This document shows, one piece after another, positions 1-64,000 of a stretch of DNA of 64,000 nt. Below the pieces are notes generated by a model. The model did not search any database. It was given only the letters and a program-made list of their open reading frames with translations, and was not told the DNA's origin. A program made the translations under genes and the position numbers. How positions within the stretch are numbered: the stretch's first letter is position 1; the number at the start of each line of letters is the position of its first letter. The DNA is from Rugalucina vietnamica. Taxonomy: Eukaryota > Mollusca > Bivalvia > Lucinida > Lucinidae. Location of the stretch: assembly GCA_964017185.1 (NCBI GenBank), contig OZ024877.1:8410006-8474005 (forward strand), read 5' to 3'.

Positions 1-3000
1 GATGATATCCTTAAAGACATTAACTCATTTAGAAACATTGGAAATATAGTTTTATGCGGTGACTTAAATGCTAGAACAGGGTCAGAACTAGATTTCATTT
101 TAGATGATACAGATGAATATATACCTATGGACCCTAAATATATTATTGATAAAAATATTCAAAAGCGTAGAAATCAGGATTCGAAGGTAGATGAAAGAGG
201 AAAACATATTATTGACTTATGCATTTCATCGCGGATGAGAATCTTAAACGGTAGAACAACGGGAGACCTATTAGGAAAATGTACTTGTCAAAAAACAAAT
301 GGCTTCAGTACCGTGGACTATGTTCTAACGTCTGAGGAATTATTAAAAAATATTATCTACTTTCATGTGCATGAATTTAAACCTTTATTCTCAGACTGTC
401 ACAGTAAAGTTTCATTTAGTGTTAAAGCTTCGTTTAAACCACAGGTTTTCACGACAAATGATGGAAAAATGCCATGCCAATATAAGTGGACACAATATTC
501 GCCGGAAAAGTTTAAAAGAGCACTAAATAATTTTGAAATTAAGTCGCAAATTGATGCTTTTATTTCAACTCAATTTGACATAAATGATCAGGGAATAGAT
601 TCAGCATGTAGCAAATTTGAAGATATAGTCATTAGTGTTGCTAAACAAAGTTTAAGCAAGAAGGAAATTAACAGGACTAGATATAATAAAAGTAAAAAAT
701 GGTTCGATGAACAATTGTATATTAAACGAAGAGATCTCAATCGAAAAGCAAGCAATATGTTTAACAATCCTTTTATTAGATCAATTAGAGACTCTTACTT
801 TAAATGCTACAGACAGTATCGTAAACTAGTTAAATATAAGAAGAAAAATTTCACTAAAACTGTAATTTCACAGTTAGATGAATTAGAAACAAAAGACCCA
901 AAAACGTATTGGAAATTAGTAAATTCTCTAAAAGATGAGTCTGACTCAGAAAGCCCCGAAAAGTCTATCGATTCTAATACATGGCATGATTATTTTGTAA
1001 ATTTAAATTCGGTGGAGGACAAATTTAAAGACAGATGTGATATACTTGATAAAAAGCTTGAGGCATCAAATGAGGTAACATTTAACTTATTAGACAGCAC
1101 AATCAAAGAAAAAGAAATTCAAGATAATATTAGTAAACTTCATAATAACAAAGCAACGGGGTTAGACACAATAAAAAACGAAATGCTTAAGCATGGAATT
1201 ACAGAATTTATTCCTTGTTTAAGAAAACTATTTAATCTCGTTCTCTCGTCAGGTATTTATCCCTCCTCTTGGGCAACTGGTTATATCTCTCCAGTCTTTA
1301 AGACTGGGGATTCATCACAACCTGAAAATTACAGGGGTATTACTATTACGTCCAATGTAGGTAAATTATTCAACCAAATTTTAAATTCAAGGTTAGACAA
1401 ATTTCTTGATGAAAACAAATTAATAAACAAATCACAAATTGGATTTACAAAAAATGCAAGAACCCAAGATCACATGTTCGTTCTAAAAACTCTTATTGAT
1501 AAATATACACACAAAAGTGGCGATAAATTATATGCCTGTTTTGTTGACTTTAAAAAAGCATTTGATTCGGTTATTCACCCTGGTTTGAAATTAAAATTAA
1601 AGGAGTTAAATATAAGTGGTAAATTCTATGATGTTATCAAGAATATGTATTCGAAAAGTAAATTATGTGTGAAGTTAGGGGATACCCATACAAAGTTTTT
1701 TACATCAGGTAAAGGTGTTCGTCAGGGTGATGTTTTAAGTCCAAACTTGTTTAAAATATTTATTAATGATTTCCCTAATTATTTGTCAGAATGTAAAGAT
1801 CCTGTTAATATTAATAACAACGTTTTACAGTGTTTAATGTATGCTGATGATATCGTTCTATTTTCAACATCTTTAGAGGGGCTTCAGCAAAGACTTAATG
1901 GATTAAACCAGTTTTGTAAAGAATGGTGCCTAGATTTAAATGTTTCTAAGACAAAGATTTTAATATTTAATAAGGGAGGAAAATTAATTAAAAATACTTT
2001 ATATTTCGATAAGGATTGCCTAGAATGTGTCCAACATTATCGGTACCTTGGTGTGTACTTTTCCGCAAGTGGTATTTTCAACTATGGACAACAAGATATT
2101 TTTAATAAAGCCAGAAAGGCATCATTCAAATTAACGAAACTTATCTCTTCGGCAGAGCCAAGCATCAAAACTAGTCTTCATTTATACGATCATCTCATCA
2201 AACCTATTTTATTATATGGCTCTGAAATTTGGGGTATTTTTAAAACTAATTCTAAAGCTTGTAAAAACGATGAAAGTTTCAAATTTTCTAATATATATAA
2301 AAATAGTATGGTTGACAAATCGCAAATAAGTTTTTTGAAATATATATTAGGTGTTAATAGATCTTCTTCAAATTTAGCAGTTTTGTCAGGAACTGGCCGG
2401 CTGCCAATATATTTCTCTGTTATTATGTCTGTAGTGAAATATTTACATAGATTAGAAAATGCGTCCGATGGTTTATTAAAGGATGCATATATATCTTCAA
2501 AGCGTATGCACCAGGGAGGATTACAATCGTGGTATACTTCTGCAAACTGTATTCTTCAATTGTTAGGGTTGAAGATCTCTTCCTGTTTAAACTTAACTAT
2601 AAACCAATTAACCAATATTGTAAAAAATAAATTAATTAAACAATACTCTTCTTATTGGAATCAAGAACGGACTAAACATCTGCTCTCGGGCAAACTTGAT
2701 ACGTACTTTAATTTAAAACAATCTTTTTGCTTTGAACCTTATTTGTCTTTGACAAACTTCCATCACAGACGAGCTATTTCTAAAATTCGCATTAGTGCTC
2801 ATAATCTTATGATTGAGTTTGGGAGATATAAAAAGCCAAAACCCTTACCAAGAGAAGATCGACTATGTAAGTTTTGTAATTTAAATGAAGTTGAAAACGA
2901 GATACACTTTATAACACGTTGTTTGAAATATGATTCAGAAAGAGGAGAATTTTATAAAACAATCCGAAAGTTAAATGCTAATTTTGATCTACTAAATGAT

Positions 3001-3108
3001 TTACAAAAAACTATGTGGTTACTATCACAAGAATGTGAAAGTGTTTTAATAGAATTAGCCTGTTTCATTTTAAAATGTTTTGACAAAAGGACTACTAATG
3101 TACATTAA
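1..3108 (+). CDS. Non-LTR retrotransposon endonuclease/reverse transcriptase (5' partial)
   Basis: The frame is open from base 1, so the protein is cut by the window edge; the first internal Met is at 127. It begins inside an apurinic-type endonuclease: GDLNART near 60-80, a TVDYVL motif, and SDCHSK near 400-417. A full reverse transcriptase follows, with the catalytic YADD at 1840-1851 and GVRQGDVLSP upstream of it. The C-terminus carries a CCHC-type zinc-binding pattern (Cys 2866 and 2875, His 2904, Cys 2919). This order is that of a LINE ORF2, copying its own RNA at a nicked target. No stop or frameshift is visible over more than 1,000 codons, so the copy is young. The exact clade (jockey/CR1-like) is not resolved. 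Confidence 0.93.
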   Translation, partial: DDILKDINSFRNIGNIVLCGDLNARTGSELDFILDDTDEYIPMDPKYIIDKNIQKRRNQDSKVDERGKHIIDLCISSRMRILNGRTTGDLLGKCTCQKTNGFSTVDYVLTSEELLKNIIYFHVHEFKPLFSDCHSKVSFSVKASFKPQVFTTNDGKMPCQYKWTQYSPEKFKRALNNFEIKSQIDAFISTQFDINDQGIDSACSKFEDIVISVAKQSLSKKEINRTRYNKSKKWFDEQLYIKRRDLNRKASNMFNNPFIRSIRDSYFKCYRQYRKLVKYKKKNFTKTVISQLDELETKDPKTYWKLVNSLKDESDSESPEKSIDSNTWHDYFVNLNSVEDKFKDRCDILDKKLEASNEVTFNLLDSTIKEKEIQDNISKLHNNKATGLDTIKNEMLKHGITEFIPCLRKLFNLVLSSGIYPSSWATGYISPVFKTGDSSQPENYRGITITSNVGKLFNQILNSRLDKFLDENKLINKSQIGFTKNARTQDHMFVLKTLIDKYTHKSGDKLYACFVDFKKAFDSVIHPGLKLKLKELNISGKFYDVIKNMYSKSKLCVKLGDTHTKFFTSGKGVRQGDVLSPNLFKIFINDFPNYLSECKDPVNINNNVLQCLMYADDIVLFSTSLEGLQQRLNGLNQFCKEWCLDLNVSKTKILIFNKGGKLIKNTLYFDKDCLECVQHYRYLGVYFSASGIFNYGQQDIFNKARKASFKLTKLISSAEPSIKTSLHLYDHLIKPILLYGSEIWGIFKTNSKACKNDESFKFSNIYKNSMVDKSQISFLKYILGVNRSSSNLAVLSGTGRLPIYFSVIMSVVKYLHRLENASDGLLKDAYISSKRMHQGGLQSWYTSANCILQLLGLKISSCLNLTINQLTNIVKNKLIKQYSSYWNQERTKHLLSGKLDTYFNLKQSFCFEPYLSLTNFHHRRAISKIRISAHNLMIEFGRYKKPKPLPREDRLCKFCNLNEVENEIHFITRCLKYDSERGEFYKTIRKLNANFDLLNDLQKTMWLLSQECESVLIELACFILKCFDKRTTNVH

Positions 3109-3425
3109 TATATAATAATTAGTTCAGATGATCTACTACAATGTGGAAAAATTATTTCAATATACTCATTTTTGTTGGAGCGAACCACCTTCATTCCTTG
3201 ATTTTTGCTTTAATCTTGTGCAAATACTATTCCCTCATAAAATTTTCAATGCTTGTTTGTTTCGTAATGTCCATGTATGTGAAGTTTAAATGTTTGTTAA
3301 TGTCCTTACGTTTCATGTTATATGTCTCTTTTTTCCAATCATATAAATGTACATTTTTTAACTACCCGAAAGGGTCATTGATTTGAAATAAAATATATTC
3401 TATTCTATTCTATTCTATTCTATTC
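3109..3425 (+). mobile_element. 3' UTR and (TATTC)n tail of the LINE
   Basis: About 280 bp of AT-rich sequence follow the ORF stop. A run of TATTC pentamers at about 3395-3424 then ends abruptly. Non-LTR elements of several clades end in short tandem repeats rather than poly(A), so this is read as the 3' terminus of the element. Confidence 0.8.
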
Positions 3426-4181
3426 ATAGCAACAGAAATCGTTCTTTGCTAGTTGGATGGCGGGAGACAGTTGAAATGAGATATGCTTCTGAAATGCATG
3501 GAAATGGTTCAATGAAACTAATTCATTCATGCTGACTTAAGCCAATGGTAAGCCCTGTTTAACAGCCTTAACCGGTATGACATTACTTGGTACCGCTGAT
3601 TAGCACTTCGCTTTTTAGTTGCCTCAAGGAAAGACAACTTTGTCAAGCGACGAAGGACTCGAAATTTCACTACCTGATTCGGTTTCCTCTGTGATTATTT
3701 GGATCTGCACCTTGTTTACTGCGAGTAGGTGGACATTGCACATGTTAAACATTGTCAACAAAATATTTATAGTCTCTAACATCCCGGGTCTAACATAAAG
3801 AAGGTGTAAATTTAACAGATTAAAAACAATCCGAACCACCGCCACCGGTGGGTGGGGTAGCGTAAGACGACATTCTCAAAGGATACGTGAAGTAAATCTT
3901 ATGCTTACAGACATTAATTGGAAAGGTTGTCAGACCTTTCCACTGTAATTAGGTTGTAAATAGTTTTAATGGCCCATCCCGAATGTTCTCTCAAACTTGC
4001 TAAATTCAAAATTTAGCACCCACCCATCTGAGATGATGATCAGAAATTGATCGACTCAGTATACATGTATGAAGATAGATATATAGATAGTTTGAATGTA
4101 GTAAAATTTGAGCAGGTTTTGTCTTACATCTAGATTGTCCATCGCTGACATTGAAAAAAGATCCGATACGAGAAAAGCTAG
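3426..4181. other. Unassigned intergenic stretch
   Basis: No supported coding frame, RNA gene or repeat was recognised. Short open frames here have no motif and no neighbouring splice signals. Confidence 0.5.
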
Positions 4182-4183
4182 TA

Positions 4184-4803
4184 TCTCACTGGCATGCGAA
4201 TTTTGTCGCATACTTTCGCACGACATTTGTGCGATTGTCTCACGAGTGTCCTGAGAATTTTCATGTGTCACGAGCTTGTCGCGAACTGGTCGCGAATGTT
4301 TTATACATGCTTTAAAATTTTATGCAAATTTTTTAACCAAAATATTTCGCAAGAATGTTGTGAAAGTGTCGCGAACCTGTCGCCGCGAAATTTTGGCAAA
4401 TCAAATTTTACAATGCAAAATTTTCGCAACACTTGTGCAAATGTCCTGCGAGTGTCTCACGACAGTTGCGCGACAGTCTTTAAGAAAACATGCGAAACTC
4501 TCACAACAATCTGGCGAGAAAATAAAACTAAGCGACATTCGTACAAATGTCATGCGACACTCGCACAAATGTTGCGTGACTGTCGTACGAATTAAAATGA
4601 AAATAAGCTACATTCGCGGGAAAGTCATGTGACTATTGCCCGACAGTCGCAAGATCAAAATTAGACCGAAATCCGCGAATTTGTCGCATAAATGTCTATT
4701 TAATGAGACTGCAGTGTGAAATTTGTGTATATCATCAATCTTTGTCGTGAAATAGTCGCGAACTATTCACGAACTAGTCTCCAGTTGTTGCATTCCAGTG
4801 AGA
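4184..4803. mobile_element. 620-bp inverted-repeat element of GTCGC motifs
   Basis: Both ends carry the inverted repeat TCTCACTGG plus about 6 further matching bases. A TA dinucleotide lies directly outside each end (4182-4183 and 4804-4805), as expected for a TA target duplication. The interior is a dense, degenerate set of GTCGCGAA / TCGCAC words in both orientations. It encodes nothing recognisable; open frames over it are artefacts of the repeated word. Probably a non-autonomous DNA transposon. Confidence 0.65.
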
Positions 4804-4917
4804 TAGGGGCTAAACCAGTCCAAATTTACTGTACAGAATTCAATATGCAGCAATACATTTTCTGTAAACAATCGAGATAAGACAGTTCACCAACAAGCCG
4901 CACCACAGACCCTGTAT

Positions 4918-5194
4918 CATTACGAAAACATGCCCATGCAATATACAGAAATGTTTTTGGTTGTAGTAAAAAATTCTAAAAGTTCGTCATTTTTTAGTTT
5001 TACTTATTTTTGCTCAAAACTGGCATAGATTGTGGGTACATGTTAGCCTGAACTGCCTCGGCGAGGCGGTTCTAACGAGTACCCACAAGCTATGTTTTGG
5101 AGCAAGAAAAAAGTATACCCCTGCACTCCCCAGTTTTACTGTATAAAAGTGGGGTATAAGGGGGTATACTTTTCACGGACATGTTATTCTGATG
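4918..5194 (+). mobile_element. Hairpin MITE family, copy 1
   Basis: Ends are imperfect inverted repeats of the form CATNASGAAAACATG. The centre is a long palindrome: a CATAGATTGTGGGTAC-type arm, then CCTCGGCGAGGCGG, then the reverse arm. A second internal part pairs the words ACCCC and GGGGT around TATAAAAGT. At least six related copies occur in this window (5281, 17474, 35388, 40599, 44712, 49759). Confidence 0.75.
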
Positions 5195-5280
5195 TCATTT
5201 CTGATAGATACGGAGTGATTTTTAAACAACAACAGTTAAAAGTCTCGGTTTTAAATCTGCTTATTATATAATAAATTAAT

Positions 5281-5500
5281 CATCAGGAAAACATGTCCAT
5301 GAAAAGTATACCCCCTCATACCCCACTTTTATATAGAAAAACTGGGGAATGCAGGGGCATACCTATTTTTCTTATTTTTGCTCCCAAACATAGATTGTGG
5401 GTACTCATTAGAACCGCTTCGGTGAGGCGGTTCTAATGTGTACCCACAATCTATGGTTTGAGCAAAAATAAAAAAAAAACATCAAAGCTTTTCGGATGAA
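5281..5500 (-). mobile_element. Hairpin MITE family, copy 2 (truncated)
   Basis: The same family as the copy 87 bp upstream, in opposite orientation. It starts with CATCAGGAAAACATG and holds the full central palindrome, but the other terminus has decayed after about 5475. Confidence 0.7.
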
Positions 5501-5517
5501 ATGTTTATCTTTTTTTT

Positions 5518-5618
5518 TCTTCAAACCCACACCAGACACAGCAGTGAGATGCTTGAATGGTTAAGTGCCGTAATAAAATATCAGCGCTCTTAACCACTCG
5601 ACCACTAAGGCCGCCCCC
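5518..5618 (-). mobile_element. tRNA-headed SINE, family 1 (head only)
   Basis: On the minus strand this starts as a tRNA(Leu/Ser)-like head with an A box in GGTCGAGTGGTTAAGAG. It continues into the segment also seen at 5853 and 15381 (the CTGGTGTGGGTT word), then stops. A 5' fragment of a SINE. Confidence 0.6.
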
Positions 5619-5852
5619 AATATTTCAAAGTTCTGGTTACACAATCAAATGCAAATCTTAGTAAATCAAAAGTATGCTTGGCTTCTATGACACTTTTGCA
5701 AACATCTAATTGATGCAAAACTGTTTCAAGTTTTGAAAATAATTGGGTAATTTTTTTTTTGGTCTATCTTGTGACAAAACAACTTAACAACTTTATTGTG
5801 AATGTAGTGAGATTGAGGCACTTTTACAAATGTCTCATGAATATTGTAAGTA

Positions 5853-6062
5853 TCTTGCTCACTCGATCATTTCACCGCTGTGTCTGATGTGGGTTCGAGC
5901 CCCGCTCTGGCCACATGTGAGACAAGCCAAGTTCTGCTTGCGGGTGTGCCAGGTGGTTTTTCTCGGGGGTTCTCCCGTTTTCACCCCACCTATTGATTGG
6001 ACCATCTCATATGAGCTGAAATAATCTTGAAAGGGACGTTTAACTGTCTCAGAAGAAAAAAA
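5853..6062 (+). mobile_element. tRNA-headed SINE, family 1
   Basis: A B-box-like GGGTTCGAGCCCC at about 5891 is followed by a body shared with 15381-15608: GCGGGTGTGCCAGG, TTTTTCTCGGGG, and CATATGAGCTGAAATAATC near the end, then an A-rich tail. The tRNA-like head is partly eroded. Confidence 0.7.
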
Positions 6063-6536
6063 AAAAACACACTTTCATTTGAATAAGTTTTACTGTTTCT
6101 TTGAACTGTATACATGTACTGATTTATTTTCAGGTGAAAAACCAGCAGTGTGGTCATGATTCCATGGTCATTGAGGTGTTCTAAATTAGCCTTCGGTAAG
6201 ACAAATAAAATTTCTGTCTTTGTTGCAAATACTTATTCAGGGTGTCCATGGTCAGGGAAAAAGTCAGAGAGAAATCACTTTTTTCAAAGCCAAGCTAGGA
6301 AATGTCAGGGATTTTTGACATCAGTCAGGCAATTTTTCAATTTAAGCCAAAATCAGGAAATTTTGAAAAACAGGTTTATAAATTGCCAAACTACAATGAA
6401 CACAAACATTCTTCAACCTGTTGCTTGTCCTTATGAACACAAAACTGAAGTAACTAGGATAAGCAAACTTGATATAGAAATTCAATCTATAGATTCAATA
6501 TGTAGATCATAATAAGTTGATTATTATTATTTTCAG

Positions 6537-7082
6537 CAACTGTAGATATTCACGGTGCTGTCCTGGACTGTGACCTTTGGACCAGGAGGGGCATTAATTT
6601 CTGTTATTGTACAAGTCATAATTTCATAGGTAAGTGCTCCTTATATGACCCTCTTTCCCTAAACCCTCCTCTGGAAACTACCATAACATTTTTCCAGAGT
6701 AGAATAAAATTTAGTGATTGACATGCATAAAATTTGCTTTCCAAATGTTTTGATGTATGCAAAAGTTTTCAAACTGTGTTCACAAATTCAAAATTTTATT
6801 TCCAAAAATATTCTTGAATTAGGCTCCATCCTGAAAATAAGATGGAATGTTTCTCACAACAGAAGTCCCATATTTGCTGAAATAATTGATTTTTAAATTT
6901 TTGAAGTACCTCCCACCAGTGCATGTAAAATGCAGGGTTAACACTGCTATTCAGTACTATAATGTTATGATTTTGTCAACTGATTTTCAAAATTTGTGTT
7001 GAACTTTTTAGGGACGAGGAATGCAGTGGGAAAACAATATCAGATACAATTCCCTGTTGCTGTTTTTGAACTAGGGGAATAG
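6537..7082 (+). CDS. Candidate 3' terminal exons of an unknown gene
   Basis: Two exon-like segments. Exon 6537-6629 follows a TTATTTTCAG acceptor, is open in one frame and ends at a strong donor (CATAG then GTAAGT). Exon 7012-7082 follows ACTTTTTAG; joining the 1-base overhang of the first to 2 bases of the second keeps one frame open to a TAG at 7080-7082. About 53 residues result, Cys/Trp-containing in the first exon and ending VAVFELGE. I do not recognise the family. A further acceptor/donor pair encloses 6135-6190 but has stops in every frame. Evidence is splice consensus plus frame compatibility only. Confidence 0.35.
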
Positions 7083-8358
7083 CTAAAAAGGTATGTTTTA
7101 AGGATGCTTGGTTGAAGTACAGTATGGTTATTCATGAAGATTTGGTCATGAAGATATTTATACATTTCTTCTTTCCTCATATTCTGCTTCCCCATGATCC
7201 AAGAACAGATGTCAGTAAAAAGAATACTGGTAAAGCCCTGTATATCCGTGATGCAACCAAATTTCTTAAGCACAGATTGATGCAACATTCCATCATGACA
7301 AAATGGAGTGTAGTGTTTGGAAGCCAGATTGATTTGAGTGCAACTTACGGTGAAGCATATACCTACAGACAGACAATGACCTCTTTGCTGTAGGTTGAAT
7401 CCCAATGGATTATTTAGCTTCCAATCACTGGGCTGCTTGTCATGTGTCGTGAAATGCTGCATCAGTCTGCACTGTAAGAATCACAGGTATACAGGATGGT
7501 AATAACTGCCTCAGATTGATTTGTATATATCTGACCATCCTAATAACACAGCTGAGCAGCAATTGTCTGCGAATGTAAAACATTAAGTCAAGCAAATATG
7601 CATCTAACAAATTTGTACTTATACATCTATGATTTAAAACTTGATCATAGTCTAAAGTTTTGGAATATCCATCTTAATTGCTAAAATAGGAAATCTTTTA
7701 CAGAATATAGAGTGAATTTATATGCACTTTACACTCTACTTTTATAGAAGTTGAGGCATTTTCCTTGGCAAGGTTTCATGTAATTTATTAGAGGTGTTTA
7801 AATCTGTTTCAGATTTATTTACGGTTTGATCTTTGAAGTGGGAATACAGTATTGACCAGTGTCAAATGCATCATTGACCATGGAAACTCGAACATTGTTA
7901 ACACATTACCAGAGAAATGCTCAGTCAGCATAAACATTATGGACTGATTTAGATTCAATTCTGAAACTCCCCATCTTGCCAGCAAGTTCATTCATTTAGG
8001 ATTCTGTTTTGTCAAAGCGCAATTACTACCTGTAGTTGAATCATCAAACTACTTTACTGTTTTTCAAATATTCTTAGTAAAAGTTAGCAAATACCATCTA
8101 ACGACTTCTGATTTCCTTTGAGACTTTCCAGATTGTAGATTCTACTTTTCATGAGAAAGTTGTCTGTTTTAGCTTAAGAAAATGCACTATATTTATTAAA
8201 TTGTACAGACCTGTGAAGGTGTCACTTAAATATTAAAACTCAATTTCAAGAATCTTAGTTAGAAAAGTGAGACATTAGAACTGAAAAATGCTTGGCAACA
8301 TTTTCCATATAGGAGTTCTGTTAATTAAAATATTTTAGAAATGTAATAGACTATTAAA
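7083..8358. other. Unassigned AT-rich stretch
   Basis: No repeat family or coding region recognised. It could be the 3' UTR or downstream flank of the candidate exons ending at 7082. Confidence 0.4.
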
Positions 8359-8589
8359 TGAGCCATGACACCAGAAAATTGGTCTTCAGGGTTTCCGACC
8401 AGGTCTTACACATACCGGTCTGTTCAGTCACAGGACAAGGAAAGAAGCTTGAAAGTTTAAGTAGAAAAGAATTGTACTATATGTGTAGCGAAAACAAGGG
8501 CGCTTATCAGATGTACAGTTACTACTCAGCTGATCTGCGGCTTTGTTTTCGCATTTGCAAAAATCCTGTTTTTCTCATGATGTGGCTCA
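8359..8589 (+). mobile_element. TGAGCC inverted-repeat element, copy 1
   Basis: Starts TGAGCC and ends GGCTCA, with the family body between: AGGTCTxACACA, GAAGCTTGAAA, GCGAAAACAAGGGCGC, then the half-palindrome CAGCTGATCTGCGGC. AA lies on both sides, fitting a 2-bp target duplication. Left-end variant with AAAACCGG-type sequence (type B), mutated here. Confidence 0.75.
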
Positions 8590-9347
8590 AATTGTAAATG
8601 TTATAGGAAATGATATTCATTTTAAAAGAATAAATTCTACACACCCATATACTTGCTGTATACTTGCTGTGTTTATATATAGTTTGTACATGTGACTCTG
8701 TGCCAGATATTTAAACCAAAATCATTTCCATTATATTGACTACATGTACTTGTACATGTAGCTCGATAGAAAGGTTGTAGTTCAAATCCTGCTCCTAAGA
8801 CATAAGTACTAGGATGTGTTGTTGAACAATGCTTTTGTAACCATCAAGTAGCCAAACAATGTGGCCTGTCTTGTAATAATGAAAAATGGTTGACTGTACT
8901 GTTCAGCCTGAATGCTAACAAAACTGAAACATGGCTTTACGAATTTAAAATGGGAAGTAAAATAAATGGGAGGCCTGGTGGTGTATAGACTCAATTTACA
9001 ACACGTTTTAAGAGATAACGTGTCTTGGAACAGAATAACTATAGAATTGCAGACTGGTTATTTAATAATACATTTATTGATGCCTTGTTGAATACTTCTT
9101 CTGGTGCATATGATGCATATCCGTAATCTGGTCATGTAAACCAGTTTGAAAGTCCTGGCATTTTGCATACAGTTTAATGATGAGAGCCATACGTTTTTGT
9201 AAGTAAAGGCATCTAAGTTACGATTTGATGCACAGATATGACCATTGACCAAAGTTGTTCATTTGGTTAAGGAACAAAACAAACAAAATTCAAGCGTGCG
9301 GTATCCTGATAAATTGGTTGGTTGCCCATTAGGTGTGCCTATTTCAT
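8590..9347. other. Unassigned stretch
   Basis: No supported gene or repeat. Short open frames on the minus strand lack any motif. Confidence 0.4.
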
Positions 9348-10679
9348 ATTATAATATGTTAAGTACATGTATATCAATAAATATTTACTCTGTATAAAAA
9401 ACTGCCAGATGTTGTGATGTTGTATGCTTTAATTGATTACATAACATATGGAGCCAAATTTTTAACAACATATTCGCTGATATTCGAGTTTCAAAGATTT
9501 CACAAGGAACCATGGTTAATGGTTTGTAATTTTGTTTATAAATTATGAAAGAATAGCCATTTTTGTACTACGGCTGAAAATTTGGTGTCTTACAGAGTTA
9601 CACCCTGATTTTCAATTATTGTGCATATAAGAATTTCGTAGTAAAACGGTTCTTACAATATAAAACTAAGCATGTCAGTGTTATATTGCAAGAAAACTAA
9701 TATTCTACCAGGACGGTTTTTACGAACAAAACTTGCTTGTGGGTTCCTTTATGGGGTAAGCATGCGTTAAGGCACTGTGGAGTCACATATGGCTTGTATT
9801 CTGCCAAAACGTGGGTTGACATTTCATCATACAGTTCATGGCTTGTTTCTCGGCACAGAATACCATACGGGACGTGGACTTTCACAGAGAAACTTTCATA
9901 CTTAGGCTATCTCTCACTGCTCACGTTCATGATAATTAAATCCTCTTGTTTAGCCATAAAATCAAGGAAATCACCAGGACATTCAAAGACTGGCGTTATG
10001 ATAGGGATGAATACAAAGAACATTTGCTTTGCATAAGTACCATTTTGACATCCTTTATTGGCATGTTGATTTCCGTGACTTAATCGCTATAGAAGAGGTT
10101 TGGAATATCATGAAGAGATGTGAGTTATTGTCCAACAATAAATTTAGCCAACTTAGCCCCTCGGTGCGAAGGAAACAATCATGAATTGTATGATAAAATG
10201 CTAACCCACGTTTTGGCAGAATAAAAAGTCATGGGTGACTCCATAGTGCTTTTAGACATGCTTACCTTATGAAGGAACCCACTAGAAAGCTTTGGTCGAA
10301 TAACCGCCTTAATAGAATAGTTTTTTCTTGCAAAATGACACTGACATTGTTAGTTTTACACTCTAACAACCGCTTTATCATGAAATTCTAAAATGTACAA
10401 TAAATGAAAATCAGGATGTAAATCTGTAAATAGTACTCATAAAGACACCACATTTTCAGCCGTAGTACAACAATGGCCATTCTTTCATAATTTATAAACA
10501 AAATTACAAACCATTAACCATGGTTCCTTGTGAAATCTTTAAAACTCGATTATCAGCAAAATTATTGTTAAAATTTGGCTCCATATGTTATGTAATCAAT
10601 TTAGACATACAACATCACACGATCTGGAAGTTTTATGTACAGAGTAAATGTTTATAGACATACTTAACATATTATATAA
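9348..10679. mobile_element. 1.3-kb foldback element
   Basis: Two long arms (about 9348-9860 and 10155-10679) are reverse complements of each other with scattered differences, separated by about 300 bp of unique sequence. Matching landmarks include CATAACATATGGAGCC, ACCATGGTT, ACAAAATTACAAACCATT and CCAAAACGTGGGTT. Open frames across the arms look like by-products. The structure is that of a foldback/long-TIR transposon or an inverted duplication. Confidence 0.7.
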
Positions 10680-10724
10680 ACAGATTCATCCAGTTGTCTA
10701 TTTCTTGCCAGTGACGATTGTTCA

Positions 10725-11773
10725 AAAACAAGAAAAGTTGTCAATTTATTTTAGAATATCGCAGGGGTATATTAATAAGTGAACGCACCTGTACATTTCG
10801 CAACTTATTAGCTTTGCTAGAGCCTGCAATCATATTACGGACTTCAATGCTCGAAATAAATGTTAAACGGCCAAACACCTCCAACAGGGCTTTCGGTTTC
10901 ATAAATTCAAAAACATTTTCTAAATTTCATCGTAGACACTGTGAATTGATTTTCGAATATAATGTTGGGTTAAAGACGCTTATAGGTGAAGGCCTTTCGG
11001 ACCCAGCTTTGTTTACAAAATTAAGAAACTTATAGGGAATGATTTTTTTATTTCAGTTCAGAAAAATCATTACACGTTACAGACGTTAACAGGTTATAAC
11101 TTGAATGTAATGCGACAGTCTGAATGCTTAGTTTTTAACACAATCATGGTTGATAACTATGCTGCCTTCTTTAATTGCACGCCGGTGGGTTAGGCATCAG
11201 TTTCTATGATGGCCCCGACTTGAAACTATTCATTTTAGTTGGTTAAGGCCGGAGCATCTTGTCTGTTGCTTGGCCCAACTGTAGTTTTTCGTTTGCTCCG
11301 GAGTCAGTAAATTTTTGGGCGCCGAGGGATCTCCACCGTCGGGCAACTTACGCAATTTGTGAGTCCTCGATTTTGATTTATCAGGATGTTTATCATGATT
11401 TGAGCCGCATCGTGAGAAAACCGGATTTTTGCCTAGGCGAAAACAAAGGCGCAGATCAGCTTCGCGGTAACCAGCGCCTTTGTTTTCGCTACACGGATAG
11501 TACAATTTCTCTTCTTCTTAAATCCGAAATTTCAAGCTTCTAGCCTGCTTCTGTAACTGTACAGGCCGATTTATGTCGGACCTGGTCGGAAACCCCGAAG
11601 ACCGGTTTTCTCGCGTCGAGGCTCATTTATTTGTTTGTTCTTGATAATTCATTGACTAGATAGAGATTCACCACAAGGATCGAAGAACTAACTAAATGTT
11701 ATGAATCACTGCAATTACTGTAGCTGAGGGTGAGGTTATGGCTATGTAAAATCGATTTAAGCCCACCAGTATT
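10725..11773 (+). pseudogene. Penelope-like element fragment, RT C-terminus and 3' tail
   Basis: Aligns by eye with the end of the frame at 27919-29586: a degraded TFSKFHRRHCELIFEYN-like segment (10900-10960), the VMRQSECLVF region, then a TAG where the intact copy reads an Arg codon. The element's 3' noncoding tail follows and is split by a TGAGCC element at 11401-11625. The tail stops at about 11773, where another repeat enters. Confidence 0.8.
11401..11625 (-). mobile_element. TGAGCC inverted-repeat element, copy 2
   Basis: Complete TGAGCC...GGCTCA ends, type B (AAAACCGG at both ends). One arm of the central hairpin is missing. It sits inside PLE tail sequence; the uninterrupted tail at 23669, 25488 and 29766 shows the insertion duplicated only TT. 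Confidence 0.85.
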
Positions 11774-14074
11774 TTTAGCTCACCTGAGCCGAAGGCTCAC
11801 AAGGTGAGCTCATAGTATAGTGGTCGAGCCGGCGTCCGTCCATGCGTCCGTCCGTCCGTTCACATTTTCAAATTTGAATATCTCTAAGACAACAAGGTCA
11901 ATCGTGATCAAATTTTATCTAAGGCATCATTGAGGAGTGGGAAAGGTTGTGTTAGGTTTTGGGCCAGGTCGGATCAGAATCCTGGTTTCCATGGCAAAGG
12001 ATAGCTCCCATAGACTTACAATGGGAAAAACATATAAAAATCTTCTTCTCTGAAACCACAAGGCCAAGAGCTTTCATATTTTGTATGTAGCAATGTCTAG
12101 TGGTCCTCTTCATAAATCCTGTCATAGGTGCCCCTGGGGTTCATACGGGCCCTGCCACGGGGGCGTCATGGGGAAAATATAAAAAAAATCTTCTTCTCTG
12201 AAACCACAAGGCCCAGAGCTTTCATATTTTGTATGTAGCAATGTTTAGTGGTCCTCTATATAAATCCTCACAATCATGCCCCTGGGGTCAAAAATAGCCC
12301 CGCCCCGGGGGTCATTTACAATGGGAAAAACATAAAAAAAATCTTCTTCTCCGAAACCACAAGGCCCAAAGCTTTCATATTTTGCCAGTAGCAATGTATA
12401 GTGGTCCTCTTTATGAATCCTGTCAACCGTGCCCCTGGGGTCCATACGGGCCCCGCTCCGGGGGCGTCATGTGAAAACCTTAAAAAATCTTCTTCTCCGA
12501 AACCACAAGACCCAAAGCTTTCATATTTTGTGTGTAGCAATGTATAGTGGTCATCTTTATAAATCCTGCCAACCGTGCCCCTGGGGTCCATACAGGCCCC
12601 GCCCCGGAGGGGTCATGGGTAAAAAATCTTCTTCTCCAAAACCACAAGGCCCAGAGCTTTCATATTTTGTGTGGAGCAATGTATAATGGTCCTCTTTATG
12701 AATCCTGCCAACCGTGACCCTGGGGTTAAAAATGGCCCCGCCTTGGTGGTCTTTAGCTCCCATAGACTTAAAATGGGAAAAACATAAAAAATCTTCTTCT
12801 CCGAAACCACAAGGCCAGGAGCTTTCATATTTTGTCAGTAGCAATGTATAGTGGTCCTCTTTTTAAATCCTGCCAACGGTGCCCCTGGGGTTCATACGGG
12901 CCCCGCCCCCGGGGGTGTCATGGGAAAAACATAAAAAAATCTTCTTCTCCAAAACCACAAGGCCCAAAGCTTTCATATTTTGTATGTAGCAATATTTGGT
13001 GATCTTCTATATAAATCCTGCCAATCATGCCCCTGGGGTTAAAAATGGCCCCGCCCTGGGGGTCATTAGCTCCCATAGACTTAAAATGGGAAAAACATAA
13101 AAAAATCTTCTTCTCCGAAACCACAAGGCCAAGAGCTTTCATATTTTGTCAGTAGCAATGTATAGTGGTCCTCTTTTTAAATCCTCCCAACCGTGCCCCT
13201 GGGGTCCATACAGGCCCCGCCCCGGGGGTGTCATGGGAAAAACATAAAAAAATCTTCTTCTCCGTAACCACAAGGCCCAGAGCTTTCATGTTTTGTTTGT
13301 AGCAATGTATAGTGTTCCTCTTTATAAATCTTGCCAACCGTGCCCCTGGGGTTCATACGGGGCCCCACCTTGGGGGCGTCATGGGAAAAAACTTTGAAAA
13401 ATCTTCTACTCCAAAACCACAAGTAAAGGCCCAATTCTTTCATATTTTGTTTTTAGCAATGTATAGTGGTCCTCTTTATAAATTCTGCCAACTGTGCCCC
13501 TGGGGTCCATGCGGGCCCCGCCCCGGGGGCGTCATGGGAAAAAACATTAAAAAAAATCTTCTCAGAAACCATATGGCCCAGAGCTTTCATATGTTGTGTG
13601 GACCAATGTATAATACTCTCCTTTATAAAGGCTGCCAACGGTGCCCCTTGGGTCCATACAGGCCACGCGCCAGGCATGTCTTTATCTACCATAGACGTAT
13701 AATGGAAATATATGAAAAAAAAATCTTCTCTGCAACAACATGACACAAAGCTTGTATATTTGATATACAACATTGTCATGTGAAGCTCTACATAAATCCT
13801 GCCAATCTTGCCCCTGGGGTAAAATATGGCCCCACCCCGGGGGGTCATTAGAGGACTCTGACCTTGTTAGATGATTTTTTCAAGTGAACCAAAATTGCAG
13901 AAAAGAGGATACACAATCCAGACAAGAGCTCTTCTGCTGATGTAAGTAGGGTTTCAAGGTCACATGATGAAGATGGCCACCATACCCATATATGGTAAAA
14001 ACCCCTATTACTTTGTCCAGTGACTGTACTTGTTGACTCTCAGGTGAGCGATCGTTGCCCCTGGGCTACTTGTT
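11774..14074 (+). mobile_element. AGCTCACCTGAG element with minisatellite core
   Basis: Begins TTTTAGCTCACCTGAGCC and closes with CTCAGGTGAGCG plus a short tail, so the termini contain an inverted CTCACCTGAG word. It interrupts PLE tail sequence, which resumes at about 14075 (ACTGATCGTTCC). The interior from about 12000 to 13860 is a tandem array. No protein is supported; the many open frames are repeat translations. Confidence 0.65.
12000..13860. repeat. ~150-bp minisatellite, about 12 units
   Basis: The words ATCTTCTTCTC, ACCACAAGGCC, AGCTTTCATATTTTG, AGTGGTCCTC and GTGCCCCTGGGG recur about every 139-170 bp. Units alternate loosely between a shorter form (GGGGGCGTCATGGGAAAA) and a longer one carrying TAGCTCCCATAGACTTAAAATGGG. 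Confidence 0.85.
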
Positions 14075-14738
14075 ATAATACTGATCGTTCCAAGGTTATT
14101 TTGTTTTATGTTTTGGTGTTTTAATTTTTTGCGCTGTTGGCGCCTTATGTATGTTATCATATTTTTAGTAAAGTTTAGGTAAGTGAGTGGCCTCCTCTCG
14201 GGAAAAGAGCTGCTCATTCAGCTTACGAAATGTATTCATGGTTTAAGTACCTTATTGTTAGTTTGGTTTTTTTCCCGCCTCGGTTTTTGGAGTGGGAATC
14301 TTTTTCTGATTGTGCCTTTTCCTGATCGTTGCCTACTTGTACCTTTTTATTTTTATTTGCTATTACTGCAGCGGGCTTGTGCCGTGTGGTGGCCCCCTAA
14401 AACGTCTCCCCGTACATCATCTATAGTGCAGATTATATTTTCCTTTTGATCCTTTGAGGTCAGCGAGGGTATTCTGAGAAATCAGAAAATTATTATCGGT
14501 TTAGATCCCTTTTTTAACTAACGTTAAACATATTTGGCCCCATTTGGATTATAATGGTCTTTGTATCGACTATCCTATCGAAAGTTGCAAAATTACAGTT
14601 ATTCTCTTTGGCTCCATGTTGTAAAATCTATAGGGTCACTGAAGAGGCTTAAGTAGCCAAGACCGCGGTATGGCCCATCCCCTTTCTCATTAATACGTTC
14701 ACTGCTCTTAAAGTATATCAGTTTTATCTTTGCTATTA
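14075..14738 (+). mobile_element. PLE 3' tail followed by 5' repeat unit
   Basis: PLE tail (GCGCTGTTGGCGCC, GGAGTGGGAATC, CCTACTTGTACC) runs directly into the PLE 5' repeat unit (ATTACTGCAG, CGTACATCAT, TATCGACTATCC, CCGCGGTATGGCC). It is cut at TATTA (14734-14738) by the 7.2-kb element and resumes at 21953. Confidence 0.8.
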
Positions 14739-15180
14739 GACATTTTTCACTTTTGAACGTAAATGCTGCTGGCGCTTGCGGTTACGACTTTATGTGTGAT
14801 GGGCGACGACTCGTGAGGGCATATTTGACACGAAGGCGAGGGGCGATATGAAGAATTACTTAGTCAAAACTACCAACAGCCCACCGGAGGTGTATTAAAT
14901 GAGACACGCAAAAAACGAAATTGTCCAAGACGCCTAGCTGAATAGTTCAGTAGGTAGAGAGTAAGACATAGAATCGAAAGGTCCTGGGTTCGAGTCCGGG
15001 TAGGACAAAAATTATTTTCCCTTTTCTTTGTTTCTTCCTTTTTCGCAACTGTGACTTTAAAGCTTAAAAAATTAAAAAGAAATAAAAAAAAAAAGGAAAA
15101 AAGAAAATAAAATTCTATCTTTTGGCAAATGCAAGAATCACAAAATGCAATGCTGCATTTAATACTAAAATCGTAAGTTT
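14739..15180 (+). repeat. Left terminal inverted repeat of the 7.2-kb element
   Basis: Matches the reverse complement of about 21545-21952 over its length at roughly 80% by eye. Landmarks: GACTCGTGAGGGCATATTTG, GATATGAAGAATTACTTAG, and TTGGCAAATGCAAGAATCA near the inner end. Confidence 0.75.
14928..15006 (+). ncRNA. tRNA-like sequence in left TIR
   Basis: A-box-like TAGTTCAGTAGGTAGAG and B-box GGGTTCGAGTCC are correctly ordered, followed by GGTAGGAC. An anticodon-like loop CATAGAA is present, but position 33 is A rather than T and the acceptor/D region is too long, so this is not a functional tRNA. Its partner lies in the right TIR. Confidence 0.55.
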
Positions 15181-15380
15181 CTGGATTAAACTGTCTAGTG
15201 AGAAGGCAGACCGCATGTATAGGTTTTTTTATAGGTCTTGTTGGAAGCCGAGATATTGATCGTCATTAGAAGAACGGATCAGCGACCGATCCTAACGTCA
15301 ACATTTATTTCCTGACTGGCTGGTACAGATAATGTGGATAGGATAAGCTGACCGCCTCTAATGACTAAAAAAATACGCAA

Positions 15381-15608
15381 GCGTCCCCCGTGGCCGAGCA
15401 GTTCAGAGCGCTGTTTCATAATCACTTAATCATCTCACCGTTGTGTCTGGTGTGAGTTCGAGACCCACAATGGCCACATGTGAGACAGGCCAAGTTCTGT
15501 TTGCGGGTGTGCCAGGCGGTTTTTCTCGGGGTACTCCCGTTTTCGCCCCACCTACTGTTTGGCGCTTTTCATATGAGCTGAAATAATCTTGAAAGGGACG
15601 TAAAACTG
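15381..15608 (+). mobile_element. tRNA-headed SINE, family 1 (most complete copy)
   Basis: A tRNA(Leu/Ser)-like head (GTGGCCGAGCAGTTCAGAG; B box GAGTTCGAGACCC) is followed by the conserved body (CACATGTGAGACAGGCC, GCGGGTGTGCCAGGCGG, CATATGAGCTGAAATAATC, GAAAGGGACGT). Related copies lie at 5853, 5518 (minus) and 16500 (minus). Confidence 0.75.
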
Positions 15609-16499
15609 AATTTTAACAAATACACAAGACACCAAATCAAAAAGTATAGTCACGGTACATGTTCAGATTGTGTATTACGTATTAGATGTAAAACTACAGT
15701 TTCACGTGCTATCTCGTGAGCGAACGATGTTTATTTTGTCGATGTCTCGTTTTGAGTCCATTCGACAGTAGGAAGAGCGATGGGGGCAATACCCTACATG
15801 TAGCTACAATATGCCTAGCCACACAACTGTTTTTGTTAATTGTAGACTTTCAACAGTATTCCTACCATATCGAGTGCGATGGTTACGATGTAGAAAATTA
15901 ATTTGGCAAGACATAAGCTTTCGTTCTGATCCTCATTTATTCTGTGTGATAGTATATGTGTTGTTTCACCTGGTTGAATTCAAATAAATAAATTAAAATC
16001 AAACTAACACAATTATATTATTTTCATGAGTTTCTAAAGTGTTTCCGTAGAGGACGCATAGTGTTTCAGTCGCCCCATAGTTTACTTTTGATGTTCGCCA
16101 TTTTCACATACACGTAGAAGCAATTTTGGACACTACACATTCTGTCAAAGTGCACAAATTATTCATTTGTTTCACAAATAATGGTGTATACAGTCTTCAC
16201 ATTGACACGTGTTTTCTTAAGATTATTGCCTCGTGTATTGTCCCTTTTAACAGAATGGACGCTGGTCTTGTTTGGAAAGAGCTAGTAATTTTGTTTTTTA
16301 TGCCTGTTGTTAAATTGCTTGTGATGTGTTGCACCGCCATGTCTCTCCCGCCTGGTGTCTATGTTAGGATGGGAAATTTAATTGTATAGATTCTTGGTCA
16401 TTCTATTGTTACTTGATTACAGATAAGGGTCTCATTGTGCTCATTTCTGATCATAATGATGCGTTTTTATACAATTTTCGGTCCGTTCAAGATTATTTT
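15609..16499. other. Unassigned interior of the 7.2-kb element
   Basis: Short open frames (for example 16126-16389) have no motifs. Nothing else recognised. Confidence 0.4.
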
Positions 16500-16602
16500 A
16501 GTTCATATGAGACGGGTAAATCAGTAACAGGAGGAAAAGAGGAGAACCCTGAGAAAACGAACTTGCACACCCACAAGCAGAACTTGGTTTTGTGTCACCC
16601 TT
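16500..16602 (-). mobile_element. SINE family 1 fragment
   Basis: Reverse complement shows CCAAGTTCTGCTTGTGGGTGT, a degenerate TTTTCTCAGGGTTCTCC and GTCTCATATGAAC, the same order of landmarks as 15381-15608 but strongly diverged. Confidence 0.5.
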
Positions 16603-17135
16603 GATTGTAAGACTGATCAATTGGGCAGCAACCTAAGGCGAAGAGTTCATTGTCTTGGTGTTGGTAGTTGCCAAAGCGATATTGCTGTGCTGAAAGTTGT
16701 TTTAATCCATTTTATCACATGTTGTGTGATGTTGCATCAATCTTTGTTGTAAGGACTTTGATTGTATCGCAAGCATATACGATGGTGCTGACAATAGACA
16801 ATACCCGAATACACATATTCATGTACAGTATACCACGCAGACATTTCACGTGTCCATTTACCGACCTTTTATAAAAACGTATCGCCATTCATGATTCTAA
16901 TATATATACATGTAACAGGGGAAATTTAATTGTGTTGTGTTTGGCTATTGAAATTTTGTCCTAGGGCCCATCGACAAAACAAAGATCATATCAAGCCGGA
17001 TCAGTTATCAAACCACATTGCAGCTTGGAAAGCCGAACGCAGTTGGTGTTAAGGGCATGCGTTCTTTTGTCCTTTTTTAACATTTAAAAGTACGATTTCT
17101 ATCATGATAAAGTTTATACTGAACCTATTAAGCAA
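16603..17135. other. Unassigned stretch
   Basis: No gene or repeat recognised. Confidence 0.4.
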
Positions 17136-17340
17136 GCCTCTATGGTGCAGTGCTTATTTCACGTGCCTTATAAACCAGAGATGGCAGGTTTGATCCGGGT
17201 CTTCTTGAGTCTGTCGGATGAGACTATAAACTGAGGTCTCGTTTCCATATGACCTTTGCTGTTGGATTAACGCTCAAATCAACAAACCGATTCAATTTAT
17301 TATTTATTTAAATTCAGATTGAGTAAGAAGCTTATGTGCT
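17136..17340 (+). mobile_element. tRNA-headed SINE, family 2
   Basis: An A-box-like TATGGTGCAGTGCTTA and a B-box-like GGTTTGATCCGGG lie about 45 bp apart. They are followed by GATGAGACTATAAACTGAGG and an AT-rich tail. Only one copy is seen here. Confidence 0.45.
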
Positions 17341-17473
17341 TATATGCTTGCCCGATTCCGGACGCAAAGATGGGTCCGAATGAGTAAGGTTGAGAATGAT
17401 CAAATGTTGCAGATCTGCCGTCAGCATGTGTAATACATGTGCACTAAAACGGTACCCTATATCATGACGATAT

Positions 17474-18520
17474 CATTACAAAACCTTATCAAGCAAAATA
17501 CAGTGTTTTTTCTTTTTTTAAGTTGAAAAAAAAAATGAAAATTTTCAATTCAACAGTTTTGATATTTTCTTATTTGTTCAAAACATAGATTGTGGATACA
17601 AGATAGAACGAATACTCACAATCTATGTTTTCAGAAGCATAGACAACCTAAGTTGACCTTGTCTTATAATAGGTTAATGTAATCCCTGGGTCATATATAG
17701 ACTTTGTAGATGCTTCATGCCAAGTTTCAAAATCATAGGCCTTTTGGTTCTGAAGAAGAACAATTTTAAAGGTTTTTCAATTTATAGCCATGGCGGCCAT
17801 TTTGGTCAAGTTACCTTGACCATTAATACAAACTTTCGTTCCCCTTCCACGAAGTTTGGCTTTGATCGGCCATGCGGTTGCAGAGAAGATGTTTAAATAT
17901 TAAAGTCATATACATGTATATATCCCCCCAGGCAGGAGCTGACAACCACCCGGGTCTTAATGTTTTCATAAAAATAAATCTGCCCATTTGTATTATCATA
18001 GCAAGTTTCCACCCATTTAATTACATTTAACTAATTTCCCCATTTAAATGCATGGGCGACCTACATGTAAGTTGATCTTACCGTAAAATAGGTCAAGGTC
18101 ATCCCAGCGAAATGATTTATACAAACTTTGTAGTGCTTTTAATATTGTTTGATGCTTCATGCCAAGTTACAAAATCATAGGCCTTCTGGTTCTGGAGAAG
18201 AAACATTTTAACGGTTTTTGCTATTTATAGCCAAGGCGGCCATCTTGGTCATGTGACCTGGTCCATTTATGCAAATTTCGTTCCCCCTTCCTAAGAATGC
18301 TCCGCAAACAGTTTTAACTTTGATTGGCCTAGCTGTTTCAGAGAACAAGATCATGGTAATTGTTGACAGACGACGACGGACGGACGACGGGGCATGGCCA
18401 TCCTATAAGCTCACCGGGCTCATGTGAGCTAAAACTAGATATACCCCTGCATACTCAAGTTTTGCTTTATAAAAGCGTTGTTCAATGGGGTAAACATGTC
18501 ACGGACATGTTATCCTGATG
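17474..18520 (+). mobile_element. Hairpin MITE copy split by another element
   Basis: The left part (17474 to about 17632) has the degraded CATTACAAAAC end and a shortened central palindrome. The right part (about 18435-18520) has ATACCCCTGCAT, TATAAAAGCG and the CACGGACATGTTATCCTGATG end. Between them lies an AGCTCAC-type element. Confidence 0.6.
17640..18434 (-). mobile_element. AGCTCAC-type element, copy 2
   Basis: On the minus strand it starts TTTTAGCTCACATGAGCC, followed by GGTGAGCTTATAGG and a CGTCCGTCCGTCGTCGTC word, the same beginning as 11774. The interior has two diverged repeats of a segment containing GCATGAAGCATC, CCTATGATTTTG and GGCCGCC. Confidence 0.6.
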
Positions 18521-19028
18521 AGGATAACAGACCATGCTCGATATTACTTAAAATGTGTCAAAACGTTGTAAGGCGTAGAATAAAAAAAAACTGCACATAA
18601 AATTAAAGATCAACTAAATGTTTCAAATCGTAAATCTTGCCATGTTTACATGTAAAAGGAATTCTGTGTGTTCACGAAAAACATGTGAAATGTAGCTCAA
18701 CAGAACCAATGTACGTATATACATGCACCAGTATGTTGAAAGTCACATGGCGATAACAAATGGATGATAGTTGTTTTCCCACCAACAGTTATCGTCATAT
18801 GCAGACGGGATCTCGGTTTATAGTGTCACCATAAAGCCATGGGCAGCTCAGAATTGAACAAGCGATCCCTAGTTATACACACGAGTGTCAAAAAATAATA
18901 TTCTGCACTGGAAGCTGTTTTATTCGCGCCAAGCATTTGTAAGGCCGACTCGCGTTGAACGCGTAATGTATCTTTAATGGCAATCATGACAGTTGATGAT
19001 GCGATTTTGTAAACATGTCGTGTCAAAA
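18521..19028. other. Unassigned stretch
   Basis: No supported gene or repeat; small minus-strand frames only. Confidence 0.35.
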
Positions 19029-20255
19029 GGTACAAGTAGGCAAAGATCAGGAAAAGGCGCAATCAGAAAAAGATTCCCACTCCAAAAACCGAGGTGGGAA
19101 AAAACCAAACTAACAATCAGGTACTTATACCATGAAACATATCGTAAGCCGAATGAGCAGCTATTTTCCCAATAGGTGGCCACTCAGTTACCTTAACTTA
19201 ACTAAAAATATGAAAACATACATAAGGCGCCAACAGCACAAAAAATTTTAAACACCAAGACATAAAACAAAAAGAACCACTACAGAAGTATCGACTTGGA
19301 ACGATCAGTAACACAAAGTTACTGGCGGGCTTAAACCGGTTTTACAGGTACCTAACCTCACCCTCAGCTTCTGCAGTGGTTCACAACATTTAGTTAGTTC
19401 TTCGGTCCTCGTGGTGAATCTCTAACTAGTCAATGAATCATCAAGAACAAACAAATAAATCATGATAAACATCCCGATGAATCAAAAACCAGGACTCACA
19501 GATTGAGTAAGCTGCCCGACGATGGAGATCCCTGGGCGCCGAATAACCTACTAACTCCGGAGCAAAAGAAAAACACCAGTTGGACCCCGGTGGGCCAAGC
19601 AACAGACAAGAAGCTCCGGCCCCAACCAACTAAAATGAATAGCTTTAAGTCGGGGCCATCATAGAGTCTGACGCCCGACCCACCGGCGTGCAATTAAAGA
19701 AGGCAGCATAGTTATCAACCATGATTGGGTTAAAAACTAAGCATGCAGACTGTCGCATAACATTCAAGTTATAACCTATACGTCTGTAACGTGATATGAT
19801 TTTTCCGAACTGAAGAGAAAAATCATTTATTCCTTTAAGTTTCTTTAATTTGTAAACCAAGTCACCATAAAATTCAGGTTCCGAAAGGCCCTCACTTAAA
19901 AGTGTCTTTAACCCAACATTATATTTGGAAATCAATTCATAGTGTCTACGATAAAATTTAGAAAAGGTTTTTCGAAGTTTATGATACCGATAGCCCTGTT
20001 GGAGAAGTTTTGCCGTTAAACATTTATTTCGAGCGTTGAAGTCTGTAACATGATTGCAGACTCTAGCAAACCTAATAAGTTGCGAAATGTATACACCATA
20101 AGAAGCACGACGAGGAACGTCACCATCCAAAAAAGGAAAATTTACTATATCAAAATCAAAGTCATCGCGCTTATCATAAATTTTAGAAGAAACAAATCCA
20201 TTTGCAACAGAAAGATGTAGATCTAAAAAGGCGGCTTCGGTATCTGAGATATTAG
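19029..20255 (-). pseudogene. Penelope-like element fragment (minus strand)
   Basis: 5'-truncated PLE on the minus strand. It holds the C-terminal third of the protein (from about SDTEAAFLDLHL to the stop at 19645, reading VGRASDSMMAPT at the end) plus the whole 3' tail ending CCTACTTGTACC at 19029. The remaining frame is open and close to the 27919 copy, so it is a recent 5'-truncated insertion. It lies inside the 7.2-kb element. Confidence 0.85.
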
Positions 20256-20424
20256 ATAGGCCACTTCTGGTTCATTGTTCAATTAGAATCAGACAGTTAA
20301 ACGGGAAGACAACAATAATCATTGTTACCATTGCATATGATAACATTGTTTACGATTTATATGTTTAATTGCTGTCTGGATTTCTTTATTTTTGCATTTT
20401 ACCAATGCATATAGGTTTTAAGTT

Positions 20425-20630
20425 TTTATTTATTTTATTTTTTTTTTGTTTTGTCCCAGTCAACATTTTTTTCAGTCATGTCGGGACGGAGCCAACGCTT
20501 CCTGGGTTTAACCAGTTAGTAAGGAGTTAATGTGTCTTGCTCAAGGACACAACACGGCTGGTGCCTGTGGGGATCGAACCCAGGACCTCTCAGGAGTCAG
20601 ACGCCCTACCACTACGCCACCGCGCTCCCT
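20425..20630 (-). mobile_element. tRNA(Arg)-like-headed SINE, family 3, copy 1
   Basis: On the minus strand: GGTGGCGTAGTGGTAGGGCG (A box), CTCCTGA loop, GGGTTCGATCCCC (B box), then GTGTTGTGTCCTTGAGCAAG, GGAAGCGTTGGCTCC and a T/A-rich end. Other copies: 42345 and 51888. Confidence 0.75.
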
Positions 20631-20739
20631 AATAATTTTGTACCAGTCTTATATCAACTACATGTACGTATTTATTCTCGACATGTGATTTTACAAAGCG
20701 ACTGACTGAACCACTGCGACATGAAGTCATCTACGGAAC

Positions 20740-20780
20740 TTGCGTGCGTGCGTGCGTGCGTGCGTGTGTGTGTGTGTGCT
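20740..20780. repeat. (TGCG)n/(TG)n microsatellite
   Basis: Uninterrupted TGCG tetramers run into TG dinucleotides. Confidence 0.9.
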
Positions 20781-21544
20781 CGCATAAAGAATATTGTCGT
20801 CCTGTTTTAGGGTAAGCAAGATACGTTATGAAAAAACGAACTGTATGTTTCTCAGTCTATAAACATTCATTTTCTTGAAAATGATACTGTTTTAGTTTGA
20901 AGTTTAATTATACTCGTATTTATTTGAATTCACCCAGATAAACAACACGCATAGTTCAAGAGAATAAAGGAGGATCAGAAAGAAAGCCTTTGACTTGGAA
21001 AAAACATCCCAAAAATCGTAATTATCGCATTCAAAATGCTGAAATACTGTGGAAGGTCTACAAAACCTCAACTTATTTCTATGTCTATGCAAAATGTAGC
21101 TAGGATATCGCACTTATGACTTGCAGATGATTGTCTAATGGACTCAAAACGAAACTCAACCGTATAAATAACATCAAGATTTCGAGTATCTGTTTGAAGT
21201 ACATGTATAAACATGCCAAAATAAATTATGCTCTCTCACGAGACAGCACGTGGAACTGTAGGTCTTACACCTAATAAATATACATATATCTTTACATGTA
21301 CACTATACAGTGTACTGTTTGAGTTAGTGCCTACGTCCGCGGAAAACATTTTTAAGTCGTTCAGGGTGGCTATCCTTATCGTAGCCACATTATGCCTGTA
21401 CAAGCCTTCAGTATATTCATATTTTCATGTCTCCCAGAAAGAAATATTGACTATTGAGGATAGATCAGCTCATACCAAAAATTCGATCGAACTCCCAATA
21501 CAAGAGAAAACATACATGTGGGCTGCCGTCTCAAACTCCAATTC
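20781..21544. other. Unassigned stretch of the 7.2-kb element
   Basis: One open frame (21228-21557) has no motif and runs into the TIR; not supported as a gene. Confidence 0.35.
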
Positions 21545-21952
21545 CTTTACGATTTAAGAATTTAATGTAGTAGGGCATTTCATGATTCTTGCATTTGCCA
21601 AAAATATAATCAGCTGATAATATATGTTTTATTTCCAAAGCTTTTTTGTCACAAGAGAGACAAATAAAGAAAAGAAAAAAGTGATGCGTCCGGGACTCGA
21701 ACCCAGCACCTTTCGTTTTCAATTCCAAGCACGCTAGCTACTGAGCTACAGAGCTAGACGTCCTACGCTATAGCATTTATTGCATGTCTTATTTAATTCG
21801 TCTTCGTCGGGCTATTGGTAGTTTTGACTAAGTAATTCTTCATATCGTCCCTCGTCTTCGTCTCAAATATGCCCTCACGAGTCGTTCCCCATCACACGGA
21901 AAGTCATAACCGCAAGCGCCAGCAGCAGTTACGTTCAAAAGTGAAAAATGTC
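21545..21952 (-). repeat. Right terminal inverted repeat of the 7.2-kb element
   Basis: Inverted copy of 14739-15180. It contains its own tRNA-like segment on the minus strand (about 21680-21765; A box TGTAGCTCAGTAGCTAGCG, B box GGGTTCGAGTCCC). Confidence 0.75.
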
Positions 21953-22140
21953 TATTACTGCAGCTGGTGTTGTGACGTCGTACATTATCAATAGTGCAGA
22001 TTATATTTTTCTTTTGATCCTTTGAGGTCAGCGAGGGTATTCTGAGAAATCAGAAAATTATTATCGGTTTAGATTCCTTTTTTTAACCAACGTTTTATAT
22101 ATCTGGCCTCATTTGGATTATAATGGTCTTTGGATTATAG
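21953..22140 (+). mobile_element. PLE 5' repeat unit, continued
   Basis: Starts TATTACTGCAGCTGGTG, the direct continuation of the unit interrupted at 14738. A short internal deletion is seen relative to 26230-26280. It runs to GGTCTTTGG before the coding part. Confidence 0.75.
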
Positions 22141-23500
22141 TTATCAAATCTCATGTCATAAGATACTGTGAGACAGTGTTTAAAACTTCCTACGATGTAT
22201 TGGTTACCTAAGCTTCACAAAAGACCATACAAAGCTAGATTTATTGCAAATTCTAGTTCTTGTACTACCACTGAACTTTCTAAATTATTAACTTCCTGTC
22301 TTACAGCTATAAAATCTCATGTTATAAGATACTGTGAGACAGTGAATGAAACTTCAAATAAAATTGGTTTTGGTTAATTAAAAATTCTGGCGAGGTGCTC
22401 AGTAAATTAAAGTGTAGAGGGTTCCGTGCGACAAGCTTGTCCACATATGATTTTTCTACTCTGTGTACAACATTACCACATAATCTAATTAAAGAAAAAC
22501 TTCTGGATTTGATAGAGTGGACCTTCAAAAGGGCATTAAAACTATGGTTCACTTTATTTGGCATGTAATGACAGAAAGGCTTTTATTCACTTCCTCTGAA
22601 TAAAGTCGGTATACACTTTGGTCATGTCAGAATGTGTGCGACGCCTTATCCTATCTCCTTGATAATATTTATGTTAGATTTGGGACCAAGTTATACAGAC
22701 AAATTGTTGGAATTCCGATGGGTACAAATTGCGCACCTCTCGTAGCTGATTTATTTTTATACTGCTACGAAAGAGATTTCATGGATTCTCTTAACCATGA
22801 TAATCAAGCTGATGTTATCGAGGCTTTTAATTCCACATCTAGGTACCTCGATGACCTTTAGTACATTGACAACCCTTATTTTGAAGGTATTGTCAATCAA
22901 ATTTATCCACCTGAACTTCAGTTGAACAAAGCCAATATCTCAGATACCGAAGCCCCCTTTTTAGATCTACATCTTTCTGTTGCAAATGGATTTGTTTTCT
23001 TCTAAAATTTATGATAAGCGCGATGACTTTGATTTTGATATAGTAAATTTTCCTTTTTTGGATGGTGACGTTCCTCGTCGTGCTTCTTATGGTGTATACA
23101 TTTCGCAACTTATTAGGTTTGCTAGAGTCTGCAATCATGTTATAGACTTCAAAGCTCGAAATAAATGTTTAACGGCGAAACTTCTCCAACAGGGCTATTG
23201 GTATCATAAACTTCGAAAAACCTTATCTAAATTTTATCGTAGACACTATGAATTGATTTCCAAATATAATGTTGGGTTAAAGACGCTTTTAAGTGAAGGC
23301 CTTTCGGAACCTGAATTTTTGAATTTTATGGTGACTTGGTTTACAAATTTAAGAAAGTTAAAGGAATTAATGATTTTTCTTTTCAGTTCAGACAGTCTGC
23401 ATGCTTAGTTTTGACCCAGTCATGGTTGATAACTATGCTGCCTTCTTTAATTGCACGCCGGTGGGTCGGGCGTCAGACTCTATGACGGCCCCGACATAAA
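22140..23500 (+). pseudogene. Penelope-like reverse transcriptase, broken copy
   Basis: Homologous to the frame at 27919 but damaged. The start is scrambled (a short duplicated segment near 22150-22200), the central part is split by frameshifts, and a TAG directly follows the catalytic YLDDL (22859-22861). An extra T in GTTTTCTTCT (about 22994) shifts the frame, and the end loses about 60 bases before CATGCTTAG. Motifs still readable are YWLPKLHKRPYKARFIANS, GIPMGTNCAPL and YLDD. The flanking 5' unit and 3' tail show it was once a longer copy. Confidence 0.85.
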
Positions 23501-24318
23501 GCTATTCATTTTAGTTGGTTGAGGCCGGAGCTTCTTGTCTGTTGCTTGGCCCACCTGGGTCCAACTGGTGATTTTCTTTTGCTCCGGAGTTAGTAGGTTA
23601 TTCGGCGCCCAGGGATCTCCATCGTCGGGCAGCTTTCTCAGTCCTGGTTTTTGATTCATCAGGATGTTTATCATGATTTATTTGTTTGTTCTTGATAATT
23701 CATTGACTAGTTAGAGATTCACCACGAGGACCGAAAAACTAACTAAATGTTATGAACCACTGCTGAAGCTGAGGGTGAGGTAAGGTACCTGTAAAACCGG
23801 CTTAAGCCCGCCAGTAACTTTGTGTTACTGATCGTTCCAAGTCGATGCTTCTGTGGTGGTTCTTTTTGTTTTGTGTATTGGTGTTTGATGATTTTTTGTG
23901 CTGTTGGTGCCTTATGTGTGTTTTCATATTTTAAGTTAAGTTAAGGTAACTGAGTGGCCACCTATTGGGAAAATAGTTGCTCATTCGGCTTACGATATGT
24001 TTCATAGTATAAGTACCTGGGGCCAGTTGTTCAAAACTTTGTTAGCTTAACATCATCGTTAAGACACCAACTTGTTAAGTAAATGCTGACTACATAAGCA
24101 AATGGTTGCATTGCAAAGGATTCTCACATTTTATCAACAAAAAATAACAGTGTATTTGTAATGTTGCCATTTGAAATTTTAACGAATCGTTAACTAACGA
24201 TGTCATTAATTTTGAACAACTGGGCCCAGATTGTTAGTTTGGTTTTTTCCCACCTTTGTTTTTGGAGTGGGAATCTTCTTTTGATTGCGCCTTTTCCTGA
24301 TCTTTGCCTACTTGTACC
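23501..24318 (+). mobile_element. PLE 3' noncoding tail, split by a MITE
   Basis: The tail contains TTGCTCCGGAGTTAGTAGG, ACCACGAGGACCGAA and GGAGTGGGAATC, and ends CCTACTTGTACCT. It is interrupted at 24019-24228. The next PLE copy starts immediately after the tail. Confidence 0.8.
24019..24228. mobile_element. GGGGCCAGTTGTTCAAAA MITE, copy 1
   Basis: Inverted ends GGGGCCAGTTGTTCAAAA and TTTTGAACAACTGGGCCCA. The uninterrupted PLE tail at 30105-30120 shows the empty site between AAGTACCT and GATTG. No clear target duplication is visible. A longer relative lies at 46256-46506. Confidence 0.8.
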
Positions 24319-25325
24319 TCTTCAAATGTGCATTAAAAACTATTTTTCACTTTGTTTGGCCTGCAATGACACAAAGGCCTTTTTCACTTCCAGTGACCAA
24401 AGTCGGTATACACTTTGGTCATGTCAGAATGTGTGCGACAACTTATCCTATCTCCTGGGTAATATTTATATCAGATTTGGGACCAAGTTACATGTATATA
24501 GCCAAACAGATGGAATTCCGATGGGTACAAATTGCGCACCTCTCGAAACTGATTTATTTTTATACTGCTACGAAAGAGATTTCATGGATTCTCTTAACCA
24601 GGATAATCAAACTGATGTTATCGATGCTTTTAATTCGACTTCTAGGTACCTCGATGACCTTTTGAACATTGACAACCCTTATTTTGAAGGTATGGTCAAT
24701 CAACTTTATTCACCTGAACTACAGTTGAACAAAGCCAATATCTCAGATACCGAATCCCCCTTTTTAGATTTACATCTTTCTGTTGCAAATGGATTTGTTT
24801 TCTTCTAAAATTTATGATAAGCGCGATGACTTTGATTTTGATATAGTAAAATTTCCGTTTTTGGATGGTGACGATCCTCGTCGTGCTTCTTATGATGTAT
24901 ACATTTCTCAACTTATTAGGTTTGCTAGAGTCTGCAATCATGTTACGGACTTCAACGCTCGAAATAATTTTCTCAAACAGGGTTATCGGTATCATAACCT
25001 TCAAAAAACATTTTCTAAATTGTATCGTAGACACTATGAATTGATTTCCAAATATAATGTTGGGTTAAAGACGCTTATAGGTGAGGGCCTTTCGGAACAA
25101 GAATTTTATGGTGACTTGGTTTACAAATTTAAGAAACTTATAGGAAGGAATGTTTTGTTTCTTTTTTTTTCATTTCAGAAAATCATTACACGTTAAAGAC
25201 GTATACAGGTTATCACTTGAATGTTATGCGATAGTCTGCGTGCTTAGTTTTAACCCAATCATGGTTGATTACATTGGTGCCTTCTTTAATTGCATGTCAG
25301 ACTGCATGATGGCCCTGACTTAAAG
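24319..25325 (+). pseudogene. Penelope-like reverse transcriptase, 5'-truncated copy
   Basis: Begins mid-protein (the TFKRALKNYGS region of the intact copy) directly after the tail of the preceding copy. GIPMGTNCAPL and YLDDLLNIDN are intact, but the same extra T (about 24797) as in the copy at 22994 gives a stop in SSKIYD. Further indels lie near 25160-25300. Confidence 0.85.
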
Positions 25326-25926
25326 CTATTCATTTTAGTTGGTTGAGGCCGGAGCTTCTTGTCTGTTGCTTGGCCCACCTGGGTCCAACTGGTGTTTTTC
25401 TTTTGCTCCGGAGTTAGAAAGTTATTCGGCGCCCAGGGCAGCTTACTGAATCTGTTGAGTCCTCGTTTTTGATTCATGAGGATGTTTATCATGATTTATT
25501 TGTTTGTTCTTGATGATTCATTGACTAGTTAGAGATTCACCACGAGGACCGAAAAACTAACTAAATGTTATGAACCACTGCAGAAGCTGAGGGTGAGGTT
25601 AGGTACCTGAAAAATCGATTTAAGACCGCCTGTCATTTTATATTACTGATCGTTCCAAGTCGATACTTCTGTGGTGGTTCTTTCATTTTAGGTATTGATG
25701 TTTAAATAATATTTTGTGCTGTTGGCGCCTTATGTTTTCATATTTTTAGTTAAGTTTAGGTAACTGAGTGGCCACCTATTGGGAAAAAAAACTGCCCATT
25801 CGACTTACGATATGTTTTCATGGTATAAGTATCTGATTGTTAATTTAGTTTTTCCCCATCTCGGTTTTTGGAGTGGGAATCTTTTTCTGATTGCGCCTTT
25901 TCCTGATCTTTGCCTACTTGTACTTT
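25326..25926 (+). mobile_element. PLE 3' tail of the truncated copy
   Basis: Same tail landmarks as 29587-30202, with a small deletion near 25435 and the end word CCTACTTGTAC. Confidence 0.8.
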
Positions 25927-26610
25927 TTTGTATCGACTATCATATCGAAGGTTGCAAAATTACAGTTATTCTCTTTGGCTCCATATAGCCAAATCTATAG
26001 GGTCACTGAAGAGGCTAAAGTAGCAGAAACCGCGGTATGGTCCATCCCTTTTCTCATTAATACGTTCACTGCTCTTAAAGGATATAAGTTTTATCTTTAT
26101 TTGCTATTACTGCAGCTGGTGTTGTTCCGTGTGGCGGCCCTAAAAATTTCCCCGTACATCTTTCATAACAAAAATGTTGCCAAATCTATAGGGTCAGTAG
26201 TCGAAAACGCGGTATGGCCTTTCTCATGTAAAATATTACCTCAGCTGGTGTTGTGCCGTGTGGTGGCCCTAAAAAGTCTCCCCGTACATCATCCATAGTG
26301 CAATTTTATATTTTCCTCTTGATCCTTTAAGGTCAGCGAGGGTATTCTGAGGAATCAGAAAATTATTATCGGTTTAGATTCCTTTGTTAACCAACGTTTA
26401 ATATATCTGGCCCCATTTGGGTTATAATGGTCTTTGTATCGACTATCCTATCGAAAGTTGCAAAATTACAGTTTTTCTCTTTGGATCCATGTTGCCAACT
26501 CTATAGGGTCACTGAAGAGGCTTCAGCAGCCGAAACCGCGGTATGGCCCATCCCCTTTCTCATTAATACGTTCACTGCTCTTAAAGGATATCAGTTTTAT
26601 TTTATTTATA
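25927..26610 (+). repeat. Tandem PLE 5' repeat units (pseudo-LTR-like)
   Basis: The unit holding TATCGACTATCC, CCGCGGTATGGCC, TACGTTCACTGCTCTTAAAG and ATTACTGCAGCTGGTG is repeated head to tail. The second pass begins near 26435, and a third partial piece with an internal deletion lies at about 26160-26230. It follows a PLE tail directly and is followed by no PLE coding region. Confidence 0.75.
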
Positions 26611-26958
26611 CGTGTATGTGCCAAATATTATGTAATGGAGAATTGATAATTTAGCAATAGTCCTCAATTGACCCAGGTGATGCTGCATGTCTATTTATTT
26701 CCCAGGTTCCCAAATATATAAGGTATAACGTTCTAGGGATGCATGTTGATCAGTCTCTATGTTTGTCTTACTCTCTGCAGAGTTTGCTTCCATATTCATA
26801 CGTTTTCTGGCTGACATGATAGAATGAGGCTGAGAGTAGGAACTCCACAAATAAATTGTAATTAATGTGTTCTGCCAATTGTTTGACAAGTACATGCACC
26901 AGGAATGCTTCATGCTCTCAAAGTTATGAGCCTTAGGAAACTAACACTTTAACGTGAC
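26611..26958. other. Unassigned stretch
   Basis: No gene or known repeat recognised. Confidence 0.35.
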
Positions 26959-27349
26959 AGGCGTAAAATAAAAATAGCCTTGTTTCCGCTAACATGCCGA
27001 AGACGGGGTAGAGTCGGTAGGTCGGAAAATCTTTTTTATTTTTTGTCTATTTTTTCTTTCTTGAAAATGGGTAAAAAGGTAGAAACGTGCTAAAATTAAT
27101 CATAAGTACTCGAAACAAACATGCGATGAAGTTTAAAACCAGTAGGAAGCTGAATGCGAGTTGACCTAGTATTGTTGAAATTATAGCAGTTTTTAAATCA
27201 TTGTCTGTTTTCCACTTCATATGTTGAGGGTCGGTCTGCATGAAAATATTTTTATTTTATTTTTGTTGGCAATAAAAACTGCAGGGTCGGCGCAAAAAAC
27301 TCAGAGTCGGTCGGGTTAGCGGAAACACAGATATTTTTTGTTTACGCCT
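26959..27349. mobile_element. AGGCGTAAA inverted-repeat element
   Basis: About 35-40 bp imperfect terminal inverted repeats: AGGCGTAAA, an A-rich spacer, TGTTTCCGCTAAC at the left and the reverse order at the right. The interior is short and has no coding capacity. Confidence 0.6.
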
Positions 27350-27699
27350 TATTAATGCACATATCATGATCCATCCATCCCATTGGGACAGGATACATTA
27401 ATATAATGCGTCAGATGGGGTTACAGCACTTAAAACAATTAGCTTATTTAATAATTTTAGACTCATTAATCCTTTGGAGATAGAAAGCTTTACCCACTCT
27501 TGTCAAACAAGAAGACGCTGGGGTCATGCCTTTCTGAAAAGAATGTGCGTCTGCCAGTAGCCTCATTCATCATGTAGCGCATTCCATCATTGTTTTAGAC
27601 TTCATGTAAAATATTATTGGTTTATCAGAACATAATATACCTGTATGCTTGAAGTGACTTGTTTTTGAAACAAAAAGCAATTTAAAAACACTTAACATG
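27350..27699. other. Unassigned stretch
   Basis: No supported feature. Confidence 0.35.
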
Positions 27700-27918
27700 T
27701 CGCGACAACATGAACAGTCATGAAGTGTTTTGTTTATCAAACCTCTTGGGTGCTTTGACGGCTCATCGGACTCTCCTTTTTTTCGTTTGTTATATCCCAG
27801 TTTTAGTAATATCTATTTATCATATGTTTACCATTAAGACTGGCTCAGTTGAAGTAGGTCAGTTACCATCTTTTGGGGAAAAAGCTGCAAAGAATGGAAA
27901 AGAAGTATCTTCACTATC

Positions 27919-29586
27919 GTGGATAAACGTATTAAGTTTTATTCACAAAATACTAATCTTTTACCTCCTAAACCCAAATCGTCATTTAGGCATTTGAAGC
28001 AGGGTATCCAAGAATTTCATAGAAAGTATGTCTTGGTTCCGGCAGATAAAGCCGCAAACAATGTTGTTGTCGTTTGTAGACTTCACTACGTTAACACCTT
28101 AAAACAGGAGCTTGATGGTACCAGGGCTTATCTGGAGACAGATACTGATGAGGTGTCTGTAGTAAATGCCCACTTAAACGATTTACCTGTTAAGTTTTCT
28201 GTTTGTGTCAATGAAGGCCAAGACAAACTTCCTACGATGTATTGGTTACCTAAGCTTCACAAAAGACCATACAAAGCTAGATTTATTGCAAATTCTAGCT
28301 CTTGTACTACCACTGAACTTTCTAAATTATTAACTTCTTGTCTTACTGCTATCAAATCTCATGTTATAAGATACTGTGAGACAGTGTATGAAACTTCAAA
28401 TAAAAATTGGTTTTGGTCAATAAAAAATTCTGGTGAGGTGCTCAGTAAATTGAAGTGTAGAGGGTTCCGTGCGACAAGCTTGTCCACATATGATTTTTCT
28501 ACTCTGTATACAACATTACCACATAATCTAATTAAAGAAAAACTTCTGGATTTGATAGAGTGGACCTTCAAAAGGGCATTAAAAAACTATGGTTCACTTT
28601 ATTTGGCATGTAATGACAGAAAGGCTTTTTTCACTTCCTCTGACCAAAGTCGGTATACCCTTTGGTCATGTCAGAATGTGTGCGACGCCTTATCCTATCT
28701 CCTTGATAATATTTATATTAGATTTGGGACCAAGTTATACAGACAAATTGTTGGAATTCCGATGGGTACAAATTGCGCACCTCTCGTAGCTGATTTATTT
28801 TTATACTGCTACGAAAGAGATTTCATGGATTCTCTTAACCATGATAATCAAGCTGATGTTATCGAGGCTTTTAATTCCACATCTAGGTACCTCGATGACC
28901 TTTTGAACATTGACAACCCTTATTTTGAAGGTATGGTCAATCAAATTTATCCACCTGAACTTCAGTTGAACAAAGCTAATATCTCAGATACCGAAGCCCC
29001 CTTTTTAGATCTACATCTTTCTGTTGCAAATGGATTTGTTTCTTCTAAAATTTATGATAAGCGCGATGACTTTGATTTTGATATAGTAAATTTTCCTTTT
29101 TTGGATGGTGACGTTCCTCGTTGTGCTTCTTATGGTGTATACATTTCGCAACTTATTAGGTTTGCTAGAGTCTGCAATCATGTTACAGACTTCAACGCTC
29201 GAAATAAATGTTTAACGGCAAAACTTCTCCAACAGGGCTATCGGTATCATAAACTTCGAAAAACCTTTTCTAAATTTTATCGTAGACACTATGAATTGAT
29301 TTCCAAATATAATGTTGGGTTAAAGACACTTTTAAGTGAGGGCCTTTCGGAACCTGAATTTTATGGTGACTTGGTTTACAAATTAAAGAAACTTAAAGGA
29401 ATAAATGATTTTTCTCTTCAAATCGGAAAAATCATATCACGTTACAGACGTATAGGTTATAACTTGAATGTTATGCGACAGTCTGCATGCTTAGTTTTTA
29501 ACCCAATCATGGTTGATAACTATGCTGCCTTCTTTAATTGCACGCCGGTGGGTCGGGCGTCAGACTCTATGATGGCCCCGACTTAA
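27919..29586 (+). CDS. Penelope-like reverse transcriptase
   Basis: 555 codons with no internal stop. RT motifs in order: VPADKAANNVVVV (28036-28074, DKA where many PLEs have DKG), YWLPKLHKRPYKARF, STYDFSTLYTTLPH, GIPMGTNCAPLVADL (GIPMG at 28753-28767) and the catalytic YLDD at 28888-28899. A thumb-like region rich in Tyr/Lys follows and ends VGRASDSMMAPT. The LPKLHK / YLDD pattern is that of Penelope-like RTs. No GIY-YIG endonuclease is visible at either end. The first codon is GTG inside a frame open from 27853; an upstream segment in another frame (27740-27917) may be its N-terminus after a frameshift near 27915. Confidence 0.9.
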   Translation: MDKRIKFYSQNTNLLPPKPKSSFRHLKQGIQEFHRKYVLVPADKAANNVVVVCRLHYVNTLKQELDGTRAYLETDTDEVSVVNAHLNDLPVKFSVCVNEGQDKLPTMYWLPKLHKRPYKARFIANSSSCTTTELSKLLTSCLTAIKSHVIRYCETVYETSNKNWFWSIKNSGEVLSKLKCRGFRATSLSTYDFSTLYTTLPHNLIKEKLLDLIEWTFKRALKNYGSLYLACNDRKAFFTSSDQSRYTLWSCQNVCDALSYLLDNIYIRFGTKLYRQIVGIPMGTNCAPLVADLFLYCYERDFMDSLNHDNQADVIEAFNSTSRYLDDLLNIDNPYFEGMVNQIYPPELQLNKANISDTEAPFLDLHLSVANGFVSSKIYDKRDDFDFDIVNFPFLDGDVPRCASYGVYISQLIRFARVCNHVTDFNARNKCLTAKLLQQGYRYHKLRKTFSKFYRRHYELISKYNVGLKTLLSEGLSEPEFYGDLVYKLKKLKGINDFSLQIGKIISRYRRIGYNLNVMRQSACLVFNPIMVDNYAAFFNCTPVGRASDSMMAPT

Positions 29587-30202
29587 AGCTATTCATTTTA
29601 GTTGGTTGGGGCCGGAGCTTCTTGTCTGTTGCTTGGCCCACCGGGGTCCAACTGGTGTTTTTCTTTTGCTCCGGAGTTAGTAGGTTATTCGGCGCCCAGG
29701 GATCTCCATCGTCGGGCAGCTTACTCAATCTGTGAGTCCTGGTTTTTGATTCATCAGGATGTTAATCATGATTTATTTGTTTGTTCTTGATGATTCATTG
29801 ACTAGTTAGAGATTCACCACGAGGACCGAAGAACTAACTAAATGTTGTGAACCACTGCAGAAGCTGAGGGTGAGGTTAGGTACCTGTAAAACCGGTTTAA
29901 GCCCGCCAGTAACTTTGTGTTACTGATCGTTCCAAGTCGATACTTCTGTAGTGGTTCTTTTTGTTTTATGTCTTGGTGTTTAAAATGTTTTGTGCTGTTG
30001 GCGCCTTATGTATGTTTTTATATTTTTAGTTAAGTTAAGGTAACTGAGTGGCCACCTATTGGGAAAATAGCTGCTCATTCGGCTTACGATATGTTTCATG
30101 GTATAAGTACCTGATTGTTGGTTTGGTTTTTTCCCACCTCGGTTTTTGGAGTGGGAATCTCTTTCTGATTGCGCCTTTTCCTGATCTTTGCCTACTTGTA
30201 CC
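29587..30202 (+). mobile_element. PLE 3' noncoding tail (reference copy)
   Basis: An uninterrupted ~615-bp tail that serves as the empty-site reference for insertions at 11401, 11774 and 24019. Confidence 0.8.
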
Positions 30203-30610
30203 CTATCTGCCAACTAGTTGTTCTTATTAGTTGAAACATAATGATTAGTTTTGCCGCATTTTTATTAATGAGTCGCCCCAAAGCTCAACTAGCTCAAATT
30301 GTGCCACCACATTCTGGGAACTTTATATAGGCTGACCATAATTATGAAACCAGTTAGGACTATTAAAGCTATGAACGTTGACCCTCCATAGATAGGCCAA
30401 GTTTTATGAACAGACCACTATGGTTATATGATTATTTACATGTATAATGTTAGTTTGTTTTAGAAACATTCTCTAGAACATTAAAGCACAACTATGGGGA
30501 TTAAATGTCACAACTTGGAGGTGGTTGATTTCGGGTACAAGACCAGATATAGTCAACTCAATTGTAGCAAACGGTATTTTATCTCGCTGCCACCGTGATT
30601 CACTTTAAAT
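30203..30610. other. Unassigned stretch
   Basis: No gene or repeat recognised between the PLE tail and the next inverted-repeat element. Confidence 0.35.
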
Positions 30611-30839
30611 TGAGCCGTGACGCGAGAAAACCGGTTTTCGGGGTTTCCGACCTCATCTGACACAAACCGGCCTGTGCAGCTACAGAAAATGGTTAGAAAC
30701 TTGAAATTTCGGATTGAGGAATAAGAGGAATTATACTATCCGTGTAGCGAAAACAAAGACGTTGATCAGTAAATGTACAGCTGATCTGCATCTTTATTTT
30801 CGCATAGGTGAAAATCTGGTTTGCTCATGACGCGGCTCA
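30611..30839 (+). mobile_element. TGAGCC inverted-repeat element, copy 3
   Basis: TGAGCCGTGACGCGAGAAAA at the left and GACGCGGCTCA at the right, type B. The central palindrome is degraded. Confidence 0.8.
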
Positions 30840-30944
30840 GAACTTTGCAAGTGCATGTTTCAATGCTGAAAGAGACTGATCCAGTTATTTAAATGTATGG
30901 TTTAGGCACTGGTTATTCGAAGGTGATATTTCTGTCGTGATTAT

Positions 30945-31110
30945 TCTTATTTTATGATTTGGTGTTGAATTCTGTTGGTGCTACCTTTAAGGAAATGGCT
31001 ACTTTAGCTTATGATATGTTTGTATAGGTTCCAGATGGTCGGTTTATTTTTCTCACCTCGGGTTTAAGAGAAGAACTTTGGTTCTAATTGCAAAGTTTCT
31101 AATCATTGTC
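30945..31110 (+). repeat. Decayed PLE tail fragment
   Basis: Keeps only scattered tail words (GAATTCTGTTGGTGC, TTATGATATGTTTGTATAGG, TTTTTCTCACCTCGGG) in the right order. Weakly supported. Confidence 0.4.
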
Positions 31111-31378
31111 AGTGATTTTTTTAATACCGTTTCAATTTTAAGTTTTTGATTTTATTCATATGTTTGAAAATACTGTTATACGAGAGGGGAAATATGGTAT
31201 AGTTAATGCATATCCGCATTGCCTTTGCCTTATCTGCGTTCGAAATTTAAAGATAACATTGACATTGAAATAAAGATGGCCTGATTGTTCAAAGTCCTGT
31301 AAAATAAAATATTATCTTTTTACGCAGTTGCTCATTTTTTTTCAACATTATTTGAATGGGACTTATCTTAAGACCGAG

Positions 31379-31384
31379 TATAAA
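31379..31384 (+). promoter_or_regulatory. Possible TATA box
   Basis: TATAAA lies 30-35 bp upstream of the first ATG of the following gene. If functional, transcription would start just before the ATG, giving a very short 5' UTR. Position is the only evidence. Confidence 0.35.
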
Positions 31385-31413
31385 TCAGTACAACTCTGGC
31401 GTTTTCTGCAAAC

Positions 31414-34369
31414 ATGAGTCCTCTAGTGTCAAGGTTACTGCTATTTTTAGTTCCAGTCGGTCACATAACACATTTTGCTGATACAGACAAACAGAATACT
31501 GATTATTTGTCTCTTTTTAGAAAAGGCGAGATGGCATCTGGTAAAGAAGTTGCAAAAATGAACTCAGCTTTGAAGAATATCAGCAAAGCTAAGGACATTC
31601 GAGAAGAAATGGCACTGATTACGAGCCCCTATGCAAACTGGGAAGAGTTTCTTGTTCCCGCACCTATGAGTATCTGTCTATTGGGACAACTGATTCTCAT
31701 CTCTACCAAGGCAGACTTCACCCTGGAAAAGTCACAACCAAAGGACGGCTTCAAGTTGTTGAGGTGGCCAAACTCCTTCCGGGCATGCCTTGTTCAGGTC
31801 ACTTAACATTTGAGCCACCTCGTGGGAAAACAACAATGTGGTTTCCGACTAGATCCGACACAAACCGGCCTGTACAGTCACAGAAAAGAGCTAGAATCTT
31901 GAAATGTCGGATTTAAATAGAAGAGGAACTATAGGCCAACTATCCGAGTAGCGAAAACAAAAGCTTCGCAGTAGCTTCGAAGCTGATCTGTGCCTTTGTT
32001 TTCGCCTAGGCAAATTGTTGGTTTTCCCATATTGCGGCTCATTTATATAAAAACATTCGCATACACTCTAACTTGCATGGTTGCCAGTTCGTTTGCTAGT
32101 GTCACAGTCCTGTGTTTGCTGTCGTTATCAGCAAATAGATCCACAAATATAATGTCTGACTAGGGCCCCATGCTGATAATTAATCTGACTGTGTACGGAC
32201 CTGCATGACTGACGGATTTTCATACGCAGAACGCGGCGTGCCATCTGAGGCTATTCTGTTTGCTTAGAGAATTTTCATCGAAAAATTGAATAAAATTTAA
32301 AAATCACTCCTGGCCAACAATCTTCTTCTAAAATGAAAGTTGACTCGAAAATCCATTCGTCAAATATTGGTTAAAATATTCAGGAACTAAATACTGTTTT
32401 GTTGGGCAACCAATGCAAGAGCGAATTGTGTTTCTTACATTGCGTTATAATTCATTAGAAACGTATTGCATTACGGGCCTCCTTTCTTATTTGGTGTTTG
32501 TATCCTACATATTTGACCTATTGTAGGTGGCGAACTCAGGATGGAATGCTTTTAACGAAGCCCATAAGAATATGGATCAAATTCGACTACTATCTGCAAA
32601 TATTCCCAACCATCTTAGAGACGCTGTCAAGATTCTAATGACAGGGGGTGACTATGAACTAGAAGATATGCTACCAATACCGCTAGGAGCCATACAAGAC
32701 ACCGCAATCAAATGTCTTGACCTAGCAGTTGCAGTACAAACCAAATTTGACTTTGTAATGGCATTAACGGCTGAGCTTTTGGAGGCATGTGTGAGCGCGC
32801 AAGGTAAATACGAGGAAGAATTGCAAGAAGTGAAAACGGCACGCGAAATCGCAGAAGAAAACAAAAAATCAGCGGAGGAGCAGAAGAAACAAGCTACTGA
32901 AATGTACAACCAGATGAAAGAATCTGTTGAGAAAGCTGAAAAGTCTTACTACGCCGCTTTGGATTCCATGCCTAATGGCTGAGACATGATCGGCAAAAAC
33001 GTAGTTGAAAGCATTGCAAATACGTTTACGGGATTCTTAGATGCAGTCTCGTTTAAATGGGCTAAATCAGACAAGAAAGGTGGTAAATCTACCAACAAAT
33101 CATCCGAGACACAAAGCTCTTCTGCTGCATCAGTTGACAAGCAGACTCTGGAAGCCTATGGACTTGCACCACTTCTGCAAACCTATACTACGGCTTTAGT
33201 GTTAACTGCACTCGGCAAAGACGACAAACTACACCCATCTTTGGCAGGTAACTTGGACAAAGTTGAATATTGTAGGCAACAGTATCAAAACACACTGAAG
33301 AGAGCAAACGCAATTTCTAAAAACGTCGTCAAGGATCGCATCGTGGATCTTTCTGGCACTGGTATAAAACTCTGTCAAGAGCTGAAAGAAAACGCAAAAT
33401 CATTTGGAACAGACGACCCAGGATGTTCTGCAATTTTGAAGACCTTATTAAAACTCCAAGAAGATGTAATGACGATGGCGTCGGAGAGCAAGAATGTTAT
33501 GGGCACAAATGCAACCGATTCTAGAGCACCAAATCTGAGCGCAATGCCACCAGAAGTTAACCCTGACGCAACTGCGGCTCAAATTGAGGTACAAAATGTA
33601 AGGTATAAGATACATCAAGCATCAGCTCAACTGGACACATGCCGAGGGATGTACGATAAGTCGTGTGACAGAATGATGGACGCCAGTCAAAAACTTGGAG
33701 AAATCATAGCAGATATCAAGAAGCTGAAGATACAAGAAATCAATTTCGAACAAATTCGCGACACTTTGATGAAAGGTATCCGTGCTCTAGGAGAGCTGAG
33801 AGAGCAGTGGGATAAATTGGTCTCCTTCTTTCAGATGATGTCCAACATCATAAAATGCTGTCTGAATACATCGCTGAAAGGATTTTTGCAATATGCCGAA
33901 ACATCGCAAGCTCATTCTTTGAAAGGGTATCCAATCTCCAGTTTGAAGAAAGATATGATCTATCAGCAGACCTTCCAAGCCAACAAAATTGCACACGTAG
34001 TGAATATGATAGCGACAAGCTACGTCGAAGTATCAAGCCGCCATCTCACCCATAGAATTGCTGGTCTTGGTGGAATGTTAGGTCTAGACCCAGAGAAGGA
34101 CGCCCATGAAATAGAGCTTAAGAGACAAGAACTACTAGACGGGTGTCAAGAAGCGCAAGAGGACATCAGACAACTTGTAAAAAAATGACTTTGACAGACA
34201 AGTCACCGCAAGAATTCAAGCCATTGAGAAGGAGATGATGAATGCTCTGCCACCCGTAGATCCTTCTGATAAGTCTTTGAAAAGAATGCAAGAGGCTGTC
34301 GAACAAGGTACGAGAAACGCCAAGGCGATAGAGCCAAAGGTGGAACACAGTATTGATGATTGGGTATAA
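31414..34369 (+). pseudogene. Secreted helix-rich protein of unknown family, broken
   Basis: Exon 1 starts at 31414 with a clear signal peptide (Met, short polar stretch, LLLFLVPVG core) and can end at 31797 (CAG then GTCACT). Exon 2 starts at 32527 after TTGTAG in the same phase. The frame then runs to 34188 with one stop, TGA at 32980-32982 (a CGA-to-TGA change would explain it). A 7-A run at 34179-34185 then throws the frame; coding resumes one base on and ends TAA at 34367-34369. The body is mostly charged amphipathic helix: a coiled coil at about 32800-32960, a hydrophobic TTALVLTALG patch and Cys-containing helices. AATAAA lies at 34605 and 34703. I do not recognise the family; pseudogene, assembly error or recoding all remain possible. 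Confidence 0.6.
31811..32041 (+). mobile_element. TGAGCC inverted-repeat element, copy 4
   Basis: Type A ends (AAAACCAACAAT and reverse). TT at 31809-31810 is repeated at 32042-32043, fitting a 2-bp duplication. It lies in the first intron of the broken secreted-protein gene, 13 bp after the proposed donor. Confidence 0.8.
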
Positions 34370-34371
34370 TA

Positions 34372-35090
34372 GATGGATTTAACTGGATTTGAAAATTATC
34401 CTAGGACACCGGATACATGTGTAACCACATTTATGCCGACGGACAATATATATACAATGTTTAGATAAATTTTGAATTTGGAAATACATTTCGAGAAATC
34501 TTGAATATACGAACTACTGTGTTCGATTAAATTATAGTTAACATACTGAAAAGCGTGAACATTATCATATCTATGTATGACAACTCATTCCAGATCACGG
34601 TCTGAATAAATGTTTTCTCCTCGACTGCGAGAAAGATTCCGACTACCAGCGTGGACTTAGTCAAGAATGGCGCTTTATAAATTATTGTTGATGTTAATAA
34701 GAAATAAAACAATATTTAAAATGTAAGCTAATTTCTTCTTGTAAATACTTAATAGAAAACTTTAAAATAATTATGTTTATACGTGCTCTTCGCATAAATA
34801 GTGATGTAAGAGACAAAAACTGAAATTTTCACACAGTGGAGAGACTGGATCTAAATGATAAATTTATGAAATAATTAAGAAAATGCGTATTCGTTTAAAT
34901 TAAACAATTTTTGTGAATGTTGTTTGCAGTCAGAAACCTATAAAATAATGCCACAAAATAAAATAAAACTGTTTGTTATCTGGTGTTTTATTTATGTACG
35001 TACAATTAATAAAAATACAGTTCAGGTTTAAAGATGCACGGCAGGCGCTAACGTTTTTCGCTGAAGAATTGTAAAAACAGAAAAAAAAAA
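34372..35090. other. 3' UTR and AT-rich flank
   Basis: Contains AATAAA at 34605-34610 and 34703-34708, possible poly(A) signals of the upstream gene. No other feature. Confidence 0.4.
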
Positions 35091-35327
35091 TGAGCCGCAT
35101 CGTGAGAAAACCGGATTTTTGCCTAGGCGAAAACAAAGGCGCAGATCAGCTTCGCGGTAACCGCGAAGCTGATCAGCGTCTTTGTTTTCGCTACACGGAT
35201 AGTACAATTTCTCTTCTTCTTAAATCCGAAATTTCAAGCTTCTAGCCTGCTTCTGTAACTGTACAGGCCGATTTATGTCGGACCTGGTCGGAAACCCCGA
35301 AGACCGGTTTTCTCGCGTCGCGGCTCA
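35091..35327 (-). mobile_element. TGAGCC inverted-repeat element, copy 5
   Basis: Full type B copy with the perfect central palindrome GATCAGCTTCGCGGTAACCG and its reverse. Nearly identical to the copy at 11401 apart from the arm missing there. Confidence 0.88.
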
Positions 35328-35387
35328 ATTATGTAATCGGTTACCCGCTACAGAAGACTACAAACATGTATTTAATTCGTACTTTGC

Positions 35388-35566
35388 TTCAGGAAAACAT
35401 GTCCGTGTAATATATACCCCCTTATACCCCACTTTTATATAATAAAACTGGGGTTTGCAGGGGTTTACCTATTTTTCTTATTTTTGCTCCAAAACATAGA
35501 TTGTGGGTACTCGTTAGAACCGCCTCGCCGAGGCGGTTCTAATGTGTACCCACAATCTATGTTTTG

Positions 35567-35608
<42 letters not shown>

Positions 35609-35686
35609 CAAAAAATTTCTTTGAAAATTTTAATTTTCTACAACTTTAAAACTCTCTGTGAATTGCATGGGCATGTTTTCGTAATG
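35388..35686 (-). mobile_element. Hairpin MITE family, complete copy
   Basis: Both ends are present (CAGGAAAACATGTCCGTG left; CATGGGCATGTTTTCGTAATG right). It has the full palindrome with ACCGCCTCGCCGAGGCGGT at its centre and an expanded poly(A) of about 36 bases at 35569-35605. Confidence 0.8.
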
Positions 35687-35878
35687 GACGGTGAAATAAC
35701 CATTTTCACAGCAATTTTCACAGCAGCTGAGAAAGCGGTGTGTCTCTAAAATGGATTATACAGAAGGATGGTCTAAGACATCATTCTATGATAAAATCAA
35801 TTTATTTCATGCTATCATGGCTATTGTATAAGTAAAACAATGTACCCCGCACTTTTGACGGACCGACTTTAAAGGTAG

Positions 35879-36070
35879 GCAATCATCAGGAATTAGCACA
35901 ATCTGAGGAAATTCCCACTCCAAAAACCGAGGTGTGGGAAAAAACTAGAATAACATTCAAATAGATTGTACTTATACTAAGAAAACATATCGTCAGCCGA
36001 GTGAGCAGCTATTTTCCCAAAAGGGCGGACACTCAGTTACCAAAACTTAACTAACATATGAAAATATACA
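35879..36070 (-). repeat. PLE 3' tail fragment (minus strand)
   Basis: Reverse complement of the PLE tail end: ATTCCCACTCCAAAAACCGAGG, GAGCAGCTATTTTCCCA and CACTCAGTTACC. Confidence 0.65.
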
Positions 36071-36528
36071 TAATGTGGGTACTCGTTTATACCATAAAAT
36101 CAATCACCTACGACATATGTACTTTATATAATGTTTACATAGGACGTGCTGCGTTACAACTTTATGAGGATGTTTACAACTTCCCCACTGTTTACTCCGG
36201 ATATATCACTGACAAGTAAAATATCTAAAACTTCGGGAGCACGATAAAATTAAAATAAATACGAATTTTGAAAGGGAATCGCCGCCGCTTTAAACGCTGT
36301 AAACGTGGTATCAAACGTTGCATATCCACAGGGCCTAAGACTAATCAGCTTTAGACACGGCGGGTCCAATTGCGTTAACGTAGGATACGTTCGAATATGT
36401 AGGATTATTGCAGTAGGAAGAGATATGTTTACCTTAATGGTTGTTTTTATTTGTCAAATTTTAACCAAAAACGCTATTTAACGCGGAGATCCGTCGCATG
36501 AGTAGTTAGAATAATTATTGCGATATAA
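36071..36528. other. Unassigned stretch
   Basis: No supported feature; may include the promoter of the first Ly6 cassette. Confidence 0.35.
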
Positions 36529-36772
36529 TGAAGCCGCCTCGATGGAAAACCAACAATGTGGTTTCCGAACAGGTCCGACACAAACCGACCTGTACAGCTA
36601 CAGAAGCAGGCTAAAAGCTTGAAATTTTGGAGTTAAGTAGAAGAGGAATTGTACTATCCGAGTAGCGAAAACAAAGGCGCTGATCAGCTTCGCGCTTGCC
36701 GCGAAGCGCGAAGCTGTTCTGCGCCTTTGTTTTCGCCTATGCAGCTTGTTGGTTTTCCCATGGGGCGGCTCA
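36529..36772 (+). mobile_element. TGAGCC inverted-repeat element, copy 6
   Basis: Type A, with the first end mutated to TGAAGCC. The central palindrome is extended (CTTCGCGCTTGCCGCGAAG). It ends 57 bp upstream of the first Ly6 start codon. Confidence 0.8.
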
Positions 36773-36828
36773 ATTATAAACATTACTTTTTTGGTAGCAA
36801 GTATATTTTCCGTTTTGGGGAAAAGAAA

Positions 36829-37848
36829 ATGAAAAGCTTACAAGAACCGCTCATTATGTTACTTCTTGTGGTCTTTGTGGAGCACAGGTGAGTGAAACTT
36901 TCTGTTTAAATTAGCCGCGACACGAGAAAATCGGTCTTCGGGGTTTCCAACCAGGTCTGACACAAACCGAGCTGTACAGGCACAGAAGATGACTAGGGAC
37001 AGGAAATGTTGGATTTAGAAAGTAGAAGAATTTTACTATCCGTGTAGCGAAAACAAAGGCGCTGATCAGCTTCGCAGTTATTGCGAAGCTGATCTGCGCC
37101 TTTGTATTCGCCTAGGAAAAATCCGGTTTTCTCACGACGCGGCTCATTAATGTCCCTGCAAAATACGCTTATTGCAGTATTCTCTTTGGCTCCTTGTTGC
37201 AAATCTATAGGGTCAATGACGAGGCTTAAGTAGCCTGGCCGAAAACCGCGGTAGGGCCCGTCAGCTTTCTCTTTAGTCTGTTCACTGCTCTTAAAGGATC
37301 TCAGTTTTAATTTTTGATTGAACATTCAAACTTGCATATAGATTTGTCAGCATTTATTCAATCTTTAGTGCCGTATTTTCCCTAGTTTCACGGTGGCTTG
37401 TGTGGCTTGTCTGAATAGCTCGGATAGCTCAGTCGGTAGCGCGTTTGGCTTCTGACTAGCTATGTACCACTGCCGTGCAGGTTCGAATCCCGCTAGCGTC
37501 GGTCGCCAGTAAAAATATCAATTATTGAAAAAGCTATCAATGGTTCCTGCATCGGTATGTACCAATGGTTTGACTGTCACCTTCCGGGCGCGGTGGTTTC
37601 ACAGGGTATTTCCCGACCGAACGTCGAGAACTGCCCTGGCTTTCCCCCACCACTAGACAGTCGGCGACTAAGAAGCAGAATTGCTTAAGCTAAGTACAAA
37701 TGCCTAGCTTGAGGTCTATCTCCAGTAAGTAAATATATGCCGGGTGACCTCAAATCGGCTGCAGTAGCTTAATAAAATTTGAGCCTTCGCATGAGAAAAC
37801 CAACAATCTGGGTTTCCAACCAGGTCCAACACAAACCACGCGGGACAG

Positions 37849-37892
<44 letters not shown>

Positions 37893-38256
37893 CTACATTT
37901 CTGGTATTTCACATTTAGAGCGGTACATGTATTGTTCTATCTGTGGAGCGAAAACAAAGGCGCTGATCATCAGTGTGGTTACTACACAGCTGATCTGCGA
38001 CTTTGTTTTCGCACAATATGCAGATTGTTAGTTGTCTGATGCAGCGGCTCAGGTAATCAAAATAGTAATAATTATTGAGATAGTAAGTCATTGGAAAATT
38101 CTGGATCCAGTTTCATCAGCGTGTTTAGGACAAATGGTTGCACTATACATGTTTATGTTGCATTGAATAAATCAACATTGTCTGAGATTTGATACAAAAC
38201 TCGTCACTAATACCTCCGTGACTAGCAGCTCTTAGTTTGGGAATCATAGTAAAAAC

Positions 38257-38328
<72 letters not shown>

Positions 38329-39310
38329 TCAGGTAGACAGACAGACACACAGACAGACACACAGACAGACAGACAGACAGACAGGTAGGCTGGCAAGCAG
38401 AACCATTATCATTTACACCAGACCAAAAGATGAGCCGCCTCGTGGGAAAACCAACAATGTGGTTTCCGACCAGGTCCTACATAAAACGACCTGTACAGTC
38501 ACAGAAAAGAGCTATAATCTTGAAAGTTCGGGTTTAAGTAGAAGAGGAACTGCACTATCCGAGTAGCGAAAACAAAGGCGCTGGTCAGCTTCGCAGTTAC
38601 TGCGAAGCTGATCTGCGCCTTTGTTTTCGCCCAGGCAGATTGCTGGTTTTCCCATGTGGCGGCACAGATGTTAATCTTTTTCAGTTTTTCCATCCTAAAT
38701 TGTTACGACTGTAGAGGCTGCAATGATGGGTTTAATCCAAATAATACAACAAAAGTGAACTGTACAGGGACGTGCGCAAAGACAAAACGCGATGACTGTA
38801 TGTATTACGTGTACCCACGTGTACGTTTTAATCATTTAGAAACTCAAGTTTAAAACAAGAAAATAAACTCCAAGTGTATACGAGAGCGATAAAATCAACT
38901 AAATTATAGTGATCAATGATGAGCAAGCTTGGATGAAATTCAGCTGATTTTCGTTTTCTTTGTATTGGATGAAGGGAAAGATAATTATTATGTTGTTTTT
39001 TAAAATATGCGAAACAATTTACAAAACCAACAGTAAATTGCCGTTTTCTATTTCTACAATTGAATATCTTCTATAGAATTCTTATGGTGTCCTGTTTTTT
39101 TCAGCGGGCTTCGTGGTCAGATATTGCAACCCCATCACTCATGAACCCAAATGTAAATCATTGGGCTCTGCTAAAGAGTGGGACGATATCGAGTTCTGTG
39201 TGTGCAACACTAACTTGTGTAATTCCGCATCTGTGACAGAACACAGTGTGACTATGATTCTCGCTTGTATGGGACTATTATGCTTCGTGATCGAAATCCT
39301 GACAGTTTGA
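36829..39310 (+). CDS. Ly6/uPAR three-finger protein, cassette 1
   Basis: Three exons: 36829-36887 (signal peptide, LIMLLLVVFV core, donor GTGAGT), 38685-38797 (acceptor TTTTTCAG, donor GTATGT) and 39105-39310 (acceptor TTTTTTTCAG, stop TGA). Phases are 2 then 1, and the joined reading frame is 125 residues. The mature part has ten Cys: CYDCRGC, CTGTC, YC, KC, CVC and the closing CNTNLCN typical of the Ly6 fold. A hydrophobic C-terminus (TMILACMGLLCFVIEILTV) suggests GPI anchoring at the cell surface. Five other repeats lie in intron 1. AATAAA occurs at about 39833. Partner and role are unknown; invertebrate Ly6 proteins often modulate receptors or immunity. Confidence 0.85.
36912..37146 (+). 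mobile_element. TGAGCC inverted-repeat element, copy 7
   Basis: Type B; left end worn to TTAGCC, right end GGCTCA intact. It starts 25 bp into intron 1 of the first Ly6 cassette. Confidence 0.78.
37165..37320 (+). repeat. PLE 5' repeat unit fragment
   Basis: Contains TTCTCTTTGGCTCC, ATCTATAGGGTCA, AACCGCGGTAGGGCC and GTTCACTGCTCTTAAAGGAT in the order seen at 25960-26090. Confidence 0.7.
37416..37740 (+). mobile_element. tRNA-headed SINE, family 4
   Basis: tRNA(Arg)-like head: A box GATAGCTCAGTCGGTAGCG, a CTTCTGA loop and B box GGTTCGAATCCCG. A long body with CTTCCGGGCGCGGTGG and a TAAGTAAATA-like end follows. The head is too long between loop and B box for a functional tRNA. Confidence 0.6.
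37780..38051 (+). mobile_element. TGAGCC inverted-repeat element, copy 8
   Basis: Type A with a (CA)n tract of about 37 bases (37851-37887) expanded inside the left half. Ends TGAGCC and GGCTCA. Confidence 0.75.
38258..38395. repeat. (CAGA)n microsatellite
   Basis: Long tetranucleotide array with a few interruptions near 38328-38360. Open frames on both strands here are repeat translations. Confidence 0.95.
38431..38666 (+). mobile_element. TGAGCC inverted-repeat element, copy 9
   Basis: Type A; the right end is worn to GGCACA. GA flanks both sides, fitting a 2-bp duplication. It ends 18 bp before the acceptor of Ly6 cassette 1 exon 2. Confidence 0.82.
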
Positions 39311-40022
39311 ATGTCGCGGAGGTATTGGTGAACATGAATGTAAATGACATTTATCACAAAAATACAACGGCCGCCTTTTCGCATGGAAATGGTTTACAAA
39401 TGGATCTTGATAGTGATATTACAATATTCATTTGAGCCTAAATGTTTTGGTCTTTCTTGCCAAAACAAAACAGTGAAAAGCTATCTTGGTTCTAATCTCT
39501 GATCAAACAGTAGATTAAAAGCAAATTTCGTCAACCGTGGTTTCCTGTATCTACTTGCAATGTTATCAAAGTATTCTCTATGTAACACTACTGCATCAAG
39601 TTAGATAAAGATTATATTTGGTTCAGTTATGTTAACTGGGTGATCACCTTTTGGGAAATAGCTTTCCCCTCGATTCATCTTATTTTAATATTGTATGATA
39701 TTGTATATTGACGACTTTTGAGTATCAAGCATGTATGTCTGAGAAATCGTTTTGTTTGGTTTGATGTTTGAAACGATTTATTAAGGTTACCACACTCTTT
39801 CTAGGACAGGTTGATATAGAAACGAATTAGCTAAATAAAAAGAAATAAATTCAATTTAATTCTTTATTCAGATTGCCAAATACATTTTAGCGCATCCACA
39901 AAACATGTAATAAAAGGACATCAAACAATAACAAATTACACACTAAATTTAGAAGGTTTTGAATAAAAGAAAAAGTACTTTTTGAAAACATAGAGCGAAG
40001 TGTTGGTCAAAATCTCTTTTAG

Positions 40023-41476
40023 TCACGGTCTACTATGTTACCAGTGTAGCTACTGTAAGACACCATTCCAGCCACATGAGGCCAATAATGTCAACTGTAC
40101 TGGATCATGCGAGAAAGCCAATAGAAACGGTAACCAATTTTCTTCTTCTATATATGAGCCGCTTAGTGGGAAAACCAACAATGTGGTTTCCGAACAGGTC
40201 CGACACAAATCAGGCTGTCCAGTCACAGAAGCAGGCTGGAAGCTTGAAATTTCGGATTTAAAAAGAGGAAGTGTACTATCCGTGTAGCGAAAACAAAGGC
40301 GCTGATCAGCTTCGCGGTTACCTCGAAGCTGATCTGCGTCTTTGTTTTCGCTAATGCAGATTGGTGGTTTTTCCATGAGGCGGCTCATGTGATGTAGTAT
40401 TGAAATTGCTACATGTTTTCAACTACATTGTTTATGATGTAGTATAGACATGAAAAATTGTTTCTATTGTTTAACTGTTGCTATATGTCTAAGTAAAATG
40501 CTGACATATTGTGGAGTGTTTTGTTATCAATAACTTTTTTCTGTGGAGCATAAAAACAGTACCAATAGCTACTAAATATGCCAGTTTGGTCAGAAACACA
40601 TAACGAAAACTTGCCCATGCAATATACAGAAAAAAATTTCAGCTTAAAAAAGTGAAAATTTCATTGGAAAAAAATTGGATATTTTTCTTATTTTTGCTCA
40701 AAACATAGATTGTGGATACACGTTAGAACCGCCTCGCCGAGGCGATTCTAACGAGTACCCACAATCTATGTTTTGGAGCAAAAATAAGAAAAATAGGTAT
40801 ACCCCTGCAAACCCCAGTTTTACTATATAAAAGTGGGGTTTGAGGGGGTATACTTTACACGGACATGTTTTCATGATGAAATGGCTGAAGAGGGGATGGC
40901 ATTTTGTAAAAAAAAAAACAACAATTTTTATGTTTTTGCTTAAAATGATTGCGCTTATTATCTCGAGCGACAGTGTGAAGCAAATTTAGGATAGGAAGCC
41001 AGAATTAAGGGTGTGAGCTTTTTACTGCATCCCAAATTTTGATGTTTTCTAAAAAAATATGCATTTTTGCAGATTTTTATTAATCTTTTCAAGCAAAAAA
41101 TATTGCTTTGTTATTCATGAAGTCCAGCCCTTCAGTTTCAAAAGTTTATTTAAAAAAATTTAACTAAACATTATTTTAAAATGAGAAAAAGCATTACCTG
41201 GTGCAAAATTTCTTTTGATGAGTATATAATGACTTATTTTTTTTTTCAGATGAGTTTCGACTGTGCTCTCCAGAATACATAGCAGATAAATGCAAGAGCT
41301 ACTACCGGCGTTATGGTGCCAATCAATATGCGTGCTCCTGTAATACAGATCTATGTAACAAATCTGTTATAATTGTTTCAAGAACGGCACTGACTTTGAC
41401 AATGGTTATTTTTACATGTATGACAAAAAGTGGCATTGGCATTTACGCTGAATCATGGTCACTTTGGAAAGAGTGA
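40023..41476 (+). CDS. Ly6/uPAR three-finger protein, cassette 2 (no first exon seen)
   Basis: Exon 2 is 40023-40129 (acceptor ATCTCTTTTAG, donor GTAACC) and exon 3 is 41250-41476 (acceptor TTTTTTCAG, stop TGA), with the same phases (2 in, 1 between) as the other cassettes. Ten Cys are kept in Ly6 order: CYQCSYC, CTGSC, one, one, CSC and CNTDLCN. A hydrophobic stretch (ALTLTMVIFTCM) follows near the C-terminus. No signal-peptide exon is visible between 39311 and 40022. It may use the first exon at 36829 by alternative splicing, or have lost its own. Two repeats sit in its intron (40155 and 40599). Confidence 0.72.
40155..40387 (+). mobile_element. TGAGCC inverted-repeat element, copy 10
   Basis: Complete type A copy 25 bp downstream of the donor of Ly6 cassette 2 exon 2. 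Confidence 0.85.
40599..40878 (+). mobile_element. Hairpin MITE family copy
   Basis: Both ends and the central palindrome are present (GAACCGCCTCGCCGAGGCGA). It lies in the intron between exons 2 and 3 of Ly6 cassette 2. Confidence 0.8.
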
Positions 41477-41687
41477 ACTTTATATAAAAAAAAAAAAAAA
41501 GGAAACTTCAACTCTATAACAAATGTGTCATTAATACATCCAACTTATATATAAATGTTGATTGTTTTTGTTACAAGACTGTATTACCGATACACCAAAT
41601 AGTGCATTATGCCTACTCTTACGCCCTTGTTAAAAGCAGGGAGACATCCTTTATTACGTGATAATGAACTAATAAAAATAACCACCT

Positions 41688-41913
41688 CGTGAGAAAACCA
41701 ACTATCTGCATTTGCGAAAACAAAGCCGCAGATCAGCTTCGCGGTAACCGCGAAGCTGATCAGCGCCTTTGTTTTCGCTACACGGATAGTACACTTCCTC
41801 TTCTTCTTAAATCCGAAATTTCAAGCTTCTAGTCTGCTTCTGTGACTGTGCAGCCTGATTTGTGTCAGACCTGTTAGGAAACCACATTGTTGGTTTTCCC
41901 ACGAGGTGGCTCA
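41688..41913 (-). mobile_element. TGAGCC inverted-repeat element, copy 11
   Basis: Reverse orientation, type A. The left end has worn to AACCACCTCG and the right end reads GAGGTGGCTCA. The central palindrome is intact. Confidence 0.78.
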
Positions 41914-42344
41914 AATTATTCCATCAGAGCCCGACATTTCCATCTTGATGCTCTCGAGTAAAACTGGCTGTGCAACAAACAAATGGTTCGCAACTGAGAC
42001 GTGTCATAAAAGAAGTTCAGAGCCTGTTTTTGTTTCTCTTGTCATCAATTGTTAATACCACTGTGGAACAGATATGCTGTAGTTTACAAAGCTTGTTTGA
42101 CATCAGTCAAATGAGCAAAATCTTAAGACAATGCGTGTCGTATATATACTGAAGGTGTTTGGAGTGCACAGCTATTGTCATATTGAGATACCCTCATACT
42201 CTTTTGGTTGGACTTTTGCTATCATCAGTGTATCACGGATCGATCAGAAAGGGAGTGACTGCAAAGCTGATTGGTTCGCTTTTATTGCAATTCTCGTTCT
42301 AAAATACGAAAGTGAAGCTTTGACTTATAGTCTGATTGTTTTTT
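41914..42344. other. Unassigned stretch
   Basis: A short ATG-led hydrophobic frame at 42131 resembles a signal peptide, but has no donor in the right place and no Cys-rich continuation. Confidence 0.35.
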
Positions 42345-42547
42345 GTTTGTTTGTATTGAGGCTTCACGTCCCAGTCAACAATTTTTCAGTCATGTCGGGG
42401 CGGAGCCAACGCTTCCAGGGTTTAACCAGTACTGTAAGGAGTTAATGTGTCTTGCCCAAGGACACAACACGGTGCCGCCTGCGGGGATCCAACCCAAGAC
42501 CTCTCGATTCGGAGTCTGATGCTCTACCACTACGCCACTGCTCTCCT
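42345..42547 (-). mobile_element. SINE family 3, copy 2
   Basis: Minus-strand tRNA(Arg)-like head (CAGTGGCGTAGTGGTAGAGC, CTCCGAA loop, GGGTTGGATCCCC) and the same body as 20425-20630. Confidence 0.75.
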
Positions 42548-42714
42548 ACGCAATATGAAATATGACTTACAGTTCCTTGGTAGGCCAAGGAATTGTTACA
42601 CGTACCTATCAAAAAGTAGTAGCAGCTCTGTGGAAAGGCACTGACCAACCCATCAATGTCACAGCACGATTAAAAGGAGCACACAAAAACGTTTGGTCTG
42701 AATCATACTATAAT

Positions 42715-44516
42715 TTGAGCAACGTTTGTCTGTTTGTTTGTCTGTTTGTTTGTTCCCCTACTCCTCCCAGGTCCTTGGGCCGATCTTCACCAAACTTGGA
42801 GGGAAGGTGGAGGCCGGCCCCGGATATTAGCTTGAGGGGTTCATTTTTTGAAAGGTCAAGGTCATCGAGGTCAAATGTCAAATTTATGGGTTTTTTTCTG
42901 TTTGTTCCCCTACTTCTCCCAGGTCCTTGGGCCGATCTTCACCAAACTTGGTGGGAAGGTTGAGGGCGGCCCCGGATATTAGCTCGAGGGGTTCATTTTT
43001 AAAGGTCAAGGTCATCGAGGTCAAAGGTCAAATTTCTGTATCTCGGCAGTCCTTGTTCCGATTTGCATGAAACTTGGTGAGTGTATACAGGTTGATCCCT
43101 GATTAAGGTTTATGGGTCCAATTGGGTCAAAGGTCATCGAGGTCAAAGGTCAACTGTATGTTTTTTTTCTGTTGCCCCAGATCCTTTGACCGATCTTCAC
43201 CAAACTTGGAGGGAAGGTGGAGGGCGGTCCCGGATATTAGCTTGAGGGGTTCATTTTTTGAAAGGTCAAGGTCATCGAGGTCAAAGGTCAAATTTATGGG
43301 TATTTTTCTGTTTGTTCCCCTACTTCTCCCAGGTCCTTGGGCCGATCTTCACCAAACTTGGTATACTGAGCCAAACATATAACGCAACACGGTAATGGCA
43401 TGTTTTGCGCACTTTAATGTAAGGTAAGACGTTCTACCCGCCATATGATGGTCAGCAATTACCAATGTATAGATTGGGTACAAAGGTTTTGGTTTTCTGG
43501 GCATGGGTCACTGACCTCGAATCTGATTGGTCAAAACGGTTATTTTGGTGGCATGCGCCCCATGAGAGATTCTGAAGGTCAATTTTTACACAGATTGCTT
43601 CTTTATGGATCACCCAGTGAGAATCGATAAGGTTATTGCAATATGGCTTCCATTTGTACCCAAAATTTCAAATGAAAGTTTGCATCATTGAAAATTGAAC
43701 GTTTACTACTGCGCATTACATTGAACACAATAGAAAATGGAATTAGTGAAAAATTCTAACGGTGAATGTTTTTAACAAAACCTTTGTGAAAACATGTTCA
43801 TTCCTTCATTCAGCATTGTTAGAAAACACAATTGCGTCCAATTGTTGGGTCAGGAACGTCTGTAACAAATGTTAAAATTTGAATAAACTTGAATGGTTGG
43901 GAGTAAAATGAGTCTTCAACTCTGGTTTAAATTGAGCAAAATTGATCTTTCGACAGTAAAATTATTCATTGTCTAAAATAGGGCAGCGGTAACACTGAAA
44001 ACCGACATGAATTTCTAGAGTACGAATACACGTCACATGTCGAATTCTGGTAAATCGCAATGCAGTTCATTTTTTGCCAAGACCCTACCTCTGAATAATG
44101 ATTAATTTCTTGAGACGCACAACAAAGAATGTTACGAATAAAATCTTATGAGATGTGTCGATCGTCTGGCAATCATATTCAGTGGAGGAAAAGTTTATTT
44201 GATACAGTTCTTGTGTATAACAATAAAAATAAACCGCTGTTGCGTTATAAGTTTGGCTCAGTATAGGAAGGTTGAGGGCGGCCCCGGATATTAGCTCGAG
44301 GGGCTCATTTTTAAAGGTCAAGGTCATTAAGGTCAAAGGTCAAATTTCTGTATCTCGGCAGTCCTTCGTCCGATTTGGATGAAACTTGGTGAGTGTATAC
44401 AGGTTGACCCCTGATTAAGATTTATGGGTCCAATTGGGTCAAAGGTCATCGAGGTCAAAGGTCAAATTTTATGGATTTTTTTCTGTTTGTTCCCCTACTT
44501 TTCCCAGGTCCTTCTC
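42715..44516 (+). repeat. AGGTCCTTGGGCCGATCTTC tandem repeat, interrupted
   Basis: Units with CTTGGGCCGATCTTCACC, CCCGGATATTAGCT, AAAGGTCAAGGTCATCGAGG and TTCTGTATCTCGGCAGTCC recur from 42760 to 43361 and again from 44266 to 44516. The array is split by a 900-bp insertion at 43364-44263. No coding capacity; frames over it are repeat translations. Confidence 0.8.
43364..44263. mobile_element. 900-bp TA-flanked inverted-repeat element
   Basis: Ends TACTGAGCCAAAC and its reverse, with further pairing TATAACGCAAC, and TA directly outside both ends (43362-43363, 44264-44265). The tandem-repeat sequence continues across the insertion. The TA target fits the Tc1/mariner type. No transposase is seen. 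Confidence 0.8.
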
Positions 44517-44711
44517 GACGGGTAAAATTTACTAGTTAGTACAAACAGAGATAAAACAAGCTGGAAAACAACCAAAAATAACAAATACATACTGATACAA
44601 AGGAATGCTCGGTTAGCCAAATGAGCAGCTGTTACCTAACAGATTGCAAAACAGCTACCTAAACTGAATAGGTTTAGATAATCGGTGTGAAAGACCAATG
44701 TAAAAGACACT

Positions 44712-44943
44712 CATTACGAAAACTTGCCCATGCAATATATGTGCAATGTACATAGATCTTTAAAGTTGTAAAAAATGAAAAATTTCAGTAGAATATATTT
44801 ACTATTTTTTCTTATTTTTGCTCAAAACATAGATTCTGGGTGCATGTTAGAACTGCCTCAGCGAGAAAAATAGGTATACCCTACCCCAGTTTTTTCTATA
44901 TAAAACCGGGGTTCTACATACATAACACGGAGTTTTCCTGATG
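44712..44943 (+). mobile_element. Hairpin MITE family, degraded copy
   Basis: The left end is CATTACGAAAACTTGCCCATG. The centre is deleted after GTTAGAACTGCCTCAGCGAG, while the ACCCCAGTTTT / TATATAAAACC part and the TTTTCCTGATG end remain. Confidence 0.7.
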
Positions 44944-45287
44944 AAACTAAAAATCACAGAAAACTACAAAAGAAGTATCACCCTTGTCAGGAATGGTCAG
45001 TCATGTGAAAATATTTCAGACTTGTTACTAAACAGAGTTTCTCTTGGGTGCTGGATCATATGCAACAGGATGTATATGCTATTATGTGGGTTCCTGTCCA
45101 CTTGACTGAAAAGATTATAGGATGGCTTTAATTGACATTTTGTCTATAACAATTAGGATGATTTGATATGCTCTGTTTACATCCTGAAGATTTAAACTTC
45201 TTGACATGTGCTTATTGTTGTGTAACTGAATTTGACTGCAGTTTTGTATAGTACAAGTTGAAAATATTTTCTATTTATTCCAAGAAA

Positions 45288-47886
45288 ATGGTACAATCAT
45301 CAGTGGTCGTAATCTATTTCATATCTTTGGCAATAGGAGTGAGGTAGGTGACAATTTTTTATCTTCACTAAAAGAAGCTGGGATACTTATTTTATTAACA
45401 TTTTTATAGCTTCTGAATTTGTCATCTAAACTAAAGAATAAGAAACAAACCTTAAGAATAAGAAACAATAATTTATATCTTTGTGATAGGCTTAAAGTTA
45501 CTGTACTGTAGCAGTTAACATCAAGCATCAGTGTGGTTTCGGCAGTCTTTTTGGACGGATATCATGCACCAGTCAAAAAACTACTGCTACATCTGTATTA
45601 GAATGACAGCTTACAAAAATAATAGATGAAAAATTTGCATATCTTCAGACGAAAACCTTTTGTACTTGGAGTGGTTCTTCAGCTACCATCCTTCACATTG
45701 GAATTCACATTTTCGTATTTCACCTTGCATTATTACATGTTTAAACATTTTGGAGCTGCAATAGAACTTTATGCATTGCTACCCAGCAGTGTATCACACA
45801 TGTATGTGAAAAGTATTTAAATCAAACTACTCATTCCAGCGCTATACTAAAGTGCTATGAATGTAATGGCTGTAACGATCAATTCAACTTGAACGAAGCA
45901 AGACACATGAACTGTTCTGGAAGCTGCGGAAAGACAAAACGGGATGACTGTATGTATAAAATATTTCACATTCATTTATAATAAAATGTAGATATCCCAT
46001 TTCTATCGAGAAAAGAAACAGAATATCAAGGAGGGTTTCAGCATCTTTGGCCCTCATTTCAGAGATAGAATACAGCCTTTCTAATAAAAAAAATGTCTCT
46101 TTAAAATTAACTTAATCATGAAAAATCACAGTACAAATTAATGTAAATCTCTTGACTTTAAAGACAAGGGAAGTACGCTAAAATCCCTCATTATTGACTT
46201 TTTTGTCTTTGGCTCCAAATACAGAAGTTGTTCTTTGTTTTTTGAAGCAAAATCAAGGGGCCAGTTGTTCAAAACTCCATTAGCTTAAGGTCATCGTTAA
46301 CACCTCAACTCGTTAAGTAAATGCCAAATACATTAGCAAATACTGTTGTTGTTTTTTTGTTGTTGATGAAATGTGAAAAATTATGCATTTTTTGTTGATT
46401 CTCACATTTCATCAACAAAAAATAACAGTGTATTTGTAATATTCATGTTTGAAATTTTAACGAATCGTTAACTAACAATGTCGTTAATTTTGAATAACTG
46501 GACCCAGTTGTCTAAGATCAAATCAATAGAGGATATTTACTTTTTTGAGGTGAATACCAAATTTATTTCATCGAGTGAGTTGAAAACATCAAAATTTTCA
46601 CGAGTGCGTAGCACGAGTGAAAATTTAGATGTTTTCAAGTCACGAGATGAAATATATTTGGTATTTACCGATAAAAGGTAAATTTTCTTTTTATTTTATA
46701 CAATATACGGGCATTTTCCTATTCACAAAGCAGGCGGTGAAAATGCAAAAACCAAAAATTTTTGAATACACAAATAATTTTGGTACCACATTGTTCCTAA
46801 CGTTCTAAGAAAATGAATACCCACACTTTATGTTTTCGTTCGTAAATAACGGAGTTATAGGCATTTGAATTTCTGAAGTGAGGCACATTTAATGACGTCA
46901 AGTGAATGGAAACGTCAGAAGTAATCCAAACTCTACAGTGAAAATATCGGCTGATATCAATCACTAGTGAAAATATCAATATCAATTCTGCAGTGAAAAT
47001 ATCACTTTTATCCATTTTTGATATACATTAATTTCACTGCTAAGTATAAAATAAATAGAGGATATTTGCTTTTTTGAGGTGAATACCAAATATATTTCAT
47101 CGAGTGAGTTGAAAACATCAGAATTTTCACGAGTGCGTAGCACAAGTGAAAATTTAGATGTTTTCAACTCACGAGATGAAATATATTTGGTATTCACCGA
47201 AAAAAAAAGCAAATTTTCTTTTTATTTTATACAAAACACGGGCATTTTCAAATTCACAAGGCAGGCGGTGAAAATGCAAAAACCAAAAAATTTTGAAAAC
47301 ACATATAATTTTGGTACCAAATTGTTCCTTACGTTCTAACTAAGAAAATGTATACCAATACTTTATGTTTTCGTTCATAGATAACGGAGTTATAGGCGTT
47401 TGAATTTCTGAAGTGAGACACATTTAATGACGTCAAGTAAATGGAAACGTCAGAAGTAATCCAAAATCTACAGTGAAGATATAGGCTGATATCAGTCACT
47501 AGTGACTTTTGATATCAGTGAGATTTGATATCAGTGAAATTTCATATCAATGAAAATACCTATTTCATCAGGTTTTGATATACCGGTACATTGGTTTTCA
47601 CTGTAAAGTATAAAATAATAATACATATTTAACTGGTAATTTCTGTGTTATTTCAGCTGGCTATGTGAAGAGATTCTGTAACCCAGTTATCGTCTACGAA
47701 CCAAAATGTGAATCCCTAGACTCGGCCACTGATGATGATATCGAAGCCTGTGCTTGTAACACTGACTTGTGTAATACCGCAGCTACGACTGGACCTTCAT
47801 TCACACTACAGATAATATGTTGTTTCGTGTCCTTTTTGTTGTTTTTAAGAACTCATGAAAACCTTTCTCATTTTATCATGACTTAG
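45288..47886 (+). CDS. Ly6/uPAR three-finger protein, cassette 3
   Basis: Three exons: 45288-45343 (signal peptide, SSVVVIYFISLAIGV, donor GTAGGT), 45840-45949 (acceptor CATTCCAG, donor GTATGT) and 47657-47886 (acceptor GTTATTTCAG, stop TAG). The phases equal those of cassette 1 and give 131 residues. The mature part has the ten-Cys Ly6 pattern: CYECNGC, CSGSC, FC, KC, CAC and CNTDLCN. A hydrophobic run (LQIICCFVSFLLFL) near the end suggests a GPI signal, although about a dozen polar residues follow. Closest in the window to cassette 1 (shared KTKRDD at the exon 2 end). Intron 2 carries a MITE and a tandem foldback duplication. Confidence 0.87.
46256..46506. mobile_element. GGGGCCAGTTGTTCAAAA MITE, copy 2
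   Basis: Inverted ends as at 24019. It has an additional internal palindrome (GTTGATGAAATGTGA... and reverse) that the shorter copy lacks. In intron 2 of Ly6 cassette 3. Confidence 0.75.
46525..47617. repeat. Tandem pair of ~0.53-0.56-kb foldback repeats
   Basis: Unit 1 is 46525-47053 and unit 2 is 47054-47617, alike throughout. Each has a strong palindrome (unit 2 about 47079-47199: GGTGAATACCAAATATATTT and its reverse, with an inner TTTTCACGAGTGCGTAGCAC arm). Both lie in intron 2 of Ly6 cassette 3. Frames read from the palindrome are not genes. Confidence 0.8.
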
Positions 47887-48198
47887 CTGATTTTTAAATA
47901 TTTAAGTTCCTACTGATGGTTCAACATGTTTAAATGAAGATCCAACTAGTAGATTAATATCCAATATTGTTAGTTACAAAATGTTTTCTATAGTAAACAT
48001 TGCTGTTTTCAATACTATGTTGTTGTAAATGAAAAATATAATTGATTTATTTTCTACATTTATATAAACTGAATTTGGTTGGTTGATTGGTCTTTAACAT
48101 CCCACAACAGCTAAGGTCAAGGTCATATGGAGACGGGACCTCTGATTAAAATCTCATACCATAGACTGGAAAAGCCCTGGATCAAAACTGCAACCCCT
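47887..48198. other. 3' flank of Ly6 cassette 3
   Basis: AT-rich; no clear AATAAA close to the stop and no other feature recognised. Confidence 0.35.
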
Positions 48199-48441
48199 GG
48201 CCCCGAGGTTACAAAACTTTTTTCAAGCTCAGCTCAGCTGAGCATGAAATTTCAACTGCTCATAAATGCTTAAATAGTCAAAATTAGTGGAAAATTTAGG
48301 TTCATACCTCAAAATCTGGTAATTTATCCTGCTCATAAATGTTAAAATGCCAACAATTGTTGGCATTTTAACATTTATGAGCAGGATAAATTTTAGTCTC
48401 AGCTGAGCTGAGCATGAAAAAAGTTTTATAACCTCGGGGCC
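48199..48441. mobile_element. GGCCCCGAGGTTA inverted-repeat element
   Basis: Ends are inverted repeats of about 27 bp (GGCCCCGAGGTTAxAAAACT and reverse). Nested pairs CAGCTCAGCTGAG and CAACAATTGTTG make the whole element fold back. Confidence 0.78.
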
Positions 48442-48497
48442 TGGAAACTGAATTAGTTCCACTGCAATTAATCATAATACAACTGGCCAAGGATATG

Positions 48498-48685
48498 TGA
48501 GCCATGACACAAGAAAACCGGTCTTCAGGGTTTCCGACCAGGTCTGACAAAAACCAGCCTGTGCAGCCATAGAAGACGGCTAGAAGCTTGAAAATTCCAA
48601 TTTAAAAAGAAGAGGAATTGTACTATTCTTGTAGCGAAAACAAAGGCGCTGATCAGCTTCACAGTTATTCTCATGATGCGGCTCA
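48498..48685 (+). mobile_element. TGAGCC inverted-repeat element, copy 12
   Basis: Type B left half complete; the right half is mostly deleted, keeping only ATGCGGCTCA. Confidence 0.75.
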
Positions 48686-48923
48686 TATGTATCATTAATT
48701 TATGGTACCTCATATAGTTGTGTATGCTGCATATCTGATACAAAGCCAGACTACAATATAGCAAAGCTGACTGGGAAATGTTAAATATTCTATTCTTACC
48801 AACAAATATGTACAGAAACCATCTGCCAATATACTGGAATGTGGAAATGGAGTTAGGGCTCTTAAAGTATCCTTCATACTTAATTCAAGAATATGCAGCC
48901 TTTAATATAAAGGTGTATACGAA

Positions 48924-49141
48924 TGAGCCACGTCATGAAAACCGGATATTTGCCCAAGCAAAAACAAAAGCGCAGATCAACTGTGCAGTAACTGCAGTTT
49001 TTGCTGCATGGATGGTACAATTCGGCTTCTTTCTAAATAAAAAAATTTCAAGCTTCTAACCATTTTCTGTAGCTGCACAGGCCTGTTTGTCTGGGACCTG
49101 GTCAGAAACCACGAAAACTGGTTTTTGTGCATCACAGCTCA
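48924..49141 (-). mobile_element. TGAGCC inverted-repeat element, copy 13
   Basis: Reverse orientation, type B, right end worn to CACAGCTCA. AA flanks both sides. Confidence 0.75.
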
Positions 49142-49253
49142 AATAATACACCACATGTAAAACTTTCCAATTTTAATGCTCAATAAGATCTAACAAAGTA
49201 AGGAGTAAGTTGAGTTTGTGTATAACAGTTATGTCCCACTGACAGCTAGTGTC

Positions 49254-49456
49254 AGACAGGCAAACCAAGGAAATCAAGTAAACCAAGAAAATCATGGGAT
49301 GAAGTGTTGTTGGACGACAAAAAGAAGCTTGGAATGGATACTGCTGATCCGCAAAATCGATCAGAGTGGAGAGGTCGTCTAAGAAGGAGACTTGTCAAAC
49401 AAGTCCAACCCTCAGTAGAGGACAACAGACTATAAAATGGATATGATGATGATGAG
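49254..49456 (+). pseudogene. LINE C-terminal fragment with (ATG)n tail
   Basis: One frame reads KPRKSWDEVLLDDKKKLGM and then DPQNRSEWRGRLRRRL, and stops at TAA (49433-49435). The Trp-Asp-x-Val...Asp-Arg-x-x-Trp-Arg pattern is the usual C-terminus of RTE-like and related LINEs. GGATATGATGATGATGAG follows, a short trinucleotide tail. Strongly 5'-truncated. Confidence 0.65.
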
Positions 49457-49476
49457 TGTCCTATAGAGATAGCATA

Positions 49477-49700
49477 TGAGCCGTCTCGTGGGAAAACCAA
49501 CAATGTGGTTTCCGAACAGGTCCGACACAAACCGGTTTGTACGAGCACAGAAGCAGGCTGGAAGCTTGAAATTTTGGGGTTACGTAGAGGAGGAATTGTA
49601 CTATCCGAGTAGCGAAAACAAAGGCGCTGATCAGCTTCGCGGTTACCGCGAAGCTGATCTATGCCTTTGTTTTCGCATATGCAGATTGTTGGTTTTCCCA
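49477..49700 (+). mobile_element. TGAGCC inverted-repeat element, copy 14
   Basis: Type A; left end and central palindrome complete. The right end is lost after TTGGTTTTCCCA. Confidence 0.78.
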
Positions 49701-49758
49701 TCTCCATTTGCACAGGGTGTTTTACTATTATGCTGATTTTGATTGCATTATTACACTT

Positions 49759-49900
49759 GTGAGGCGGTTTTAACGAGTACCCACAATCCATGTTTTGGAT
49801 CAAGAATAAGAAAACTAGGTATACCCCTGCATATGCCAGTTTTACTATATAAAAGTGGGGTTTAAGGGGGTATACATTTCACTGACATGTTTTCCTGATG
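49759..49900 (+). mobile_element. Hairpin MITE family, right half
   Basis: Starts within the central palindrome (GAGGCGGTTTTAACGAG) and continues to the CTGACATGTTTTCCTGATG end. Confidence 0.7.
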
Positions 49901-50261
49901 TAACCATTAAGCCATCGTGTTCCCTGGGACTTTTTAGAGACACAGCAAGATAATTTTCATACAAAGAATACTATGATCAGTCATTGTTGTATAATGGTCT
50001 TATGCAGTCAGGGAAACTCGTCAAATAAGGCAACTGTTTAGCGTGATCTTGTGGAAAATGACATGATTAAGATCATAGAATTCCACGATCTTGGTATTTT
50101 TCCAACGTTATTGTGACACTGTATAAAGGCAATCAACCCATTATAAAAAGTAAACATAAAAGTTTGAAGTTTAAATAATCTTTAATTCTACCCATGGGTT
50201 TGAAAATCTATCAACGATCTTTTTTATTGCCAACTTTTGAAGAGGTACAGTACCCTGCATT
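49901..50261. other. Unassigned stretch
   Basis: No supported feature. Confidence 0.35.
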
Positions 50262-50400
50262 GTTTTGAAAATTCAGCCATTGTCAGCAATGGATATCTAC
50301 AGTCCTTTACAATACAACAACAACATCGCGGAAAACAGCAATCTTGAAGATCACAGTATTCAACAAGTTTCCCTGACTGTATGGCAATATTTGGCATGTC
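50262..50400 (-). repeat. Dispersed ~130-bp repeat, copy 1
   Basis: The reverse complement matches 63095-63215: CAGGGAAACTTGTTGAATAC, GATTGCTGTTTTCC, GATGTTGTTGTTGTATTGTA and CACTGACAATG-like words in order. Confidence 0.6.
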
Positions 50401-50629
50401 ATATCTCAAAGACGATGGCCAGGTATCATCTCAACACTGTTCTTGGGCCAAGTGGCAGACAGTTCATCAGTTTCTATGCACTCTGTTTCACAGCCTTTGT
50501 CTGTTCACTGCTTCTTGAGGGCTTCTTCAAGACTTTGACACTTATACAGTCTGAAAAAAAATAACATAAATAAGCTTATTAGCTGATCAGATAATGTGCC
50601 ACTTTAGTCTTGGCGATATCCAAAACAAT

Positions 50630-50833
50630 TGAGCCTATGCATGAGAAAACCAACAATTTGGGTTCCGACCAGGTCTAACACAAACCAGCCTGTACACTCA
50701 CAGATGATAGCTAGAAGCTTCAAATTTCGGATGAAGGAAGAAGAGGGATGGTGCTATCTATGTAGCGAGAACAAAGGTGGTGCGCCTTTGTTTTCGCATA
50801 TGCATATTGTTGGTTTTCTTATGCAGCGGCTCA
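50630..50833 (+). mobile_element. TGAGCC inverted-repeat element, copy 15
   Basis: Type A variant beginning TGAGCCTATGCATGAG. The hairpin arms are deleted. AT flanks both sides. Confidence 0.8.
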
Positions 50834-50892
50834 ATTATTTTATAGATATCAATGGAATGATGTCCACAATGACTTTCATACATAACAACAAA

Positions 50893-51129
50893 TGAGCCTT
50901 CGCATGAGAAAAACAACAATTTGGGTTTCTGACTAGGTCTGACACAAACCGGCCTGTACAGTCACAGAAGCAGGCTAGAAGCTTGGAATTTTGGATTGAA
51001 GAAGAGGAGGGATTGTACTATCTGTGTAGCAAAAACAAAGGCGCTGATCAGCTGTGCAGTTACTGCACAGCTGATCTGGGCCTTTGTTTTTGCCTAAGCA
51101 TTTTGTTGGTTTTCTGATGCACAGGCTCA
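50893..51129 (+). mobile_element. TGAGCC inverted-repeat element, copy 16
   Basis: Type A variant TGAGCCTTCGCATGAG. The central palindrome CAGCTGTGCAGTTACTGCAC is a compensated variant of the CTTCGCGG arm. AA flanks both sides. Confidence 0.82.
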
Positions 51130-51887
51130 AATGATTTTTTTTCTGAGAAAATATTGATATACCGAAGTTATAACTGTTTAAAATCTCAATAACATTTTAT
51201 GACTGCTCTTTTTTACTTAGTAAACACTATGTTGAGTAGGAACTTCAATATAATAAGTTATTTAGATACAGTGGTGTTATGGCTAAAAACCCAAATTTGT
51301 TAACAGCTAATTGTAAAATTTCGCGGCAAAATTGTGTGTAAAATAAAAGTCAGCGCGGCGCGGCGAAATTTCGCGGCGGAACACGGCAAAAAAGTATACC
51401 TGTCATTACGCATAAAATTCAATTGACCGGCGTTCCACGGTGTTTCGCGGCGAAAAAGACGACAGTCACATTTTTTTTGTTGTTTAAATATAATTTTAAA
51501 TTGGATGTTTTTATTTCAGTTCTAGTTGTATCAATATTTTGTTTGCGTCACAATTTTGTATAATTATCGTTTTAGTCCCGACAGTCACAACAGTTTTATT
51601 GTTTAAATTTCATTTTAATTTGTATGCATCTAGTATTACTTTTCAAGTCGTATAAATATTTTGTTTTCTTTTCCATTTTGTATAATTATCGTATTTTATT
51701 CGTGTATTAACTAGTTTGAAGTTTCTGAGACCCTGATTATCGGCTTTGTGTTTTTTTTTTCATGCTTCTTTTTCAGATTAATCAGACTTACCCGATAATA
51801 TTAGATCCTGTTATCTAGCTTAATTAACAGAAAAAAGCTCATAGCGACATAAGCAGTTTTCATGGTATGATTGCCCACAGATTTGTT

Positions 51888-52086
51888 TGTTTGTACTGAG
51901 GCTGAACGTCCCAGTCACCAATTTTAGTCATGTCTGGACAGAGCTACCGTTTCCTGGGTATTAAGTAGTACTGTGGGTAGTCAATGTGCCTTGCTCAAGG
52001 ACACAACACGGTGTCTCCAGTGCGGATCGAACTCAGGACCTCTCGATTCGGAGTCTGATGCACTACAACTATGCCACCGCAATCCC
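51888..52086 (-). mobile_element. SINE family 3, copy 3
   Basis: Minus-strand tRNA(Arg)-like head and the same body (TGTTGTGTCCTTGAGCAAG), nested inside the 2.75-kb element. Confidence 0.72.
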
Positions 52087-52583
52087 AACCCACATATTAA
52101 TACAAGTCTTTGGATTCAACATGATGAAGCAATCGGCTTCAACTCTGTTTTGGACATTTAATCGCCTGTGGCTAATGACACTGCTCAAAGCATCAATGAT
52201 TTTCGATTACGTCAAGTGGATTCCGTTTCGTTGAAATCAAATTTTAGTCTAAACGACATTTGGTCGCATACGACCTTCACCGGGTCCATACGATATTCGG
52301 TCGAATACGAGCAATACAGCAACATACATGTACAAAATTGTGTCGAAACTGTCGATTTTTGCTAACCGTTTTGAGTTAAACAGCGTGTTGTGTTCCTTCC
52401 AAAACCCACACGTACGGATGGCTTGGAACACATACATGCATATCAAATGACAAAATCTCATTGTATACATGGCACAATACACTAGAAAAGGGAGGATACT
52501 GTGTTTAAAACAAAGTACTGACGTCAGTATATAAAGTTTTCAGTTTATCTTGGAACACATATATACAGTAAGGGCCGTGTACG

Positions 52584-52728
52584 CACCGTGGCAATATGAG
52601 CGCATGCCGCATTAGATTAATTAGAACAAAGTTGAGCGCAGAAGCCTAGTGGCGAATTAAAGGAATTGACCGGAATCAAAATGTCCTGTGTTCGATTCCT
52701 ATATTCGTTGAGTTTCGTACTTGAGCAA
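52584..52728 (+). repeat. tRNA-like 145-bp repeat, unit 1
   Basis: Shares 145 bp with 52894-53038 with only a few differences. A-box-like GAAGCCTAGTGGCG and B-box GTTCGATTCC (52690-52699). Confidence 0.75.
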
Positions 52729-52893
52729 AACCGGTATACATATATTACCCTGAAAGTGTTGTCACCATGGGACTGTTGACTGTTAAACTGATCTTCGCTA
52801 GTTGTACTTCTACAAGGCAAGTATAATGTATCAATCGATATGATTGCGATTAGTCTTGTGCTGGCATTCATAGAGGGTGATCAGAGTGGTAAC

Positions 52894-53038
52894 CACCGTG
52901 GCAATATGAGCGCATGCCGCATTAGATTAATTAGAACAAAGTTGAGCGCAGAAGCCGAGTGGTGAATTAAAGGAATTGACCGGAATCAAAATGTCCTGTG
53001 TTCGATTCCTATATTCGTTGAGGTTCGTACTTGAGCAA
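52894..53038 (+). repeat. tRNA-like 145-bp repeat, unit 2
   Basis: Second copy of the unit at 52584. A-box-like GAAGCCGAGTGGTG and B-box GTTCGATTCC (53000-53009). It reads as a class II tRNA-derived sequence, too diverged to be a tRNA gene. Confidence 0.75.
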
Positions 53039-53764
53039 GCCCAAATGTCAATATGCCTCAGTCTTTTTGTTTTGTCGTTTTACATGTTGAGCTCAAATTA
53101 AGTTATCGTAGTTCACATCTTAAACGCTATAAAGTGAAGCAATTGAGGAAAATTTACAAAAAAGAAAGCAAGGAATCTAACTGCTTATTTAGCATTACCA
53201 TTTAGACAATGTTTATGCTACAACACAAGGCACAAAGTTAGATGGCCCCTGCCCATTGGGACCTTAAGAAATATATAGGCTGCTTGTGCCTCCAGGCAAA
53301 ATTTATACGCTATCGACAGATCATCTGATTACTGGTTTACCGCTCAGGTCTGTGCCTGCCTAGGAAAAATGTTTTCAAGTAACCATCCATACATATAAAC
53401 AGTAATGGCTTAGAGGGATCGTTATATTTCAAACACTTGTTAGATATCATGACGTCCCATAAAATGGAGGCAGCGTCCTGACATGACCATTGCTGTTGAT
53501 TACGACGTAAAGCATCTATTCAAACAAAAAAAAAACAACAACAAAGTTAGATTCAACGAGCTGGCGCATTACGTTATAAATATTTTCGTCTTTCCGTGAC
53601 CACCTACGTAATACCAATTGAAAGTCGCGTTATGCACGTTTTTCATTTCTATACATGCATAATCATACATATTATTATGTGCACGTAAATAATGATCTAT
53701 ACATGGAAAGATGAATCATAGTGTGGTCATTAAATCAAAAATAAATAATTTTATGTTAACATTT
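53039..53764. other. Unassigned interior of the 2.75-kb element
   Basis: No coding frame or repeat recognised. Confidence 0.35.
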
Positions 53765-54314
53765 ACAGGTATTTCGCCATGTTTCGCGGCGATATAGGAA
53801 ATTTTAACTTACCTGTTGTAAACGTTAAAAAACGAATTTCGCCGCGAAACACCGCGAAATTTCACCGCGAAAATCGGATTTTCGCGGCGAAAAATTTAAC
53901 CGATTAAACGTTTAATTTTTCCCTTGGCCGGTGAAATTTCGCGGTGGTTTTGCTGCGAAAAATCACAAGTGATCAGCGCGAACTGTGCAAAAGTGGGTTT
54001 TTAGCCATAACACCACTGTACATTAATATTGCAGTGATGTAAATCTTATATACATTAGTTTGGACTTCTTGTGCTTTAAACATTATTCCAAAGGAATTAG
54101 TTTGGTATGGTTCAACTGAATCACAAGAAACAAATGCTTTAAAGAACAACAAAGCAAACAACAAAAAAACATTTCTTAAAAATGCTATTTTCTCTTTATT
54201 ATTTTTAGTTTTTGTTACACTGCTAGAAGCTTATAAATAATCCTCATAACTGACCAAACATGATTCGGGCTATCGCTCCACCCCTCATTAAAATTCAAAA
54301 CAAATGTCAAAATC

Positions 54315-54746
54315 ATGGGAGTGGAAGTGATAGAGGATGAGACAGAGTTGAAACTAACAGAAACAATACTGGACATTATCAGGGAGAAGACAAAGGTCGA
54401 AATTAAACTGTCAGAGATAATAGCGATACATAGAATTCCATCAAAACATAATCCCCAGCCTGTACTGTTGAAGCTAAAGAACAACAGTGTAAAAACCAGA
54501 CTTATGAAACACAGAAAAATCATGAAGCAGAGTGGTAATAAACTGGTAGATGATGTCACAAAGAAAAACACTGAACTTATCACCAAGTTGCTCAAACATG
54601 ATAAGATAGACTCAGCTTGGTTTTTTAACGGGTTTATCTACGGAAAAACCAAGGAGGGGAGACGCCATCGATTTGACCTCTTCTCAAACATCGATGCCAT
54701 GATCAGTAAGAAGAAAGAGGGGGAAGATGATGAAGAAGATGAATAG
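54315..54746 (+). CDS. LINE ORF1-like RNA-binding protein (N-terminally short)
   Basis: 143 codons. The N-terminal part (EVIEDETELKLTETILDIIR, then IIAIHRIPS) resembles the RRM-like core of non-LTR ORF1 proteins. The C-terminal part (SAWFFNGFIYGKTKEGRRH, FDLFSNID) is a pattern common in ORF1-type retroelement proteins, followed by an acidic tail. An upstream stop at 54261 leaves little room for a coiled coil or zinc knuckles, so the protein is truncated or only partly recognised. It lies 2.8 kb upstream of, and in the same orientation as, the L1-like ORF2. Confidence 0.6.
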   Translation: MGVEVIEDETELKLTETILDIIREKTKVEIKLSEIIAIHRIPSKHNPQPVLLKLKNNSVKTRLMKHRKIMKQSGNKLVDDVTKKNTELITKLLKHDKIDSAWFFNGFIYGKTKEGRRHRFDLFSNIDAMISKKKEGEDDEEDE

Positions 54747-57403
54747 ACTTGATGGCCCAAACCATGACTACATTGTTTCTAAACTGACTGAAACTGGATA
54801 TTATATATACTTCAACAAACATTATTCTTTTTGTGTGTGAGTGAAGTCTGAGTGTGTAATATAGACAAAAAACAGTTTTCGATATAGTGTCAATTAAAAA
54901 TGGACTAGATAAGAAAAATACATAAGGGATATATATCTAGACAGATGATGGTGAGTTAAACGCTTTCTTCTACCTTTCAATTCTCTGTCCACTATTTCTA
55001 TTATGTTTCAATGATATGACAACTGGAAAACCCAATTGAAGATAAATCACACTGGCTACTTGCATCTTCCTGTTAAATACAGGGTTTGTATATTACAGCT
55101 GGGAACCAATGTATCTAAAGCAAATTTCCAAGGTCTTATAATAGGCACAAGCTAATCCTTTCACAATACAATACAAGGTGTCTGTGTGATTTATGGTCAA
55201 TGAGGTGCATACCTGTATATATAATAGAAATGTAATGCTACTTAAAATACTGTGACAATGTCAATGAATTACATAATAGTGAATGTTCAAACAAACTTCT
55301 GAATGAACAGATCAAGTACTAAACCCGCACAATACTAAACCAAACTGGTATCTGTTACAGACTAGACTTGGAATATAACCTAGTAAAATTAATAAATACA
55401 GGGTTTTTCCCATGACACAAATAATATGCATAATAATTAGCTCAGTGGCTCAGTCAACAATCAGCAATTTATTCTATTCAGTAGGCTGTTCTTTGGTGGC
55501 CCCCCACTGAAGGTCAAGTTATATTGTTGTTGAATGACTTTTGGTATCACAACTAGCATGTATGGCCATGTATTTTGAAAACTGCTATTCTCCTCAGCCA
55601 TTATTTTCTACTGATAGTAAGAATATATTCTTTTCTCCAAATGTAACATATTAGCCACATACAGGGGCTTGTAAGAGCCTCTTCAGGTCAGCTGTGCAGT
55701 GTAAAAAGGCCATTATCTCATGAGTAAACCCATTTCTACCCATTGTGATTGAATGACCAGTTACAGCTATTGATTTAAACAGTAATGTCTGAATCTTCAA
55801 TTTTCGTATTAAAACAGCAAAAGTCTATTGAACATCCTGAGGGTTTCCTTGCCATTAAACCACATACATGTACTTGAGCCAGTCCAGAGAAAGCATGTTT
55901 TGAGTAAAAAAAAAATATATATAATAACAAAGCAAAAAAGTCAACTAGTGGCAATTTAGCAGTTTGATCTCACTTAACAAAGTAAGATCCTGAAAACAGG
56001 CTTTCTCGAGCCTGAGCTGATATGATATAGCAATCCAAGGTCTCCTAGGGGATTAAGTTCAATTTAGTAAATGTACTAAATGTAGTGATTTATTATAGTA
56101 TTTTTTTTTTTTTTTTTTTTTTTGCTGTAGCCCAAACATTTTCTTTCCTGTTACAAATTTTCGCCTTTCGAAGGAAAGGACTTGTTTTTTCATTTTTCAA
56201 ATTTTTCTTATATGAATCTGAAGATTATAGATCTATGTAGAACTGAGAGCTGTTATGTTGACAATGATCTTGATATTTTCTCCATAAAATCTGTAACTAT
56301 GTGTGTTTTTTGATGTAGGTCAAAACGTTTGACAGAGATCCTTTGAAATAGTTATGGCATGACATGTCTCTATATCTAAGGTAAATATTCCAGTAAAGGG
56401 AAGCTGTTTTTCTCAACAAAACAAACACTATGATATTATGTAGCCTTGTATTACTTATGTCTGGATAGACAAACTTTGACAAATATTGTAGACTAAGATC
56501 AGCCTGTTCTTAATGGATCAGAATGAAAAGATTCTTTGACATTTAGACAACTCTATCTGATTGATGTAAATATAACCAATGCACAAAATCAGTTGAACAT
56601 CTTATTTTGAAAGTTTGAATTTGTATATTATACTAGTCAAGTTATAGAGAAAGCAAAATTGCAGAAATTGTGAAATACATGTATTTTAAATGAAGAGAAA
56701 CAAGAACATTTTATCAGTAATTAAAACAAGAAAATATTTATTCAAAACTGTCAGAAGTGATAGCACGAGAAAACTTGGTTGCAGGACCTGGTTTAGACTC
56801 ATATCAGTCTGTAAACTGCATGCATGTATAGGTGTAGATGTTTGACATTAAAAATTTAAGTGATACATGTATAGGGACTGTACTATCTATAAGAAATTCC
56901 AGTAATTAAACAGCTTAATAAATGTCACATTTTGTTGGCAGTGTATGCTATCAAGTTTTCTCATATAAAGATAAGATGTTTTAGATATACATGTAAAAGG
57001 ATGGTCAAAGGACATAATATTACTTTTACACAAGTGAGTGTTATTACATGTTTTAATAGTTGTTTTTTTGTTTTAGAAGTAACTATCTGAAAATTAACCA
57101 CATGAACATACTTTATGGAATGTAAGATACAGTTACTATAGTTCTAAATTTGACTCCTGAGTAAGAGGCTCTACAGGTCCAACTTGGGACAAACGAACAG
57201 GTGACCAGGCCAATTCAAAAGTCTTACCCTTGTAAAATACCGTAGGGAAAGTGCCACTTTATTACGTATTTCCTCTCAGTGAATCTCTTTAATAACAATA
57301 CCTTGTGTCTCATATGTTGGGAGTCAAATTATGACTATAGAATGTAGGATATAATTTGCTGTGTAAATCCAAGACATGTTATTTGAATCTGTTGTTACTA
57401 TGA
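54747..57403. other. 2.6-kb noncoding interval
   Basis: AT-rich, with a poly(T) run of about 23 at 56101-56123. A very decayed possible TGAGCC-family copy lies at about 56757-56960 (GCACGAGAAAAC, GGACCTGG, GTACTATC, AAGTTTTCTC). No coding region is supported. Confidence 0.45.
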
Positions 57404-57526
57404 TTGTATATTTGTATGTTGTTGTTCTATCTTGTCTTTCTTCTATACTTTCTGTCTTCCTTTATCTGTCATGCGGGATGGCCAACTCTATGTTTAGTCT
57501 ATCTAGAAAACTGTTTATATTTTTCA

Positions 57527-60500
57527 ATGGCTGAACTAAAAATACTGTCATTTAATGTTCAAGGATTGGGTGGAATAAAAAAGCAGAAAGATGTTTTTAA
57601 CTATTTGCAAAATAAAAATTTTGACATTTTTTGTCTGCAGGATACCCATTTTACAAAAGAGCAAGAAATACATATAAGGAATAGATGGGATGGAGACTGC
57701 TATTTTAGTGCGGCTCCTCAATCTAATGCTAGAGGAGTAGCAATATTTTTTGGAAAAAACATAGATTATAAAATTCATAGTCAAAAACAAGATAACAATG
57801 GTAACTTATTAATTTTAGATATAACTCTTTCTAATAAAAGATTATCCTTGATAAATATCTATGGACCTAATAAAGATGACCCAGCCTTTTATGAAAATTT
57901 ATTTAAAAATATAGGAGATATAGGAAATGAACAATACATCATCTGTGGAGATTTTAATCTTACACTGAATCCAAATATAGACTGTTTTAATTACAAGCAT
58001 TTAAACAATCCCAAAGCAAGAAACATTATAATTAATATGATACAGGAAAATAATCTTATTGACACATTTAGAGAACTTCACCCTACCCTAAAAAGATATA
58101 CTTGGAGACGTAAGACCCCCCTTAAACAATCAAGACTTGATTTTTTCTTAGTTACAGAAAGCATTGTAAACTCAGTCAAAAAGTCTAATATTGAAACTGG
58201 CTATAGATCTGATCATTCCATGGTAACATTAATATTAGCAATGGATAATTTTGAACATGGCAAATCTCTATGGAAACATAATAATTCTCTTTTAGCCGAC
58301 TCAGAATATCTCAAAATAATAAATGCCAAAATACAGGACATCAAAAAACAATATTGTCTACCTGTCTACAATCATGATACTATTGATGAAATTCCGGATG
58401 AAGAACTGCAGTTTGTAATTAATGATCAGTTATTTTTAGAAACAGTAATGATGGAAATACGAGGGAAATCTATATCCTATGCTTCATATAAAAAGAAAAC
58501 AAAAAATATATATGAACAAAATTTAATTGAACAAATTCAACATTTGGAAGATAATTTATCAGAAAGCAGCATCTCAGATCTAGAAGAATTAAAACTTGAA
58601 CTATGTAAATTAAGGGAAGAAAAAATGAAGGGATATCTGATTCGCTCAAGAGCAAATGATATTGAAAATGGAGAAAAACCCTCTAAGTTTTTTTGTAACC
58701 TAGAAACAAATAATTTCACAAGCAAAGTAATAAATGTGATAGAAAAGGAAGATGGTAAAATCATTACTGACCAAAAAGAAATTTTATCAGAAACATGTAA
58801 CTATTACAAGACTTTATATGAAAGTAAAGAAAATACATTAGAGGATGTAGATCTGAATGCCTTTATGCAAGATATGGATGTACCAAAATTAAATGAAGAA
58901 GAAGCTTTTAATTTAGAGGGAATGGTGACACTTAATGAAGCAGGTAAAACACTTAAAAATATGAAAAATAATAAAAGTCCGGGTACAAGTGGTTTCTCAG
59001 CTGATTTTTACAAAGTATTTTGGAGACAGTTGGGTACATTTGTAGTTAGAGCCATAAATTCTGGGTTTCAAGAAGGAGAACTTTCAGTTACTCAACAACA
59101 TGGTTTAATAGTGTGTATTCCAAAGGAAAATAAATGTAGAAATTATTTAAAAAACTGGAGACCCATAACTCTTCTAAATACTGTGTATAAAATCGCATCT
59201 GGGTGCATTGCTAATAGAATAAAAAAAGTATTAGATAAGTTAATAAACACAGATCAAACCGGTTTTATTGAAGGTAGGTTTATTGGTGAAAACACAAGAC
59301 TTGTTTACGACCTAATGCAATTTACAGAAGAACAAAACATTCCAGGGTTATTACTTCTCATAGATTTTGAAAAAGCATTTGACTCAGTGTCATGGTCTTT
59401 TATCAACAAAGTGCTAAAATTCTTTAACTTTGGACCTTCTATTATAAGTTGGATTAACATATTCAATAAAAATGCTTGTTCTGCAGTCACTCAGTGTGGA
59501 CATTTATCTCCCTTTTTTAAGTTAGGTCGTGGTTGTCGACAAGGCGACCCAATCTCACCTTATTTGTTCATTTTATGTGCAGAAATCCTCTCCATTAGGT
59601 TAAGAAACAATAAAAATATAAAAGGTATTAAAATAGGTAATATAGAACTTAAATTTTCACAATATGCAGACGATGCCTCAGCTTTCCTAGATGGATCAAA
59701 AACTTCCCTTGAGGAGACTTTACAGGAACTTGGAAATTTTGCAAACATATCAGGCTTAAAAACAAATTTTGATAAAACGCAAGTAGTTTGGATAGGAGCA
59801 AAAAAATACAGCACAGAGGCCATCAAAACAAGATGGAAACTTTCATGGGGAACAACTCAATTTAAATTACTGGGAATAATGTTTGATGTAGACTTAGATA
59901 AAATGATAAAAATTAACTATGCTGATAAAATAGCACAAATAAAAAATTCTATAAAAATATGGCGAAGAAGATTTCTTTCCCCCTTGGGGAAAATCACTGT
60001 TATCAAATCCCTCTTGTTGCCAAAAATAACTCATTTATTGACAGCTCTACCCAACCCTGACACAGAGACATTTAATGGTATAAGTGGCATTTTCTTTGAT
60101 TTTCTGTGGACTGGAAGAGCTAAAATAAAACACTCTGTAGTAGTTAAGCAATATTTTGAAGGTGGTCTTAATATGATAAATTTGGTCGCATTTAATCAAG
60201 CACTAAAAATAACATGGTTAAGACGTATTCTCCAAAGAGAGAGCAAATGGCAATTACTGATTAAAAAGCAGGTAAACATACAAAATGTTTTTTGTTGTGG
60301 CTCGGCATATATAGAATCAGCTTTGAATAACTTAAAAAATTGTTTTTGGAAAGATGTTTTTAAAGCTTTTGCAAAGTTTCAGCAACAGCTAAATGTTGAT
60401 TGGGATGAATCCAATCCTTACCAAACACCTATCTTTTACAATGAAAATCTACTAATTGGTGGCAAGAGTTTTTTCTACAAGTCATGGCAAGACAAAGGAA

Positions 60501-61324
60501 TTTTTTACATTCGCGATTTTATGGACAGTAATGGTAATTTTCTTAATTTGCATGCATTTTCTCAGTCAACAACAATAAATACAAATTTTCTAAAGTATCA
60601 AGGAGTCATTGAATGTCTTAGAAAATTTATGAAGAAAAAAGACAACAAGGGTAACACTAAAATGAATATGATTGGACCCATACTTCCAAAAGCAATAAAA
60701 TCAATACTTAAACAGAAGAAAGGCTCTCAAAATATTTATAATGTCTTAAATAAAAATAATGATGCACCATCAGGAAAAAATAGATGGAACCACATATATA
60801 ATATTGATGAAAAGTCATGGGAATATATATTTTTGGCCCCTTTTAAAATAACAAAGTGTACAAAGCTGAGATGGTTTCAAACATGCATAAATCACAAAAT
60901 TTTGGTCACTAATAAATTACTTTATCAGATGAAAATGATTGATAGTCCTACATGCTCTTTATGTCGTAATAACGAAGAAACTATTGAACACTTATTCTGG
61001 AAGTGCCCAAATACACAACAATTTTTAAATAAAGTAAAGGACAAATTTCAGGAAATCAGCGTCTCATTAAATTTGGATGAATGCAAATTTATTCTAGGGA
61101 TTTATCATCCAAACACATCAGACATTATCCAGTTTTTAATGCTTGTGGCAAAATACTACATCAATATATGCAAAGGCACTCATAAACATTTGACATTTCT
61201 AGAATATAAAATAAATGTCCAGTCCATATTGCAAAGTCACAAACAAATTGCACTAGAAAATAATAGATTGCAGAATTTTCTAGAAACATGGGCGCCGTTT
61301 AATAATTTGTTTGACATAAATTGA
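57527..61324 (+). CDS. L1-like LINE ORF2 (endonuclease/reverse transcriptase)
   Basis: Intact frame of 1,265 residues from the ATG at 57527, chosen because MAELKILSFNVQGLGG is the expected endonuclease start; the frame itself is open upstream to 57404. Endonuclease motifs: DTHF, GDFNL, SRLDFFLV and SDHSMV. Reverse transcriptase motifs: NWRPITLLN, LLIDFEKAFDSVSW, GCRQGDPISPYLF and the catalytic YADD at 59663-59674. The C-terminus has a CCHC-type cluster (Cys 60953 and 60962, His 60989, Cys 61004). The protein order and length fit the L1/Tx1 group. It would nick the target and copy its RNA there. The undamaged frame implies recent activity. Confidence 0.94.
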   Translation: MAELKILSFNVQGLGGIKKQKDVFNYLQNKNFDIFCLQDTHFTKEQEIHIRNRWDGDCYFSAAPQSNARGVAIFFGKNIDYKIHSQKQDNNGNLLILDITLSNKRLSLINIYGPNKDDPAFYENLFKNIGDIGNEQYIICGDFNLTLNPNIDCFNYKHLNNPKARNIIINMIQENNLIDTFRELHPTLKRYTWRRKTPLKQSRLDFFLVTESIVNSVKKSNIETGYRSDHSMVTLILAMDNFEHGKSLWKHNNSLLADSEYLKIINAKIQDIKKQYCLPVYNHDTIDEIPDEELQFVINDQLFLETVMMEIRGKSISYASYKKKTKNIYEQNLIEQIQHLEDNLSESSISDLEELKLELCKLREEKMKGYLIRSRANDIENGEKPSKFFCNLETNNFTSKVINVIEKEDGKIITDQKEILSETCNYYKTLYESKENTLEDVDLNAFMQDMDVPKLNEEEAFNLEGMVTLNEAGKTLKNMKNNKSPGTSGFSADFYKVFWRQLGTFVVRAINSGFQEGELSVTQQHGLIVCIPKENKCRNYLKNWRPITLLNTVYKIASGCIANRIKKVLDKLINTDQTGFIEGRFIGENTRLVYDLMQFTEEQNIPGLLLLIDFEKAFDSVSWSFINKVLKFFNFGPSIISWINIFNKNACSAVTQCGHLSPFFKLGRGCRQGDPISPYLFILCAEILSIRLRNNKNIKGIKIGNIELKFSQYADDASAFLDGSKTSLEETLQELGNFANISGLKTNFDKTQVVWIGAKKYSTEAIKTRWKLSWGTTQFKLLGIMFDVDLDKMIKINYADKIAQIKNSIKIWRRRFLSPLGKITVIKSLLLPKITHLLTALPNPDTETFNGISGIFFDFLWTGRAKIKHSVVVKQYFEGGLNMINLVAFNQALKITWLRRILQRESKWQLLIKKQVNIQNVFCCGSAYIESALNNLKNCFWKDVFKAFAKFQQQLNVDWDESNPYQTPIFYNENLLIGGKSFFYKSWQDKGIFYIRDFMDSNGNFLNLHAFSQSTTINTNFLKYQGVIECLRKFMKKKDNKGNTKMNMIGPILPKAIKSILKQKKGSQNIYNVLNKNNDAPSGKNRWNHIYNIDEKSWEYIFLAPFKITKCTKLRWFQTCINHKILVTNKLLYQMKMIDSPTCSLCRNNEETIEHLFWKCPNTQQFLNKVKDKFQEISVSLNLDECKFILGIYHPNTSDIIQFLMLVAKYYINICKGTHKHLTFLEYKINVQSILQSHKQIALENNRLQNFLETWAPFNNLFDIN

Positions 61325-61335
61325 TGGTATAAACT

Positions 61336-61518
61336 AGATCATCCAAGCAAAGGCCAAACAGTATGTGAGATTCTAGTTATGGTATTTTTCCTGATTGTCT
61401 GTGGAGTCTGGGCTAACCCCACACCAATAATATTAATGTAATGCATTATAAATAGACCAGCACAGATTCCACAGTGATCAGAACAGTAGTATCTGCAACA
61501 TCCTTTGCTTGGTGATCT
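61336..61518 (+). other. Long stem-loop in the LINE 3' UTR
   Basis: Outer arms GATCATCCAAGCAAAGG (61339-61355) and CCTTTGCTTGGTGATC (61502-61517) pair with a single bulge. Inner arms at 61391-61412 and 61464-61481 pair again around AGACTCCACAG-type sequence. It starts 12 bases after the ORF2 stop. Confidence 0.6.
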
Positions 61519-62002
61519 GAGCCTCAGTAAATAAATTTAATAGTTTACACAAAAATTAAACAAAGAAATTAAACCAGAAAAAAAATACATTCAAAAGTTA
61601 ACAACCACTGATTAATCCCAAGCACCTATCGAAACTACCACCCAAAAATCAACAGTAGCGAAATTGAAAAAAACAAAAACAAAACAACTTATGTCTAAAC
61701 AATGAAAAGATTACAAGAAAATAATTTTGGCCGACCCCGCATGACAGATCAGTCTTTCTCTTCTATGCTTCTTCCTCTCCTCCTGTCTCTACTCTAATTA
61801 AAAATGTGTGAAAATTTATTAAAAAGTACAAATCCAACAAACCCCATGCTTTTCAACCACTTGCTTCATAAACATAAAACTGAAAATGAATGTATGAATG
61901 CGAAAATGTGAGTGTAATTTTTCATTATAGTGCATGCATTGTAAACAGGTGAGGGGGATCCCCGACCCCCTCCTTGTATATAGCGGGGGAATAAATTCAC
62001 AC

Positions 62003-62048
<46 letters not shown>

Positions 62049-62254
62049 CAAAACAAAGACTAAGCAGCATTCATTTTACATGCAATTTATTGTAACATGT
62101 TTTCAAAATAAGACATGTGCTTTGTCCTAGGCTTTTGTAAAAAGTTTACTTGTCAGTGACAAAAACGGTGGTGTTTGTTCAATTTCCCTTTCACTGCAAA
62201 CCTCTCTGAAAGACTAAACAAGTTTCTTACCTTGCTAGTTCTTCACCATCCTTT
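61519..62254. other. 3' flank of the LINE with poly(A)
   Basis: Includes a pure A tract of about 38 bases at 62008-62045, a possible LINE poly(A) end. No gene recognised. Confidence 0.45.
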
Positions 62255-62680
62255 TCCTTGACAACGTCTCTGATGGCTTTGTTGTTGTTGGCAACAGTTG
62301 TCAATAGCAACAGGAAACAACTACGGGTCTCTTCCTCCATTCCTCGACCTAGAAACAAATATTGTTGTTGTTAGCAACAGTTGTCAATAGCAACAGGAAA
62401 CAACTCCGGGTCTCTATTCCTCCACTCCACCACCTAGAAACAAATATTGTTGTTGTTAGCAACAGTTGTCAACAACTCCAGGTCTCTTCCTCCACTCTAC
62501 AACCTAGAAACAAATATTGTTGTTGTTAGCAACAATTGTCAATAGCAACAGAAAACAACTTCTGGTCTCTTTCTCCATTTCATGACCTAAAAACAAATAT
62601 TGTTGTTGTTAGCAACAGTTGTCAATAGCAACAGGAAACAACTACGGGTCTCTTCCTCCACTCCACGACCTAGAAACAAA
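62255..62680. repeat. ~84-bp tandem repeat, about 5 units
   Basis: The words ACCTAGAAACAAATATTG, TTGTTGTTAGCAACAG and AATAGCAACAGGAAACAAC recur at 62347, 62432, 62502, 62585 and 62669 with one shorter (70-bp) unit. Confidence 0.88.
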
Positions 62681-62916
62681 TGAGCCACGTCATGAGAAAA
62701 CCGGATTTTCGCCTATGTGAAAAAAAGGCGCAGATCAGCTTTGCAGTAACTGCGAAGCTGATCAGAGCCTTTATTTTCGCTACACGGATAGTACAATCCC
62801 TCTTCTTCTTAAATCCAAAATTTCAAGCTTCTAGCCATCTTCTGTGGCTGCACAGGCCGGTATATGTGAAACCTGGTCGGAAATCCCGAAGACCAGTTTT
62901 CTCCTGTCACCACTCA
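62681..62916 (-). mobile_element. TGAGCC inverted-repeat element, copy 17
   Basis: Reverse orientation, type B, with central palindrome; right end worn to CCACTCA. AA flanks both sides. It lies in the last unit of the ~84-bp tandem repeat. Confidence 0.82.
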
Positions 62917-63094
62917 AATATTACCAGTTTTTCAGTGAAAAGACATAAACATTGTTGCTAATTAACCAAGTTAAAATTTTCTACTTTTTTTTTCGATTTA
63001 GACTCAGTTTTACATCCTTTTCACTCATATGTGAGGGATCAATCAGTAGGTGGAGCAAAAGAAGGGGACACCTGGAACACCTGCAGCTATCTCA

Positions 63095-63215
63095 GTCAGA
63101 GAAACTCGTCGAATACCAGGATTTCTGGGATTGCTGTTTTCCTTGATGTTGTTGTTGTATTGTAAATGGCTTTAAATACCCGCCACTGACAATGACTGGC
63201 ATTTCAAAACGAAGA
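63095..63215 (+). repeat. Dispersed ~130-bp repeat, copy 2
   Basis: Matches the reverse complement of 50262-50400. Confidence 0.6.
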
Positions 63216-63500
63216 GCATCTACCTCATTCAAATGCTTGCCATGAACAAGAATAAAAGATACCGTATTCGTTCTAATTAGCGCACAGTGCGCTTACTTTT
63301 TCAAAATAATTTAAAGTTAAGGTAACAAAAGTTTCGTTCTAATAAGCGCACACTAAGAACAACTAGAAATGCGTGTTTGTAAAACACTATGCCCCCAACT
63401 GTATGCTTGCCCCTAAACTGGCAGCTTGTATGATTCATTTCATTCGAATGAAGTGAAATTTAATTTCCTGAGGAAGCTGTTCGGTTGCCTCTGTTTTGAC

Positions 63501-63672
63501 CTCGATCCAGAAACAGAATGTAAGGTTAGAAATGGAGTGAAAATTTCAAAATCGAGTAATTTTGTCAAAGTTTGACGGAAAGTCCTCTCGATCCAGAAAC
63601 AGAATGTAAGGTTAGAAATGGAGTGAAAATTTCAAAATCGAGTAATTTTGTCAAAGTTTGACGGAAAGTCCT
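63501..63672. repeat. 86-bp direct tandem duplication
   Basis: 63501-63586 and 63587-63672 are identical or nearly so (CTCGATCCAGAAACAGAATG to TTTGACGGAAAGTCCT). A related piece appears at 63938-63990. Surrounding sequence to 64000 has no supported gene. Confidence 0.9.
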
Positions 63673-64000
63673 CAAAAGTTAATCAGGTGATCATCTTCTC
63701 GGCCCCAACCAGTATACCAAATATGAAGGCTCTAGCTTTAAAACTTTTTGAGATATCTTGCACACAAGATTTTCAAATTTTGTTTTGAAAGGGGCATAAC
63801 TCCAAACAGGGGCATAGCTCGGACATGAAAAAAAATATGGGTCAACTATTTTTTCATGAGAAATCTGTATATGAAATTTCAAAACCCTAACATTCACCTT
63901 TCAAAAGTTTCAAATTTCACCGAAAAGTGGAAAAATCAATCAAAATTTCAAAATTCCGTATTTTTGTCAAAATTTGACGGAAAGTTCTCAAAACTTAATC

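Follow-up and report, generated by a model that had tools for sequence, protein, structure and literature searches.

MITEs measure less than about 0.8 kb, piggyBac and Kolobok elements insert at TTAA, and Sola elements duplicate 4 bp of their target. Excerpts of published accounts assign Galileo to the P superfamily (PMC4168063, PMC4079207), give Ginger elements ends of TGTNR with a duplication of 4 bp, or 5 bp for TDD, and Ginger1 target sites of CCGG or CCGT (PMC2836005), and report duplications of 6 bp for Polinton and 3 bp for Zator (PMC10045372). Here we analyse an element from the bivalve Rugalucina vietnamica for which literature listings, the opening parts of abstracts and individual passages gave no description that we recognised, which is not proof that the family is unpublished.

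The element lies in a stretch of 64,000 nucleotides (the window), where a 7.2-kb segment (14739–21952) is inserted in a Penelope-like unit between two TATTA words. The initial annotation had read this as an insertion, and the flanks bear it out: TATTA stands on both sides (14734–14738 and 21953–21957), and the joined flanks equal the uninterrupted order GC-TATTA-CTGCAG at 26104 (CTATTACTGCAG) in another Penelope-like unit. The segment starts and ends with inverted copies of GACATTTTTCACTTTTGAACG, as first noted, and its arms share 74% identity over their first 438 bases (E = 2e-75, far above chance). The arms had been put at approximately 0.4 kb; their homology actually spans 1.1–1.3 kb (14739–16029 and 20873–21952). 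The features are as follows.

14734–14738, no strand: left flanking TATTA, target copy 1, read from the window sequence
14739–16029, + strand: left arm, imperfect inverted repeat of approximately 1.3 kb, 97–98% identical in the best-scoring genome places
14943–14997, + strand: tRNA-like A-box (14943–14954) and B-box (14987–14997) in the left arm, by eye against the consensus
15422–15608, no strand: 187-bp dispersed repeat within the left arm, 87% identical to 5859–6046, already in the source element
16030–20872, + strand: interior, non-coding, with older dispersed repeats at 17709–17848 and 18151–18291, 18431–18521, and 20453–20628
19028–20257, − strand: Penelope-like fragment, a later insertion, 99% identical to 28976–30202, unique to this copy of the seven compared
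20873–21952, − strand: right arm, 99–100% identical in the best-scoring genome places
21693–21748, − strand: tRNA-like B-box (21693–21703) and A-box (21737–21748) in the right arm, by eye against the consensus
21953–21957, no strand: right flanking TATTA, the first T of which probably belongs to the element (GTCT), from paralogous empty sites and end pairs
26104–26115, + strand: paralogous empty site in another Penelope-like unit, from flank comparison

Tandem-like repeats approximately 70–84% alike occupy 12002–13527, upstream of the Penelope-like unit into which the element is inserted, and the short dispersed repeat at 18431–18521 recurs in the window at five or more further positions (5114, 5280, 35389, 40789 and 49811). 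Rfam SECIS_1 (39 bits, gathering 35) matches at 29561–29628 on the + strand, where the Penelope-like reverse-transcriptase frame ends, and at 19603–19670 on the − strand, inside the nested Penelope-like fragment. The former overlaps the stop of frame 27919–29586, in which we saw no clear in-frame use of TGA, and may therefore be fortuitous.

We searched the host genome (1.09 Gb, 47 contigs) with left-arm, right-arm and interior probes, which returned 1,858, 1,934 and 1,060 first-look candidates, respectively; these are not copy counts, and the best 40 were scored per probe. The interior-probe figure suggests a family of about a thousand copies. Independent insertion of the arms as single repeats, named beforehand as an outcome that would refute the transposon reading, is not what the complete copies display: in all six (L039–L044; 5,698–6,574 bases) a left arm, the interior and a right arm follow in identical order. 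A further probe, a 257-base end fragment, matched alone at most of its scored places. We examined six such loci; in four (L124–L127) a related longer element follows, so that a stand-alone repeat is rejected there, and the other two (L122 and L123) lie within one local tandem array on contig C17. An array with a unit of the 257-base element end plus approximately 700 bases of flank was seen in L019:1–1500 and L121 (C17:16979500–16983940); its units are 98–99.7% alike and a full element adjoins.

Among 5,505 gap-free columns of the window element and L039–L044, 181 are singletons and a further 18 vary otherwise. The pattern is nearly star-like, with 13–36 private changes per copy (mean 0.47%); since the search reports the best matches, the sample favours close copies. 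Judging by these counts, the family is a recent burst. The element had initially been dated as not very recent from its interior insertions, a view that the other copies do not support: the Penelope piece of 19028–20257 is present in the window copy alone of the seven compared, and the remaining interior repeats fall in stretches common to the compared copies. Neither L039–L044 nor L046 carries an insertion at the place of that piece, which is thus a later arrival in the window copy. A 49-base piece of the Penelope fragment elsewhere in L042, and a 221-base piece approximately 1.9 kb from the end of the element match in L045, are taken as separate events.

The two arms of the window copy grow less alike inward, from 92 of 100 bases at the tip to 80 of 100 in the next block and approximately 70% deeper. 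Across the seven copies each arm averages 98–99.5% identity by segment, as against 74% between left and right, so the asymmetry predates these copies and was present in their source. In both arms, T-runs follow the A-box/B-box pair (again by eye against the consensus). ARAGORN and Rfam found no tRNA in the arms, ruling out a true tRNA gene; the boxes may be relics or the starts of a pol III transcript.

Older copies share the same plan. L046 is approximately 95% identical by substitutions, and L120 (7.1 kb), likewise gene-free, is 80% identical to the window element over 5,527 aligned bases, mostly 77–94% per 100 bases, with two stretches that do not align (about 16139–16338 and 20269–20868); its own arms are approximately 70% alike. 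There is also a second subfamily, with left ends approximately 84–85% like the arms of the window element. Its probe gave 3,230 first-look candidates, some of which may belong to the first subfamily, and one member, L126, is 91% identical to L120 over 1,769 columns. The rest of L126 (L128) holds a 4.6-kb extra insertion (L128:2140–6747) with no stop-free frame over 122 amino acids.

None of these copies offers an obvious gene. The longest stop-free frames reach 144 amino acids in L039–L044, 126 in L046, 107 in L120, 125 in the read parts of L125–L127, 122 in L128, and 130 in the window element outside the Penelope piece. A six-frame Pfam scan of the window element minus that piece, to which an unknown transposase is invisible and which may miss intron-split exons, gave no domain at cut-off; its only hits, PF25823 (E = 0.19) and PF08305 (E = 0.23), fell far below it, and a hidden transposase in this copy is rejected. 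Copy L045 (14.4 kb) was considered as a possible transposase source, but its middle 9.9 kb contains nested repeats, and stop-free frames there do not exceed 123 amino acids. Of the full-length relatives still encoding a transposase that the initial annotation had proposed to seek, the full-length copies exist (L039–L044) and the long frames do not; no autonomous relative or transposase appeared among the copies examined by Pfam (window element) or by stop-free frames. With no transposase domain over cut-off, the earlier judgement that the superfamily cannot be named still stands.

Target preference was read from 102 distinct termini, of which nine were excluded as element–element junctions; a single base defines the left-end class, which contains one or more ends of the second subfamily. 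The 93 remaining flanks read T-W-N-W-A, with A at −1 in all 93, T at −2 in 89, A at −4 in 88 and T at −5 in 85, comprising all 38 right ends and 47 of the 55 left ends. At position −8, A occurs in just one of the 93, which argues that recognition reaches beyond five bases.

Left and right ends could be paired for 39 copies. The flanking 5-mers are equal in 27 pairs, differ at position 1 only in seven and differ at the centre only in five; positions 2, 4 and 5 agree in all 39 and positions 2–5 in 34. In the seven position-1 mismatches the left base is C or A and the right is always T. Paralogous empty relatives of right ends L014, L013, L034, L051 and L020 (83% identity) lack a base corresponding to this T, and those at L001, L009, L019 and L025 have it. 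From the pairs and the empty sites, the right end is probably GTCT, and the duplication is probably 3–4 bp (WNW or WNWA) within a palindromic TANTA target. The 5-bp duplication first proposed fits the window copy (TATTA/TATTA) but not the family, as seven of 39 pairs differ at position 1 and five at the centre.

Single loci add detail. Three copies occupy one identical Penelope site (L013/L116, L084/L115 and L089/L113). Six paralogous sites have G at a position where the left end L089 has A, a difference that alone would favour 3 bp; at L113, the right flank of the same copy, the repeat copy itself differs at that base. The discordant pair L056/L020 has a left flank of TAATATTA, as if extra bases had been carried along. 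Flanks of the pairs L050/L051 and L034/L071 derive from different Penelope-repeat stretches, and the left flank of L071 shows T at a base that one reading of the repeat gives as A. The 39 pairs leave out L046, which has a variant base at its right end and TAATA on both sides, and the old copy L120 (TATTA/TAATA). Element ends were sought and absent from the fetched stretch at L061–L064, L117 and L119, as were six right ends (L096, L097, L105, L107, L108 and L111) and two left ends; of these left ends, the one that pairs with L013 was recovered in L116.

The element also occurs end to end with itself. The joined word TGAAAAATGTC-TWNWA-GACATTTTTCA has 40 places in the genome, and its reversed control none. 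TANTA makes up 0.54% of window positions, and the genome may hold about 6 million such sites, so that random landing of 1,000–4,000 copies would put roughly 0.2–3 next to an end already in place. On this assumption of random landing the observed junctions are in excess; clustering in repeat-rich DNA could add to that excess. Orientations in the places examined are right–right (C12), left–right (C7) and left–left (C17), and in all three the partners differ in age or subfamily. The junctions thus look like later insertions beside an older end rather than tandem dimers.

Taken together, fixed arm order, a sequence-specific palindromic target, a short duplication, an empty site, near-identical copies and the lack of recognisable coding capacity uphold the first reading, in which the segment is a discrete DNA transposon whose inverted ends are long and which carries no recognisable transposase. 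We consider it very probable that the element is a non-autonomous DNA transposon of approximately 6 kb, moved by a transposase encoded elsewhere. We infer mobilisation in trans because the combination of a lack of genes, conserved tips, a sharply defined target and brief duplications is best explained by a trans-acting enzyme. This enzyme, probably a DDE transposase, would bind the conserved outer 100–160 bases and insert the element at T-W-N-W-A, with three or four bases being duplicated. The arms would descend from one old long inverted repeat whose inner parts have drifted apart, selection for mobility would have kept the tips, and the element would frequently land directly beside an end of its own kind.

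Awkward for plain duplication is the central base, which differs in five of the 39 pairs; gene conversion between the ends, or donor letters on a circle, are possible sources. Movement through such a circle, its ends joined by a few donor bases in copy-out-paste-in or site-specific recombination, would leave donor letters in one flank and is an unlikely account of the family. It would fit the central mismatches and the frequent joined ends with a TANTA spacer, and the excerpt of one account describes circles with spacers in other transposons (PMC9587614). However, at right ends L014, L013, L034 and L051 the flank centre is that of the paralogous empty target, even for rare words; the right–right (C12) and left–left (C17) junctions are not given by a circle, and partners of different age are not expected from one.

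Less probable again is an autonomous element whose genes are interrupted by introns or have diverged beyond the reach of Pfam. Some 6 kb of interior is common to the copies, and a 102-amino-acid stop-free frame (16081–16386) recurs in L039–L044, but six frames gave no Pfam domain over cut-off, stop-free frames end at 144 amino acids (L039–L044) and 107 (L120), and L120 has diverged evenly along its alignable interior, with no island of conservation. A decayed Polinton/Maverick-type element would account for inverted ends of approximately 1 kb, but is highly improbable given that there is no 6-bp duplication and no polymerase, integrase or capsid domain or gene. The weakest proposal, two independent repeats inserted nearby in opposite orientation by chance, could draw on the 26% difference between the arms of the window copy and on the end fragments alone in one C17 tandem array, but is refuted by the paired copies, with both arms and the same interior in six of six, duplications matching across the two ends of 27 pairs out of 39, and agreement at positions 2, 4 and 5 in every pair.

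For the non-autonomous transposon, a recent burst together with an old relative of like plan suggests that a gene-free, non-coding lineage may persist and expand over the long term by borrowing its enzyme. Once that transposase is identified, the sharpness of the target word and the tendency of the element to settle next to its own ends open the target rule to direct testing. There is some chance, although not a large one, that the ends belong to a DNA-transposon lineage not yet described. Such a lineage would have a palindromic T-W-N-W-A target and an asymmetric right end (GTCT), would insert strongly next to ends of its own kind, and would have moved a gene-free element of 6–7 kb, its arms carrying a pol III-like promoter, across at least 15–20% sequence divergence.

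Among known systems, piggyBac and Kolobok are set aside by the TWNWA targets in 93 flanks. Sola resembles the element in its 4-bp duplication, with no transposase seen here to compare. Ginger1 and Ginger2 are alike in duplicating 4 bp (5 bp in TDD), and Ginger1 is rejected because the present ends are GAC...GTC(T) and the targets TWNWA, as against TGTNR and CCGG/CCGT in the excerpt of PMC2836005. The likeness to Zator is the 3-bp duplication given in the excerpt of PMC10045372, again with no transposase seen in the element; the Zator transposase profile PF07592 had no genome matches, and neither did its controls (0 of 14). Foldback-type Galileo and Tetris, as presented in excerpts of PMC4168063 and PMC4079207, have similarly long inverted arms, and for the present element we found no link to the P superfamily of Galileo. 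The inverted ends in fixed order (six of six copies), the target duplication and the empty site are those of a TIR DNA transposon. With non-autonomous members of that class, MITEs and longer deletion derivatives, it shares inverted ends, a duplication, an absence of genes and many similar copies. It differs from them in that no coding relative was found and an older copy has the same gene-free plan. Complete copies of 5.7–6.6 kb (L039–L044) exclude a MITE: the element is approximately 6 kb rather than a few hundred bases long, and its arms exceed 1 kb and are asymmetric.
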